Source: Zarea fungicola (taxonomy: Eukaryota; Ascomycota; Sordariomycetes; Hypocreales; Cordycipitaceae). From it: 64,000 bases of DNA. Shown piece after piece: positions 1 through 64,000 of the stretch (its first letter is position 1; each line of letters starts with the position of its first letter). The translations under genes and the position numbers were made by a program. The stretch spans positions 62,001-126,000 of the forward strand of contig FWCC01000135.1 of NCBI GenBank assembly GCA_900169235.1, given 5' to 3'. A model generated the notes under the pieces. The model searched no databases and was not told the DNA's origin. It saw only the letters and a program-made list of their open reading frames with translations.

Positions 1-790
1 CGCAATCACAACCCCAGATGGAAGCTCTCCAGGTACCGAGAGGATCCAGGACTTCAGGCCCAGTACATTATATTTTGACGCACTTCAGCTCAATCGTTCG
101 TGCCTCTTCAGACCAAAAAACGAGTGTGAAAAGAACAACAACCACAGCAGAGACGAATTGATCAGAACATATATCTCCAGATAGAATAACACATAATATC
201 ATAAATAAACGAATTAATGCTCAAGCCCAATAAGCGAAAGTGAGCTGTCAAACTGTTTATACGTGGGTAGGCGCGTCGCTGGGCCGTGGTGGGGCTTACA
301 TGCTTGTGAAGCAACGGTGGCGACATGCCATGTCCATTGCATTTATCCGCCCAGTGTGTGTAGAGTAATATTATCACGAAAATAGCTGAATCTCCATTTT
401 AATCGATTTCTACACATTGATAGAAGCAAATGAGTGTCATACCCTCGAACAAGCTAGGAAAACAACGGCAGCAGTCCAGAAAGAAGCGTTTGCCAACCAC
501 TTACCCTGGACCCTCTGAGGCAATGTAACGAGCATGGTTGGTCCTCCCACTCCTGTTATAAGAAGCAGTTGTTTCTGAATTAATGCTCTCTATAGTGTTA
601 ATTTCTATATTTTTGCTAGAATTGGTGCAGCGGAACAAGGGATCGTTACAGCCAACATGGGAAAGTGCTGTCGCGCTCGCAGTGAGTGTCTATAATTGGC
701 GTGCGGTAGCCTGAACGTGCGGGGACCACCGAGGTTGGGCTGAAGCTGTAAATAGAAGAATACCCACGCCTCTCACCATCGAAAATAATC
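1..790. other. Intergenic, no gene recognised
   Basis: No open frame here looks coding. A 12-codon ATG frame starts near 657 but has no support. The last bases flank the tRNA-Leu gene. Confidence 0.5.
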
Positions 791-944
791 GGTGAGATGG
801 CCGAGTTGGTAAGCAACCCTCAACAATCGTCGACTCATTCAACCAGTGTCTAACAACTTCAAAAGGTTATGGCGCCAGGTTAAGGTTACCTTAACATGTT
901 TCCTGGTGGAGCAATCCTCGTGGGTTCAAATCCCACTCTCATCA
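791..944 (+). tRNA. tRNA-Leu(AAG) with canonical intron and a 57-base D-loop insert
   Basis: The acceptor 5' strand at 791-797 pairs with 937-943, and the discriminator is A944. The anticodon stem is 875-879 with 902-906, and the anticodon AAG is at 882-884. A long variable arm and the A discriminator mark leucine. The T arm, with B box GGTTCAAATCC, ends at 936. A canonical intron of about 15 bases follows position 37 (886-900); its CCTTAA (889-894) pairs with the anticodon loop, as usual for pre-tRNA introns. Unusually, bases 809-865 interrupt the D-loop. They start GTAAGC, hold CTAAC at 850-854 and end AAAAG. Removing both inserts gives an 82-base class II tRNA with a D-stem of GCC/GGC and the conserved GG. 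Whether the D-loop insert is removed in the cell is unknown; the locus could instead be an interrupted pseudogene. Confidence 0.85.
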
Positions 945-2066
945 GAGTTCTTTTTTTGGACGTTGAATCTGTCAAGTAAGATCAACCAGCCAGTATTAGT
1001 CTAGCGGTTGATACAGCGGGAAGGCTTTAATTGTTTTTTTTGTGCAAAATCCACCATTTAAATTATGCTACGTGTAATTTCATCGTCCCTTTTTATTGAA
1101 AACAGAGGCAGAAATGTCTCGGATGGTACCGGTGAGCCACCTCCAATCAAGGAAGTGGAGATGGACCGCGTCAGCCACTTGTGGCGGTCTTGCGTGTTCT
1201 TATTCCGAAACAGAGGAGGGCGACATAGCCAAGGAAATACGCTTGCAAAAGTAGTCTATTTTACGTTTGTGAAATCAATATGCCCCGCCAACGCTACGTT
1301 TGAGCGGTAATTGTCGGCTCTGGAAGCGTCTGGCTGTGGCTCAGAGCTGGGTCGAAAACAGGTGTGGCGCGAACTAGGTCAGAGAGTGGTGACATCATCA
1401 ACATATTAGCTGCTTCCAGGTATGCAGCAGGTATGTAGCAGGCATGCAGCTAGGACACAATACAATGGAAGACGGCGGTAAAGCGGTAGGTGAAGCAACG
1501 CCAAAAAAATGAGGGTAAAATATTCTTTGAATTGTCGTGGTAATTATCAACATTATTTCCGCATTTCTTACTCTATTGATAGTCTATTGCGCCAGTATGA
1601 CAACACCCTCTCTTTGCTGGACGAGTGACAAGTACCCAGTACAAGACCCAGCTGGAACCTTGGCCCTCTTCGCCCCCGCAGTGGACATGCCGTTTTGGGC
1701 TCACGGCCACCGAAATACCTGGTTGCTGGATTTGCTGCGAGTGGGCCAAGCACTACGATCACGATCGTGGGACCTGCAATCCAGCTCCGTCACCGTGTTT
1801 GCAAATCTGCAACTGTCCAAGTACCCACTACCTTGGCACTGTCGCTTCTGGTACACATAGCAACCCCTTCTCCTCTCCGTTTCTGTTGGGTTAGACGACC
1901 TTTTCGGAAGCTAGTGAATAATCATGTAGTGAAATAAATCGTGTGCCCTCCCTTTCGTTCCCTTTTTCCTTGTCCCCCTCCTTCTCTCCCACACACCACC
2001 TTTTCAATCCATCCACAAACACACACACAATCTACACATTACAGGACTTCCTCACCAATAACCACC
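945..2066. other. Intergenic; possible truncated tRNA relic near 985-1040
   Basis: Around 989 there is an A-box-like TAGTCTAGCGG in a stretch resembling the 5' half of a tRNA, followed by eight Ts but with no B box or 3' half. The overlapping open frames between 1537 and 1937 have no domain-like features and are not called. The end of the interval (about 1945-2040) is pyrimidine-rich, as expected for the promoter and 5' leader of the next gene. Confidence 0.4.
951..957 (+). terminator. RNA polymerase III T-run terminator of tRNA-Leu
   Basis: Seven T residues begin seven bases after the mature 3' end of the tRNA. This is the usual Pol III stop and suggests that the gene is, or was, transcribed. 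Confidence 0.75.
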
Positions 2067-2974
2067 ATGTCTCTGCAGTGTAAGTCTCTCACCTAGTAAA
2101 GCGATCGCTTCTGTGTTGTGTCCAAGGCTGCCGCGGCCTCAATTCTCAATGGCGCAAAACGTCATTATGAGCCTGTTTGCGCCTCCCCCGCTCGAAGCTG
2201 GATGGGGCGAGGAAGCTTCGCACGCGGCAGAAATTTCAAATCCCATCGCTTTGAGTCTTGGGATTATGAAACCACTCAGCTGCAAGCTTGCCATGTGTCG
2301 CAACAGCCCGAGGTCGAAAGCGCCGCACACACAAGCACACATGCACGCTGTCTCTTACATTCCAAGCCAACCAACTGACAAAACTTCCTCTAGACCTCCC
2401 CTCTGTCAAGCCCTCGGCCATTGCCCTGGGCCTCGCCTTCAACCACGGCATTGAAATCGCCGTCATGGCCCCCCTCTTTGGCCAGACCTACCAGCGCGCC
2501 AAGGCCGCCAACACCAAGGAGGAGTTCATCAAGTCCAAGGAGGCCGCCGGTGCCGCCGTCGCCCTCGGCACGTCCTTTGTCGGCGCCGGACTCCAGAGCT
2601 ACGGCGTCGCTGCTCTGATTAATGCTACCGGTACTCTCTCCTACAAGGGCGCTGCCTACCTCGGCGGTCTCATCTTTGCTGCCACTGCTGCTCCTGGTGT
2701 AAGTGCCCCTCTAACCAATGCCCGATGTTTTGTTGAATGAGTGATGAGGCTCAGTCACAGCCGTCTCATTCGTTTGTGAAAACAAAGAGTGTGAAGGGGA
2801 GAAAAAAAAGAAATAAACTAAAAAACTGACACACTTTAGTTCCTCGGCCAGGTCTTTACTGAAAAACGCCCGCTCGATACCGTCGGTGCCAGCGTCGTTG
2901 CCAAGCTCTTCGAGACTGTCGGCCTGTCCTTGATCCTGACGTGGTGGGGGACGCGTACCAACCCTTTCAACTGA
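2067..2974 (+). CDS. DUF1761-like small membrane protein
   Basis: Three exons, 2067-2079, 2394-2698 and 2840-2974, encode 150 residues. The donors are GTAAGT-like and the acceptors CTAG and TTAG; the 13-base first exon is unusually short. The protein has about four hydrophobic segments, a motif FNHGIEIAVMAPLFGQTY in the first, and a C-terminal FETVGLSLILTWWGTR. This pattern resembles the fungal DUF1761 family, a membrane family of unknown function. The family call is from memory of its pattern and was not searched. The start is chosen because ACC ACC ATG gives a good context and the spliced frame stays open. It is transcribed toward the converging NHP2 gene. No function can be stated. Confidence 0.75.
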
Positions 2975-3465
2975 GAGCGTTGATCTAGCTTGGGGGTTAT
3001 TCGTTGAATCAAATTTGAAGGAAGTTGGGTGAGGGTTTATTTCGCTCCCACTACAAACATTTTGTCACGGATGCCTTTCAAGTCGGGAAGCCAGCATCCG
3101 TGGCCACATGCTCACCGAGTTTTGTTTCCTTGCTGTAACTCTAGTTCATAATTGACAATAATCACGATTAGTTGTTCTGATGTGAGGACGTGACTGAGGG
3201 CATGACTGTGAGTGTCAGGATAGTAGTGCTGCTTCACAGCACTCTACCAACATAAATTAGCCAAACACGTCAACCCAAAAAGAAGATGACCCAGGTACAT
3301 GAGAATATCCATTAACTGTATGCAATAAAAGACGTGGAATATACACCATAAAACGCCGCCATGCCATTCTGGCCCAGTGTGTTACACAAAGCTACCAAAG
3401 CCCAGCCAGTTTGATCCAAATCAAGTTCACACATATCCCCCGTTACCCCCATTTCCTTTTCTTCC
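2975..3465. other. Intergenic between convergent genes
   Basis: 3' regions of the DUF1761-like gene and NHP2. Nothing else was recognised. Confidence 0.6.
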
Positions 3466-4362
3466 CTAAGCCTTGGATTCACCCTTGGCCCAGAAACTTT
3501 GCTTCACATACTCCTTTTGCACATACTTGGCCAGCGACGCGTACGCCTCGCCAAACGCCTCGCCGTCCTCCTCCTCGTCACCCTCGGCGCTCTTCTTCTT
3601 CGCACCATCCTTCTTCTTGCCGTCCTGCTTCTCCATAATCATCACCACCGAGGTCGGGCGCTTCGTCTTGGCGGCCGCACCCAGCTCCGCGCGCGAGGTG
3701 ACAAAGATGAAGGGCACGTTGTGGTCCTCGCACAGCACGGGAATGTGCGAGATGACGTCCTGCGGGGAAATGTCGCCGGCAATGACGACGATGCCGGGGA
3801 ACGAGGTGCTCTTGGGTCCGGCGGCGGCGGACTTGCGGAGCGTCTTGACGACTTCCTTGACGCCACGCTTGAGGGTGCCATTTTTGGCGGCTAAAACAAA
3901 TTATCAGTATTTTTTTTCCTCAAACACTCTTTTTGTGCAATTGAATCATGAAAAGCGCAAGAGTTTTCAAGAAGCCAAAATGCAAGAATAAGCAGTAGAG
4001 GGGGGACGGAACGTACACTTGCGAATCGTCTTGTAGACCTTCTTCATGCCCTTGTCATCCGCAACAGGCACGGCAAAGGGCACAATCGTCCGGGCGAGGG
4101 GCAGATCCTCCGCCTTGTCGCTCTCGTCCATGTCGGAGTCGGAGTCATTATCCTCAACAGCAGCCGCCTTCTTTTCCTTCTTGGACGACTTGGTGGCGGC
4201 GGCGTCTTGCTGGATCTTCTCCTCGACGGCGGCGGCGAGCTTCTCCTTCTTCTCCTTCTTTTCCTTCTTATCCTTCTTGTCCTTTTTCACGCCAGACTCT
4301 TCGCTTGCGCGCTTCTCCTTCTTGTCCTTCTTCTCCTTCTTGTCGGGGCGTTCGGCGGCCAT
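3466..4362 (-). CDS. NHP2: H/ACA snoRNP protein NHP2 (L7Ae family)
   Basis: Two exons on the minus strand, 4362-4017 and 3890-3466, encode 256 residues; the intron is 126 bases. NHP2 is a core protein of H/ACA small nucleolar ribonucleoproteins, which guide rRNA pseudouridylation in the nucleolus. From residue 115 the protein carries the L7Ae RNA-binding fold, with the RGVKEVVKTLRK segment, the VVIAGDISPQDVISHIP core and the CEDHNVPFIFV stretch, closely matching yeast NHP2. The first 75 or so residues are a Lys/Glu-rich extension (runs of KKDKK, KKEKK) followed by an acidic patch, making it about 100 residues longer than the yeast protein. Such basic tails are common in nucleolar proteins. 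Identification is firm; the tail's role is inference. Confidence 0.93.
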
Positions 4363-5045
4363 TTTGTCGTGTGAATTTATCGATTGGACGATTTTCGTTT
4401 AATGCCCAGTTACTGATATTTTGGTGACAAAATATCAATTGAAAAACACCGATTAATCTGCTCCACCGGTAGACAAAGACAAACTCAAAAGATGCGGAAT
4501 CAATTGGGATATTCAAATGGTTCAACAATGTTGGACTATTTCGCTGGACGGCCCTCTAAAACTTTTTTTAGTCCCAGAACTTTTTTTCTGGCCGCAGCAT
4601 AAATTTCGGCGCCTAGTGCTGCCGCTTCCGATGGGGTCACGTGAGAACTCTGGCTGGCTGGGCGAATGGCATGGCCTGGATTTTGGATGACAGTTGGATG
4701 ACAGCTAGATGGATATGATCAAGTGTAACAAAATACTTCAAAAATATATATAAATCGCAGGGAAAGGATTAGGAATTCGAAAGCTGGTGTTAGAGCTGGG
4801 CACATGTTCAAAGCACCTCAAGTGTGGCAGCACTCCAGCCGAGCGCAATGCTGTCCCATCATGTCACATTCACATACATAACACAGTCTTGTGACAAAGT
4901 AAATTGAATGCGAATTGAATCCGCGCTAGAGTGGCTATTCACCACACATCTATCTTGCGTGTCCCGCTCTTCTGATGTACAAAAAGCGCCCGCAGGCGTT
5001 TCACAAATACAACGCCCAGTTTATAGTCCCCCATGCGTTTTTTCT
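4363..5045. other. NHP2 promoter region and QCR8 3' side
   Basis: Contains a CACGTG E-box at 4638-4643, 276 bases upstream of the NHP2 start, and AT-rich DNA near 4740. No further gene was seen. Confidence 0.55.
4638..4643. promoter_or_regulatory. CACGTG E-box upstream of NHP2
   Basis: A palindromic CACGTG core lies 276 bases before the NHP2 start codon. It is a binding site type for basic helix-loop-helix factors such as Cbf1. Function is inferred from motif and position only. Confidence 0.4.
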
Positions 5046-5754
5046 TTACTCAGAGTCGGCAAACTCGGCACGGCCAGCCTTTGAGTTGAGGTACTCGTTG
5101 CTAAAGAAACCAATGTTAGCTTCGGTATATATTGTCGACAGACAACCCAAGTCGTGTCTGCATTAGGATAGACATACCGCTCAGTGGCCCAGTGCATCAG
5201 GTAGTATCCGGCCACCAGGGGAGGGAGCCAGTAGAAGATCTGGGACTTGGTGCGGCGGAAGGTGTTGAAGATGGCGTCGTGGGCGGCACCAGCCCAGGGG
5301 TTCTGACGGTTGGCGGCGACACCATAGGTGATGATGCCCTTGACCTTGCCGGCACCACCTGTGTCCAGTTAGTCTGTATTCGTATAAAACCGCTTCCTTG
5401 CGACGATATGCTCCAATTGCTCCTCCTCTTATTCCAATTGCGGCAGAATTCGAGGCATTGGCATTGTCACTCGTCTCAAAACATTGCGTCGTCGCCGTCA
5501 CGGAAGTCGTAAAAAATCGCATCACGTACCGAAAGCACCAAAGTCGTGGCCGAGCCAGCTAGTAAAATAAACCAATTAGCATTGTTCCCCCCATTTCCAC
5601 CACAGGCCGATTGGTCGTGAGAGCTGGACAGCGTATTCGGAGAAAAGCCGCAGCTTCCTCCCGACCGTATCGAACCTGGGCGGCGTTGAGCAGCCACCAC
5701 TTACTTGCCAACCTTCCAGTTGGGGCCACCGTAGCGCTGCTGAGTCGGTCTCAT
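5046..5754 (-). CDS. QCR8: Cytochrome bc1 complex subunit 8 (QCR8)
   Basis: Four exons on the minus strand, 5754-5705, 5558-5530, 5358-5178 and 5100-5046, encode 104 residues. QCR8 is the small ubiquinone-binding-site subunit of respiratory complex III in the mitochondrial inner membrane. The spliced product shows GWWGH-like NWLGHDFGAFGG near the start, then KGIITYGVAANRQNPW, FRRTKSQIFYW leading into one transmembrane segment, and NEYLNSKAGRAEF at the end, matching the fungal family in order and length. Four exons for a protein this short is typical of filamentous fungi. The gene diverges from PHB1, with 372 bases between start codons. Identification is firm. Confidence 0.93.
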
Positions 5755-6126
5755 CTTGACTGGATCGTTTTCGCGACGGATTGGATTCGTGGCGTGGAGA
5801 GATGCGGGAGAGTCGATGGGATTGTAGCAGGGAGTGGTCCAAAAGGTAATCTTTCGGAAAGGCGAAAGTCTTCACAGCCGAAGCAACCTCCCGGCTCCAC
5901 TCCGCTCCAAAACAGGACTAGCGCCACCAAGGCAGCTTGGAAGACAAACCTCACTGTTCAGGCACCTCGCGAGCATCTATGAAGGTTCTCCATCACATCC
6001 GACTTCTGTAATTCATCATATACCCCCTCTAGCCGCCATCACTCGTCCTCTGTCGCATCGAAGCGGCTTGAAATTTTCTTCTCCCCATAGCCACAGATAC
6101 GCTGTCGACCGACATCATTCCTCGAG
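5755..6126. promoter_or_regulatory. Shared divergent promoter of QCR8 and PHB1
   Basis: The 372 bases separate the starts of two divergent genes for mitochondrial inner-membrane proteins. The segment must hold both core promoters and 5' leaders. No specific site was recognised. Confidence 0.6.
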
Positions 6127-7030
6127 ATGGCTGCCAGAGCCCTCAACTCCGTCTACAGGCTGGCGGTGCCGGCGTCCGTTGTCGCCTATGCCGCCTCGCA
6201 ATCGCTCTTTGACGTCAAGGGCGGCACGCGCGCCGTCATCTTTGACAGGCTGTCCGGTGTCAAGGAGGACGTCATCAACGAGGGCACGCACTTTCTCATC
6301 CCCTGGCTGCAGCGCAGCATCATCTTTGATGTGCGCACGCGGCCCCGAAACATTGCCACCACGACGGGCAGCAAGGACATGCAAATGGTTAGCCTGACGC
6401 TGCGTGTCCTGCACCGCCCTATTGTGAAGCAGCTTCCCAAGATTTATCAGGTATTCCTCACCTTGAAGCTTCGTTAACCCTGCTTCCCCCATCCCAGCAT
6501 ACTAATTGGATTAGAACCTCGGCGCCGACTACGACGAGCGCGTCCTCCCCTCCATCGGCAACGAGGTCCTCAAGGCCATCGTCGCCCAGTTCGACGCCGC
6601 CGAGCTCATCACCCAGCGAGAGGCCGTCTCCCAGCGCATCCGCGACGACCTCACCCGCCGCGCCGCCGAGTTCAACATTGCCCTCGAGGACGTGTCCATC
6701 ACCCACATGACTTTCGGCCGCGAGTTCACAAAGGCCGTCGAGCAGAAGCAGATTGCCCAGCAGGACGCCGAGCGCGCCCGCTTCATCGTCGAGCGCGCCG
6801 AGCAGGAGCGCCAGGCCAGCGTCATCCGCGCCGAGGGCGAGGCCGAGTCCGCCGAGACCATCTCAAAGGCCATTGCCAAGTCGGGCGACGGGCTCGTCAT
6901 GATTCGCAAGATTGAGGCCAGCAGGGAGATTGCCGCCACCCTCTCGTCGAATCCCAACGTTGCGTACCTGCCCAGCGGCGGCAAGAATGGCGGCGGTGGT
7001 CAGTACCTGTTGTCTGTTGGACGGGCTTAA
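6127..7030 (+). CDS. PHB1: Prohibitin 1
   Basis: Two exons, 6127-6450 and 6515-7030, separated by a 64-base intron with an ACTAAT branch site, encode 279 residues. Prohibitin 1 forms ring complexes with prohibitin 2 in the mitochondrial inner membrane, where they scaffold and regulate protein turnover. The N terminus has a hydrophobic anchor (about residues 8-25). The SPFH/band-7 domain follows, with [21 protein letters not shown] and the strongly conserved [19 protein letters not shown] across the splice junction. A C-terminal coiled coil (about 175-240) is rich in Glu, Ala and Arg. Length matches yeast Phb1 (287). The start lies at the expected N terminus and the ATG is close downstream of the divergent promoter. 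Confidence 0.96.
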
Positions 7031-7433
7031 CCGAGGAATAGAGCAAGGAACCTGGCATGAGGTGAAGGCTAGAAAGGAAGAATAAGAAAAGAAGAGAGGA
7101 ATCTCCGCTTTGGGATGCTCAGTGAGATTTTTATCTCGTTGTGAATTGGGCAAATTCTACAGTCATGTAACCACTTGTAACAATACAAATTATAAATGAG
7201 GGAAAGAGGGTTTGACATGACCATTGCCAGCCGGCAGCAATGCAATGTAGTGCCATTTCCCAATGTAAATGTCTATGATAAAAATATTGGTCCAAACGCC
7301 GTCCATGTAATACCGCCATGGTAATGTTTAACAAGAAAACCAATTCTATGAAGCCGATGAAGCCATCCCAATGTTCTTTTCCTCCCCGTCACTCCTTTTC
7401 AATGTGTTAAATGAACCCTTTACCCCTCCGTTA
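7031..7433. other. Intergenic between convergent PHB1 and REX3
   Basis: 3' regions only; nothing further recognised. Confidence 0.6.
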
Positions 7434-9419
7434 TTAAACAGCCGCCTCGATAAACTCCTCCGTCAAGGTACCACCACCAGAAGACACGGGCGCCGTAATG
7501 ACGCCATCTACCACCTTCCACCCCTTCCTCTTAAGCTCGGCCCATTCCCTGGCTACGCGGAGCCGCACCAGCTCGCCCGCCGCTCGTGCGTCTTCGGCCG
7601 AGTCGTGCCCCAGCATCTTGGGCCCCGTCTGCACCTGAATCTTGCGGTTGAGGTGCGTGCCCATGAGCGCCTTGAGGCCGTTGCGAAACGGCAGGCCCGC
7701 GCGGTGCGGAAACGCAAGCACCGTGTCGACGAGGGTCGGGTGCACCACGCGCACGGCGTTGAGGTCGTTTTCGAGCCCATGGCCCATGAGCGGCGTGGTG
7801 GGGGCGAGGAGGGAGAAGAGCAGGTCGCGCGCGGCCGCCGGCGAGGATACAACCTTGAGTCTTTTCTTAGAGACCTGGCCGTCCTCGCTGCCAGAAGACT
7901 CGCCGCTGCTGCTGCTTTCAGAGGCAGGAACAAGGGCATCGCCGGGACACCAGTCCTGCGCCTGCGCCAAGTCATCGGGCCACACGCCGGAATAGCGCGA
8001 GTTGAGGTCGAGAATCTCGCCGAGCGGCTTGACCAGAACGTCGAGCATCTCGGTGCCGTCGGGCCAGGACGTGGCCGTCAGGCGGATGAGCTCCATGCCG
8101 TGCACCGTGTACCCCATCTCGCAGTCAAAGCACACGGCACGATCCGCCGGCACGCCGCCGCCCGCATTCTCTGGTGTGGCGGCGTAGTTGAGCACAGCGG
8201 CGAGGCGCTTTGGGTCGCTTGCCTTGAAGACGTGGTTCGGGTGCGTGATGCACCCCGCCGAGTCGCCGACCTGCTGCCCACAGCAGAGATGGCGCTTTGG
8301 CTGCCTGGTGACGGTCCGATCGGCGGCGGTACCGGGTTGCTTGTCGGGGAAATAGGTCTTGCCCCAGTGGAAATTGCACGCGCCGCCCGAGGTGAGCGCG
8401 CCGTCCTCGGCGCGGCGGCCGGGGAACACCTGGAAGCGCTGCTCGCAGCGGTCGCACTTCTCCCACCCCTTGGCGGCGTCCAGGCCGTCCCTGGCGGCGG
8501 CAATGGCCTCGGGCGTGGGCACGGCCGAGACGTAGCCGTGGTTGCCGAGCCCTTCAATGGGCGTGAGGATGCGGCGGAGGAGCTGCACTTCTTGGGCGGG
8601 CGTCAGGCCCGTCTCGACGACCACGGCGCCGCCCTGCATCTCCTCGAGTTGGCGCTTCTTGCCCGGGGCAGGCACCTGCTGCTCCCTCTCCTTGAGCCAT
8701 TCGGCCAGCGCGAATCGCTTGTACTTGATGATATTGTTCTTCATGACGTTGCTGTAGACGGATGCCTTGCCAACGGCGACGGCGACCTCTTCGTCGAGCA
8801 CGCGCGTGATGAGCTCCTGGTCAGAGAGGAGCAGCCTTGTCTGGTCAGATTTGGCAACCTTTTTCAGTTCTTCGTTTAAGCGCTTGTATTCGTTATGCAG
8901 TAATCGAACCAGTTTTAAGCGTATCTCATGACTTGCGGGCGAGGCCTTGATGAGTCTTGGGTTGAGAGCTTCCTTTTTGACGACGGGCTTCGCTAATGGC
9001 ACCTTTGGCTGAGCGGTAGGCAATGAATTCGGAGTTGGTTGGTGCTTTCTAACGGGGGGTGATATTGGCCTTTTTATAGATTGGAGACGTGATGGTGCTG
9101 GAGTCATATCACTGCCGGGATGCAGACTGCGCGGCTTAGGCGGATTCGCTGCTGCCGCCGTCCTGGGCGCAGGTGAGTCCAGCTTTGTGCGTTTCAACGG
9201 CGCATCCCCATCTCTATTGGACACAACTGCCGGTGATGAAGAGACCTCAGCCTTACTTTGTACCTGCAACATCTCTGGTTCCGTGGTCGGGGCAGAAGAG
9301 CCGCCACCGGCGCCGCTTCCTTTGTCCTCCCTTTCGTGTCCAAAGAGGCACATGTACGCTGAGCAGTTTGTGCCCGCGGGACACGGGATGTGCTTGAGCG
9401 AGAGGCTCATTGCGGCCAT
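7434..9419 (-). CDS. REX3: RNA exonuclease REX3-like (DEDDh family)
   Basis: A single uninterrupted frame encodes 661 residues. Rex3-type enzymes are 3'-5' exonucleases that trim small structured RNAs such as RNase MRP RNA. The N terminus has a CCCH zinc finger (Cys13, Cys19, Cys24, His28). A Pro/Ser/Lys-rich linker follows, then a second metal-binding region (WEKCDRCEQRF, CNFHWGK, LCCGQQ) typical of the Rex1/Rex3 group. The exonuclease domain begins near residue 425 with FDCEMGYT (motif I, Asp and Glu), has GHGLENDLNA (motif II) and ends with LGHDSAEDARA (motif III, the catalytic His and Asp). All catalytic residues are present. It is longer than yeast Rex3 (404), mostly from the linker and an acidic-serine insert near residue 510. 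The long plus-strand frame lying over it is a shadow. Confidence 0.9.
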   Translation of the reverse strand: MAAMSLSLKHIPCPAGTNCSAYMCLFGHEREDKGSGAGGGSSAPTTEPEMLQVQSKAEVSSSPAVVSNRDGDAPLKRTKLDSPAPRTAAAANPPKPRSLHPGSDMTPAPSRLQSIKRPISPPVRKHQPTPNSLPTAQPKVPLAKPVVKKEALNPRLIKASPASHEIRLKLVRLLHNEYKRLNEELKKVAKSDQTRLLLSDQELITRVLDEEVAVAVGKASVYSNVMKNNIIKYKRFALAEWLKEREQQVPAPGKKRQLEEMQGGAVVVETGLTPAQEVQLLRRILTPIEGLGNHGYVSAVPTPEAIAAARDGLDAAKGWEKCDRCEQRFQVFPGRRAEDGALTSGGACNFHWGKTYFPDKQPGTAADRTVTRQPKRHLCCGQQVGDSAGCITHPNHVFKASDPKRLAAVLNYAATPENAGGGVPADRAVCFDCEMGYTVHGMELIRLTATSWPDGTEMLDVLVKPLGEILDLNSRYSGVWPDDLAQAQDWCPGDALVPASESSSSGESSGSEDGQVSKKRLKVVSSPAAARDLLFSLLAPTTPLMGHGLENDLNAVRVVHPTLVDTVLAFPHRAGLPFRNGLKALMGTHLNRKIQVQTGPKMLGHDSAEDARAAGELVRLRVAREWAELKRKGWKVVDGVITAPVSSGGGTLTEEFIEAAV

Positions 9420-10535
9420 TCTTTAACCCTTTCAAGTTTCAGCATGCAGCAAGTTGAAAAAAAAAATAGGCGGATTGAATTGTATTGGGCTGCGTTGCCG
9501 CTCTCTGGTTTCGCGGTTGCCAGCCAGATAGCTTGCGTGAGGTGAGCGATCGCTCAGCGACGGATCAAGGGATGCGGATGCACGCTGTCGGCACGTGGTC
9601 ACTTTATCAGGGTGAAAGGGACGAGACGTCACTGTCAATCTTGATACATCAAGATGAAAATGTGTGTGGATTCAAGCGGCGCATGTAAACAATGCGGACG
9701 GGAAGCTTGTTTGTGTGCGGGATGGGAGAACAAAGGTTGGTTTGTGCAATGTCGCTGCCGCCATGCAAATGTCAGGCCTGGGCGTAGGTTTTCCTCGCGC
9801 TGAGCTCGACGCCTGTAAAAGGCCTCTAGGGGGCACGCTCCTGTTTTTATAGTGGATAGAGCCCCTGGCAGACATGAACCACAGTTTTGCGACATGCCGA
9901 TGCACTGTGCTCTGCTGCCCAGACTGCCAAAAGATATCAAGAATGATAAAAATCAAGAAACTGGCGCTTTATAATTGCGTTATTTGAACTATAAATATGT
10001 TGTCATTTTGGCAAGATGGGACCTTGAAATTGACAGAGTATGCTCCAACTCGGCGTTATTTTCCTGTCTGCCAATAGCGTCCAACTCATGCCACCATTCC
10101 ACGAGTAAACGCATTTGTCTACAATTAATAAATGATTGCGAGTTAATTACAATATTAAACCTTCGTTCCGTCGTATGAAAGCCTACTTGATGACTTTTCT
10201 AATGACTCTAGCTCACATCTGCCTTGACAGAGTATCATGTCAAGACATTGGACTCCCTTGCTGTCAGGTCCAAGATGGCACCTCAGCAACTATTTATGAC
10301 AGATAATGTTTACTACATCGTTGCCCTTTATTTAAAAATATATATATATAATATATAAAAAATGGTATAATCTCATATAAATTCATAAAAACTCGTCAAA
10401 CATCAATGATAGCCAGTCACAGATACTTGAGCAAGGTTGCGAGATTTCCTACAAAGCTGATAATGGCCAGGACACCGCCAGCAACGCCTGGCAGAAAGAG
10501 GACAAGTCAGAAACCTCGCAAACCGTCTTCTGACA
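9420..10535. other. Intergenic, AT-rich toward 10,350
   Basis: REX3 promoter side, then increasingly AT-rich DNA with a TA-rich simple repeat at about 10330-10365. No coding frame was supported. Confidence 0.55.
10330..10365. repeat. TA-rich simple repeat
   Basis: A run of alternating A and T bases (tatatatata type), visible by eye. Confidence 0.8.
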
Positions 10536-11360
10536 TCAAATCTTGGCCATTACAGCCTGTAGGCTCTTCACTATATCCTCGTCCAGCTCATCACAGCACA
10601 AAATGGCCGTTCCTCTCAGCGCACCCACCCTATGCCGCTTGTTCACTTCCTGGTAGTCCTTCCCGCCCACCATGTCCGCAAAGTGCCAAACCGTCGGATA
10701 GTGCGCCACGGCAATCTCATCCCATACATGCTCAGCCTCTTTATCACTCTCGCGCGGTACAGAGCCGACAATCTTGGCGACGCCCCCGCGGCGCGACCCT
10801 ATGCTCGACGCAAAGGCCTGCCCGTAGGCCTTGTAGCTCTCATGCTTGCCCTCGTTGAACGCAATGAGATTGAGCATGGAAGGGGCCGTCTTGGGCGCTG
10901 CCGGACTCTTGAACCATTGCAGGACATTGGCCGACAGCTCCAGGTCCTTTGACGTCGGGGCCAGCTTTGCGTCCTTCAATGAGCCCGTGAGGCTGGGGAG
11001 CGAGCCCGGCGCGGGATGGAGGAGACGGGCATTGGATGCGTCAAAGCTTGATACGATTTTGGAGGAGATGCCCACGCGAAGAGTGTACAGCTGACGGATG
11101 TGCGTTGCGACTTGATCCGGAAGCGGCACGATGGAGGGAAATATGATGAGGAGATCCCACGATGTTGTCGAGAGAGTGCTCACTGCAGCCGCTGCGGCCG
11201 GTGACGGTGAGGTGAACCACGGGTCGATGATCCAGCGGAGGGGGCGGGCGATGAGCAGAGGTCGAATGGTTGGAGGGAGTGACGATATGAGAATGGGGAT
11301 GAAGGCCGAGATATTGGTGGAGGGCTCCAGTGAAATCAAGTACAAGGATGTGAGGGGCAT
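10536..11360 (-). CDS. Unknown ascomycete protein with DUF1330-like C terminus
   Basis: One exon encodes 274 residues. The protein begins MPLTSLYLISLEP and has an N-terminal region of alternating hydrophobic strands. A middle region mentions no known motif but includes VLQWFKSP and MLNLIAFNEGKHESYKAYGQAF. The C-terminal part has HYPTVWHFADMVGGKDYQEVNKRHR followed by ALRGTAILCCDELDED. This layout (hydrophobic strand, VGGKDYQEVNKRHR, hydrophobic strand) resembles a ferredoxin-like dimeric alpha/beta barrel such as DUF1330, and the two halves may be two such domains. No catalytic role can be claimed. Start and stop are clear, with no intron needed. Confidence 0.75.
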   Translation of the reverse strand: MPLTSLYLISLEPSTNISAFIPILISSLPPTIRPLLIARPLRWIIDPWFTSPSPAAAAAVSTLSTTSWDLLIIFPSIVPLPDQVATHIRQLYTLRVGISSKIVSSFDASNARLLHPAPGSLPSLTGSLKDAKLAPTSKDLELSANVLQWFKSPAAPKTAPSMLNLIAFNEGKHESYKAYGQAFASSIGSRRGGVAKIVGSVPRESDKEAEHVWDEIAVAHYPTVWHFADMVGGKDYQEVNKRHRVGALRGTAILCCDELDEDIVKSLQAVMAKI

Positions 11361-12612
11361 GATTTAGATCGGAACTGCCGGATAATGGTAGTTACGCAAG
11401 TTGATAATAAGAGATGGGCTCTCAGACAGGTGATTGAATTCTAAACTGCCACACAGGATAACAGGCTGACGAAGAATAACGCTGCAAATGGAGAACGGGA
11501 CCGGTTCGCAAGAGACCGTGACACTGGTGGATTTATACAACCTCGGGGAGGTTACGTTATTACTTGCAAAGTAGCTAGTGGCGGGGATTGCAACCGAGGC
11601 TTGGCTTAAATCTGGGGCAATCGCAAGCTTGGTTTATTCTCCATCCTTGGTCCAGCCTCATTCAAACTACCATCGGGAAAGATATCAGCCATCTAGAACG
11701 CTATCGCAACTTGGTATTTTTTTTTTACTATAAACCTATAATTAGCCAAGGCCGGGCAACGCAGTACTCTCACAGCTTGTCTACTTTTCAGACAGTGCTT
11801 TATGGTACGAAGCCAATCAGGCAAGTATAGAAACATTGTGCCTTGTGATAAAGTACTTTCGCCTAAATAAGGCATTGGTACAGCATCCCTGCAAAGCCCT
11901 TGGGGCAGGCATTGTGTCTTGGTGTGGTGTGATGGCCATGTTGGCTAGCCGGTAGTGCCGGTCAGTTGGACACGGGCAGATCAGCCTCCAGTTTTTGTGA
12001 AGCCCGCAGAGTTGTGGACAGTACAGCCTTGATTAAACAAGTGTCTTGTAAGCTATTGGATCCTTGATTTCTGGATCTTATTGATCTTCTTAATCGTCTT
12101 GATCCGATTTTGCCCATTTCGTCAATTTTGCTAGCTTTGCCGGTATTATTGCTATTGATATTTCTATTGCCAGTGCTTTTGGTTGTATGCTGTCTCAACA
12201 TGCCTACTGATTATACCCAACTAGTGGATCGTAATACGAGTGGCTATCCATCAAAACAGATATAAAATGTAATGATAGTTTTAAACTGGATCTCACGCAA
12301 ATGATGGAAAGGCTCATCTCCATTGTGGGAAAGCCGTGCCCAAGCTTTACGAGTCAGGTCAGCTTCAACTATTAATAAGTGAAGCCACGAGTCACAAGTC
12401 TATGGAGAAGGCCAAGCCCAGATAAGGCGGTTCCACCAAATCCCCAGATTGACTGGCCCACCGTGCGCCGGGCGAAAGGGCGGCTTCTCTTGCAATGGCA
12501 TGGTGTTTCGCCAATCTGCGCTTGACAACAATCCTTGGCTCTACTTGCGAACGACTGGTCATGACGCTTGGTTACACAGGGATTTGATAGCCGTCCCCTA
12601 ACACCAGGCATA
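11361..12612. other. Intergenic, upstream of the Ndt80-like gene
   Basis: No supported gene. The frame of the next gene stays open upstream of its first ATG to about 12568, next to a possible acceptor (ACACAG at 12574-12579), so a small upstream exon cannot be excluded. Confidence 0.45.
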
Positions 12613-14262
12613 ATGACATCGCAGAGATCGGGGGACCTCATAGGCCCGGACTCCACCAATGACTTGATGACGGCGTTTGCCCTGGGGCAACAAGACTTCA
12701 ACGGAGACTTACTTATTGAGACTCCTGAACTCGGACCCGAATCTACTTCACCGGCGCAGGAGTCATCTCACACTGAACTGTCAGGAAGCGCCTACGCCAC
12801 CGCAACCCGCGATGAATCTGCAAATCCTACACCGCAACCTGCTGAACTCGTAGCATTGGATCAAAGCAGCCAGATGCTGTCCATGTCTCTGAATGCGCCT
12901 CCATCCCAGGTGCGGCTCGTCAATACTGCCGGCCGTGGATGCAGTATAACGTCGGCAGCTCATCTTCAAGGGAATTTTTTCGGGCCAGAAATCTCGGCCC
13001 CAAGTCAGGAGCGTCTCCTTACATGCTACCGTCGGAGCTTATTTCAAGTTTCAGGCACTCTCATATGTCCGACAGACCTTTTCGGGGCTGTCTGTCCCGC
13101 AACAAGCGGCACCAGAAAAATCGTTCGGCTGCAAGCTTTATTAACTGCGACCAAGACCACGAACAATGACCCAATTAAGCTCGTCATCATCCCCCCAAAA
13201 CAACAGGCTGCCGCAGAGGTGCCCGCCTGCCCAGACCCTCCTACCATTCAAATCGGCTTAAAGGACCCAATGGTCCAGGACAACGGCCAGTACTCCACGT
13301 ACAATTTTTCTTGGCAGAGGTTACAGTTTCGCGTCTCTACGGAAAAGCGTGGGAGGAAAAAGGAAGGGCGTGTTGAGGAGTACTTTGTCCTTCACTGTTC
13401 ATTGTCGGCTGTGCTGTCGGATGGCGACATTGTACCTTTGAGCAGCCTATCGAGCTTGCCCATTGCTGTGCGAGGTCGATCACCCGTCAACTTTGTTGCA
13501 CCAAAACGAGCCTCTACTGGAAATCAGGCGGTACAAGCTAAAAATAATGCTGAATCCGGCCAGGACCTGCAACCCGCCCATGTAGCCAAACAGCACATTG
13601 AACCGAATGCAACGGATCACGGTGATGAGGATAGTCCTGCTGGGAACCAAGAGCTTTTGGCACCTGGCGACATGTCTGCCTTCTCCAGCTATGATGATCT
13701 TGACCCTTATCTGGATCCGCGCCCTGCTGTGCACTCTTCTGGTAGCTATGCCCAAAATGGTGTCGCAGATATTCTTTCAGACAACTATCCTGTATTCCTC
13801 CTGCCCGATGATTTTGAAAACCCGCCGTTCCACGATCAACAGTATGAGAACCCCCATCGCTGTGCGGGGCACGAGTTGCCTCTTGCCTCATTTTTCAACA
13901 ATCGCTTGGATTCTACAATACCCTGGCCTTTGGATATGGATGGTAACAGCGCTGGCAGTCCAAAGCAGCCTGTGTCGATTAGCCTTCCTGTTTTGACGCC
14001 AGAAAATGGCGCAAGTGATCAGCCGCAGTATGAGTACATTCCTCTCGACTTGGAAGATCGTACGCCCGCCGTACGGGCTGTTTTTGTGAGTTGTTTAAGC
14101 CCGTGTGCTCCTGCTATCGATGCATCTATAAAACTAATCACTTACGTTGTGTTGTAGCATGCACACGAATCTCACCTGAAGATCAAAGCATCAACAAAGA
14201 TGTTAAACAATCCCTCAGGCCCCTCGAATCACACTTCCTCACGGCCAGATCTGGGGCATTGA
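12613..14262 (+). CDS. ron1: Ndt80/PhoG-family transcription factor, ron1-like
   Basis: Two exons, 12613-14085 and 14158-14262, encode 525 residues; the 72-base intron has an ACTAAT branch site. The Ndt80 DNA-binding fold spans about residues 130-292. Its most diagnostic part is YNFSWQRLQFRVSTEKRGRKK, then EEYFVLHCSLSAVL and PIAVRGRSP, close to the family's LQF, YF and VRGRSP landmarks. The C-terminal half is acidic and Pro/Ser-rich and looks like an activation region. In Trichoderma reesei an Ndt80-like factor, RON1, sits in and controls the GlcNAc catabolic cluster. Here the gene converges on a GH3 glucosaminidase, with transporter and hexokinase genes next, so the same role is inferred. 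The start at 12613 is the first ATG in frame; the N-terminal 100 residues are low complexity and poorly constrained. Confidence 0.82.
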
Positions 14263-14558
14263 AGCGTTTGGAGGAAAAGAGGGAAAAGCTTATAATAAAG
14301 CATGATCCTCATTTTGTTGCCGCCCGCATGCAAAAGCTTGGAATGCACGGTCGTGTTTTGGGGGTATTCTTCTCTGGGTTAGAATCAACAATCCTATTAC
14401 CCAGTAGCACATTGGCGTTTACAGGTAGTTTATTGGACCAAGGCTCAAATCATTAGGTATTGGATCATTAATCAGCATCAATTAGTGTTATAGTGTTATG
14501 CATAATCCGGCTGATATCTTGGGCTTTTGTACGTGCCACGGTGGTAATGATGCACCCG

Positions 14559-16584
14559 CTACTGCCCACGTTCAAGGCCTCGTTTATGACGCCGAACTGC
14601 GGCGAGCGGTGGAGTTCCAGTAAATGACCCAGAACCAGTGCTTTTGGCATCACCAGATACCAGTAAATCAGCGAGTGTTTCCAACGAGGTTTGGCTATAA
14701 TCATATGTGCATATGTAGGAGTCGATATCTGGATCCAGCAGCAAATCCCACGGGGAGCTCACTGCGACGAATATGACGGGTTTTCCGCGCCCTCGCAATG
14801 TAGCCTCAAGAGAACCATTCCCGTTGCCTCGCGGCTGGTGCTGCTGGGACTTGCAAAGCAAATTCACATACTTTGCGACGCCGTATTGATAGGTGTTTCG
14901 CGTGGCATTGGCCGTGATGACCACAACCGCCGTCGCGCGCGCAATGAGCTGCTCATGGCGAGGACGCACACCTGTGCTAGAGTATGATGTGTGTAGGACC
15001 CGAAACGAGCTTTTTCGAGCCAAGAAAGCCCCGAATCCTTGGAAAACACTTTCACCAGCTGTCAGCTGTGAGCCCGATGACCAAGGCGAATCGGCCATGA
15101 TGGCCGCCCCATGCTTTGCGGCCACCATGTTGGTAGCTGAGGATGGAAACAGCTCGAGCAGCGGTGTGAGAAGCAAAACTTCGTCTGTTTTGCCAAGAGC
15201 TTTTAAACAAGGCACCGCATTTGCGTAGTCTCGGACGAGACTAATGCTGGATCGATATGCCCTCGTAGACAACAGTGCGCTGTCACGGTTGATTTCTTGG
15301 AGGGTGCGGAGACCAGGTGGATTGAGAGCGCGATGCCAGGACGTATACTTGTCCTTCATGTCTGCTATCCTTTTAGAGGCTGCACCGACAGTCTCACGCG
15401 CCAATACACCTTCATTCACGGCACTGAGCAACGCGAGGACTACATCCTGCTGGGCTTGAAATTTGTTACACACCATGGCCAGGTCACAGCCTGCTTTGAT
15501 CGCATCGACAGCTCTTTGGCCTACGCTGCCGGCCCCAAAGACGCCCTCCATTATTAAACACTCGGATAGCACCACGCCATTGAAACCGAGCTCGTGGCGA
15601 AGAATTTTCGTCACGACAGTCTCCGAAAGGCAGGCATGTGGAATCGTGCCCCGAAGATCCTTGACCGAACATCCATCGACGTAGATTGCATCGAGGCCGT
15701 CCTCAATAGCAGAAATAAATGGAAAGAAGGACGTGTATCGCAGCTGCTCTATGGACTGCGTGAGTGCAAAGCTGCCGGATGAGGAGAACTGCGTAGCTTC
15801 AACGTCTCCCAGTGACGGGAAATGCTTGCCGCAGCAGGCGACATTCGCGGCTCGAAAGCCAGCAGCCGTCTGCGTGCTGAAGGCGGTGACGGTTTTGGCA
15901 TCGTCGCCGAATGCGCGGACTCCGAGCGGCTGCGCGCCCTCGCTTGATAACACGTCCAGCACGGGCGCAAGAATCCAATTGACGCCGAGGCTCGAGAGCT
16001 CCTTGCCGGTTGCGAGGGCTACTTCGCGGGCCATGGCACGGGAGCCTGCAGCGGCGATGGCCATGGCTGGAGGGAACTGGGTGATGCAATCATCGAGAAC
16101 GGAGTTTAGGTTGCCGTTTTCCTGATCAATGGCGATGAGAAGAGGCCGCTCGTGGTTGGCAGCCAAGGCGCATTGTTGAAGCTCAAAGATTAAGTCTAGT
16201 GCTTGCTTGGCGGCTGTAACGAAAAAGAGTAAGCCGTTGCAACAATATTTGCCCTGGTCCATCATCTGTCGGCGTGACTACCAAGTCGGCGCATCCGAAT
16301 AGCCATGGAGATGAAACAAAGCCAACATGTCTGGCACGATTTAATGGTCGCGCAAAACTTCAGAGATACGTACATCTTAGATTCTTTGAGGTTAATAAAA
16401 TTGTGCCAACACCATATTCCTCGATAAGTCGGCGCACGGCAGAGGTTGGCGTTGTCCCGTCAAATCCCACCATGACCAAGCCCCCGACCATCCTATTTTC
16501 AGGTTAATAATGAAAATTTAGATGGACTTCCTCCAAATGGGGCAACGTTATTACTGACTTTTTCAAGGCGTCTTCGTCCTCCAT
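14559..16584 (-). CDS. nag3: GH3 beta-N-acetylglucosaminidase, nag3-like
   Basis: Three exons on the minus strand, 16584-16559, 16492-16374 and 16213-14559, encode 599 residues. The nine-residue first exon is joined through a GTCAGT donor, and the second exon supplies VMVGFDGTTPTSAVRRLIEEYG. The NagZ-type GH3 barrel includes AIDQENG (78-82), GVNWILAPVLDV (125-136), GKHFPSLGD (177-185) and GFNGVVLSECLIM (258-270). The second domain runs from about residue 340. No signal peptide is seen, so an intracellular enzyme is likely. In bacterial NagZ the nucleophile lies in SDD and the acid/base His in a DSH loop. Here the positions read SEC and ATQFSSSG, so catalysis may differ or be lost. The place next to the Ndt80-like regulator fits nag3 of the GlcNAc cluster. 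Confidence 0.85.
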
Positions 16585-17493
16585 CGCGAGCTGCTAGTCG
16601 CCAAATGGCGCCTAGACGGTATTCGGGCGTGATTGAAGTAATCAGTGGTACACTCTAAATTTCGTTGCGCTCTAGATTCCAATACCAAGCAAGGTAACAA
16701 GCACATGATACTCTGCGGGTATCTTCATTCAACCACGGCGGTGAACTCTCGAAGAGCAAGAGTATCAGCTATTGGCGAGACTGACATGCCCGTGCATTTA
16801 GTTTAGGCCATGTCGGGGCCACATTCCAAAACCGCATTCAACCAATCAGGCCCTGACTCTCATTGTCTAAGTTTGACGCGTGCGGGACAGTCTAGAGGCT
16901 AGTTATCTGACTCAACTAGGGGCAACCCTTCAGCCTCAAAAAGAGGGGAACTGTGAGTTTATTAATCAGGGTGGGAGATTTTAACAATGGGGCCGTAATA
17001 CGGGAACTGGCCGAGCTTCGAGAAAGCTTTGCGTAATTAGTAATTTTCTTGAGAGTACTTGGCGTGGGTGCGACAGACGAGTCACTGCAAGGGCTCAGTC
17101 CGGAATTTAGAGAGGTACCTAACCATCCTTTGGTTGATTTAAATTTAACAATTATATCCAAGCTCCCAAACCAACTGCTTCAGAGAATTTTAATGATTTC
17201 TTTACTTTGAGAACGAAAGCCGCGGCAGGAAACTACCGCCAATTTACCCTGGTGCGACTATTTTGACCGGCATTACATGCGACTTGCTCATTAAAACAAT
17301 TTTTAATTATAGGAAAACGTGCTTTCTGAGTATCTCCCAAGGCTTCACAATTATTACGGCTTTAAATGTACGGCATTGCTTCCACTGTTTGTGTCTTAAT
17401 CAAGTCCCCTTGTCGATATTCCCATATACCATTCTCAAAACTGCACAGTATTTTCAGGATAAATATTGCAGTCCCTGAAAGATAAATCAACCA
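16585..17493. other. Intergenic between nag3-like and ngt1-like genes
   Basis: AT-rich DNA with no supported coding frame. Confidence 0.55.
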
Positions 17494-19088
17494 TTAGACT
17501 TCATCTTTGCTATTTCTCTTTTGACTGGCTGTCTCCTGTATGGCCACCTCTTCCACCAGCTCGTCGGAGAATTTCAGGTCGTCTTCGATGCTCACGTGGT
17601 CCGTGATTTTAAGCCATATGACAGGAAAGGCAATGAGCAAACCTCCGGCTAAAAGGACCCAACACGAGATGAGCTCGCTTAAATATGAAGCACCGCTCTG
17701 GTCAAGTTGCGGCATAATAGCTGCGCCAGCAGATTGAATTCCTTTATAGAAGCCGGCAAAGTACGATACCTTTCGCGCGCTGTTTGACATGCAGCCCATG
17801 AGCCTAAAACACTTCCTGCATTAGCACATTCTACAACATCGCAACGATTTCTCTCAAGAACCTTGGCGGTACTAACCAATATACAGTTGTCTGCCAAGCT
17901 GCATCGTATAAACCATAGAACATGTAGAGAAACATTGGTCCGATATATCCTTTCTCTTTCCAATCCATCTTGTGGAAAGACTCTCCGACGACATCTTCAC
18001 GGGTATACCGTCTTTGGAAGACATATCCCCCTCCCCAAATACCCATGGTGAGGAAAAGTAAGACTCCGGTGCCGATTCGAGCCCTAATTGATCTCCGAAC
18101 CCCGTTATAATCGAGCAAAGTTCCGGAAAGCAAGGCACCAATAATCTGGCTTGTCCAGTAGAGGACATTGTTGAGTGACCTTGTTCGAATGTTGAAATAG
18201 GCTAAATTGATGGCATTGAACTGGTATGTGTAAAACCAGTTCGAGGCAAAGAACATGGGAAAGAGTGCGACTATGTATATGTCCATACGCAAGACTTGAT
18301 ACATACCCAGCATCTCGGACCACCATGTAGGGTGCTTCATAGAAATCACCCTGCTGCCGTCTTTCCGTACTACGGCAGTTGGGCTAACCAGAGCTCCAGC
18401 CATCAGCGCCCCAGTAAGCGTCAAGATGATGAAGGCAATATAGGTTCCATTACCGACTTCATTCGATTTGCTCTGAGCATTCTGAGCTAAAGGGACCTAG
18501 TAGAATACTTTTGTTAGTGGAGAAAACACCATGTCTGGAGGTGAAGATACCGACCAGAGATCCTATGACAGCACCGAGATTGAAGATGGCCCAAAATATT
18601 GAAATGTACCGACCCTTGAATCTCTCTTCAGGATATGACATCATAATGGTGCCCTGTGCCGTCCACAGGAGGCCTGCACAGGTGCCTAGGAGGACACCAC
18701 CGAAGATGACGAACCCAGCGTTCTGATGAAGCTTCCAATTGAACAAGGCAGCCGTATAGATGCAGTAACCGATGCTACCGAAAAACAAAGTAAACCGGAC
18801 CCCAACGCGGTTTGTAAAAGCACCTCCAAAAAAGCCAACAACAGAAAAGGTCGCATTGAGCGCCGTATTCGCCGTGTTGGAAGCCTTGGCATCGCTGATA
18901 CCACCACCACCAAGGCCATTCAGAGCATTGAACATGCCGGGACAGAGGAAGCAGACGAAAGAAACAATTAGGAGTTGAAACATTGGCGATGCGTACCAGG
19001 TTGATAGCTTCCCTACACCAAAGCTGCGATACATCCATCCCGCAGGAAGGGCGACACCCTGAGGTAGGGGATCAACTGTGTTGACCAT
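17494..19088 (-). CDS. ngt1: UNC-93/DUF895-like MFS transporter, ngt1-like
   Basis: Three exons on the minus strand, 19088-18555, 18496-17877 and 17803-17494, encode 487 residues. About eleven or twelve hydrophobic segments are visible, starting with SPMFQLLIVSFVCFLCPGMFNALNGLGGGG. The asymmetric motifs GLGGGG, NRVGVRFTLFFGSIGY, LWTAQGTIMMSYPEE and KGRYISIFWAIFNLGAVIGS are characteristic of the fungal UNC-93/DUF895 branch of the major facilitator superfamily. The C terminus is a charged cytoplasmic tail. The first donor (GTCGGT) is weak, but only this junction keeps the frame. Its position between the GH3 glucosaminidase and the hexokinase suggests the GlcNAc permease of the cluster; substrate is inference. 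It diverges from the phosphatase gene at 19,806. Confidence 0.85.
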
Positions 19089-19805
19089 TTGCTCAGATTT
19101 ATGGTCTCAATTCTCTTTAAAAAATATTTATGGTATTTGCCGCCGTCCAAGACTTGCATTGGGTGGGTGTTGGGTAGCTCAGGGCAAGCACTTTGTAAGT
19201 TTTGAGATGAAGCGATTTGGGACTTTATCACATTGCGTGGACGATGAATATATAGAAAAGATTATTCTAATAATCTACCTCCAGAAACATGTTGCTTTAT
19301 GAAGCGCCAAAAGAGACGAGATTGGCCAAGAGGAGAGAGCCAAAGCCTCAAACAAACTATAGATAAGCCCTGTATACGACATTACTCTTACCCCAGCGCC
19401 AACAGCAAAAGGATACCTACCCCAGAGCATTGAATTTCTTAATCGCGGGGTTGAGGCCCCGCCTCCAAATCCAGCAACGGGACGAGAAGAGCGTGGACGA
19501 AGACGAAAAGAGGACTAGCTCCAACAACAGTATTGTAGCATCCGAATGCAACAATTAGAAAAAGGCTTGGGCACGACCTGAGGCACATGTCATTGCCCTT
19601 ACCACCCTCGCTACGCACACGATTGAATAGAATTTGTTGCTTGGAATCTGTACAAGCTACACACAAACCTCGCACGGTGCTACGTATTACTTATTTTTTG
19701 TGCTTTGTTTGGCCACGGTTAATAACCTCCTTGTATTGTCCCTATTTCCAGGCGCCACTCTTCTTCACTGCAGCGGCATTATTGGCTGTCCCTCGTCTAC
19801 ACGGC
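19089..19805. promoter_or_regulatory. Divergent promoter region, ngt1-like and phosphatase genes
   Basis: The 717 bases lie between two divergent starts and probably regulate both cluster members. A CACAAA core, as in Ndt80 sites, occurs near 19662-19671, but a six-base match is expected by chance. No site is claimed. Confidence 0.45.
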
Positions 19806-20657
19806 ATGGCACCCACAATTCACCTCATTCGACATGCCCAGGGCTATCATAATCTCTCCGTCGAAAACGAATTCTCCATCATAGATCCAGATCTCACGCC
19901 TGTGGGCGAAGAACAATGCGCCCAGCTGCGTGCATCCTTCAGCGACCACCCAAAGCTAGCTAAACTTGTCGCGTCACCGTTACGCCGAGCCATCAGAACC
20001 TGCGACATAGCTTTTGGCGGCAGTGCCAACCTGTATCCCATAATTCTGGTTGATTCTCTGCAGGAACTAGCCGACGCTGCGTGCGACATTGGTTCGAGTA
20101 AGACAACATTGGAGGCGGAATTCGGTACCAAGATTGATGCGGACGGAGTGGCGGCTACCTGGACGGACAAGGGCAAAGGAAGCGTGTTTGAGCCGACGAA
20201 AGAGGCCTTGGCAGCAAGGGCGAAGAAAGCCAGAAAGACCCTCCAGGAAATCGCTGGGGACGGCGATGACCACATTGCTGTTGTTTCGCATGGGGGATTT
20301 CTGCACTTTTTAACGGATGACTGGGATGGCATCCCTCTAGACCGCAGTAAGTTTTCCATAGTCTTGCGTTTCACATTCCTTTCGCCGTGTGATTAGTTCA
20401 GGCCATTGCTGTGCTTGTTTGTGCTGAATATTGCTTTACTAGATACCCTAACAACTGCCTGGTCCAACTGCGAGTACCGTTCATACCATATTACTACGTC
20501 ACCGGTCGACGAGGATGACGTGCGACTTGTTGAGACGCCCGAAAGTTGGTTGCGCCGACAGCCCTCATCCAAAACACGTCTTTCTATTACTGAGCAGATG
20601 AAAATTCGGGAATTTGTTCAGAAGCGATTTGTGCCGCTACTAAAAACGAAGGCTTAA
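19806..20657 (+). CDS. Histidine phosphatase (phosphoglycerate mutase-like)
   Basis: Two exons, 19806-20346 and 20443-20657, encode 251 residues. The phosphohistidine motif LIRHAQGYHN is at residues 7-16 with the nucleophile His10. SPLRRAIRTC (about 59-68) supplies the phosphate-binding Arg, and VVSHGGFLHFL holds the second catalytic His. This is the broad-specificity branch of the histidine phosphatase superfamily, cytosolic, without signal peptide. True glycolytic mutases are different in the RHG motif context. The gene lies between the transporter and hexokinase genes of the GlcNAc cluster, so action on a sugar phosphate is possible but only inferred. The frame stays open upstream of 19806, but the RHAQGYHN-proximal ATG matches the family start. 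Confidence 0.87.
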
Positions 20658-21136
20658 TCTCCAATAGCTGTATAATATTTGTCGTCTGGGTAAATCGGAA
20701 GCGTTCAGGGAGATGCCGTATTGGAAATATGAAGAGTCTTCATTATTATTAAAATGTACGAATTTGATTCGTGTGGGCCAATGTGACGACCAATTAAGAC
20801 TAAATTCAGGAGTTTTGTAACATGATACAATTGGTGAACTACGTCGGCAGGAGTGATCCCTTCCTCTCGAATTTTCGAACTTGACCTCGGGAATGACTCT
20901 CCTGTCTCGGGAAAGGTACATCGTGAAACACAGAAGAGCGACTCCATACAGGTCAAATGGTCATTTGGATGCAACATTGCGGCAACGAGGGCTCATTTTC
21001 AAATCCATTTGTGGTTTCGTTTCCACGCTGATCAACAAACTTAACAGGGCGACAGTTCATACAGCTGTTACCAAGCTTACCGGTGGACTGTAAATATATT
21101 CAATATCTTGTATTGGAGATTGTAAATGCATTGAAA
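20658..21136. other. Intergenic, hexokinase promoter side
   Basis: Moderately AT-rich; no gene or clear site. Confidence 0.5.
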
Positions 21137-22832
21137 ATGGCACGAGTCGATAAAAGTATCCCTAGGGTTCTTGTCCACGCCGAAGATGTTGCGCAACAGT
21201 TTGATTTGAGCCCTGATGCTGTTGCAACGATATCGAACGACTGTATCAGGCGGATGAGTACGAGAGATGCATGACGGCCGACTGCTTTGGCAGGTTTCGC
21301 TAACATCTTGGATAGATGAGTACCTCGAGCAAAACGGCGGAACGCAAATTCCTTGTTTCGTAACAAAACTGCCCAACGGCTCGGAAAAGGGAACCTTCTT
21401 GGCTGTTGATTTGGGTGGTACAAATTGCAGAGTGAACTCTGTGAAGTTGCATGGCGACTCAACGTATACCATTGCGCAGGCGAAACATGTCGTACCACGG
21501 AATGTCATGATCAACGCCAGTCATGAGCCTTTGTTCAACTTTATTGCTGAAAAAATCCAAGACTTTCTCGGAGCAAATTTCAAGGCGGATACCAGGGAAC
21601 ACAATTCGTTCAAGGAGAAAAATGACTACCAGAAACTTGCATTTACCTTCAGCTTTGCATGCACGAGCATTTCTCTCCACGAAGGCGTCATTCTGCATTG
21701 GGATAAAGGCTGGGACATTCCTTCGGCGATTGGAAGAGATCCATGTAAGCTGCTGCAAGAAGCCATTGACAGACTGAAACTACCTGTTCGCGTCGTAGCT
21801 CTCACAAACGACAGTGTGGGCACACTGATGGCTCAGGCGTACACGTCGCAGTCGAATATCTCCCCCCTGATGGGCGCAATCTTTGGTACTGGCACCAATG
21901 CTGCTTACTTTGAGCGCATGGAAAGTATCACGAAGCTACACACCACCAACGGCCACGGCGATTATTCCAGGTTTGCATCAATGGCGATCAACACAGAATG
22001 GGGAGCCTGGTTTGACAACGGTGTCGAGATACTACCTACAACATCCTACGATGAGTTTTTGGATGCAGCCAGCGGGGATCCGGGGAAGCATTTATTCGAG
22101 AAACGTGTTTCTGCTTTATATCTAGGAGAGCTTGCCAGGCTAGTTTTCGTACATATGATACAGGACGGCCTGCTCGACATGAAGGTGGACCAAGCTACCT
22201 CGCCTCTTTTTACACAGTACGGGTTAGGGGCCGCTTTCCTATCGCAGTTGGCTGCAGCCAAAAACGAGCATCTCAAGGAGATAGTACCTCGAATTTCAAG
22301 CACGCTGCAAGCGCAGAATGTCTCCACCAACGACGCTCGTGCACTCCGTGTAATCTCCATGGCAATTGTGCGACGTGCTGCAAGACTGGCGGGTGCGGCA
22401 ATTGGGGCAGTTATTATTCAATCCGGCCAACTGGATTTCGAAAACTCTGTGTCGAGATTTAGTAATGGCATGTATAGAGATTCGGGCACAATCGGCAGCA
22501 GGAGAAATCCGCGAAGCCAGCTGGCGAAAGGTCTGGCCGCGTCCGGTACTATGTTGGGAAACCTGGCTGCCTGCTTCAAGGAGACAATAAAGCAGCCAAC
22601 ACAATCATCTCCATCCAGAGGGACAACAGTCGTGTGGGCTCCAGAGTATTTTGTTGAGATTGGCATAGACGGATCGCTCTTTGAGCATTACTCGACATTT
22701 GAAGAAGATATTCGAGCTGCTATTCGGGACGTACCTCAAATTGGGTTCCAAGGAGAGTCATTGGTCAAGCTGAGGCTGATCCAGGACGGATCAAGTGTAG
22801 GCGGTGCTCTTGTTGCACAATCTGTGCGCTGA
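21137..22832 (+). CDS. hxk3: Hexokinase-family kinase, hxk3-like (probable GlcNAc kinase)
   Basis: Two exons, 21137-21257 and 21316-22832, encode 545 residues. The 58-base intron has donor GTACGA, branch CTAAC and acceptor TAG, and it is the only junction I found that joins exon 1 to the main frame. Hexokinase landmarks are present: phosphate loop VDLGGTN (71-77), LTNDSVGT with the catalytic Asp205, GTGTNAAYFE, INTEWGAWFDN and, in the large domain, HLFEKRVSALYLGELAR. The FSFP box reads FSFA, a departure from standard glucose hexokinases. In Trichoderma, Hxk3 is the GlcNAc kinase of the ron1 cluster, and the neighbours here agree. An atypical, regulatory hexokinase is the alternative, though the catalytic Asp argues for activity. 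Confidence 0.85.
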
Positions 22833-25293
22833 TGCTATAGAGCTGCATGATAGGCATGTAAAGAATGACTGAGAATTGGACTTTGATTATTGGAAATTTC
22901 TAAACTTGGAATAATTTACTGTATATGGCCTTACTACTTATCACTGTTTAAAATCTATTGTGATATTATTCTTTATAGGTCAGGTGTATATGCCGTACAC
23001 AGGTAATGAAGTATTCTCTTCACAACTTGGTATAGTAGTGCCTAAAATATTACCGATAGAAGGGCAGCATAAATACAGGGAAATTTTTACCGAGTACGAT
23101 GGCTGAATTCATGTTTGTAAACTCCGTATAACTCCAGTGGCTTTTTGATAAGCAGCCATGTTGTGCTGTGCCCTGGTTTCGTCACGCGACGACATTGCCA
23201 CACATCTTGCGTAGTGGATCGACCATCACTAATCAGATTGCAGCATAACTTCCAGCATCCTTCTTTCATGTTGTCAGGTCGTTGCTTGTGCTGTCTTACT
23301 TCCTCGTTTCGCTCCGTATACTAAAATAGAGGTAACTGGCGTTGGCGAAGAGACTGCAGCATCTTTAATGGCCGCACCAGCGAGAGAACAATTGATCTCA
23401 ACACTAGCGATGGCTGTCCCTAGCTCATAACCACCTCAGAGAGGCTTTGCCAAGAGCCGGTAATACAATCCGAATCCACAGTCGACGTTTAAGCTCAGCC
23501 CACTCGGCAATGTGCGGGAAAGAGACAAGGAATACCAAAGATTAGAATTACATTAGCATAGTCGGGCTTATGTTAAACCCTAAAGGTACATCCCCATAAC
23601 GCACATTCTTAGGGCAGATTGCGGAGAAGATGTACGTCCGCATTGCGTGGCGATTGTGAAGTCAGATTGTAAATAACTACACGAACGAGGCGCACGGCAA
23701 TCCCATTGCGTGCCCAGTAGTGCCGAAGTGCTCCATTTTCCGCCTGCCTCCATTATTTCCGAGTTCTTCGCGAGTCATATAGTGAAAATTTTGACGGTAC
23801 CTTCGTCACAGCCATGAATCGCTATAGATTGGAGCACAGTAAGTGTACCAATGGCCTACATTGTCAGTCACAGTTGGGTACGCCCTGAAGCAAGTTGGGT
23901 TAGTCAAGTAGTACATTAAGTAAGTATTATTAACAGTAGAATTTTTGGTAGCAAACTCTTATTTAGATTACTTAATAACGAGTTAAACTACTTGCACTAC
24001 ATGCTATAAACAAGGCGAGGCCATAAAACAGGTGCAAGCTGCTGCACTTTGCCAGGTTGAAACAGCCCATACGATACATGGAATTAAGTCTGAAAAACGT
24101 ACATCCTTTGTTGGGTGACCAAGTGGGAACCGGCGTAAGGAAAACTCGCCGTAGCGTCATGCTCGTTCTCCATCACAGTTACAACGATATATGGAGACGG
24201 ACAACATTTGAAATTTCCTAGAGAGGAGCTTTTAGATGAGGAAACTCAATTAAACAGCAGCTAGAGCGGAGGACATAATGCTGGCAATTGCACACTTTTC
24301 AAAGACCATGGACTGGCTGAGAGGCGAATGCGAGGAGTCATCCGCTGCCTTACTACGAGGCTGAACAAGCGTTCTCTACAAGTACGTCTCATGTTATCCT
24401 CTCAGCTCTCGTCAGCCCTGCTCGCTCGCCCGTACGCCCGGCACCACATTGTTATGACTCGTGGAATCGGTTCTACCAAATTGCTACCCAGAACTAGATC
24501 CGACGGAGACAACCTATCTCAAGAGCCAATCGAAAGGTAGACACATATTCAATATCTTTTACTACGAAGATGCGAAACATTTTGTGTCTGTACTGCTAAG
24601 AATATTAATTGTCCTGTTTCCAACATACCGTTGAACATGTGCTTAAACCAGTAGTCTGGTGCTTCTCAACTATCCCATCACTACCCTGCCGCGGTTATGG
24701 ATTGCTGTTGACTAATCTCAAATATGCTAAGCCTTATAGCCAAGTACCCAATGACGAGTTTGCTACGTAGAAGTAATGCTGATGCTATTGATGAAACCGA
24801 TATGGCAACTTCTCATGTCAGCCCTAATTATAGTACACGCCTTTCTCAACTGCCTTTCTACTACGGGCGTGGTGTGATATAATTCTTCGCATCTCCACCG
24901 TCCCACTGAGTGTATTAAGGCTCCGAGGAAGGTCAATATACCCACAGTTCTCACGCAACGCTTCATTTACACTGGTATTAGCGAAATGATCCCAATATTC
25001 GGGTATAGAGGTCGTACTTGTGGATCTTCCTGGTGCTTCTGCCTTTACAGAGTTGACACCAGAATGCTAGTATCCTGCTAAAGAACCGTTATGCTTGCTT
25101 TACTGCCTGTAAGTGACTTGCTTGGAGCCTTGGCATACCCAACGGGATGCATCTCTCAGTTCAGCGCGAAGTATAAATATCACCTCACATTCCTCCTCAA
25201 ACTTCTTTCCTCATCCTCATCATCCTCATCCTTCTCATCCTTATCATTCTCCTACCTTGAGATCTAATCGCTACGTCAACCACTAGCTACACC
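22833..25293. other. Gene-poor AT-rich interval
   Basis: 2.4 kb with no supported gene. The missing deacetylase and deaminase of the GlcNAc pathway are not here. The last 120 bases form the promoter of the secreted-protein gene. Confidence 0.55.
25172..25257 (+). promoter_or_regulatory. TATA box and CCTCAT-rich leader
   Basis: TATAAATA at 25172-25179 lies 115 bases before the start codon at 25294. It is followed by a pyrimidine stretch built of repeated CCTCAT/TCATCC units at about 25201-25257. This is a classic strong fungal core promoter layout. Confidence 0.55.
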
Positions 25294-25962
25294 ATGCTAC
25301 TCAACTACGTTGCCGTTATCGCAGGCCTTCACTGCCTTTCAGCAGTGGCTGTGCCGACAGCATCGTCGACTCTTGGAGCTCGGGATGCTCCTAAGCCCGA
25401 CGACTTGCCCCTTGCGCCCGCAGGTTTGGATTCTGTTAGGACAAAGGAAGAGCTTAGGGCGTACTTTGATCAACTTGGAGCTGTTCGGACCCCTCCTCAG
25501 CACAGCATTGACGCCAGAGCACCGCCTAAGGGCTTATTTGTTGGAAAAATCTACAGGTTGGCTGGATGGGCTTTTTCAGTCGGCTCAGTTGTCGTTGAAC
25601 AATTTGGCAATACCGTTCCGGCGCGACTGGCGCTTCCAAGAGATGATGATCATATCAGCAGGCTCGCTAATCGGGTTGCCGACTCCGTCCTCGAGACGAT
25701 TGGCGGTGGAAAAACCAGTCACAGTGTTGGTGACTGGACTTGGATAGGCGAATGGCTCCAAGAAAACTACGAATTCAATGGAATCCCAAGAAGTGTCATC
25801 TATACCCTCGTGTATGATGGCATTCTGGCTTCGACAGATTGGATCACTGACGACAATGCTTTTGATTTTATTATCCACGACGCAGGTGGACATGCTCTAC
25901 TGCAATTCAGCCTGCTCCCTAGAATCCACGGGGAGATTTTGCGGTATTACGACGAGATGTAG
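25294..25962 (+). CDS. Secreted protein of unknown function, 222 residues
   Basis: One exon encodes 222 residues. The N terminus MLLNYVAVIAGLHCLSAVA is a clear signal peptide, with likely cleavage near residue 19. The mature part contains a single helical-looking region, ELRAYFDQLGAVRTPP, then charged and aromatic stretches (WTWIGEWLQENYEF, DWITDDNAFDFIIHDAGGHALL). The mature protein has no cysteine, so it is not a disulfide-rich effector type. There is no recognised enzyme motif. The strong TATA box and leader suggest inducible expression. It stands alone between the hexokinase and the isomerase. Secretion is inferred from the signal peptide; function is unknown. Confidence 0.8.
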   Translation: MLLNYVAVIAGLHCLSAVAVPTASSTLGARDAPKPDDLPLAPAGLDSVRTKEELRAYFDQLGAVRTPPQHSIDARAPPKGLFVGKIYRLAGWAFSVGSVVVEQFGNTVPARLALPRDDDHISRLANRVADSVLETIGGGKTSHSVGDWTWIGEWLQENYEFNGIPRSVIYTLVYDGILASTDWITDDNAFDFIIHDAGGHALLQFSLLPRIHGEILRYYDEM

Positions 25963-27292
25963 AGTAGGAGAGAGAGCTGTGGTGCAGAAATGTGAGGACG
26001 GAATGCAATTTATCCTTGACTAGGTTTTGCCAAATCATATAGGATTTCCCTAGTTATAATGCAAATGCAAAGGATTCAATACTATTAAATGAACAACAAC
26101 CAGTGTTCAGTACAACCACTGGTAGTTTCTCTCCTAAAGACTTTATTATGATCTTCAGGGAATCTATATTCAGACATACTATTTACTATCCCTTGTTTCA
26201 AAGGATGGGAACTCCTTCATAATAGGATTTACTGAAACATAGTGTCAGGTGCATAGCTAGGAAGAGGCGGTAGACAAGGCAGTCACGTGGGAGAAACGAT
26301 GTATATAGCAGGTCGCTGGCTGGGAGTTACCTTTGACCAGCCAGCGATAATAGCTCTCTGCTTGGCAACCCGTACATTTGTGAATACAAGCACTCTCTTT
26401 CATTGAAACTTACACCTAGCCCGTATTCTAGTCAAGCCTAAGCTAAACACGGAGAACGCAGCATATTTCACATATAATCTTACTCGTTTAATTAAATAAT
26501 AGTTTTTATTATAAGCCACAGTTACGGATTCTCTAAATTAAGCTAGCGTTCGGGAATTGACACCCTGGCATGGCATTTTCGCTGTCCACGCATGACTCTT
26601 AGAGTGCTGCCCTCTTATTGGTCATAAATTCTCTTTTAGTGTGGCCAACGCATTAATGGCTTTTGACGAATTACTATGTGCTGCTGCGCCCTGATTCAGC
26701 CACTCGACAGCATTGTTGCGCATCTTCGTGGCTATATCTAACCAAGTTTGGCTTTCATGGAGGTTTACATTATGTCGCAACAAAAATACTAAAAAGGAAT
26801 TTCACTTCAGTTACAATCGATTCTAATTATTCATTAATATTACATCTACTTTCAAGTGACTTTGTTAAGGTAACAATTTGCTCAAGAGCCCCCAAACAGA
26901 ACATGTGGACTACACAGACAAATCCAGCCTGATGTAACATGTGTGGTGCGACGGCTAGCCATTTGAGACACAAAGTATAGATCATGGCTTCGGATACATT
27001 CCGCTTGCTATTGAAACTTGATTTTAATCCAATTTAACATTGAAAGCCTGCTATGATTTTTGGTTGGCTTTTTCGTAAGGAATTATGTGGATCTGAGGCT
27101 CTAAAAAGTAGCATCGTGATGCAACCTACATTGTAGAGTGGATGTAGGCATATCAGATCTAGCGTTCCTTACAGCCTGCGCGACGAATACTTTGGAATAC
27201 GACAGATATAGAGATATCAAGACTGATTTAAGCTGCTCTAAGAACCTGGCTTTGAAATCAATTTTAGAAAGACTTTCATCACACAAGCAAAT
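25963..27292. other. AT-rich interval with LTR-like element
   Basis: No coding frame is supported. It holds a perfect inverted repeat at 26313-26347 inside a stretch resembling a solo LTR (about 26246-26452). Confidence 0.5.
26246..26452. mobile_element. Possible solo LTR with internal hairpin
   Basis: The stretch starts TGTCAGG and ends CTAAACA, giving the TG...CA termini of LTR elements. It includes a TATATA-like signal near 26301 and a perfect 11-base inverted repeat, 26313-26323 with 26337-26347, around a 13-base loop. I could not find a matching target-site duplication (CATAG on the left, CGGAG on the right), so the borders are uncertain and the call is tentative. Confidence 0.3.
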
Positions 27293-29054
<1,762 letters not shown>

Positions 29055-29878
29055 TGCACCAAGTCAAATAGCTTCTGTATTTCGTTTGTATAGATGCGGA
29101 TTCGGACGATTTGCCGTCAGTTGTGAGGAAGCTTCCCTTATCCTATATTCTAGGCAATGGAAACTGTTTAGGTAGTAGCTAGCTTTAGATAACTAAAATA
29201 AATATATAGAAAAACTCAATATTTTATTCCACGGTTATGCTAGCAATAGCTACGCTTTGTAATAACTTTTGTTTGACTAGCAACGGTGTGCAGAGGGGAA
29301 ACTCCCCATCTTTCCCAATTCCTCAGCTTTCCAAACCTTGGTGCGAAGATGTCCTGTTCTGATGCTGCGCTTCCAAAGTAAATTTCTGGCCAATGCAGAA
29401 GCCTTCCCCAGTTACCGTCGAAGTATACATATCAGGCACTGCACAAAAGGACAAGTCACGTTATTGCGTTCCAATGCACAAGCATCATCGCGAATTTAAT
29501 CGGTCGCCGATCCGGGTTTAGGCAGAACCACGCCCAACATCATAAGTACGATAATTAATACAGTTTCCAGCTTCATAAAGCGCATCAGGACACCTACTTG
29601 GCCTAGTAAGTATATTATACTCTTTATAATATAATAAATACTGACTGGTGTGCCCTCTAGCAGATGCCGGCAGGTACTAACGTTGGCTTATGCGAAGCTG
29701 GGGTGCGGGAAGAGACTGGCTCACCCATTTACATCACATAGAGCCAAGAAAAGAGAGCTTGAAACAGCATCTCACATGTGCTTTATGCGCAGAATGCAAC
29801 AGTATTACAAATAATTAAACCATGGGAATACATTTAAATCTACCAGTATATATTATATTGGCGCCCAGGCTGCTGCAT
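29055..29878. other. Intergenic, AT-rich
   Basis: Between the isomerase and the convergent amidase gene; includes AT-rich DNA at 29600-29640. No gene seen. Confidence 0.55.
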
Positions 29879-31651
29879 CTACGCTACCAGTGGCTCTTCC
29901 TTAATCAGAGCTTCGATTCGTCCTGCCACATCCATCACCAGCTCATCATCCCATTTTCGACCAACAATCTGCACACCGATTGGTGCTCCTGCATAGCCTT
30001 CTGGGCCATGCTCGTTGTATAGGCCGGATATGTATGCATCAAATTCGTTATCGCGCGGCGTGTACGACGTGTCGCGGGCATGTTCCTTGTTTGCCGGATC
30101 AACAAAGATTCCAGTCGGCACTGCGCAGGCAGGGTAATCGAGAAAGTTGTAAATCGCCGAGTAGCCCCAGTAGCGGGACGTGTCATGTCTTGCAGCCGCC
30201 CATGGCGCAACGGGGCAAATCAGGACATCGGGGACTTCGGCAGCTTCCTTCCAGTGGGTGAGATAGTCTTGACGATAGTCTTCTCGCGCAACGTTGAGCT
30301 CCCAGAGCCTTTCGATTGATAGACGGCCAATGACGTCGGGCTTTGTAATCCACTCTGTTAGGGGGAGGACAGGTTCGCCGGAGCGGGCCATGGTCGCAGC
30401 GTTTTCTTCACCACCGTCGGGATAGATGAGTCTACGATAGATCTCGTAGCCTCGGCTGTGCTCGAATGGCTTCCATTCAATAACTCTAAAACCAGTTTGT
30501 GTCTCTAAACGGGACACTAGACGCTTCAAAGCACTGATGACGGGTGGGTGAGGCTTGGCGACGCCATCGTCGACAAAAAAGCCAATCGTGATCGGCGACT
30601 TTGGCGATACCTCTCGCCAAGGGATGGGTACCAGGTATGGCTCTTCTTTCCAGGGCTCCGTCTGTAAGATGGACTCGATATAGTACATATTGTCCCGCAC
30701 AGAGCGGCAGACGGGACCAAAAGCAAATGGCGTGCTGTCGAGGCCGTTCATGGGGGCCCTGCTACCGGAAGCTGGTATCCTGTTGGATGTGCACTTCATA
30801 CCTACCAGGCCAGTACAAGCAGCAGGCACTCTTGTGCTGCCACCACCATCTGCGGCAAGACCCATGGGAGATCCACAGAAGCTCACCAGAGCGCTTTCAC
30901 CACCACTTGAGCCCCCGGGACTGAGCTCCAAGTTAAATCCGTTCAGCGTCCTGCCTGTGATGTTATTCACTGTCTCCAGAGCCTGGAGCCCTTGAGGTGC
31001 ATTCTATTTCACATGTCAGCGCAAGGTTCCTGATGCGGTAAAGTGGGGGAGCGAGCGCTAACCGTCTGGCAAAAGAGAATGGCCCCTGCCTCGCGAACAA
31101 ACTTGACGTTTGGAGAATCTTCCTTGGCTATACCTCCAACCCAGTCCACAAAGCCTGTATATACCTCTTTGTCCTTTACTTTGAATTGATTTTTCACCGA
31201 TATTGGAAGTCCATGGAATGGTCCAACAACAGTTCCGTGTGCTTGGTAGTGGGCATCGAGTTCTCGCGCTCGTTGCAGCGCTTCTTCAAACCAGACTTGG
31301 GTCAGACAATTCAACTGCGACATGTTAGCATGGGATGTCATTTCGTACTTTTGGAACCGTCAAACATGCCAGCTGCTGAGCGATTGCGGCGCGCTTGCAA
31401 AATGCCAGTGTTAGCTCATAACTTGTTAGGCTGCCAGACGCAAGCAATGAGAGAAGCTCGACTGCGTCTTTCTCAGTCATCTCCAGCTCCTTGGCGGTCA
31501 TGATACCGCATTCGTACGGCACTGCCATAACATTCTTCCTCGACGCATCTGGCGGCAGATCAAGGAGCCATTCCTTTGGCAATCGGCTATCCCTGGTAGC
31601 ACACTGAAGTTTGGCAGTATTCTGCCAGGAGCATTTAAAATTGTCGCCCAT
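29879..31651 (-). CDS. Amidase signature family enzyme (acetamidase-like)
   Basis: Three exons on the minus strand, 31651-31370, 31314-31063 and 31003-29879, encode 552 residues. Amidase signature enzymes hydrolyse amides with a Ser-cisSer-Lys triad. The Lys is in GLPISVKNQF (Lys135), the cis-Ser is in SPGGSSGGESAL (210/211) and the nucleophile is in ADGGGSTRVPA (Ser234). The FCQT/NAPQG junction across intron 2 matches the family's KTNVPQ segment. The first intron appears to be GC-AG: the only GT donor in range would give a 34-base intron and a seven-residue insertion, while GCATGT gives 55 bases and restores the QLxNCLT consensus. No signal peptide. Substrate is not predictable; fungal relatives use acetamide or similar amides as nitrogen source. 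Confidence 0.88.
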
Positions 31652-32297
31652 TGCAATTGAGTTGTTTTGAATGATGAAAACTCGGAAGTCATGAAACGAG
31701 TGTTAACCAACCTGCTATAATTTATCAGGGCTGAATTGCCCTTAAGTATACAGGAAGCTAGTAGATAAACTCCACGGCTTGTCCGATTCATCTACCATCC
31801 GCGTCCACTTCACCGTGGGGGAGTTAAGACGGGCACTAACTATGGTTGCATCCGCATAGGACTTCTGTGCTCCACCAACGAAATGTTGCATTCAAAGGCC
31901 ATTTTATTACTTACCTTCTGCGGAACATTATTCTTCGTACGAAAAAGTGGCATATGTCCCCACCTACAAACAATATAGTCAATTGTCACTCACTGCGATT
32001 ACGTTGCTGTTAAACTGATACGAATGCAACTACTCTGTCGGAGCACTTTGGTCCTCCAATTGTGACCTGCCAAGCAACGGTCGGTCACACGCCGCAGACT
32101 GGATTGTTGCATCATTCTTTTGTCAGCGTATGAATCTTGCAACAAACTGTTAGTGTCATGCAATTCTTCAATTCTCAAACACTACTCGAGTTTTGTCTAT
32201 ACACAGGAACTGCCCGCGTCGTCGCGCCCGGTCTCCTACGTGTTCCGTCTGCTTCAGTTTCCACAAAGCATACCTTTTCTTGGATTAAATTAATCAA
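31652..32297. other. Intergenic, amidase promoter side
   Basis: No supported coding frame. Confidence 0.5.
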
Positions 32298-34029
32298 CTA
32301 TAATTCTTCAATTTCAGCCTGGGCTCTTTGTTCGGATTTGGCATCGTCTTTCTCCTTCGCCCACTCAGCCAACCAGACTTTGACAAACTCGACCTCTGTT
32401 CCTTGCGCCGCAGCGACCTGTTTTGGCGGTAGTTTGGAGCGACCGTCAGGTAAATCAACTGGTCCATACTCATCCCAGTGGTGCACGCCGTAGTCGATGA
32501 GAAAAAATGGCTCCGTAGTGCTGGATTCACGACTGGGAAGACCAATCGCGTGTGCACTAGCACTCCGCCAGGGATCCTGCCGACCATGTATAATAGCCAA
32601 CCTGGGGTAACTGAAATGGACTCCCCCAAGCTTGTTAATAGAGTCTGTGTCTGGACGAGAGGTGATGTTGAAGTGTCGTTCACACAGAGTTGCAGCATAG
32701 CTTCTGGTCAGCGCACGAGACACCATTGCGCTGCGATCTCCAGGCAGCGATTCTCCATTCATAAAGAACCCCCATCTAGTAAAGTGACTAATTAGCCGGT
32801 GAGACTGTTCAATGGATGACTTGGACATACTGAGTGCAGGTTTGGTAGTTCCACATTCTATCAGAAGAGCGCTGTTCCTCGGGCCTGTCTTCCCGTAGCC
32901 TCAGGGACATGCATTTGCGGACATTTTCGCCTTTGCATTCCTGTCTCACAAAATCATGTATGTAGCCAACATAGTTGAGCATGCGAGAGGTGTAAATTCC
33001 AGCCTTGTCTTCCAGTCCTGCTTGTGAAAGGATGCGCCTTGCAGAGGCTCGAAGCTGCAATGTACTGGTGAAGAGTGCCTCATTTGACGTAATGGCCGCG
33101 CAGTAGAAGCTAAATGCCGCAAAATCTTGTTCATTGTCCCAATGACCAAGTGCAAAATAACTTAGCGGAGCTGAAATTACCTCTGCGAATTCGTCGTCCA
33201 GCAATGTCTCGAGGCCAAAGAGTGATTTGATTGCATGTGCACGGCTTCTGTCGCTATCAAATAGCATGGCGTCGACGACTTTGGTCAGGGTTTGGACTGC
33301 GGCCGAGCATTCTTCAGGAATAATCGTTCGGAGTGTATCAAAGTATTGCCAATAGCTGTCAATTGCTGCAGTTACGCCAGACGACGAAATAGCTCCCCAG
33401 AATACATCAGGATATATCTTGCGAGCAAGAGCAGACATGCCGCCTGCATAGGAACCACCATAGAGAATGTACGGCGTGTCACGCGAAGTGAGTTTGGCCT
33501 GCAGCCCGGGGAACTGAACATGCTGTGCAAAGTACGCCACATCAGCAAGAGCTTGCTCGGTTGTCAGAAAGCGCAGGCCTCGGACCGAAACGTCTCGAAA
33601 CGGGAAGCTTGCTCCATAATAACGATGCTCCAGTAAGACACTTATTCCTCCGGTGGCCTCTGCTAAAATCTTGGCTATCCCATTGCCAAAGCGCGGCAGT
33701 CGCACCGTGGCGTCGAGCTCGCCGGCGAGAATCACAATTACGGGGCCACCTTCCTTGTAGTAGGTCGAATCAAACCAATAGCGCAAATTAAATGTGCCAT
33801 CCAGGTCTGGGTCGTACTTGGAATCATTGCTGAAGTGATTGATTGGCACAGAGAGGTTGTGAGAAACAATGCTGGCGCGCAGCTCATTCGCCGTGTTCAG
33901 TTCTGGCGAAACAATGCGTCCATCTCGAATGTGCGAGGCTGAAAAGCGCCAACCTCCAAGAGCAGCAATACTGGGTGCGACGAACGCTATGGCTGCAGCA
34001 AGGCTGGAGCTGAGGTTTTTGAAAAGCAT
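32298..34029 (-). CDS. Secreted serine peptidase, family S28
   Basis: Two exons on the minus strand, 34029-32831 and 32775-32298, encode 558 residues. The 55-base intron joins CTQ to WGFFMNG, a family-conserved stretch. MLFKNLSSSLAAAIAFVAPSIA is a signal peptide. S28 enzymes cleave after proline in peptides, acting outside the cell or in acidic compartments. The catalytic serine is Ser193 in LYGGSYAGGM, the Asp is Asp467 in HGRQDPW and the His is 498 or 499 in YGVHHWDE. The oxyanion region LEHRYYG is present. The C terminus is Lys/Glu-rich. Several possible N-glycosylation sites (for example NLS, NDS) fit secretion. Identification is firm; natural substrate is unknown. Confidence 0.92.
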
Positions 34030-36950
34030 TTCTCGGCCTGTATTGCGCTCCTTTTATTGTCAAGTTTTAGACTCAGTCAGGAAGTGCTGCTGGTGCCGGC
34101 TCTGAACTGGACAAGTCCCGACTCTGCTGATTAGCACCCTCAGGACATATTGTGTGGTGTTTGCTTGGAGTAAAAATCTGCCTCTGCAAGAGTACGCTCC
34201 CGGGTGAAGCTTCCCTGCTAGTGAGATGACGTAACGCAGAGCCATGCTAAAAGAAAGTTAGTTAACCAGGTTTCATTAGCAGAATACGAGGAGTAATAAC
34301 TGATTTAGTCGCTGCGTCGGGCGCTTGGTTAACTAGTTTAAGCTCGTTTCCAGGGTGGACCGCCGGAAAGCAAGTTCATAAATTTTTGTCTTCTGGGCAA
34401 GCTAGCCAGATAGAGACTTACGAACGTCTCCGGGCTATTTGTTCTTTGCTGTCTCTCTTTGCTGGTCGTTTTGAAAGTGGCAGGATGCCTAAGCCACCGG
34501 TCGCATAGTTCTAATAATTGGCATGAGTACAGCGATGACTACGGTACTGGCGCTATATTTCAGTTTACTATTATGGACTACTTGGAAGTTCTAAAGGATT
34601 TGCTCCAAACACGTCGACACAATGACAAACTTTCGTCAATGCCAACCTGAGGTGTACTTTGCTGCCCGCCTTAGACAAGGTCGAACATGGATAAGAATCC
34701 AATATTTTTTCGCGTGACATAACTTCCCTTGGCGTGTGGCTTTCATAGACTTTTGATCTCAGCTTGGTCTATTGCCATTACCTTGGTCTGACGATCCCAG
34801 GTCGGGCAAATCAGGTGTAGGTCATTGGCAATTGCTCCGACTCTGGTAACAATCTTACGTGCCTTAAGCGCAGATCTGTTTTGTTTTGGTGTTTTTGATC
34901 TCCTTATGGACTTTGATTCGCGAGTTTCGTGCTATAGACTGGGCTGTATGGCACACGAAGCTGCTATTGTGTCACATCTCCCATAGTCAGAACTTCACTG
35001 TTACTTATACCTATCGTCACAATGTCAAAATTTAAATTTTCAACTTTAGGCCTTCATCGACTGGAGGTTTTTGTTGCTAATATATGGACCTAAAGTTACA
35101 AATTCCCGCGTCTTACCTATCCATTCAAAAACACATTTCGAGTGGCAAGGCACGACTTAAAACTGCATGATGTATGGTGGACCTGTCGGTTACATCGATT
35201 GGTCATACCCGGTACAATAGTAGTGGGTATAATACCATATGCTGTGGCATTCATTCGGAAACTTGTCTTTTCCATACCCCCCATGCACAGTTATCTCGTT
35301 CTTTCGTCCGTTGTAATTGCGCCATTGTGTTATTAATATGGTAGTACGGCCCAGCGCTCGACGGCATTTGTATGCGGCGTACTCGCGCTCTTTCGCGTTA
35401 TTACATCAATGTCTTACTTCCCCTCACGCATATATGTCCCGTCCCCCAGTCTGAATGACCATTGGCCAGTGCCTCCATCGGCATAATATCGTCCGCAACA
35501 AGATTCGCGCCACGTGTGCCAGGATATTATGGCGCTGGCATCTGTCCAGTCGACTTTCTTTATCTAATTGAAGCGTCTTTTACAATATCTCTCTTGTGCT
35601 CGGGGCATTTTACTTTGTAGATGTCACCCTTCAAGTTCAGCCCTGGCGGCTCGGCCCGCCTCACCCCGACCCACCACCCACTATGGGTTACGCCAGTGGA
35701 TGGCAGACAGCATGCTTGTATTCTCTATACTGATATTCGAATTTGAGTCCATGAGCACTCATATAAACTGTTTCTAGCAATGAAGCGGTTAAAATAACAA
35801 GGGATAGCAGTGTAAGCTATAGAGCGTAGGTGAGCCCCAGGCTCATCCAGAGGGAAGATACTAGAAGTTCAAACTGAAATCTAGGGGATTCAAACCTAAG
35901 AGGACGTGCAGTTTTGTCCAATATAACCAAATCATGATTTAGTCAACGTGGCTGGCTGATGTGAATGAAGTATACAAGAGTGCGGGTACCCGTATCGGCA
36001 CCATGCTTGCAGCCCGTCACGTCCAATGGAGTGCACCTTTATCTGCAATCTTTGAAACTTGTTCTTACATATCATTATCTGCCATCGACAATGCTCTCAT
36101 ATATACATGAACCATAGTATGTTCAGTAACACGCACGAGATTAACTACTGTTGTAGACACAGCATCCTGCCACGAATCCGAGTATCCGGTCTGGGGGCGG
36201 GTCTGGCGATGGAGGGATCTATGTTCCGCACTCCACCACCTGCTAACAGTCGGCATATTTCATAAGACCGGTCCAAGCTCAGCTTGCTTGCCCAATCAGA
36301 GTGCTGCTCTGCAGCCCAGACTCGGGTGAATATCTGCCAATTCTGTGGTGCATATCTCAATGCTCCAATTACGCAATTGCCGTTATAGAGTGCCAAGGGC
36401 CACACACTGCAGCTGCGCTGCTATGCGAAGGATGCAGCATATTCGTGTGCCTTGTCTGCAGATTTCTTTATTGTCCAGAGCAACTCGACAGCAGCTCGAT
36501 TCATGCAAGTGCATCGAGCAGGGAATGAGCAATCGATAATCACTAAACACACGTGCATTGCTGGTCTTGTCTCATTAGCGATAGAGTTATTCGGAAGGAT
36601 ACCCACGTTGAACCTGAAACCATGTTCAAGGATGCATTTAAATGCACAATGATCACTTGCTTGGATCTGCGCGCCAAGACTCGCCCTCGGCAAGATGGCG
36701 CAAAGGCTGGCTGCACCCGTCGCAATGTTGAATGCCACAGCATAATGCATCCTCATGTATGAGTTGGCAAATGCAGATCCAGGAGAAAAGAGCAAACTTT
36801 ACAATAACTGCATCATATTCGCATATGATGGAAACAGTCGTGGGCTACATAATCAGCTCAATAGCCCAGGCATAGACTTGACTCTCATCAACACACATAC
36901 AAGAAAAATTCACATCATTTCACCTTTACCATACATAAATTGCGGCAAAC
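34030..36950. other. Gene-poor interval holding repeat copy 1
   Basis: 2.9 kb with no supported gene. A diverged dispersed repeat lies at 35694-35970. Several short open frames lack any coding character. Confidence 0.55.
35694..35970 (+). repeat. Dispersed repeat, copy 1 (direct)
   Basis: About 277 bases match 43687-43942 in the same orientation. Shared blocks include CTGATATTC, AAACTGTTTCTAGCAATGA, GTTAAAATAACAAG, AATCATGAT and GTGGCTGGCTG. Many differences are C/T or G/A, with small indels. Neither copy is coding. Confidence 0.85.
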
Positions 36951-37464
36951 ATGGCTCTTTTTGAACTCCCCGCCCACAAGCTGGACATGGACGAGCCATC
37001 TCCATCCGAGCAGTTCGAGTATGAAGGCAGAACCTTTTATCGCTGGATGCTCACTGGCACAGAGCGATCTCACATTGCTAGCATGTTGAACATTAATGGT
37101 ATGTAGCATTCGACTGTCCCATGAAAGACTCCATCCTCCTCGCAGAATTATTCTTAGCCAGCATGGAATGCTGTCCGCTGAGCGCTCATCTGCTTGGGTA
37201 GCGTCCGAGCTCACAATCTCGGGCAGCAACTTTTTAGAGGACCGCTCCGAGTGTCGTGAATGCGGCAAGCAGTCTGGCCTTGACGACTTTGTCCACAACG
37301 CACTCTACGCCGGCATCCATTCCGCCGACTTTATGAAGGACTTTATCCTCAGCGGAGCCGGCAAGAACGTGCCCTTCTCGGAGCATGAGCTTACCTGCTC
37401 GCGCTGCGTTACCAAGCACGAGGGCACCAAGTCCTGGCTTGCCTTCCCACCATGGCCCAGCTAA
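36951..37464 (+). CDS. Small protein with two CxxC motifs, frame uncertain
   Basis: Exon 1 (36951 to about 37098) begins MALFELPAHKLDMDEPSPSEQFEY and is clearly coding-like. The second coding block, about 37146-37464, ends with SRCVTKHEGTKSWLAFPPWPS and holds ECRECG and CSRC, a CxxC...CxxC pair that could bind zinc. The obvious intron (GTATGT at 37099 to CAG at 37145) puts the two blocks in different frames. A weak GTTGAA donor at 37085 would join them, or there is a small frameshift near 37150. The gene may be spliced unusually or broken. The family is not recognised; total length would be about 150 residues. Neighbouring DNA is repeat-rich and the next gene is also disrupted. Confidence 0.5.
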
Positions 37465-40400
37465 TTCTGTTCTGGAAGTCTTATGTACCAAAAGCCTGGT
37501 GACAATACAAGTGTCGTGGGTGATGCAAGTTCATTTGGCAATGGCACGGACTTTGCACTCCTCGCCGCCTGTTTATGATTGGATGTCGCCCTGTACATCG
37601 TTGGGGGCTTGGCAGAATAGCTGATAACGCAATGAATAATACTGTGCTTGTAAAGACTGTACATGACCCTAAAGTCTTTATTTTTGATTTCATGGTTTCA
37701 GACGGAGAAATTTTAAACGTGATGGAGTGACGAGCATTCAATGAGAAAGTGGCCTGCTGTTGGTAGCTCGTGGCTTCAGCATGGGCACGCGCCTCTGCAG
37801 CTGGGAAACCCGAGATAATTGCTACGATCATACAAATCGTAAGTTAGAAAACCCCGTCGCCAAACTGAGTCCAAGGGGATTGATTGAAGGAATAACTAGT
37901 CAGTCTTATTCGTTGTGTTTCCTTAGCGGATTCCAATGCGTGCAAATCATAAGCTTGTAAATATAAATGTGTTTGTCATTATATGAGTCTAAAGAGAGAA
38001 CCTGTGAAACTCTTTGCTTTAGATATTAAAAAGCAACTAGTTACATCTCCCTCCCTTAAATTTAAAACGAGGTTTATGGTTTTGCTCCTATAATTTTGCT
38101 ATAGCATTATAATTGCGCGGGGTGTAATTATCGACTCTTCAAGGGGCTCGACCTAGGCGGAGCCTTCGCTTTTACAGGTAAACCGCATAGTAACTTAAGC
38201 AGGCTACTAGGGGCACCCTATTAGGGTGTATCCTTGCACCCTCCCTCTATAGCTCCTTTTCTTAGCCAATTAACTACTTCATATCTATGTGTAATTCCTG
38301 TTCTGCGTGACAATTATAGTAGGTATTATAGTGGATAAAAACATTGCGACAGGCAAAACAGTGGGAGGAACAGTGGGCTTTACAGCGTCGCATCAAGCTC
38401 TTTAAAGTGCTCTGCTGTTAGGACACCGTACACCCTGGTTATCATCATAAACAGGTTACAGGTTACAGGTCAAAGCATAAAACTTAACTCAGTTTAATAG
38501 CATACTTACTTTGATAATGCCATTTATTTCAAAGTCCCCCCCCCTTTACACAGGTCTCAGTAAATGTGATTTTAAATCCTATATTGAAATACGTATTGTA
38601 ATGATAAGGGAGAATAACGAGTGGGCTTCCAAGAAAAATTGTCCAAAGACATTTCAAGTTGGCAGACCGTTTACTTGGACAAAGATTCTAATACTAGAAT
38701 GTATGCGTATAGGAGAATCCAATGACAACTGGCATGGTTGGAGCAAGGGCAATGATAAATACGACAAGAGTCAGCCCCGCACCGATCACAATAACGTTGC
38801 CCGCAACTGTTGCAACCTTGAAGCTCTGTTCCCCGAAAGTCCACTGTCTAAACGGTATGATTAGTGAATGTGCGCTAGAGTTCTTATAATCGGCCATGAC
38901 GTTGGAGTGTAGTAGATTTCGGCATGGGGTCGAATCGCTCAGTCGGCAAGTTCATCAAGAAACTCTGTTGCTTCAGTCATTTCTGATATGGTTCTTTCGA
39001 CTAATAAAATGTCAAGGAGGGGCTCAGAAATGGGATGCTATCCCTCGCGACGGGGAAATTTTACTTGGGTCCCCGCCGAAGCAAGCCATTTCTAGTGAAG
39101 AATGCACCAGTCGCATAGCCGAGACCATCTAACCTTGGCTTCATATCCGGTTACTATTCCCTAAATAAGGGTCCGAGACATGGCTTGGCCTTTGCTAAGC
39201 GTTAAATCAATTTTTCTCTAGCCGGGACAGGGATCTCTAGCTGAGACAGTGAGGATACTCTCGTTAACTAATGTCCGCTTTTCCTGTTTCTCTCTTAGAC
39301 AATTACCTTCCGCGCTTACCGCAGCACTCTGTTTCACTTTATTTTCTTTTTTACGTCGAGAGTAAACGCATGTGTCGGCGGATTATTGGCTACTGAAACT
39401 CCACCAGTCGTATACCGAAGTCTGTGGTCGCTGCAAGTCTCAACAGTCGGCACCATTATGGACAGAAATCATCTGAGAAGTATCACAGATGAGTAAAGAC
39501 TGCAACTAATACACCAGACAAACCGAGCCAAGCCCAGCACTTCTATAAATCAATAATTGCTTGTTACACTTCACAGTAGCAAATATGTGGGCCTTGATAG
39601 ACAAGATATCAGGGTCGCACGCCATGATACCTCCAAGACATTTACCATTTAAATTCTACCAAATTTCTTACCAGTACCTTTACTATATATATTCCATTGC
39701 AGTAAATGGTATGATTCTGAATCAATGCCTACCAATGCAGTCAGAGTAGCGGTCAAGTACGGAAGACAACTTGCTTAACGAACAATCTTACATGCAACGT
39801 CTCATTCTAATCCTCGTCAGTACGAGGTAGCCAGCTCAGAATTACTCAAAGCAACCCTTTTCACTCCTGCAAGTCATGAGGATGAGGCTTTTGTGGCGTG
39901 TTTTTGCCGATTAACTCATCTGGTGCCATACCTAGAAAGTTGCATCAATCGTGGGAATAGACCGTATCTGCGACTCTTTTTGGTTTGCCTAGCTGTACCA
40001 GCCATGGAAGGTGGGAAACTGAGACAGTTACTACCCCCTGGAAAGGCAAGGGACGGGATGACCTGGGGGGGTGTGCAAGAAACAGTTTCACCGCACCCGC
40101 ATACATGCTGCTTCTGGCCAGACACATGATTACTGAGCCCTTATTCATGAGGGGTTTTCACATGTTGCATTGAAACAGAGACATAAATGTAAATTCAATT
40201 GGTAAGTTTAAGACAACGTAGACATCTCTGATTTCCATAGTGTCACAAGAAGGATGGGGAGCTAGGATTCTGACATTCCACCAAAGGTACGGCCAAATCA
40301 AGCCGTTTGAATACCGTGCATCGGCACAAGCGGTTAGATGCTTGATAGGAAAAGAATAAATACCCGGTCTAATCTCCTCGAGATGTCATGTTAAAGCACG

Positions 40401-40465
40401 CGCCGGAAATTTACCAGCACCAGAAAAAAAACAAAACGTCCATAAAGCCAAGATTTGCTATCAAT
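37465..40465. other. Gene-poor interval with probable RIP-affected relic
   Basis: 3 kb with no firm gene. 38040-38350 is AT-rich with many TA dinucleotides and looks like mutated repeat DNA. A short minus-strand frame at 38694-38897 is listed separately. Confidence 0.5.
38694..38897 (-). CDS. Possible small single-pass membrane protein or exon
   Basis: The frame encodes 67 residues with one strong hydrophobic segment, VIVIGAGLTLVVFIIALAP, after a polar start. A CCGTTTAG acceptor-like sequence precedes ACAGTGG inside it, so the region could be the last exon of a spliced gene. No upstream exon was found, and it may be chance. Low confidence. Confidence 0.2.
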   Translation of the reverse strand: MADYKNSSAHSLIIPFRQWTFGEQSFKVATVAGNVIVIGAGLTLVVFIIALAPTMPVVIGFSYTHTF

Positions 40466-43323
40466 ATGTCTTCTGACAATTCTACTCAGCCTCAAGCAGC
40501 CCAGAAGGGTGAGGGAGACACGGCATTGGATAAGATGATAGCTTCAGAAAAGAATAGTGAGTCCCAGAACATCATTTAAAATCTCAACTCACATAGTTTA
40601 GGTCTTTCTGTCAGGGTAAACATCGTCGACGGCACCAGTGTCAAGGAGGGTTTTTATCTCAAACTTCCAACATCGATCAACAAGGAGACAGCAGAACTCT
40701 GGGTCTTTCGAGAGTACTTTTCAAAGTCCAAAGAATGCGCAGAATTGTAAGCTGATGAGTAGTTCTTCGGTTAGCAAGTACTGACGTCACTGTTAAGTGC
40801 TCTATTGAACTTTTGTTCCAAGGACAATGCGGTATTTGGGGACAGATATTCCATGAAAGAATATCTGCAGATAGTCAGCCAGGGCAAGTCTGAAACTGAC
40901 GTTATGGATGTGTATCTGAAGAAGAGTGACGCACCCACTCCTGTTTTGGTATGGTTGACTTGAATGAACTTTTTCCGCAAGCTAACTATCCCAGGCTGGT
41001 GTATCTTCCTACGGCCAGGTTATGGACGCCGAAAAGCTCGCACTACTCAAAGGTTCATTCAACGACACTTCATTCAAGATCTTGACAGGGACTGCTGCCA
41101 AGTAAGAGAACACCTTATACATTGGAGTATGTTTCCTAAGCTAATATATTCTAGGTATCCTTCCGAACTTGAGGAACAAGAGTGGTCGGTTGTCAACGAG
41201 AACAATTCGTTGTGCTACGGATTGAGCGTCATTCGACGTCCCAACAGCGTTGATCCCACTAAAAAAAATGTTGGTGGGACTTGAAAGACCCAAGTATCCA
41301 GGTGAGTAACACGGAAGCCAGTAACCTCACCAGCTGTCCACCAATAACACCACGTTTTACACAGCGTTTCGGATGAAAGGGAGGCAGGTTCCATCAGAGC
41401 AGATATTGAGCACATCTGTTAAAGATGTAGTCGTAAGTCTTTTGTAAACCAATAATATCCCATTGAGCACGGTGCTTAACTGACATTGTGTAGTTGAACC
41501 TCCGCATCCCAGACTACATGATCGACGACCAATCTTATGTCTCCTGCTATGAAACTAAGAGCAAGCTCCAAGCCTCTATGGCTCGTTCTTTGTTTTCAAA
41601 GTTTGATGTGAGCTACGCAGCGTTTGTACCACTCTTTGCAACTGGCGGTTTACTTCTCTTCTAATCTCCCAACAGCTCTACGTCGATTTTTGGCTGCGAT
41701 ATAGACATTGAAATGAGCTATGGACAAACAGGAAAAAGCAAATCGACCACTGACGGTACTCAAACCGGCACTTGCGTCGCGCTTGCTTACAATGTTAGTC
41801 CCAAGCAAGGATAGCCATCAAGTGCCTTTATGTTAATCATCTCTAGTTCCCACGAGTTACGCTCTTCTTGAATGAGGATACTCTGCAGCTGACTGAACAG
41901 TGCGAAGCCGCGCTGAAGAAAGTTACAAGCAAGGAAGCCATGGCCAATTTTTTGCAGGACTACGGTAGGAGGAGAGAGGAGAATTCTGGCTCCGCCACCT
42001 AACTTGCTAATATTGCTTAGGTGAATTTTTCAGTACCCGCGTCCAACTCGGCGGCCGCTTGTTCTCGAGGGACAAGACGGAATCGACGGATAAGAGTGAA
42101 GTATCCAATTTAGAAAAGTCGATGAAAGTAGCAGCAGCAGCATCATTTAGCGGCTGGGGATCTTCGGCTTCCGTTGATGTTTCATATGAATCAGCATCCA
42201 CAGCCAAGAACCAAGCTCAAAGTGCCAAATCCTCGAGAGCTCTCACTTGGGAAGCCAATGGCGGAGACACACTCCTTTGCAACAAGTATGCCCAACCAAC
42301 TCAAAATTATACTCTGTCTACGTACTGACCAGATTCGCAGCCCAACGGAATGGGCCGCCACGGTAGCGTATCATTGGAACTGGAGGATCACAAAGGTAAG
42401 ACCAAGATTCTTGCCATGCCCAAGCAGAAAGGCTGACTTTCATCAACAGCAAGATCGTGTTTCCCATATAATTGATTTGATCGGCAAGTTTTCAGGCTAT
42501 GGATCACTGCCTAAAACTGCGAAAGGGTGGTATTCATCTGCCATGCCTACGGTCCCAAGAGAACCGCAGGAGTTTTACTTGAATCAGTCTGGTTTTAAAG
42601 ATGGTAGATATCTTGTGACATGTGACGAGAGACGGTACAGCATGGGTGCGTGAAAATGAGCACCATACGAAGGCTCTTATCTGAAGCACAGCTACTGACC
42701 AAAAGGGCATACAGAAATGGCCGCCAATGCTTTCAACACTACCGAGGAGGCGCGCAATCGAATCCCTATCGGAGGTGATTGGAAAGATTTCGGATGTCCA
42801 TTCCTGGGCCCTAAGCAACGCATGCTTGACCTTGCTTCACTTCGCTACAGGGTTGAGCACTTTGATGGAGGAGAAGTATCCGAGGTACGAATTGACTTTG
42901 CGTTGCCATGATAAACACACCGCTGACTCTGCATCCTACCGCGCATGTAGGTTCACTACAGAACCTCCTATCGCCTTCAAAATATAGCCACGAAGCTCTA
43001 CATCGACCATGAAGTAAAAAAACGCGACGGTGTCAAGCAGAACTACATGAAGCGTTCGTGAATGGGCTGTTCTGTACGCCAAAAAGAAGAAGGGGGGCTC
43101 AGGCCAGTATATCGAGTTCCACAATCCGGATAACACGGCGAGCACGGGCGCCATAGCAGATGGTGCAACCGTTCTCTTGAGCTTTGGTGATGGCTATGTG
43201 CGCGAATACGATAGCAAGGATGACCACGCATTCTTGGAATATGTGAAGAGCCGTACTACGGACTCTGCTGTGAGGCTGGTCTTCCGCAAGGCTGCTGTAG
43301 CAGCCTCTGATGTACTGATCTAG
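40466..43323 (+). pseudogene. MACPF (perforin-like) domain gene, frame broken
   Basis: About fourteen short exons can be traced: 40466-40556, 40602-40746, 40798-40948, 40995-41101, 41155-41301, 41365-41432, 41494-~41600, 41676-41793, 41847-41964, 42021-42285, 42341-42395, 42450-42645, 42715-42884 and 42951-43323. The MACPF signature is read across an intron: a DYG motif before the splice, then FFSTRVQLGG. The domain covers about 41155-42400. MACPF proteins form membrane pores or act in development. The frame is broken at a run of eight A (41261-41268), where the upstream frame ends at 41284, and again near 43050, where exon 14 stops at 43061 while coding continues in another frame to 43323. 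The junction near 41600 needs a weak donor. No signal peptide is seen. A genuine pseudogene or assembly indels would both explain this. Confidence 0.72.
41261..41268 (+). other. A8 run at the first frameshift
   Basis: Eight consecutive A bases. The upstream exon frame ends at 41282-41284, while the downstream, family-like frame is displaced by one base. Such runs are prone both to mutation and to sequencing error. Confidence 0.7.
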
Positions 43324-44598
43324 CCACGAAGCTTCGGTACGTGGATGCAGGCCGTCGTCGGTTAACATGCTGACCGACACAAGCCTGCCACGGATACGAG
43401 AAGTGCAGTGGCCATGGCAGTATTGTGTTTCCTTTTCCTTTGTCATTGATAGTATAAGGGAGCAATTCCCTCCCTATCTTAGGACAGTAATATGGCTACA
43501 AGTTACACCTGCATTCACACTGAGAGAAGACCTCTCAGGACAGTGCCGAACCACCTGAACGTTCTGTTGAACCAACAAAGGCATAACTGTGCCATGGCGT
43601 GATGTTTCGAGGCCAGCGTTTGGCACTGAACATCTTGGGTTCAGTGCTGGAGTATGGTCGAATTAGGTATCCAAAGGCAGTAATGTCAGCGGATGGCAAA
43701 CAGCGTGCTTGTATATCTCTGTGCTGATATTCTAATTTTAGCCTAGGATTTATATAAAACTGTTTCTAGCAATGACGTGGTTAAAATAACAAGATGAGAT
43801 AGTTTATGCTGTAGAACGTGGATGAGTATGGTCTTTATCTGGAGGAAAGATGGTACAAGTTCAATGCGAAGTCTGGGGAAGGCAAACCTTGCCCAACATC
43901 AATGAATCATGATCTAGTCAAAGTGGCTGGCTGTTTAATGAAATCCAAGATGAACTAAAAGTTATTTCTTTACTTGTTAAACTTTTCAAGATGGCGGTTT
44001 GAAAGCCCTGATATTTATTCCCTAAAGCCCGCTGAAAAGCGCAGCAAGCTATTTACAAGACAAACCGTACCGAAAAAGCAGGCTTGCTATTAAGCTAGAC
44101 AGGAATCTATCAAGCAGAAAAATTATTTATTTTTACAACTTATTTTTTTCTGCGCCAATAAAATGTTAAGCAAAGGACGCGTGCAATGCACATCATAAAG
44201 GAACTATGCCAGGCGGAAACCAGCCAAGATGGTGGCGTAGTCGCTACAGGCTTCTGTTTCTTACTCTGCGCAGCACTTATTGTTTATTCCCTCCCATGTT
44301 GGACAATTGAAGCAATCCATCTCAAGATGAGGAATTGCAAATTTACAGTTCCAAGATGCGCAAGTTCCGCGTGCATATGCAGCCTGAAATGAAGGAGGGG
44401 CGGGGTATGCAGAGTAACATTGCATGCAGGGGTTTTACCAAGCAGCCAACTACCAACAACGCAGCCTGCATTTGTTATTTTTAAACTCTTCATCACTTGC
44501 ATCCATCTCCAATTCATCTTTGTACCCCCTTGAAGAGCAAATTTGAGAACCATTGTACACCATTTCATCCTTCGCAGACAGGCTTTGCCACGGCCAAC
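43324..44598. other. Intergenic holding repeat copy 2
   Basis: Contains the second dispersed repeat (43687-43942) and AT-rich DNA. The last part is the ABC transporter promoter. Confidence 0.55.
43687..43942 (+). repeat. Dispersed repeat, copy 2 (direct)
   Basis: Second copy of the repeat at 35694-35970, same orientation, about 256 bases, with small indels. The two copies bracket 7.7 kb that holds the CxxC gene and the MACPF pseudogene. Confidence 0.85.
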
Positions 44599-47500
44599 AT
44601 GGCTCTCCCTACCGACCGGTCATTTTGGCCGTCGGCGCCGTCCTTGGCCGACTTTAGTCTTCTATTTGAGGAGTCGGCTCTTGAGATTCTGCCATCCAGC
44701 TCATTTATTTTATTCAGCTCCATCATGTTCCTCTACTATCGCTCACAGCCAGTCTACATCAGCCGCAGCCCAATTCTCTGGCTAAAGTTGGTAAGTGTCA
44801 CGCGCTTCCCGCCGTGTGCCCAATTCTTCAGACGTTAACAAATTCGCTCTTAGGCTTGTGCCGCGCTTCTTGTTAGCTTTGAAGTTGGTAGCCTCGTTCT
44901 CAGGTCTGTCTCTGCCGAGAACCCCGCTGGGGCAACGCTCGCTGCAGCGTCACTTGATCTTGTGGCCGCCATTGGCATTGCAGGCATTCTGTACGTCGAG
45001 CACCAGCATGCCATACGAGGATCCGCCTTCATCGGCTTATATCTGGCCATTGCCGTCCTCATCGACATTACCAAAAGCCGCTCATACTTCTTGCGGGGCA
45101 TGGCGTCCCTCGGCGGCGTCACAGTGGCTGCCGGCGCTGCCAGGGCTGCCCTGCTGGTCCTGGAGGAAATTCCAAAGGAGACGACGCTCATTGACCCGGC
45201 CGTCCGCGAATTCTCCGGTGGCGAGTCCACCAGCGGGTTCTGGAGCAGGACGCTCTTCCTCTTCCTCGGCCGCATGTTTCGCCTGGGCTACAGCGGCGTC
45301 CTCCGCACCGAGCGCCTCTCCAAGCTCGGCGTCGAATTCAGCGCCCGGCACCTGTTTGACAATCTGGCGCGCCGCTGGCAACGCACCATTACCAGCAAAA
45401 GAAGCAATCAACAGCATCTCACAGCAAACTCTCTTCTCTTTGCCTGCTGCATGACGTGGAAGCTGCCCATTGCCGCCATTCTCCTTCCCCGGCTCTTGCT
45501 CACCGGCTTCCTCTTCTCTCAGCCTTTTGTGCTGCAGGCCGTGGTGGTCGCCGCTGGCCAAGCGGAGCAGAATAGACAGGAAGGCGGCGGTCTCGTCGGC
45601 GCCACATTGCTGGCATTTTCAGGTGCGGCCATCAGTCGGGCGACCGCGTCCCACATGAAGTCGCGGCTGATTACTCGCGCGCGCGGCGGCTTGATTGCTC
45701 TCATGTTTGACAAAACCAGCCGCCTCAAGGCACCCGCGGCGCGTAAACACGCCGCCATCACGCACATGGGGGCGGACCTGGACGGCATCGCCGAGGGTAT
45801 CCCTCTGTGCGTAGAAATCCCAATGGCTGTCCTCGATTCGGGATTAGGCATGTATTTCCTCTCACGCTTTATCCAGGAGTCCTGTCTGTCGATTCTCATC
45901 TCCCTCGCTCTTGCGACAGTGGCAGGGATCCTGTTTGGCCGACGTTCGACAACTGCGCTCAAGTTTTGGAATGAAAAAATTGAGCAGCGGGTGACAAAGA
46001 CGTCAAGGGTACTTTCGCAGCTGGCTGCTATAAAGGCCCTCGGTCTTGGCCCCAAGATGAGTGCGTATCTTCAGCATCTGCGCGTGGAGGAAACGGAAGC
46101 TACACGCCCATTCCGAGTCGTACGGGCATTTGCTGTTGGTGCCATGAGCTTGACAGATCTCATGACGCCGGTAATTGTTTTCGCCGTTGCTTTATTTTCC
46201 AACGTTTTCGGGGACAAGATCTCTCCTCAGGTCATATACCCAACCTTGGCTATTGTTTCAATGGTACAGGGCCCTATAGCGGAACTCCTCAGGGCATACC
46301 CCGCGGTCATGGCCATGATGGGATGCTTTGAGCGAATTCGCCAATTCCTATGCCAGGAGGAGCACACAGACCCTCGACTGCTGTTGACCCACGTCCCCCG
46401 CGAAGTAACTCGCGAGTGGCCCGCGGCCTCTGATGCGCAAGTTGTCGAGACTCGGGTGGTACAGAAGGATCCGACTCGGGTTGTCCATTTCCAGGGCGTG
46501 TCGATTGCTCCAAATGGCATGGACAAGGCTCTTCTCAGTAACGTCAACCTGTCAATTACACCTGGCTCAATCACTGCCGTGGTCGGCTCCACAAGCTCGG
46601 GCAAGACTACTTTTCTGCAAGCAATTTTGGGAGAGGTCGACGTCCTAAAGGGTCTCTTGTGTGTTGATGAAATGGACATTGCACTTTGCGGCCAGGTTGT
46701 CTGGCTACCAAATGAGTCTGTTCTGGATTGTATCATCGGATCCTCAGAGTATGACGAGGAGTGGCTGTTGGTGGTAGTCCGTGTATGCAGGCTTGTACAA
46801 GATCTGAGAGACTTACCAGGCGGGCTCGGGTACATTGTTGGCAGTGGCGGCATTGCGCTTAGTGGTGGTCAACGTCAAAGAATAGGTATCGCAAGAGCGG
46901 TCTATACACGAGCACCGATGATGCTGTTTGATGACATCTTCAGTGCGCTTGATCGCTCAACTGCAAGAGCCATTTTATCAGATCTATGTGGCCATGACGG
47001 CGTTCTACGCCAGTTTGGTTCAACTGTTGTGCTATCGAGCTATCTTCGCGAGGCAATTGACGTTGCTGACAACCTCGTGTTCCTCAATGGTGAAGGTCGA
47101 GTTCTGAGCGCGCCGACTGGAGCTTACGGAGAAGTCCGCTCACAAGCGATGGCGTTGCTTGAAAATGCAAAAGTAAGAGCTGAGGAACCCTTGCCCAACA
47201 ATATCGATAGCAGCACACAGCACCACTCCTCAGTCGCCGCAGAGATGACAAGTAGGGTTCAGCGAGTCGAAGATGACGTCCGTAAACGAGGTAGCCCGAA
47301 GCTGTATATGCTGTGGATTGACCCAGTCGGACGTCTGCGATTTCTGAGCTGGAGTCTTTTTGTTTTACTTCTCTCTATTGCCGAAGTGGTGCCCAAAATT
47401 TATTTACGGTTCTGGATCGAAAACGCGCCCGGCAACAGACTTTGGTTCCTTGGCTTTGCCTTGATCCCGGCTTCGGCAAGCATATTCACATTTGCGTGCC

Positions 47501-49020
47501 TCTATATCCTGTTTGTGCATATGTCGCCACGCGCGGCCAACAGTGTGCACTGGAAACTTACACAGACCACCATCAATGCGACACTCGACTTCCTGGCCTC
47601 GCATGACGCAGGATCCATTTTGAATCGGTACACCATAGACATGAACCAGATAGCCAAGGCGGTGCCTTCATCGATCTATAATACAATGTACGTTGTGCTC
47701 ACAACGCTCATTCAACTTGGGATCGCGTTCTCTGGTGCTACATATATGACGGCGTTACTTCCGTTTGTCGTGGCTGCCGTCTATTGCATCCAGCGGATCT
47801 ATCTCTTTACGTCGCGACAGCTTCGACATCTGACGATGGAAAGCCAAGCCCCCCTCGTCACTTCTTTGCGGGAGACTTCAGATGGTTTGATCTATATCCG
47901 AGGCTTTGGGTGGCAGTCACAGGTATTTGCGCGCAGCTTGAAACTCATCGACCAGTCGCAGAAGCCATATTACCTGCTTCTGTGCTCGCAGCAAATGCTT
48001 GCTCTCGTCCTGGATCTTTTGGCCGCGCTGATAGCCGGCACCTTGGTACTACTTACGACATTTATCAAGGATTCTTCATCCGAAAACGAAGCTGGTCTGT
48101 CATTCTTGACGATAATCCTTCTTGGCACATCCTTCAACAGAGTGGTCACCCAGTGGACGGCCATGGAGACGGTTGTTGGATCCCTCTCGCGGCTCAGCTC
48201 CTATTTAGACAAAACTCCTCAAGAGCCAAAGCAATACACGTCCCCTCTGCCCCCCAACTGGCCTCAGCGGGGTGAAATCGAAATGTCCAATGTGACGGCG
48301 TACTACCGAGCCGGCGGCGATGGGTCCCGAGAAGAAGTCCTCCACGACGTGAGCCTTTCTATACAGCCTGGGCAGAAAGTTGGGTTTGTGGGTAGAAGCG
48401 GCAGCGGCAAGTCATCTTTGCTGCTGACGCTGCTGGGACTCGTCGACTACGAGGGGTCCATCGTGATTGACGGCGTGGACATGGCGACGGCGCCGCGCGA
48501 TGAGCTGCGTGCGCGGATCGTAACGATTTCGCAGGACCAGGTCGAGCTGGACGGTACCATTCGCGACAACCTACTTCCTTTTGATACGGTATGGGGAGAA
48601 GAGGAGAGGGATGCGGGGAGCGGCAAGGCACAGCAGGAACAAGGACCGAGCACGGCGCACAAGGAAATGGTCCTGAGGGAGACCCTGGAGCGGCTACGGC
48701 TTTGGGACCAGCTGCAGGAAAAGGGTGGTCTCGATGCGGTGCTGGCAGACGTGGGCTACTCGCATGGCGAGAAACAGATGCTCTGCGTGGCGAGAGCGGT
48801 GGTGCGCCGGCGGTTGACGGGCAGCAGGCTGCTTCTTGTGGACGAGGCGACCGGGGGTGTCGATCTGTGGCGGGACCAGGTGGTACGCGAGATGATGAGG
48901 GATTACTTTCACGGATGCACAATCTTGGCGATTGCGCACCGCCAGCAGAGTATTGCTGATGCGGATGTCATTGTCGAGATGTCGCGGGGGCGGGTTGTTG
49001 GCGTTGCACCACGGTCTTGA
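44599..49020 (+). CDS. ABC transporter, subfamily C (MRP-like)
   Basis: Two exons, 44599-44790 and 44854-49020, encode 1,452 residues. The order is an N-terminal hydrophobic TMD0-like region, TMD1, NBD1, TMD2 and NBD2, the ABCC full-transporter plan. NBD1 has Walker A GSTSSGKTT (642-650), signature LSGGQRQR (733-740) and Walker B MMLFDDIFSALD, in which the catalytic Glu is Asp. NBD2 has Walker A GRSGSGKSS (from 1244), signature YSHGEKQ in place of LSxGQ, Walker B LLLVDEATGGVD with Glu, and the H-loop IAHR. One degenerate site is usual in ABCC proteins. Such pumps export conjugates, toxins or metabolites across the plasma or vacuolar membrane; the substrate is unknown. It neighbours the decayed MACPF segment, but no functional link is evident. 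Confidence 0.93.
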
Positions 49021-49564
49021 CATGGTACAATTTTTTGACCATAATGTACATGTATTGGAAAATATTGAAGTGTCTTTTTCTTTTTCTTTTACTTATATCT
49101 TTTTAAAAATAAAAATAAAAATAAAAAACACAAGTCTCTCAATTTAAGTGTGGTGGACAGCGGACTGACGCTGAAAGCCGGGCGCTGGCTTAGACAGGTA
49201 TAGCGGAACCCGAGGACAGGGGCAAGGGTTCATCAGTGGTTTTCCATCAGCGATGAGCTCGATCGGAGTTTGAATCGACGCCGTTGCCGCTGCCTGCGGA
49301 GTGGGTAAATAGTTTTTGATTGTCAGGAGCCAGCCCAACACAAATGGGCCTCGGCGTTAGCGGACGGAGACCCTTTTTTGACGCCATTCCGTTGAGCTTT
49401 AATAGACTAGGCTGCCTGCGTTGACTCTGGATACGTCATCTCCGCACATTTTTAAAACTCCTACGCCTTGACTCTTTCATTCCAGCTCTTTTGTTTCTTC
49501 ATTTTGATCCTTTCCTAGGAATCAATTCCCTCCTTACGCTGCCTAGTTATTCTCTCGCCACAAA
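49021..49564. other. Intergenic with A-rich simple repeat
   Basis: An AAAAAT-type repeat lies at about 49100-49130. The rest is the promoter side of the lipase gene. Confidence 0.55.
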
Positions 49565-51056
49565 ATGGACTCGCAAGGCGGCAGCCCCAAGGCTGGCCAT
49601 CTCTGCGTCCTAGTCCACGGAGTACGTCCATGTCGCGGCTCGTTCGGGGCATCTCGGAAGCTCTGCTAACAGAATGTGCCCTCATGTGTCCAGCTATGGG
49701 GAAGTCCAGAACATATGCGCAACATTGCCAAATGTCTACGCGACCAGTACTCCCGCGACGAGCTGTACCTGCTCCTCGCCAAGCGCAACACGGGCAGCTT
49801 CACCTACGACGGCATCGAGCGGGGCGGCGAGCGCGTGTGCGCCGAGATTGAGGAGGAGTTGAGCAAGATTGAGGGCGAGGGCGGTAAAATCACCAAGCTC
49901 AGCATCATTGGCTACTCGCTCGGCGGCCTGGTGTCGCGATACACGGTCGGCCTGCTCTACGCAAAGGGCATCCTCGACAAGATGGAGTGCATGGTGGGCG
50001 GCCCCGGACTTGCTTTTTCTTTTACCCTGTCATGTATTTTTGCTAACTTTGGAATCTGGACAGAACTTCTGCACGTTTGCGAGCCCCCACCTCGGCGTCC
50101 GGACCCCCCTCAAGGGCTGGTACAATCACATCTGGAACAGCGTCGGCGCCCGGTCGCTGTCCATGTCGGGCCACCAGCTCTTTACCATTGACGACTTTCG
50201 CGACACGGGCCGCCCGCTGCTGCAGGTCATGGCCGACCCGCAGTCCATCTTCATGTCCGGCCTGCGCCGGTTCCAGCGCCACACGCTCTACGCCAACATT
50301 ACCAACGACAAGAGCGCCGTCTACTACACGACGTGCATTCAAAAGACCGATCCGTATCGTGATCTCGACTTGATCAGGCCAAACTACATTCCAGATCGTC
50401 ACGGCGGCAGCGGCGGCGGCGGCAACGTGCTACTCGACAGGACGACACCATTCTTCCCACGACCCAAACTCAGCACCCCGACGACGTACTCGTCTGTGGC
50501 GGCCGCGTGTCTGCGGTACCTAAAGAAGATCCCGCTGGCGCTGGCCATTGCCGTCTTTGTGCCCATCGGCGTCGCCGCGTTTCTCGTCAACTCGGTGATT
50601 CAGACGGTGCGCAGCTCCAAGCGGATCCGGCTGTACGAGCAAGGGCGCGAGGCGGGGGGGTTCCGGGTGGACGAGTACCGCGTGCCGCTGCTGATCAAGG
50701 AGCTGCGCGGCGAGGTGGAGTCGGCGTACGAGGCGCTCAACAGCTCGCAGGGGCAGGAGTACCTGGGCGCCGAGGACGACGAGGACGACGAGGACGCGGC
50801 GCTGAATGCCGAGGAGAGGCGGGTGCTGACGCGGGAGCGGAGGCTGTCGCAGCCCACGCAGCCTACGCTGGCACTGGCGCCGTGCCAGTTTGACATGATT
50901 CGCAACCTGGACACGCTCGGGTGGCGCAAGTATCCGGTCTGGATTCATAACACGGGCCATTCGCACGGGGCGATTATTGCGCGGATAGACAAGAGGCGGT
51001 ATGATGAGGGGTTTATAGTGCTGGGACATTATGCAGAGGAAGAGTTTTTACTTTGA
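49565..51056 (+). CDS. ROG1-like lipase (DUF676 serine hydrolase)
   Basis: Three exons, 49565-49621, 49694-49993 and 50064-51056, encode 449 residues. The family is a group of alpha/beta hydrolases acting on lipids, including yeast Rog1. The start gives HLCVLVHGLWGSPEHM, with the HG oxyanion region. The nucleophile is Ser94 in IIGYSLGGLVSRY, followed by FCTFASPHLGVRTP, a family signature. A C-terminal hydrophobic segment, IPLALAIAVFVPIGVAAFLV, suggests a membrane anchor. An acidic stretch (EDDEDDEDAA) precedes the C terminus, where WIHNTGHSHGAII holds candidate catalytic His residues. The junctions follow consensus signals and restore the HG-LWG and ECM-NFC joins. Confidence 0.9.
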
Positions 51057-51353
51057 TTGGCCTGATTATTACTGATTATTACTGAGCGATTATGATTATT
51101 GAATTATACATGTACGATTACAGTATGCTGTCAGTGTATACTTTTGTTAACTGGTGAGACTGGTGATGATGACAAGAGTTTAGTGAGTTGGGAACGACCA
51201 CACCACTTCTGTCTCGTAAGCAAAAAGAAACTGCAATTTTTTTTAAAATAATTCTCATGTATTTTTATTTCTTACAATTTAATTTTACATTAATTTTCAA
51301 CAAGAATTAACAATCTGGCCACGTCCGTCTCCGACCGTCTCATTCAGAGGAAT

Positions 51354-51359
51354 CACGTG
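51354..51359. promoter_or_regulatory. CACGTG E-box, element A
   Basis: Core of the first copy of the duplicated element; bHLH-type site by motif. Confidence 0.5.
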
Positions 51360-51521
51360 TCGTACCTGCCGTCGGGTTACCACAACACTTCTACATTGTG
51401 AAAGGAAAATATTCAATAAATATGTAAAATATTACAACTTATTATCATCATCATTATTATTATTACATTTCTTTTACACAAAATCAGGGGATAGAATGTC
51501 TAGTCGTCATTTCAGAAGAAT

Positions 51522-51527
51522 CACGTG
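51522..51527. promoter_or_regulatory. CACGTG E-box, element B
   Basis: Core of the second copy, 497 bases before the UPS1 start. Confidence 0.5.
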
Positions 51528-52018
51528 TTATACCTGACCCCGGACCATCGCCCCCGCACTTGCAACCAATCAGGAGCTCGGAATTCTAGCAGCCGCGCCA
51601 AAAAATTCGCCTCTTATCCTGCTTCCAATTGCGGGCTTCAGGCTTCTTCCTCGCCTTTCTACTCCTTCTGCAGAGGTCACGGAGCATATCCTCCATCCCC
51701 CCTCCCTCCTCACGCCATTTCTCATCTCTCACCGTCCGATAGTTGTGCCACATCACCTCCTGTTGACTTTTTCTTCTTCCCCTGTTTTATTTATTGGATT
51801 GGACTGCTTTGACTGCTGGCATCGGTCCAACCCCTGGTCTCGTGATTTTCATGGGCTGTCCCGACTGAGCCGAATCTGCTCACGAGCAGCAATACAAACT
51901 CGCTGAACAAACCCACGCACGACTCGGGCATTTAACCAAATCTATACCGTCGTCTACTTTGCAATTGGTCCGACAGCGAATTGATAAAGAAAAAAGAAAA
52001 CAAAATACCACCGCAACA

Positions 52019-52720
52019 ATGGTGCTCCAACACTCGACAAACCACACCTACTCGCACCCATTCCCAACCGTCACCCTCGCCTACTTCCTCCGCTACTCCT
52101 CGCCCAACCTGAACCCGTTCGCCGCCCACGTCCTCAGCACCGACACCATCTCGAGCCATGTCGACCCGGTCACGCAGCGCCTGTACACGACGCGCATCCA
52201 CCTAAAGAAGAGCCGCATGCCGGGCGCCGTGTACAAGCTGCTGCCGGCCAGCGTCACGGGCGGCGGTGCGGGCGACAAGGCATCGTACATTCTCGAGACG
52301 AGCGTCGTGGACATCAAGGAGGGCTGGATGAAGACGGAGAGCCGCAACCTCAACTTTACAGGTGTGCTGTCTGTCGTGGAGAAGCAGGACTTTAGTGTTC
52401 CAGCAGTCGGCACGCCCAAGATGGAGACGGATGTCAAGACGTCGGTGATTTTCAAGTCACACCTCGGCGACAAGATCCGCGGCAAGCTGGGCCAGGCGTC
52501 CGAGGACGGCTGGTTCTCCGTCTCGGGCATCATTGGCGGGTGGGGCACCAAGGGCATCCAGCGCAGCATCGAGAGCATGGCGTCGACCAAGACGCAGGCG
52601 CAGCTGGGCAAGAGCCGCGACGGCATGAAGATGGTGCTGGAGCGCATCCGCAACAATGGCGTCATTGGCGTGCTGGAGAGCATCCGCCGTGAGCGTCAGC
52701 GCCAGCAACTTGGCATGTAA
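52019..52720 (+). CDS. UPS1: PRELI/UPS1-like phosphatidic acid transfer protein
   Basis: One exon encodes 233 residues. Ups1-type proteins carry phosphatidic acid across the mitochondrial intermembrane space, with Mdm35, for cardiolipin synthesis. The N terminus MVLQHSTNHTYSHPFPTVTL, then ALA-type AYFLRYSSPNLNPFAAHVLS, TDTISSHVD and LYTTRIHLKKSRMP follow the yeast Ups1 pattern closely, and more closely than Ups2. The middle contains ILETSVVDIKEGWMKTESRNLNF, a typical PRELI strand set. A C-terminal amphipathic helix (KTQAQLGKSRDGMKMVLER) matches the lid region. It is longer than yeast Ups1 (175) at the C terminus. The ATG context CAACAATGG is good. PHB1 and QCR8 in this window also act in mitochondria, but there is no reason to link them. 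Confidence 0.9.
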   Translation: MVLQHSTNHTYSHPFPTVTLAYFLRYSSPNLNPFAAHVLSTDTISSHVDPVTQRLYTTRIHLKKSRMPGAVYKLLPASVTGGGAGDKASYILETSVVDIKEGWMKTESRNLNFTGVLSVVEKQDFSVPAVGTPKMETDVKTSVIFKSHLGDKIRGKLGQASEDGWFSVSGIIGGWGTKGIQRSIESMASTKTQAQLGKSRDGMKMVLERIRNNGVIGVLESIRRERQRQQLGM

Positions 52721-53718
52721 ACCACAACCACCACAACCATCACAACAACGAACCTCTACAACATGTACAACATGACGACTGCGGCGCATTACAAAGGAGA
52801 CTGTCTCTGTAATGTGTCTGCAACAGCGAAACAGCTGCTTACGACGGATCTTGTATCCATATTGTATATCACCCTCACCTTTCTTATTTAGCATGGCGTC
52901 TTGTGTTTTTTTTTGTCTCTTTTCTTTTCTTCTACCGGTTGGTGTTTCGGATTCAAAGAGGATGCCAGGACGACTCGGAAGACGAACAGGCCAAAGGGAC
53001 CTGACGAGGCTGAAAAGAAGCAGAAAATCGTGTAATACTGCAAGTATGCAGTGTAAGGTGTAAGGCATCCCCTCTCTTGTATTAAGAAGAAAAGCATATA
53101 TGAATGATCAATGGAATTTTGCAAAGTCTACTTTGCAGTCTGTGATGTGCGACCTGTTTCTATGCTGTACAGCAGGCCTTGTCCTGAACAGCAGCTATGC
53201 ATCATGCTCGGAGTATGGATTCTTTGTGAGAAATGGATATTGCCACGAGGTAAATGATGAACGCAAAGCCCACTTTACTCGATGCTTGATGGCTTCCCGC
53301 CCTGTCCATCATCTGCCTAGTTAGTTAGTATGTATGCATATCTAGTATGGAGTGTGATGGACAATCTAGGCTTCAAAGCCCCCACTCTGGAAGCACAGAA
53401 AAGGACGCTTGAGCTACTTGCTACCTCTTTAAAGTGGCACACGACTGATGGCATCAAGAGGGGCAGCAATAGTTGATTCAAGTCTCGTTTGATTATCAAG
53501 CCCAACAAGACGTGTGGCCCCCAACCTACCCGCCAATGGTCCAAAAACCACCCCTCCAAATGGCGCGGGGCAAACACGCGATAATTAAAACTTGATCAAT
53601 ACACCATCCGCTCGTCAATCAGCGCCCGCTTCTATTTTCCGTCCTTACAGCCTTGCATTTTTGTTTCGTTTCATTTTACATTATTTTAATTTACGTCCTT
53701 TTTTCTCTTCATTTCAAC
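52721..53718. other. Intergenic
   Basis: UPS1 3' region and promoter of the phosphatase gene; no gene seen. Confidence 0.55.
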
Positions 53719-54489
53719 ATGCCCGAAAAGACATCCGTCCTGTTTGTATGCCTGGGCAACATCTGCCGCTCGACCATGGCCGAGGGCATCTTTCAGCACA
53801 TGGCGCAGAAGCCCGAGTGGAAGGATAAAGTTGGCAAGATTGATTCCTGCGGGACGGGTATGTCGCCAAAAAGAAAATCCTTGCAGCATTTAATTTTTAT
53901 TTTTTTTCTTGTGTTTTGCTGCATCTCCTCGCGCAAAGCTACACAGTACTTGGGAGCTAATTTTACCCCTCCGAATAGCGGCATATCACACTGGCGAATC
54001 GCCCGACGACCGCACCATGGCGACGCTGGCGCAGAATGGCATTACAGATTACCAGCATGCAGCGAGACGTGTATGTTTTTTGAACTTTTTTTTTCTTAAC
54101 TCTATCTTAACTTCATTCGCCCTTCTTGCGTGGAAAAAAAGTCGGCATTGACAGCACTTGACATGCATACCCCTCCAGAGCTACGTTACATTGCCAGTAT
54201 GCAACTTGTACTAACTCCCACGTCCGTCCAGTTTGCCACATCCGACTTTGACAAGTTCGACTACATCTTCGCCATGGACCGCTCCAACCTAACCGACCTC
54301 CAGCGCCTCCAGCGCGGCAACCCCGACTCCAAGGCCAAGGTGATGCTCTTTGGCGAGTACAGCGGCAAAGGCACCGGCAAGGCCGAGGTTGTCAACGATC
54401 CGTACTACGGCGGCGACGCGGGCTTTAGGACGGCGTTTGAGCAGTGCTCGCGCTTTGCCAAGAATTTCCTGGAACAAGTCGTGGCATAA
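53719..54489 (+). CDS. Low-molecular-weight protein tyrosine phosphatase
   Basis: Three exons, 53719-53857, 53979-54070 and 54232-54489, encode 162 residues, the normal length. The enzyme removes phosphate from tyrosine in proteins or small substrates in the cytosol. The active-site loop VCLGNICRS (10-18) supplies Cys11 and Arg17, and the general acid is Asp133 in NDPYYGGD. SCGTAAYHTGESPDDRT, which crosses the first junction, and the FDYIFAMDRSNL segment are family landmarks. It resembles yeast Ltp1. No signal peptide or membrane segment. Junctions follow consensus signals. Confidence 0.94.
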
Positions 54490-54974
54490 AAAAAAACAAG
54501 ACAAGGGATGGCGGGGAGGTAGAGGAGCGTGAGGGACAGGGAGGACAGACTGGAATGGGGAGACAGAAGTTGAATCAGTAGCGGGCAAGGGCGTGAGAGA
54601 GTGGTATGCAGAAAGCAAGCAGGTCCATACCGTTGATACCCCCGGACAACCAGACTTTCTCTTTTATTTTTCTTTTATTTTCTACACGACAAGAGGACAG
54701 GAGATGTAGACGCTGTGCTGATAGAAATCATAAAGATTAAGACGGTACACATGATGTGAGCATCATCGCCATTGGTAGACAAGAGACATGATCAGCAAAT
54801 GAATGTATTTAATTCTACTACTCGTAAAAGAGTCCCTGAATGATTCTTAATTCCTTCCGTTTTCCCATCCATATTCAACTTTGTGTAATCTAGGCCGTTG
54901 ATGAAATCATAAAATGTAACCACTGCTTGTTACCCGAGTCGCGTGTTTTATTCTCCTCCTTCTTCTTTGAGAGC
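54490..54974. other. Intergenic between convergent genes
   Basis: 3' regions of the phosphatase and the repeat-protein gene. Confidence 0.55.
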
Positions 54975-57900
54975 CTAGAAAGATCGGCTGGTATAAGACC
55001 AAGTGTACGAGTAGCTCGTCTGCGTAATCGTGCCCTTGATGTACCCAACCAGCGACCCATCCGCGGTCGAAAAGGTAATGTAAAACGGCCCATACTTGCC
55101 GCCCACCGACTTGAGGATGAAGCTGTACGACAGGCTGTTGAGCTGGCTCTTGATCTCGTCAATGGAGCCCGTAAACGACGCGCTGCCCTGGTTCGACGCC
55201 GCGTCCGTGCCCGTCGCCGTGCTCGCAATGGTTGTGCTCGTCGCCGGCGCCGTCGTCGACGTGGGCTTGGGGGGGATCTTGCTGCCAGCGTCAAAGACAA
55301 CCTTGCCCGAGGCGTCAAACGAGCCCGACACGTACCCGCTGTACGACCCGTCCACGTTGACCAGGAAAATCACAAACGGGCTGCCGTAGTTGCTGCCCAG
55401 GAGCTGGTGCAGCTGCGCGTCCGTCAGCTGGCCGCCGCTCGCAATGATGGACGCCGACAGCGTCGCGTCCGCGTTGACCGTCGTGGGACCACCCGGAGTA
55501 GGACGGGGGATGCTGCTGCTGCCGTTGAAAAAGACCTGGCCGTCGGCGCCGAAGCCGCCCGACACGGCGCCAATCTGGGCGCCGCTGCCGTCGACCAGGA
55601 TGATGTTGAAGGACTTGCCGTAGTTGCTGCCCAGGAGCTGCTTGAGGAGGTCGTCCGTCACCTTGCCCGCGGCCACGATGCTGGCAGACTGCGCGGCCGT
55701 GGCCGTCACGTCAATGGGCTTGGCGGCCGACTTGGGAATGTTTGTGCTGCTGTCGAACACGGGGTTGCCGTCGCCGTCAAACTTGCCCGAGATGAGGCCA
55801 ATCTCGTTGCCGTTGCTGTCGGTCAGGGTGATTTGGAAGGACCCGTTTCCATAGCGGTCGCCGAGAAGGGACTGGAGATCGGCCGGTGTGGCCTTGCCCG
55901 CCTGGATGATCTTGTTGGAGACGCTTGGGTTGGCAGTCACAATCAGAGGCTTGGCGGGAATGCTGGTGCTGGGGTCAAAGACCGGGCTGCCATTGCTGTC
56001 GAAGCTGCCGGAAATGCTGCCAATTTGCTTGCCGTTGTTGTCTGTGAGCAGAATCTTGAACTTTCCAAAGCCATAGTTGTCGCCGAGCAAGGCCTGGAGG
56101 TCACCGAGGGTGGCCTTGCCATTCTGGATGATACTGCTGGACCTGCCACCACTGGCCGTCACTGTAAAAACGTTGGAGGGAATGCTGGAGTTGGGGTTGA
56201 AGACTGGGTTGCCGTTGCTATCAAAGCTACCAGAGATGCTGCCAATCTGCTTTCCAGTGCTGTCGGTCAGGTTGATCAGGAATGTACCCTTGCCGTAGTT
56301 CGGGCCCAGGAGAGCCTGAAGGTCGCTGACGGACGCCTTGCCAGCCTGGACAATGCTGCTTGACCTGCCGGCGTTTGCCGTTACGGTGGTGAGGCCAGCT
56401 GGGATGTTTGTGTTCGAGTCGAAGACCGGGTTGCCATTGGCATCAAAGCTGCCAGAAACGGTACCAATCTGCTTCCCATTGCTATCAGTCAGCATGATCT
56501 TGAATGTACCCTTGCCGTAGTTCTGGCCAAGGATAGCCTTGAGGTCGTTGACAGAAGCCTTGCCAGCCTGGATAATGGCGTTTGATTTGCCGGCATCTGC
56601 GGTCACGGTGGTAAGACCAGCTGGGATGTTTGTATTCGAGTCGAAGACCGGGTTACCGTCGGCATCAAAGCTGCCAGACACGGTACCAATTTGCTTTCCA
56701 GCGTCATCCGTCAGGTTGATCTTGAAGGATCCAAAACCGTATCCATTACCAAGCAAGCTCTGTAGGACTTGGTTGCTGACTTTGCCAGCCTGGATAATGC
56801 CTCGGGACACACTGCCACTCGCTGTGACGGTAGTCGGGCTAGGTTTCGGGATGTTGGTATTGGAGTCAAAGGTAGGGTTGCCGTTGCCATCAAAGCTGCC
56901 AGAAACTTGGCCAATTTGCTTTCCTGCGTCGTCCGTCAGATTGATCAGGAAAGAGCCAAAACCATAGCCATCGCCAAGCAAGTTCTGTAAGACTTGGTTG
57001 CTGGCTTTGCCGGCCTGGATAATACCGCGGGACACACTGCCACTCGCTGTGACGGTAGTCGGGTTTGGTTTCGGAATGCTGGTATTGGAGTCTAGAGAAG
57101 GGTTGCCGTCGCTGTCAAAGCTACCAGACACTTGGCCAATCTTGTTTCCGGAGTTGTCCGTCAAGGTAATTACAAAGGAGCCTGAACCATAATTATCACC
57201 AAGCAGGCCTTGCAAATCACCAATCGTGATTCTACCAGCTTGGATAATGCTGGCAGACCTACCACCGCTCGCCGTCACGGTGATCGGGCCAGCCTTGGGG
57301 ATGTTGGTGTTGGAGTCAAAGGTAGGGTTGCCGTTGCTGTCGAAGCTTCCCGACACTTGGCCAATCTGCTTTCCAGAATTATCTGTCAAGATAATCTTGA
57401 AAGGACCAGCACCGTAATTGGCACCGAGCAATGCCTGTAGGGTACCGACGGTGGCTTTGCCAGCTTGAATAATGCTGCTCGATCTGGCACCGCTGGCAGT
57501 GACGGTAAACACGTTGGGTTTAGGGATATTCGTGTTGGAGTCAAAGGTAGGGTTGCCGTTGCTGTCGAAGCTTCCCGACACTTGGCCAATCTGCTTTCCA
57601 CTATTATCTGTCAGGATAATCTTGAAAGAACCGAAGCCGTAATTGGAACCAAGCAGCGCCTGCAAGTCGCCAACAGTCGCCTTGCCGGCCTGGATGATGC
57701 TGCCGGATCTGCCGCCGTTGGCGGTGACGGTGAATACGCTGGCCTTGGGAATAGAGATATCCGGGTCAAAGCGGACGCCGTCGGAGGTGAAGGTACCGGA
57801 CACGACGCCAGCAGGTGCGCCACCGGGACCCGGGAAGATGATCCTGAAGGGTCGGCCATAGTCATTACCAAGGAGGGAGACCAGGTCACTGTCGGAGACG

Positions 57901-58484
57901 GAACCGCGGGCTATGATGCCCTGGGCAATGGCGCCGGTGGCAGTCACAGTGATGGGCTGGATCAGGCCAGGCTGCTTCGGGATGGTAGGGGGAACGGCCC
58001 CGTATGGGTTTCGATTGGTCGTGTCAAACGTGACGCTGCCGTCCGTTGTGAAGTAGCCTACAAGGTAACCCACCAGGCCGCGAGTGGTCGAGTCATAGAA
58101 GGGGATAACAAAGGGCTTGCCAAAGTTGTTGGCTAGCAAACGCTGCAACGTAGCGATGTTGAGGTTGTTGATGAAGTTGACAATCTGTGGCGGCGAACCA
58201 ACAATGTTGCTGGTGGTGACAAAGCTGGCGCTAGACGCTGAGGTAATGTTGGCAACACGGGAAAATCTAGAGACGTCTTTCCCGTCATTGGGCACGATTT
58301 TGACACCACTCGGATCGGTAATGGTGGAAGCAGAGTCGACCTCAGCAAGGGTATTGGAAACAGGGACCGAGCCAATGGCACCGGCAGCTACATCGCTGAC
58401 GGTTGAGTTGCGAGCCTGCTCAAGACCTCGGGCCAATGCATAGCCGACAAAGCAGGTAACAAGCGATGCCGTGGAAACTCTCAT
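54975..58484 (-). CDS. Large secreted protein with twelve tandem repeats of ~75 residues
   Basis: One exon encodes 1,169 residues. The start at 58484 is chosen because GCCACC ATG precedes MRVSTASLVTCFVGYALARG, a signal peptide; an in-frame ATG 48 bases further upstream would bury it. From about residue 178 to 1070 there are twelve units of 73-77 residues. Each has TVTA at the front, then SIIQAGKA-like, DLQALLGxNYG, FKIxLTD, GKQIGxVSGSFD, GNPxFDSNTNIP. A degenerate unit lies before them (about 100-175) and another at the C terminus. A Ser/Thr-rich linker (about 1072-1105) precedes the last unit. There is no GPI-anchor-like tail or cysteine-rich module. The repeats are probably beta-rich domains, suggesting a cell-surface or matrix protein, possibly an adhesin. 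This is inference; I recognise no family. A TATATA box lies about 120 bases upstream on the same strand (58602-58607). Confidence 0.88.
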   Translation of the reverse strand: MRVSTASLVTCFVGYALARGLEQARNSTVSDVAAGAIGSVPVSNTLAEVDSASTITDPSGVKIVPNDGKDVSRFSRVANITSASSASFVTTSNIVGSPPQIVNFINNLNIATLQRLLANNFGKPFVIPFYDSTTRGLVGYLVGYFTTDGSVTFDTTNRNPYGAVPPTIPKQPGLIQPITVTATGAIAQGIIARGSVSDSDLVSLLGNDYGRPFRIIFPGPGGAPAGVVSGTFTSDGVRFDPDISIPKASVFTVTANGGRSGSIIQAGKATVGDLQALLGSNYGFGSFKIILTDNSGKQIGQVSGSFDSNGNPTFDSNTNIPKPNVFTVTASGARSSSIIQAGKATVGTLQALLGANYGAGPFKIILTDNSGKQIGQVSGSFDSNGNPTFDSNTNIPKAGPITVTASGGRSASIIQAGRITIGDLQGLLGDNYGSGSFVITLTDNSGNKIGQVSGSFDSDGNPSLDSNTSIPKPNPTTVTASGSVSRGIIQAGKASNQVLQNLLGDGYGFGSFLINLTDDAGKQIGQVSGSFDGNGNPTFDSNTNIPKPSPTTVTASGSVSRGIIQAGKVSNQVLQSLLGNGYGFGSFKINLTDDAGKQIGTVSGSFDADGNPVFDSNTNIPAGLTTVTADAGKSNAIIQAGKASVNDLKAILGQNYGKGTFKIMLTDSNGKQIGTVSGSFDANGNPVFDSNTNIPAGLTTVTANAGRSSSIVQAGKASVSDLQALLGPNYGKGTFLINLTDSTGKQIGSISGSFDSNGNPVFNPNSSIPSNVFTVTASGGRSSSIIQNGKATLGDLQALLGDNYGFGKFKILLTDNNGKQIGSISGSFDSNGSPVFDPSTSIPAKPLIVTANPSVSNKIIQAGKATPADLQSLLGDRYGNGSFQITLTDSNGNEIGLISGKFDGDGNPVFDSSTNIPKSAAKPIDVTATAAQSASIVAAGKVTDDLLKQLLGSNYGKSFNIILVDGSGAQIGAVSGGFGADGQVFFNGSSSIPRPTPGGPTTVNADATLSASIIASGGQLTDAQLHQLLGSNYGSPFVIFLVNVDGSYSGYVSGSFDASGKVVFDAGSKIPPKPTSTTAPATSTTIASTATGTDAASNQGSASFTGSIDEIKSQLNSLSYSFILKSVGGKYGPFYITFSTADGSLVGYIKGTITQTSYSYTWSYTSRSF
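55275..57950 (-). repeat. Tandem repeat array in the secreted protein gene (12 units of ~223 bp)
   Basis: Twelve successive coding units of about 220-230 bases. Units 2-10 are most alike; units 5 and 6 share the SVSRGIIQAGK variant and units 6-8 share a GNPVF variant. That pattern points to stepwise duplication rather than one event. Outer units are most diverged. Confidence 0.88.
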
Positions 58485-59844
58485 GGTGGCTGAGTGGCAA
58501 GGGTCTGGGATAGCCTGGTAATTTCTCGACAATGTATTGCAAGGAGAGTGCTGTCAACAGGCCATGCCGATTCCCATGACCTGGAGAAACCACTTGCTCT
58601 CTATATAGTCCCATACAGCCATCGTCGATGGGGCTTGAGCGCGCAAGAGCACATGGCGCGTGGTAAGGCGGCTGAAGTGGACTTGGAATTTTGAATCATG
58701 CCTCACATCCTGCCAGGGCACCTATCTACTGAGACTCGACGCTCTGAGGAATTCCTTTCCTTCGGATGCGACTGACCGGTGGTCGAGCCCGGCAAAGCCA
58801 GCCACCTAGCAGTTACATACCATCAAGTCTTTGTCTCACTATGGTCGATTGGAGATCTAGAGCAAGCTCCCAGCCCAGTGTGCTTTCTGATTTGTGCGTA
58901 GCTACTCAGTTGGCCGCTGTTTGTTGTACTGGTAAGACATTGAGGTGCCAAGTCTCAGTTGCCCTTCCAAGGCCAAGAGGCTCTGATTTGTAGCCCTGGT
59001 ACAGTGCCATTCCTTGACAGCGAACCACATATCAACCAAATTGGCGTCGCTGTGCTAGCGATAACGCACTTTTCCCTTTCTGGTTGATGGAGCGGGTAAA
59101 ATAGGGGCAGTTGAAGACAGGTAGGAATCCTTTTACGTCGCCCGGGTAGGTTGCACAGAAAATGTCTTGCAATGGTCTGTTGCGGCTTTTGGCGCATGGC
59201 CGGGACCCTGCAGCTGGCTATCCTTGTACTGCAGGGGCCCATGCAAAAGTTTAACCTGAGCACTTGGGCTTCGATCTTGGTGATGCGTGTGGGACAAGTA
59301 AAGGACGGGATGGAATGGGAATTGGATTGTCGTTGCCCTACGTTGGAATGACCAGGATCTTCGCGGTGCTAACTAGTCCTTTTAGAATCTAACAAGGTTG
59401 TGGAGCAGGAGTTGGATGAACCCGTAGATCCGGAGTGCGAAGTGTGAAGCAGCTCCGCGTTACTCCCCGTGATGTCGATTTTGATGAGGCTTTTGTATCT
59501 CGGAAGAGGCAAAAGGGAAAGGAAAAGTGAAAAGGAAAAGAAAGAAAAAAAATGAAGTCACGACAACGCAGCCAAGGTACGAAATCATCTCATCATGCTA
59601 TCAATAACACCAAACAGCGGAAACTTGACTCGGTTACGGCAAACTCTCAATTTACTATTCAAATTTCAAATCAACATCTGGAGCTGCAGAAGGCCTAGTA
59701 TTTTGGGGCAGGGACGTGTGTGCAAAAATCAGTTCTTAATTAGTTTTGCGGCCGTGTTACAAAAAATGTCAAAGTCACTAATGCCTAGCCCAAGATGAGG
59801 TATACCTCCTACTCCAGTCTTTCACAGCCTTTCATCGTCCTGGT
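58485..59844. other. Intergenic
   Basis: Promoter of the repeat-protein gene and 3' side of the small secreted protein gene. No further coding frame supported. Confidence 0.5.
58602..58607 (-). promoter_or_regulatory. TATA box of the repeat-protein gene
   Basis: TATATA within a short AT stretch about 120 bases before the start codon at 58484. Confidence 0.45.
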
Positions 59845-60245
59845 TTATCCAATGATGCACTATAAAATACGTCAGGAAAAAATTGACACTCATGTGTTGT
59901 AGTGTTTGAAAGCACGCTTACAGAAATGCCGCATTTGAAGAAGAGGCAGGCAGCACCGAGAAAACCCCCGGTATGGTTGCAAGAGTCCTGGCAGGAAGTG
60001 CATTTATCAGTGGGGTCGGGTTTATACGTGTTGTCTTTGCCCGACGGCAAGCCTTTGAGTAAGGCCAAGTATTGAGGTAACTGGTCAAAGCCAACGCCGG
60101 GAGGCAAGAAACTTGCGAGTTGCCCACCCAGGTCGACTTCGGATTGAGGGCCCGGTGCCGGGATCACGACTACTGTCTGGTTGATCATGGGTACGGCCGA
60201 TACAAATGCCAAGGCATTGGCCAGGATGAGGGCGGAGAACTGCAT
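59845..60245 (-). CDS. Small secreted protein with six cysteines
   Basis: Two exons on the minus strand, 60245-59922 and 59859-59845, encode 112 residues; the second exon is only 15 bases. The signal peptide is MQFSALILANALAFVSA. The C-terminal part has six cysteines spaced C-x2-C-x3-C-x10-C-x4-C-x3-C, starting at TDKCTSCQDSC. Reading through the 62-base intron (GTAAGC donor, TATAG acceptor) would give a longer tail with a different last cysteine context, but the spliced form ends CGISCIIG and gives an even cysteine count. The spacing is not that of hydrophobins (no CC pairs). Many such proteins are virulence or surface factors; that is a class expectation, not evidence. A TATAAA-like box lies about 135 bases upstream (near 60380). 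Confidence 0.72.
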
Positions 60246-60378
60246 CTGGAATAGTTGTAGTGGTGGCTTGGGGTGGAAAGCCTTTGCGGCTGGAGATTAT
60301 GTCCTGTTGATTGTCCGAGTTGTGTGTGAACCTGACGGTTTCCTCTTTTGTCCTTCTGGGGTGATGAGGTGGTCGTCC

Positions 60379-60385
60379 TTTATAG
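60379..60385 (-). promoter_or_regulatory. TATA-like box of the six-cysteine protein gene
   Basis: CTATAAAGG on the minus strand, about 135 bases before the start codon. Confidence 0.4.
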
Positions 60386-61340
60386 CTAAGCCGGCTAAGG
60401 TGTTGGTCATGGTCAATATCAGCATCAAGGATTTGGTATGGGTCAGCCTTGCCGCTTGAGTCCAGACCAGCAGTGCATTCAATACGGTAACCCTCGATGG
60501 AAAATGATCATCTGGGAATGGTCGGCATTCTTTTCTGTCCAGTACCTCAGTTTACTAGCCCAAGGTAGGTCTCACGATGATTGCCAGCATTCCCATGTTG
60601 GGCTTGGATGACTGATAGGCATCGCCCAAAATCCAGGGTGGTTAGTTATATTGCAGGACACTTGTCGGCAACCTGGAGACTGACACATAGTATACACTCG
60701 CCTTCACATCTCCAAGTAGTCTTTGGTTTCATGTCTCACATCTGCCGTCCTCTCTGAGCAGTCACCCCATTCCTTGCCCCTTCCATTCCCTGCAACTTCC
60801 CCGCACCCAAGGGATTGGGTCCCATGGTTAACTACCATAAGCATTCATCTCATGGCAAAGAAAAAAGGCCAAACTAGTCTAATTAAATGCCGCTCAAGGG
60901 GGATGAAGAAAATGACCCACAGAAGCCAGGCCAGTATACTAACGCCGCTCATTTTTCTTCTGCGCGGCATGCAGTCTATGATAGCTCAGAATATGGGGAC
61001 AAATCCCACTACAATTTTATATACCTGTTTTCGGGAGTTTGAAGCGAAAATGGCTTGTAGTTGTGTCATTTCAGAATAAGGGAGTTGATTGGCTGCTCCA
61101 TTAATGCAAGACAGCCATTTGCAATCCATTGCTTAGCTGGGGCAAACTTCCAAAGTACAAAAGAGTGAAAGGCAAATGGAGACTGGGAAACTGCAGCAGG
61201 CCGCGGTCTTTGGCTTGGAGGATGAACAGTTGTGTTCCTTTGCTATCATTAGCTGAACTTGTCGTCCAAGCTTACGTTGCTAGATCTCTGACGTCGAATG
61301 TGACCGTCGTTGGCAGCCCTGTGCACCATACGCTTGTGCT

Positions 61341-61394
61341 GACAGAAGCGGCATACAGCAATCTGTGATGGTGCTTGACTTCGTCTCAAGGCAG
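61341..61394 (+). repeat. Short dispersed repeat, copy 1
   Basis: Matches 63489-63543 over about 54 bases: GAAGCGGCATAC, AATCTGTG and GTCTCAAGGCAG are shared, with differences mostly G/A or C/T. Borders uncertain. Confidence 0.55.
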
Positions 61395-61902
61395 TGCAGC
61401 TTCGGTACGTGTGGAAGCTGTCCCAAGAATACTTTTGTACAGCTTTTAATATTGTTAAAAAAGATAGTTTAAATTTTGGACAAAGAGGCCTTTGTATCGA
61501 GCAGATTTATAGAAAGCTACATTAGCCGACATGGATGGGTCTTCATGTAGTATAATATACTTCAGATGTCCTGACGGGAGCCAACGTCAACATTATCATT
61601 TTTACTTTTTTCCTATAGAGTACCATATTCAAAGATTTTTATCATGCCACATGTGTATTTCATCACTGCGCATTTCAGTGTCTCAGTATCACACTGTATT
61701 CGTAGCGAGAAGAACACCGTATCCCTACCCAGTGTCTAGCCTTTGGAATGAGCTTTCACCATGATACAATACCACCTCGGGAAGCATGGAAACTTTTCTT
61801 TGATCGGGATGGTAGCGCTACTACTTAACCAATCACCTTCGCAGCCAGCAGACAAAGGGCACGCCGCCACTCTGTATAGCACAAGAACACTTGGGTCCAA
61901 AA

Positions 61903-62835
61903 ATGAAGGCACTCGCAGTCTTCGCTCTCTCGCTCGCAGCGGCCGCGCCCCTCACAAACAACACCGCGGCCGCACTCTCCATAAACACGATGAACCAGAT
62001 TCCCTCGCGTTTCCTCGCCACCACCGTGACAGCTAACCAGAACCCCATCGGAGCGCTAGTCGGTGGGCTCGTCGGGAGCCTTGGCACAGTAGTCGCCAGC
62101 GGCGCGTCGGTTCTCAATTCTGTGGGACACAACGTTGGCGGTATCGTGACCGGTGTGACTTCCCTCGGCTCGAATATCATCCAAGACGCCGGCAAAGCGC
62201 TGCAAGGGGTTGGATCGCTTGTTGGTGGCATCGGGAACGACGCTGGCAAGGCGGTGGAGGGCACTGTTTCTATTCTCACGGGTATCCTTGGCAACGCCGG
62301 CAAGTCCGCAAAGGGCGCCGGTGGCATTGCTGGCGGCATTGTGGGTGACGCCGTAAATGGATTGAAGGGTACCGCTTCCATTGCTGCTGGCATCTTGGGC
62401 AATGGCGTAAAGGGACTGAAGAATACCGCTTCCATTGCTGCTGGCGCCCTGGGCAATACTGGAAAGGGACTACAGGGAGTTGGATCCATTGCAGGCAACG
62501 CTGTGACGGGGCTACAAGGCGTCGGATCCATCGCTGGTGGCATTGCTGGCAACGCCGGGAACGGACTGCAGAAAGCTGGCTCTATTTCCAACGGTACATT
62601 GGGCAACACTTGGAAAGGACAGCAGGGCGCTGGCTCCATGGCTGGTGGCATGGGGAGCGACGCTGCCAGCGTGCTGCTAGGGGAAACCGCAGCCAATCTA
62701 TTAAAGAACCTTCGGCAGAGCACTGCACAAAGGCTGCAGGCAGAAACATCCACCGTGAGCGATATACAGCAAGGTGTTGCTCAAGGGTTGCCACAAGGCC
62801 TTCCGGTACTCAACGGCCTTCAAACTGGCGCATAA
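61903..62835 (+). CDS. Secreted Gly/Ala-rich protein with ~18-residue repeats
   Basis: One exon encodes 310 residues. The start at 61903 gives MKALAVFALSLAAAAPL, a signal peptide. Residues about 100-250 consist of eight or so imperfect 18-residue units of the form S-I-A-x-G-I-x-G-N-x-x-K-G-L-x-x-x-x. One unit is 14 residues (deletion of four). Glycine, alanine and small polar residues recur at fixed spacing, giving an amphipathic pattern. The tail (about 255-310) is Gln-rich with an EAS-like coil. There are no cysteines. It is the third secreted protein in a row, with the repeat protein and the six-cysteine protein. Structure might be a packed helical or polyglycine-type rod; function is unknown. 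The minus-strand frame over it is a shadow of the repeat. Confidence 0.75.
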   Translation: MKALAVFALSLAAAAPLTNNTAAALSINTMNQIPSRFLATTVTANQNPIGALVGGLVGSLGTVVASGASVLNSVGHNVGGIVTGVTSLGSNIIQDAGKALQGVGSLVGGIGNDAGKAVEGTVSILTGILGNAGKSAKGAGGIAGGIVGDAVNGLKGTASIAAGILGNGVKGLKNTASIAAGALGNTGKGLQGVGSIAGNAVTGLQGVGSIAGGIAGNAGNGLQKAGSISNGTLGNTWKGQQGAGSMAGGMGSDAASVLLGETAANLLKNLRQSTAQRLQAETSTVSDIQQGVAQGLPQGLPVLNGLQTGA

Positions 62836-64000
62836 GCATGGCAGAGGCATTAGGCAAGATGAACTGATGGCATATCAAGCACTTTCGAAGAGATAGTATG
62901 ACTGTAACTATAGTACTCCAGGCGAGGTTCTAGCCGTCAAAGGCTGGAACAAATAATAATACAATACCATGATCCCATCATTGAGCCTGCATTGTCGGCC
63001 GTTTGTGAGGGAGGCTTGAGCATGGTCCCTATGCAAGGCGAGATGGATCAGTTTGGCGTGTCAAAGGCCCGTAGAACCGCAGGACCTTAGTTCATTCCAA
63101 CTTGAGCCAGCACGGCAACTTTGGCATGTATTACTCCCTCCGTCACTCTAGGGAATGTCTGTCTTGCATGCGTCAGACCAACTTAAGCTTGGTGTCTCAG
63201 ACATGCGTATGCCGTTGTCGGAATTCACAGGTCTAGCAGAATGCAGTCGAGAATCTCATGGTGCCGCACATCTTTTCCATCCAAGAATTCGCATTCTTCA
63301 AGCTGTCTCAGATCCAGAAACCAATCGGGATATTTGGCGCAGCCTGTCCTAGAACGAGGGTTTAAGTTTGCGAGGGCCCGCAAGAAAGCTGACCCCACAG
63401 GGGTTTGTTGGTATGTATGCCGCTCGTGGCTTTTTCCAGAACAAGGTATAATGTTTCATGAAGCTCGCTGGCTAGCAATGCCGGTTGACGGAGAAGCGGC
63501 ATACGGGAATCTGTGGCGGTACTTGGCCTCCGTCTCAAGGCAGACTCTAACAGCAGGTCAATTCCCTTGTCACCCTTTTCTGCGTGGTATTGAAGGGTCG
63601 AGAGGTAATTAAACAGTGGTCTCACTATGCTGTGACGATGTCTGTGATTGGCAGGGAGGATATGGTGATTTTTCGTACATCCGGCCAGCCACAAACCGGC
63701 ATGAGTACTGAATTGAGTCTCATCCTTTAAAAGTAGACACAAGCAGGTGCAGCCTGGTTTGATGCTGTATGCTATAGCCCAGGACGTTGTCCAGAGAATA
63801 CGGTCCTTGCGGTTTCGTCTGAATCTTCCTTGGAAATGGCTATACTTGGGAGCACAAAGAGCTTTCAAGACCCAGACTGCTTCCTTGCTCCAGCTTCCTG
63901 ATCTTGGCGCGACACGTTGTTGTCAATCTGCACAAGGCTCATGCTGCCCCGCGCGTGTAGTTCATCGTCACCGTTTGGTCCGAGCAACTCCAACTGCCAG
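62836..64000. other. Right end, no firm gene
   Basis: Holds the second 54-base repeat copy. A 168-residue minus-strand frame at 63362-63868 has no motif or signal peptide and is not called. Confidence 0.45.
63489..63543 (+). repeat. Short dispersed repeat, copy 2
   Basis: Second copy of the 54-base repeat, 2.1 kb from the first, same orientation. Confidence 0.55.

What the first reader, a model, noticed from the sequence alone, without database searches (positions are those of the whole stretch)
809..865. Spliceosome-like 57-base intron inside the D-loop of tRNA-Leu(AAG)
The insert begins GTAAGC, has CTAAC 12 bases before its end and ends AAAAG, the three signals of a fungal spliceosomal intron, at a typical length. 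Its exact removal restores a D-arm with GCC/GGC stem and GG, and with the separate canonical 15-base intron the gene folds into an 82-base tRNA. mRNA-type introns are established in some U6 snRNA genes, but I know of none in a fungal tRNA D-loop. It could show Pol III transcripts being spliced by the spliceosome, or a recent intron-like insertion that killed one tRNA copy.
Basis: partly seen in the sequence, partly recalled or inferred. Interest (0 to 1): 0.85.

Follow-up and report, generated by a model that had tools for sequence, protein, structure and literature searches.

The report
Spliceosomal introns inside fungal tRNA genes
In this fungus at least eight nuclear tRNA genes are interrupted by short introns of the kind that the cell normally cuts out of messenger RNA, which suggests that its messenger-splicing machine also makes tRNAs, including some for which no uninterrupted copy was found.

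Summary
Window 791-944 is a tRNA-Leu(AAG) gene whose D-loop carries a 57-base insert, 809-865 (GTAAGC, CTAAC, AAAAG), plus an ordinary 15-base intron. The same 43-Mb fungal genome holds at least seven more tRNA genes with such inserts: a second Leu(AAG), two Leu(CAG), Leu(TAA), Thr(CGT), two Trp(CCA). That makes nine inserts at six tRNA positions. All nine start GTNNGY, have CTAAY with the branch A 11-16 bases before the end, and end AG. Excising the Thr insert gives 72/72 identity to an intronless Thr(CGT) gene. One Trp gene has an extra intron that its sister lacks. In three gene pairs mature exons are 100% identical while inserts differ, so these are not decayed pseudogenes. The U6 gene has an intron with the same signals. 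No intact Leu(TAA) or Trp(CCA) copy was found by one search each. Best explanation: U2-type spliceosomal introns, removed from Pol III transcripts before ordinary tRNA splicing. No RNA data were available. Ten searches of an open-licence paper library listed no report of this in nuclear tRNA genes. The species is unresolved.

The parts
791..944 (+). tRNA-Leu(AAG) gene, 154 bp with both introns; mature form 82 nt
   Evidence: read; spliced form read as Leu(aag) by ARAGORN
798..809 (+). A box TGGCCGAGTTGG; its last G is the first base of the insert, so the box stays complete
809..865 (+). 57-base spliceosomal-type intron in the D-loop (between positions 18 and 19, numbering by hand)
809..814 (+). 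5' splice site GTAAGC
850..854 (+). branch-point motif CTAAC, branch A at 853, 12 bases before the last intron base
863..865 (+). 3' splice site AAG, the first AG after the branch point
886..900 (+). ordinary tRNA intron (TTACCTTAACATGTT) at the canonical position 37/38
   Evidence: ARAGORN i(39,15)
923..933 (+). B box GGTTCAAATCC
951..957 (+). T7 run, Pol III-type terminator

Best explanation
The 57-base insert is a U2-type spliceosomal intron in a working nuclear tRNA-Leu(AAG) gene, one of at least nine such introns in eight tRNA genes of this fungus. Shown from sequence: the splice signals, exact restoration of tRNA bodies in two with/without pairs, and conservation of the exons but not the inserts. 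Inferred: Pol III transcribes each gene from its intact A and B boxes to a downstream T run; the spliceosome recognises the 53-69 base introns by GTNNGY, CTAAY and AG and joins the exons in the nucleus; the restored body is then a substrate for the usual tRNA endonuclease and ligase, which remove the canonical 37/38 intron where there is one. In Leu(TAA) and Thr(CGT) the anticodon itself exists only after spliceosomal splicing.
For: (1) Nine of nine inserts in eight genes meet GTNNGY / CTRAY / AG; the branch A lies 11-16 bases before the end, and the AG used is the first after it in eight of nine. (2) Thr(CGT) on C172, insert excised, is identical over 72/72 bases to the intronless Thr(CGT) on C170. 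(3) Trp(CCA) on C341 has an extra D-stem intron that sister gene C357 lacks; mature exons 72/72 identical. (4) Exons versus inserts: Leu(AAG) 82/82 vs 46/57 identical, Trp 72/72 vs 44 of 57 columns, Leu(CAG) 79/79 vs 45 of 57 columns; Fisher p 3.0e-5, 1.0e-5, 1.4e-5. (5) Of 26 ordinary tRNA introns listed by ARAGORN in fetched loci, 0 meet the criteria. (6) U6 on C377 has a 59-base intron with GTAAGT, CACTAAC, CCCAG; its removal restores GGAT|GACACGC, followed by a T9 run. (7) Three protein-coding introns in the window have like branch and 3' signals, 43-59 bases. (8) A and B boxes intact and a T run of five or more downstream in 8 of 8 genes. (9) Searches with spliced Leu(TAA) and Trp(CCA) returned only interrupted genes.
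Against: No RNA evidence at all. Four of nine inserts end AAG, a less usual 3' splice site (recalled). Leu(CAG) inserts have CTAAT, and one has an earlier AG close to the branch point. The Leu(TAA) insert holds a T5 run, as long as the Thr gene's own terminator. Trp has an A31-C39 mismatch (read by hand) and its predicted fold is not a cloverleaf. One of the three coding introns has the unusual 5' site GTTCCA. Intronless Leu(AAG) and Thr(CGT) genes exist, so those interrupted copies need not be essential. The assembly has 456 contigs, so absence of intact copies is not proven. The Trp query reported only part of C357 and missed the C341 gene, so a diverged intact copy could also be missed.
Confidence: 0.9

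Rival explanations
1. Non-canonical tRNA introns of the archaeal or red-algal type, cut by the tRNA splicing endonuclease at bulge-helix-bulge structures.
For: Such introns occur in D-arm, anticodon-arm, variable-arm and other positions in Crenarchaeota, and at non-canonical positions in Cyanidioschyzon and in nucleomorphs (PMC3978253 and PMC4090602, passages seen).
Against: None of the nine insert junctions reaches four central pairs in either geometry tested, over all equivalent boundaries, while three of seven canonical introns of the same genes do. The Thr insert comes closest (three central pairs). Relaxed motifs are not excluded, since four of seven canonical introns also fail the test. 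The model does not predict GTNNGY, CTAAY and AG in nine of nine inserts.
Confidence: 0.04
2. Dead tRNA copies interrupted by random insertions or by mobile intron-like elements.
For: Intronless Leu(AAG) genes exist elsewhere (C450), as does an intronless Thr(CGT).
Against: Mature exons are 100% identical in three diverged pairs while inserts changed; two tRNA species were found only in interrupted form; all nine inserts keep splice signals; promoter boxes and terminators are intact. A DNA search with the window gene and its insert found no copy of the insert other than C276 (that search is not exhaustive).
Confidence: 0.03
3. The introns are spliceosomal, but the spliced precursors are Pol II transcripts that run through these loci, rather than Pol III transcripts.
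For: Spliceosomes normally act on Pol II transcripts (established knowledge).
Against: All eight genes keep A and B boxes and end in T runs of five or more; U6, a Pol III gene by established knowledge, has the same kind of intron here. None of this excludes Pol II.
Confidence: 0.06

Closest known systems
Spliceosomal introns in fungal U6 snRNA genes (Tani and Ohshima 1989; Canzler et al. 2016, both seen only as reference-list entries of PMC5832005)
   Same: Short GT-AG introns with a branch point inside a small structured Pol III transcript; present in this genome too, at C377.
   Different: The host gene is a tRNA, with several sites and several genes; most of these tRNAs then need a second, unrelated splicing pathway for their canonical intron.
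Spliceosomal introns in ascomycete rDNA (lichens; PMC8527467, passages seen)
   Same: Spliceosomal introns ectopically present in a stable RNA gene not transcribed by Pol II (one of them 57 bp), removed by the spliceosome, also when placed in yeast rDNA.
   Different: There Pol I rRNA, here Pol III tRNA.
Introns in fungal U3 snoRNA genes (PMC5832005, passages seen)
   Same: Described there as normal spliceosomal introns in a small structured RNA. That 2017 paper names U3 and U6 as the only small structured RNAs then known to be often interrupted by an intron.
   Different: tRNA is not among those interrupted by spliceosomal introns there.
Ectopic tRNA introns of Cyanidioschyzon, nucleomorphs and Crenarchaeota (passages)
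   Same: Introns at non-canonical positions, sometimes several per gene.
   Different: Those are treated as substrates of the tRNA splicing endonuclease, many with bulge-helix-bulge signals (many nucleomorph ones without a defined motif); here no complete motif was found and there are clear U2-type signals.

Membership tests
U2-type spliceosomal intron | 5' splice site GTNNGY | tested here: met
   9 of 9 tRNA inserts
U2-type spliceosomal intron | branch-point motif CTRAY a short way before the 3' end | tested here: met
   9 of 9, branch A 11-16 bases before the last base
U2-type spliceosomal intron | 3' AG; exact excision restores a functional exon join | tested here: met
   9 of 9 end AG, five CAG and four AAG; restoration shown by Thr C172/C170 and Trp C341/C357; in the window gene four boundary positions spanning 3 bases are equivalent
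U2-type spliceosomal intron | same signals as coding introns of the same genome | tested here: met
   three homology-defined coding introns: GTTAGC..GCTGAC..TAG, GTACGA..GCTAAC..TAG, GTTCCA..GCTAAC..CAG; a small sample; only the first meets GTNNGY at its 5' site, branch and 3' sites agree in all three
U2-type spliceosomal intron | removed by the spliceosome through a lariat | not testable with these tools
   no RNA data
Canonical eukaryotic tRNA intron | located at position 37/38 | tested here: not met
   inserts lie at 18/19, 20a/21, 24/25, 34/35, 35/36 and 47/48 (hand numbering of the genes); seven of the eight genes have a separate canonical intron, in Trp assigned by hand
Ectopic bulge-helix-bulge tRNA intron | bulge-helix-bulge at the exon-intron junctions | tested here: not met
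   four central pairs in 0 of 9 inserts over all equivalent boundaries and two geometries, against 3 of 7 canonical introns; relaxed forms not excluded
Spliced Pol III transcript (U6 type) | intact internal promoter boxes and T-run terminator around the intron | tested here: met
   A and B boxes in 8 of 8 genes; downstream T runs of 5-11 in 8 of 8; but the search patterns selected for intact boxes

The most novel reading that the evidence does not exclude
Spliceosomal introns have invaded nuclear tRNA genes of this lineage repeatedly, to the point that decoding of UGG (Trp) and UUA (Leu) codons depends on the spliceosome. Single Pol III transcripts then pass through two unrelated splicing machines, and U6 is both a product and a part of that machinery.
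Probability: 0.65. Interest if true: 0.95.

Novelty: new variant of a known kind. Interest (0 to 1): 0.9.

Why it matters
tRNA introns and mRNA introns are treated as separate worlds: one cut by a protein endonuclease, mostly at position 37/38, the other by the spliceosome in Pol II transcripts. Functional spliceosomal introns in several tRNA genes would break that division, would be strong evidence that spliceosome recruitment does not need a Pol II transcript, and would give a natural system for intron gain in which the exon must be restored to the exact base. It would also make translation directly dependent on splicing, and it shows that standard tRNA searches can miss such genes: ARAGORN and Rfam gave nothing for the window gene.

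Tried and rejected
Led nowhere or limited: Rfam on the window found nothing. Counting the signal triple alone in the window is uninformative: the loose pattern gives 69 against a simulated mean of 94.4, the strict one 2 against 0.7. De novo finding of coding introns failed to give a usable set, so three homology-defined introns were used (proteins). ARAGORN cannot fix the exact boundary (93 of 169 trial excisions accepted). In one search I trimmed the canonical introns of Trp C341 and of the two Leu(CAG) genes by one base too many, so their mature rows there read wrongly; corrected. Pattern scans of genome contigs and viral contigs for the Leu(AAG) arrangement gave 0 matches; by their descriptions those collections hold bacterial, archaeal and viral contigs, so this says little about fungi.

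Considered and set aside: the long inserts of three Ala/Pro-like genes (C226 twice, C343) sit at or near position 37/38 and, by eye, have no GT..AG. They are kept as canonical-position introns (two so read by ARAGORN, 48 and 64 bases, neither meeting the criteria; the third, L102, was fetched only in part and not read).

Survey limits: the A-box to B-box scans list 7, 39, 17, 30 and 14 matches, with overlaps; the same patterns read backwards as a control gave 0, 18, 29, 36 and 26, so most matches of the last four are background. I sorted them by eye from at most 80 letters each and, fetched only the loci that looked like interrupted tRNAs, leaving the others unread. The scans cannot see genes whose boxes are split or diverged, so eight genes is a lower bound. 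The C450 Leu genes were missed by the Rfam genome search (63 of 1250 candidates scored), so that list is incomplete; likewise the U6 search scored 47 of 2762 candidates.

Full report
What was checked. The window lies at C123:62001-126000 of a 43.1-Mb fungal assembly in 456 contigs. Reading 791-944 directly confirms a tRNA-Leu(AAG) gene: acceptor GGTGAGA/TCTCATC with A73, A box, 57-base insert 809-865, canonical 15-base intron 886-900, B box, then a T7 run at 951-957. Neither ARAGORN at default settings nor Rfam at gathering cut-off reports a tRNA in the window. With the insert removed ARAGORN reads Leu(aag) with a 15-base intron; with it left in, ARAGORN (long introns allowed) reads a false Arg with a 76-base intron.

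A second copy. Searching the genome with 760-960 found C276:32233-32408 at 91%. Its gene has the same layout. Mature exons are identical at 82 of 82 bases and the canonical intron at 15 of 15, while the insert matches at 46 of 57 (Fisher p 3.0e-5). What the inserts share includes GTAAGC, GTGTCTAACAAC and the final AAG. Contig C450 carries three uninterrupted Leu(AAG) genes (ARAGORN aag) and one that I read by hand as Leu(CAG), of a different sequence type.

More interrupted tRNA genes. Genome-wide scans for A box to B box at enlarged spacing, not selected for splice signals, one signal-selected scan and the Rfam genome search led to six further genes, read: Leu(TAA) on C98, two Leu(CAG) on C427, Thr(CGT) on C172, Trp(CCA) on C357 and Trp(CCA) on C341, the last with two inserts. 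In hand numbering the inserts lie at 18/19 (Leu AAG), 20a/21 (Leu CAG), 24/25 (Trp C341), 34/35 (Leu TAA), 35/36 (Thr) and 47/48 (both Trp). Lengths are 53-69 bases. Seven of the eight genes also have an ordinary intron at 37/38; in Leu these agree with ARAGORN, in Trp they were assigned by hand.

Why these are spliceosomal introns. All nine inserts meet GTNNGY, CTRAY and AG. The branch A lies 11-16 bases before the last base, and the AG used is the first after it in eight of nine. For random inserts of the same composition the joint chance at a fixed boundary is about 1.1e-5; the criteria are generic but were written after seeing the inserts. Among 33 intron rows that ARAGORN listed in fetched loci, one is the Thr insert itself and six are misread genes of this set; of the remaining 26 ordinary introns none meets the criteria. 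None of the nine insert junctions reaches the four central pairs of a bulge-helix-bulge, against three of seven canonical introns in the same test.

Natural controls. Thr(CGT) C172 with its insert excised at GT and AG equals the intronless Thr(CGT) of C170 at 72 of 72 bases. The C341 Trp gene has a 56-base insert in the D-stem, GTTAGT to CATCAG, that C357 lacks, and the mature sequences agree at 72 of 72. These pairs fix the splice boundaries to within one base and show presence/absence of single introns in tRNA genes. For the Trp pair the shared variable-loop intron matches in 44 of 57 columns, and for the Leu(CAG) pair 45 of 57, against 72/72 and 79/79 in mature exons.

U6. The only U6 hit listed (C377; 47 of 2762 candidates scored) proved to contain a 59-base intron, C377:4508-4566: GTAAGT to CCCAG with CACTAAC, and a B-box-like GAGTTCGAAACCCC inside it. 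Removal gives GGAT|GACACGCAATCTC followed by a T9 run (the Rfam alignment runs into the intron). A Pol III gene with an intron of the same kind therefore exists in this genome. Intron-bearing U6 is a known kind: PMC5832005, passages seen, calls U3 and U6 the only small structured RNAs then known to be often interrupted by an intron.

Coding introns. Three introns placed by homology in the window, 31062-31004 and 31357-31315 (amidase, minus strand) and 21258-21315 (glucokinase), are 59, 43 and 58 bases, with branch motifs GCTGAC, GCTAAC and GCTAAC and 3' ends TAG, CAG and TAG. Their 5' sites are GTTAGC, GTTCCA and GTACGA, so only the first meets GTNNGY; the sample is small.

Are the tRNAs needed? 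Searches with spliced Leu(TAA) and Trp(CCA) returned only interrupted genes. The Trp search reported one piece of C357 and not the C341 gene, whose exon pieces are short, so a diverged intact copy could be missed, and the assembly may be incomplete. If the result stands, UGG decoding depends on these genes.

Mechanism. Shown: signals, exact restoration, exon conservation, intact promoter boxes and T runs. Inferred: Pol III transcription, nuclear spliceosomal removal first, then the tRNA endonuclease at 37/38; the order is suggested because in Leu(TAA) the anticodon that faces the canonical intron forms only after the first splice. Not shown: any RNA.

Taxonomy. Contig C218 is a mitochondrial genome; its nad4 is 97% identical to its best hit (unnamed) and 96% to Samsoniella and Cordyceps, which points to Cordycipitaceae. 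The nuclear glucokinase is at best 50% identical to named fungi (77% and 66% to two unnamed entries) and the amidase 58% (68% to an unnamed one). Either the nuclear lineage is divergent or the assembly is mixed; not resolved.

Literature. Ten paper searches over an open-licence library listed no report of spliceosomal introns in nuclear tRNA genes. I saw the listings, and passages of seven papers; I read no paper in full, and subscription papers are mostly not held. Related precedent: spliceosomal introns in lichen rDNA, removed also by yeast (PMC8527467, passages), and ectopic endonuclease-type tRNA introns in algae and archaea (PMC3978253, PMC4090602, passages).

Noticed in passing
L109:128 to L110:17 (C377:4508-4566): The U6 snRNA gene carries a 59-base spliceosomal intron with a B-box-like sequence inside it (recalled as similar to fission yeast U6); the Rfam full-length hit hides it.
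   Followed up: yes
L102, L103 (C226) and L104 (C343): Pro-like tRNA bodies with G3:U70 (by hand), two of which ARAGORN reads as Ala, with 48 and 64 base inserts at or near position 37/38 and no GT..AG; L103, which ARAGORN reads as Ala(CGC), has by hand count a C at the usual U33 position. L102 was fetched only in part.
   Followed up: partly
window 991-1035: tRNA-like A-box sequence (TAGTCTAGCGGTTGATAC) just after the Leu terminator; by eye no partner B box within about 200 bases. Possibly a tRNA fragment.
   Followed up: no
window 54975-58484, minus strand: 1169-aa open frame with many copies of a repeat of roughly 60 residues (FTVTASGGRSSSIIQ..LLGxNYGxGxFKI..) and, by eye, a signal-like N-terminus.
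   Followed up: no
contig C218 (L065, L066): Mitochondrial genome with nad4 close to Cordycipitaceae, while two nuclear proteins of the window match named fungi only at about 50-58%; the assembly may be mixed or the nuclear lineage fast-evolving.
   Followed up: partly
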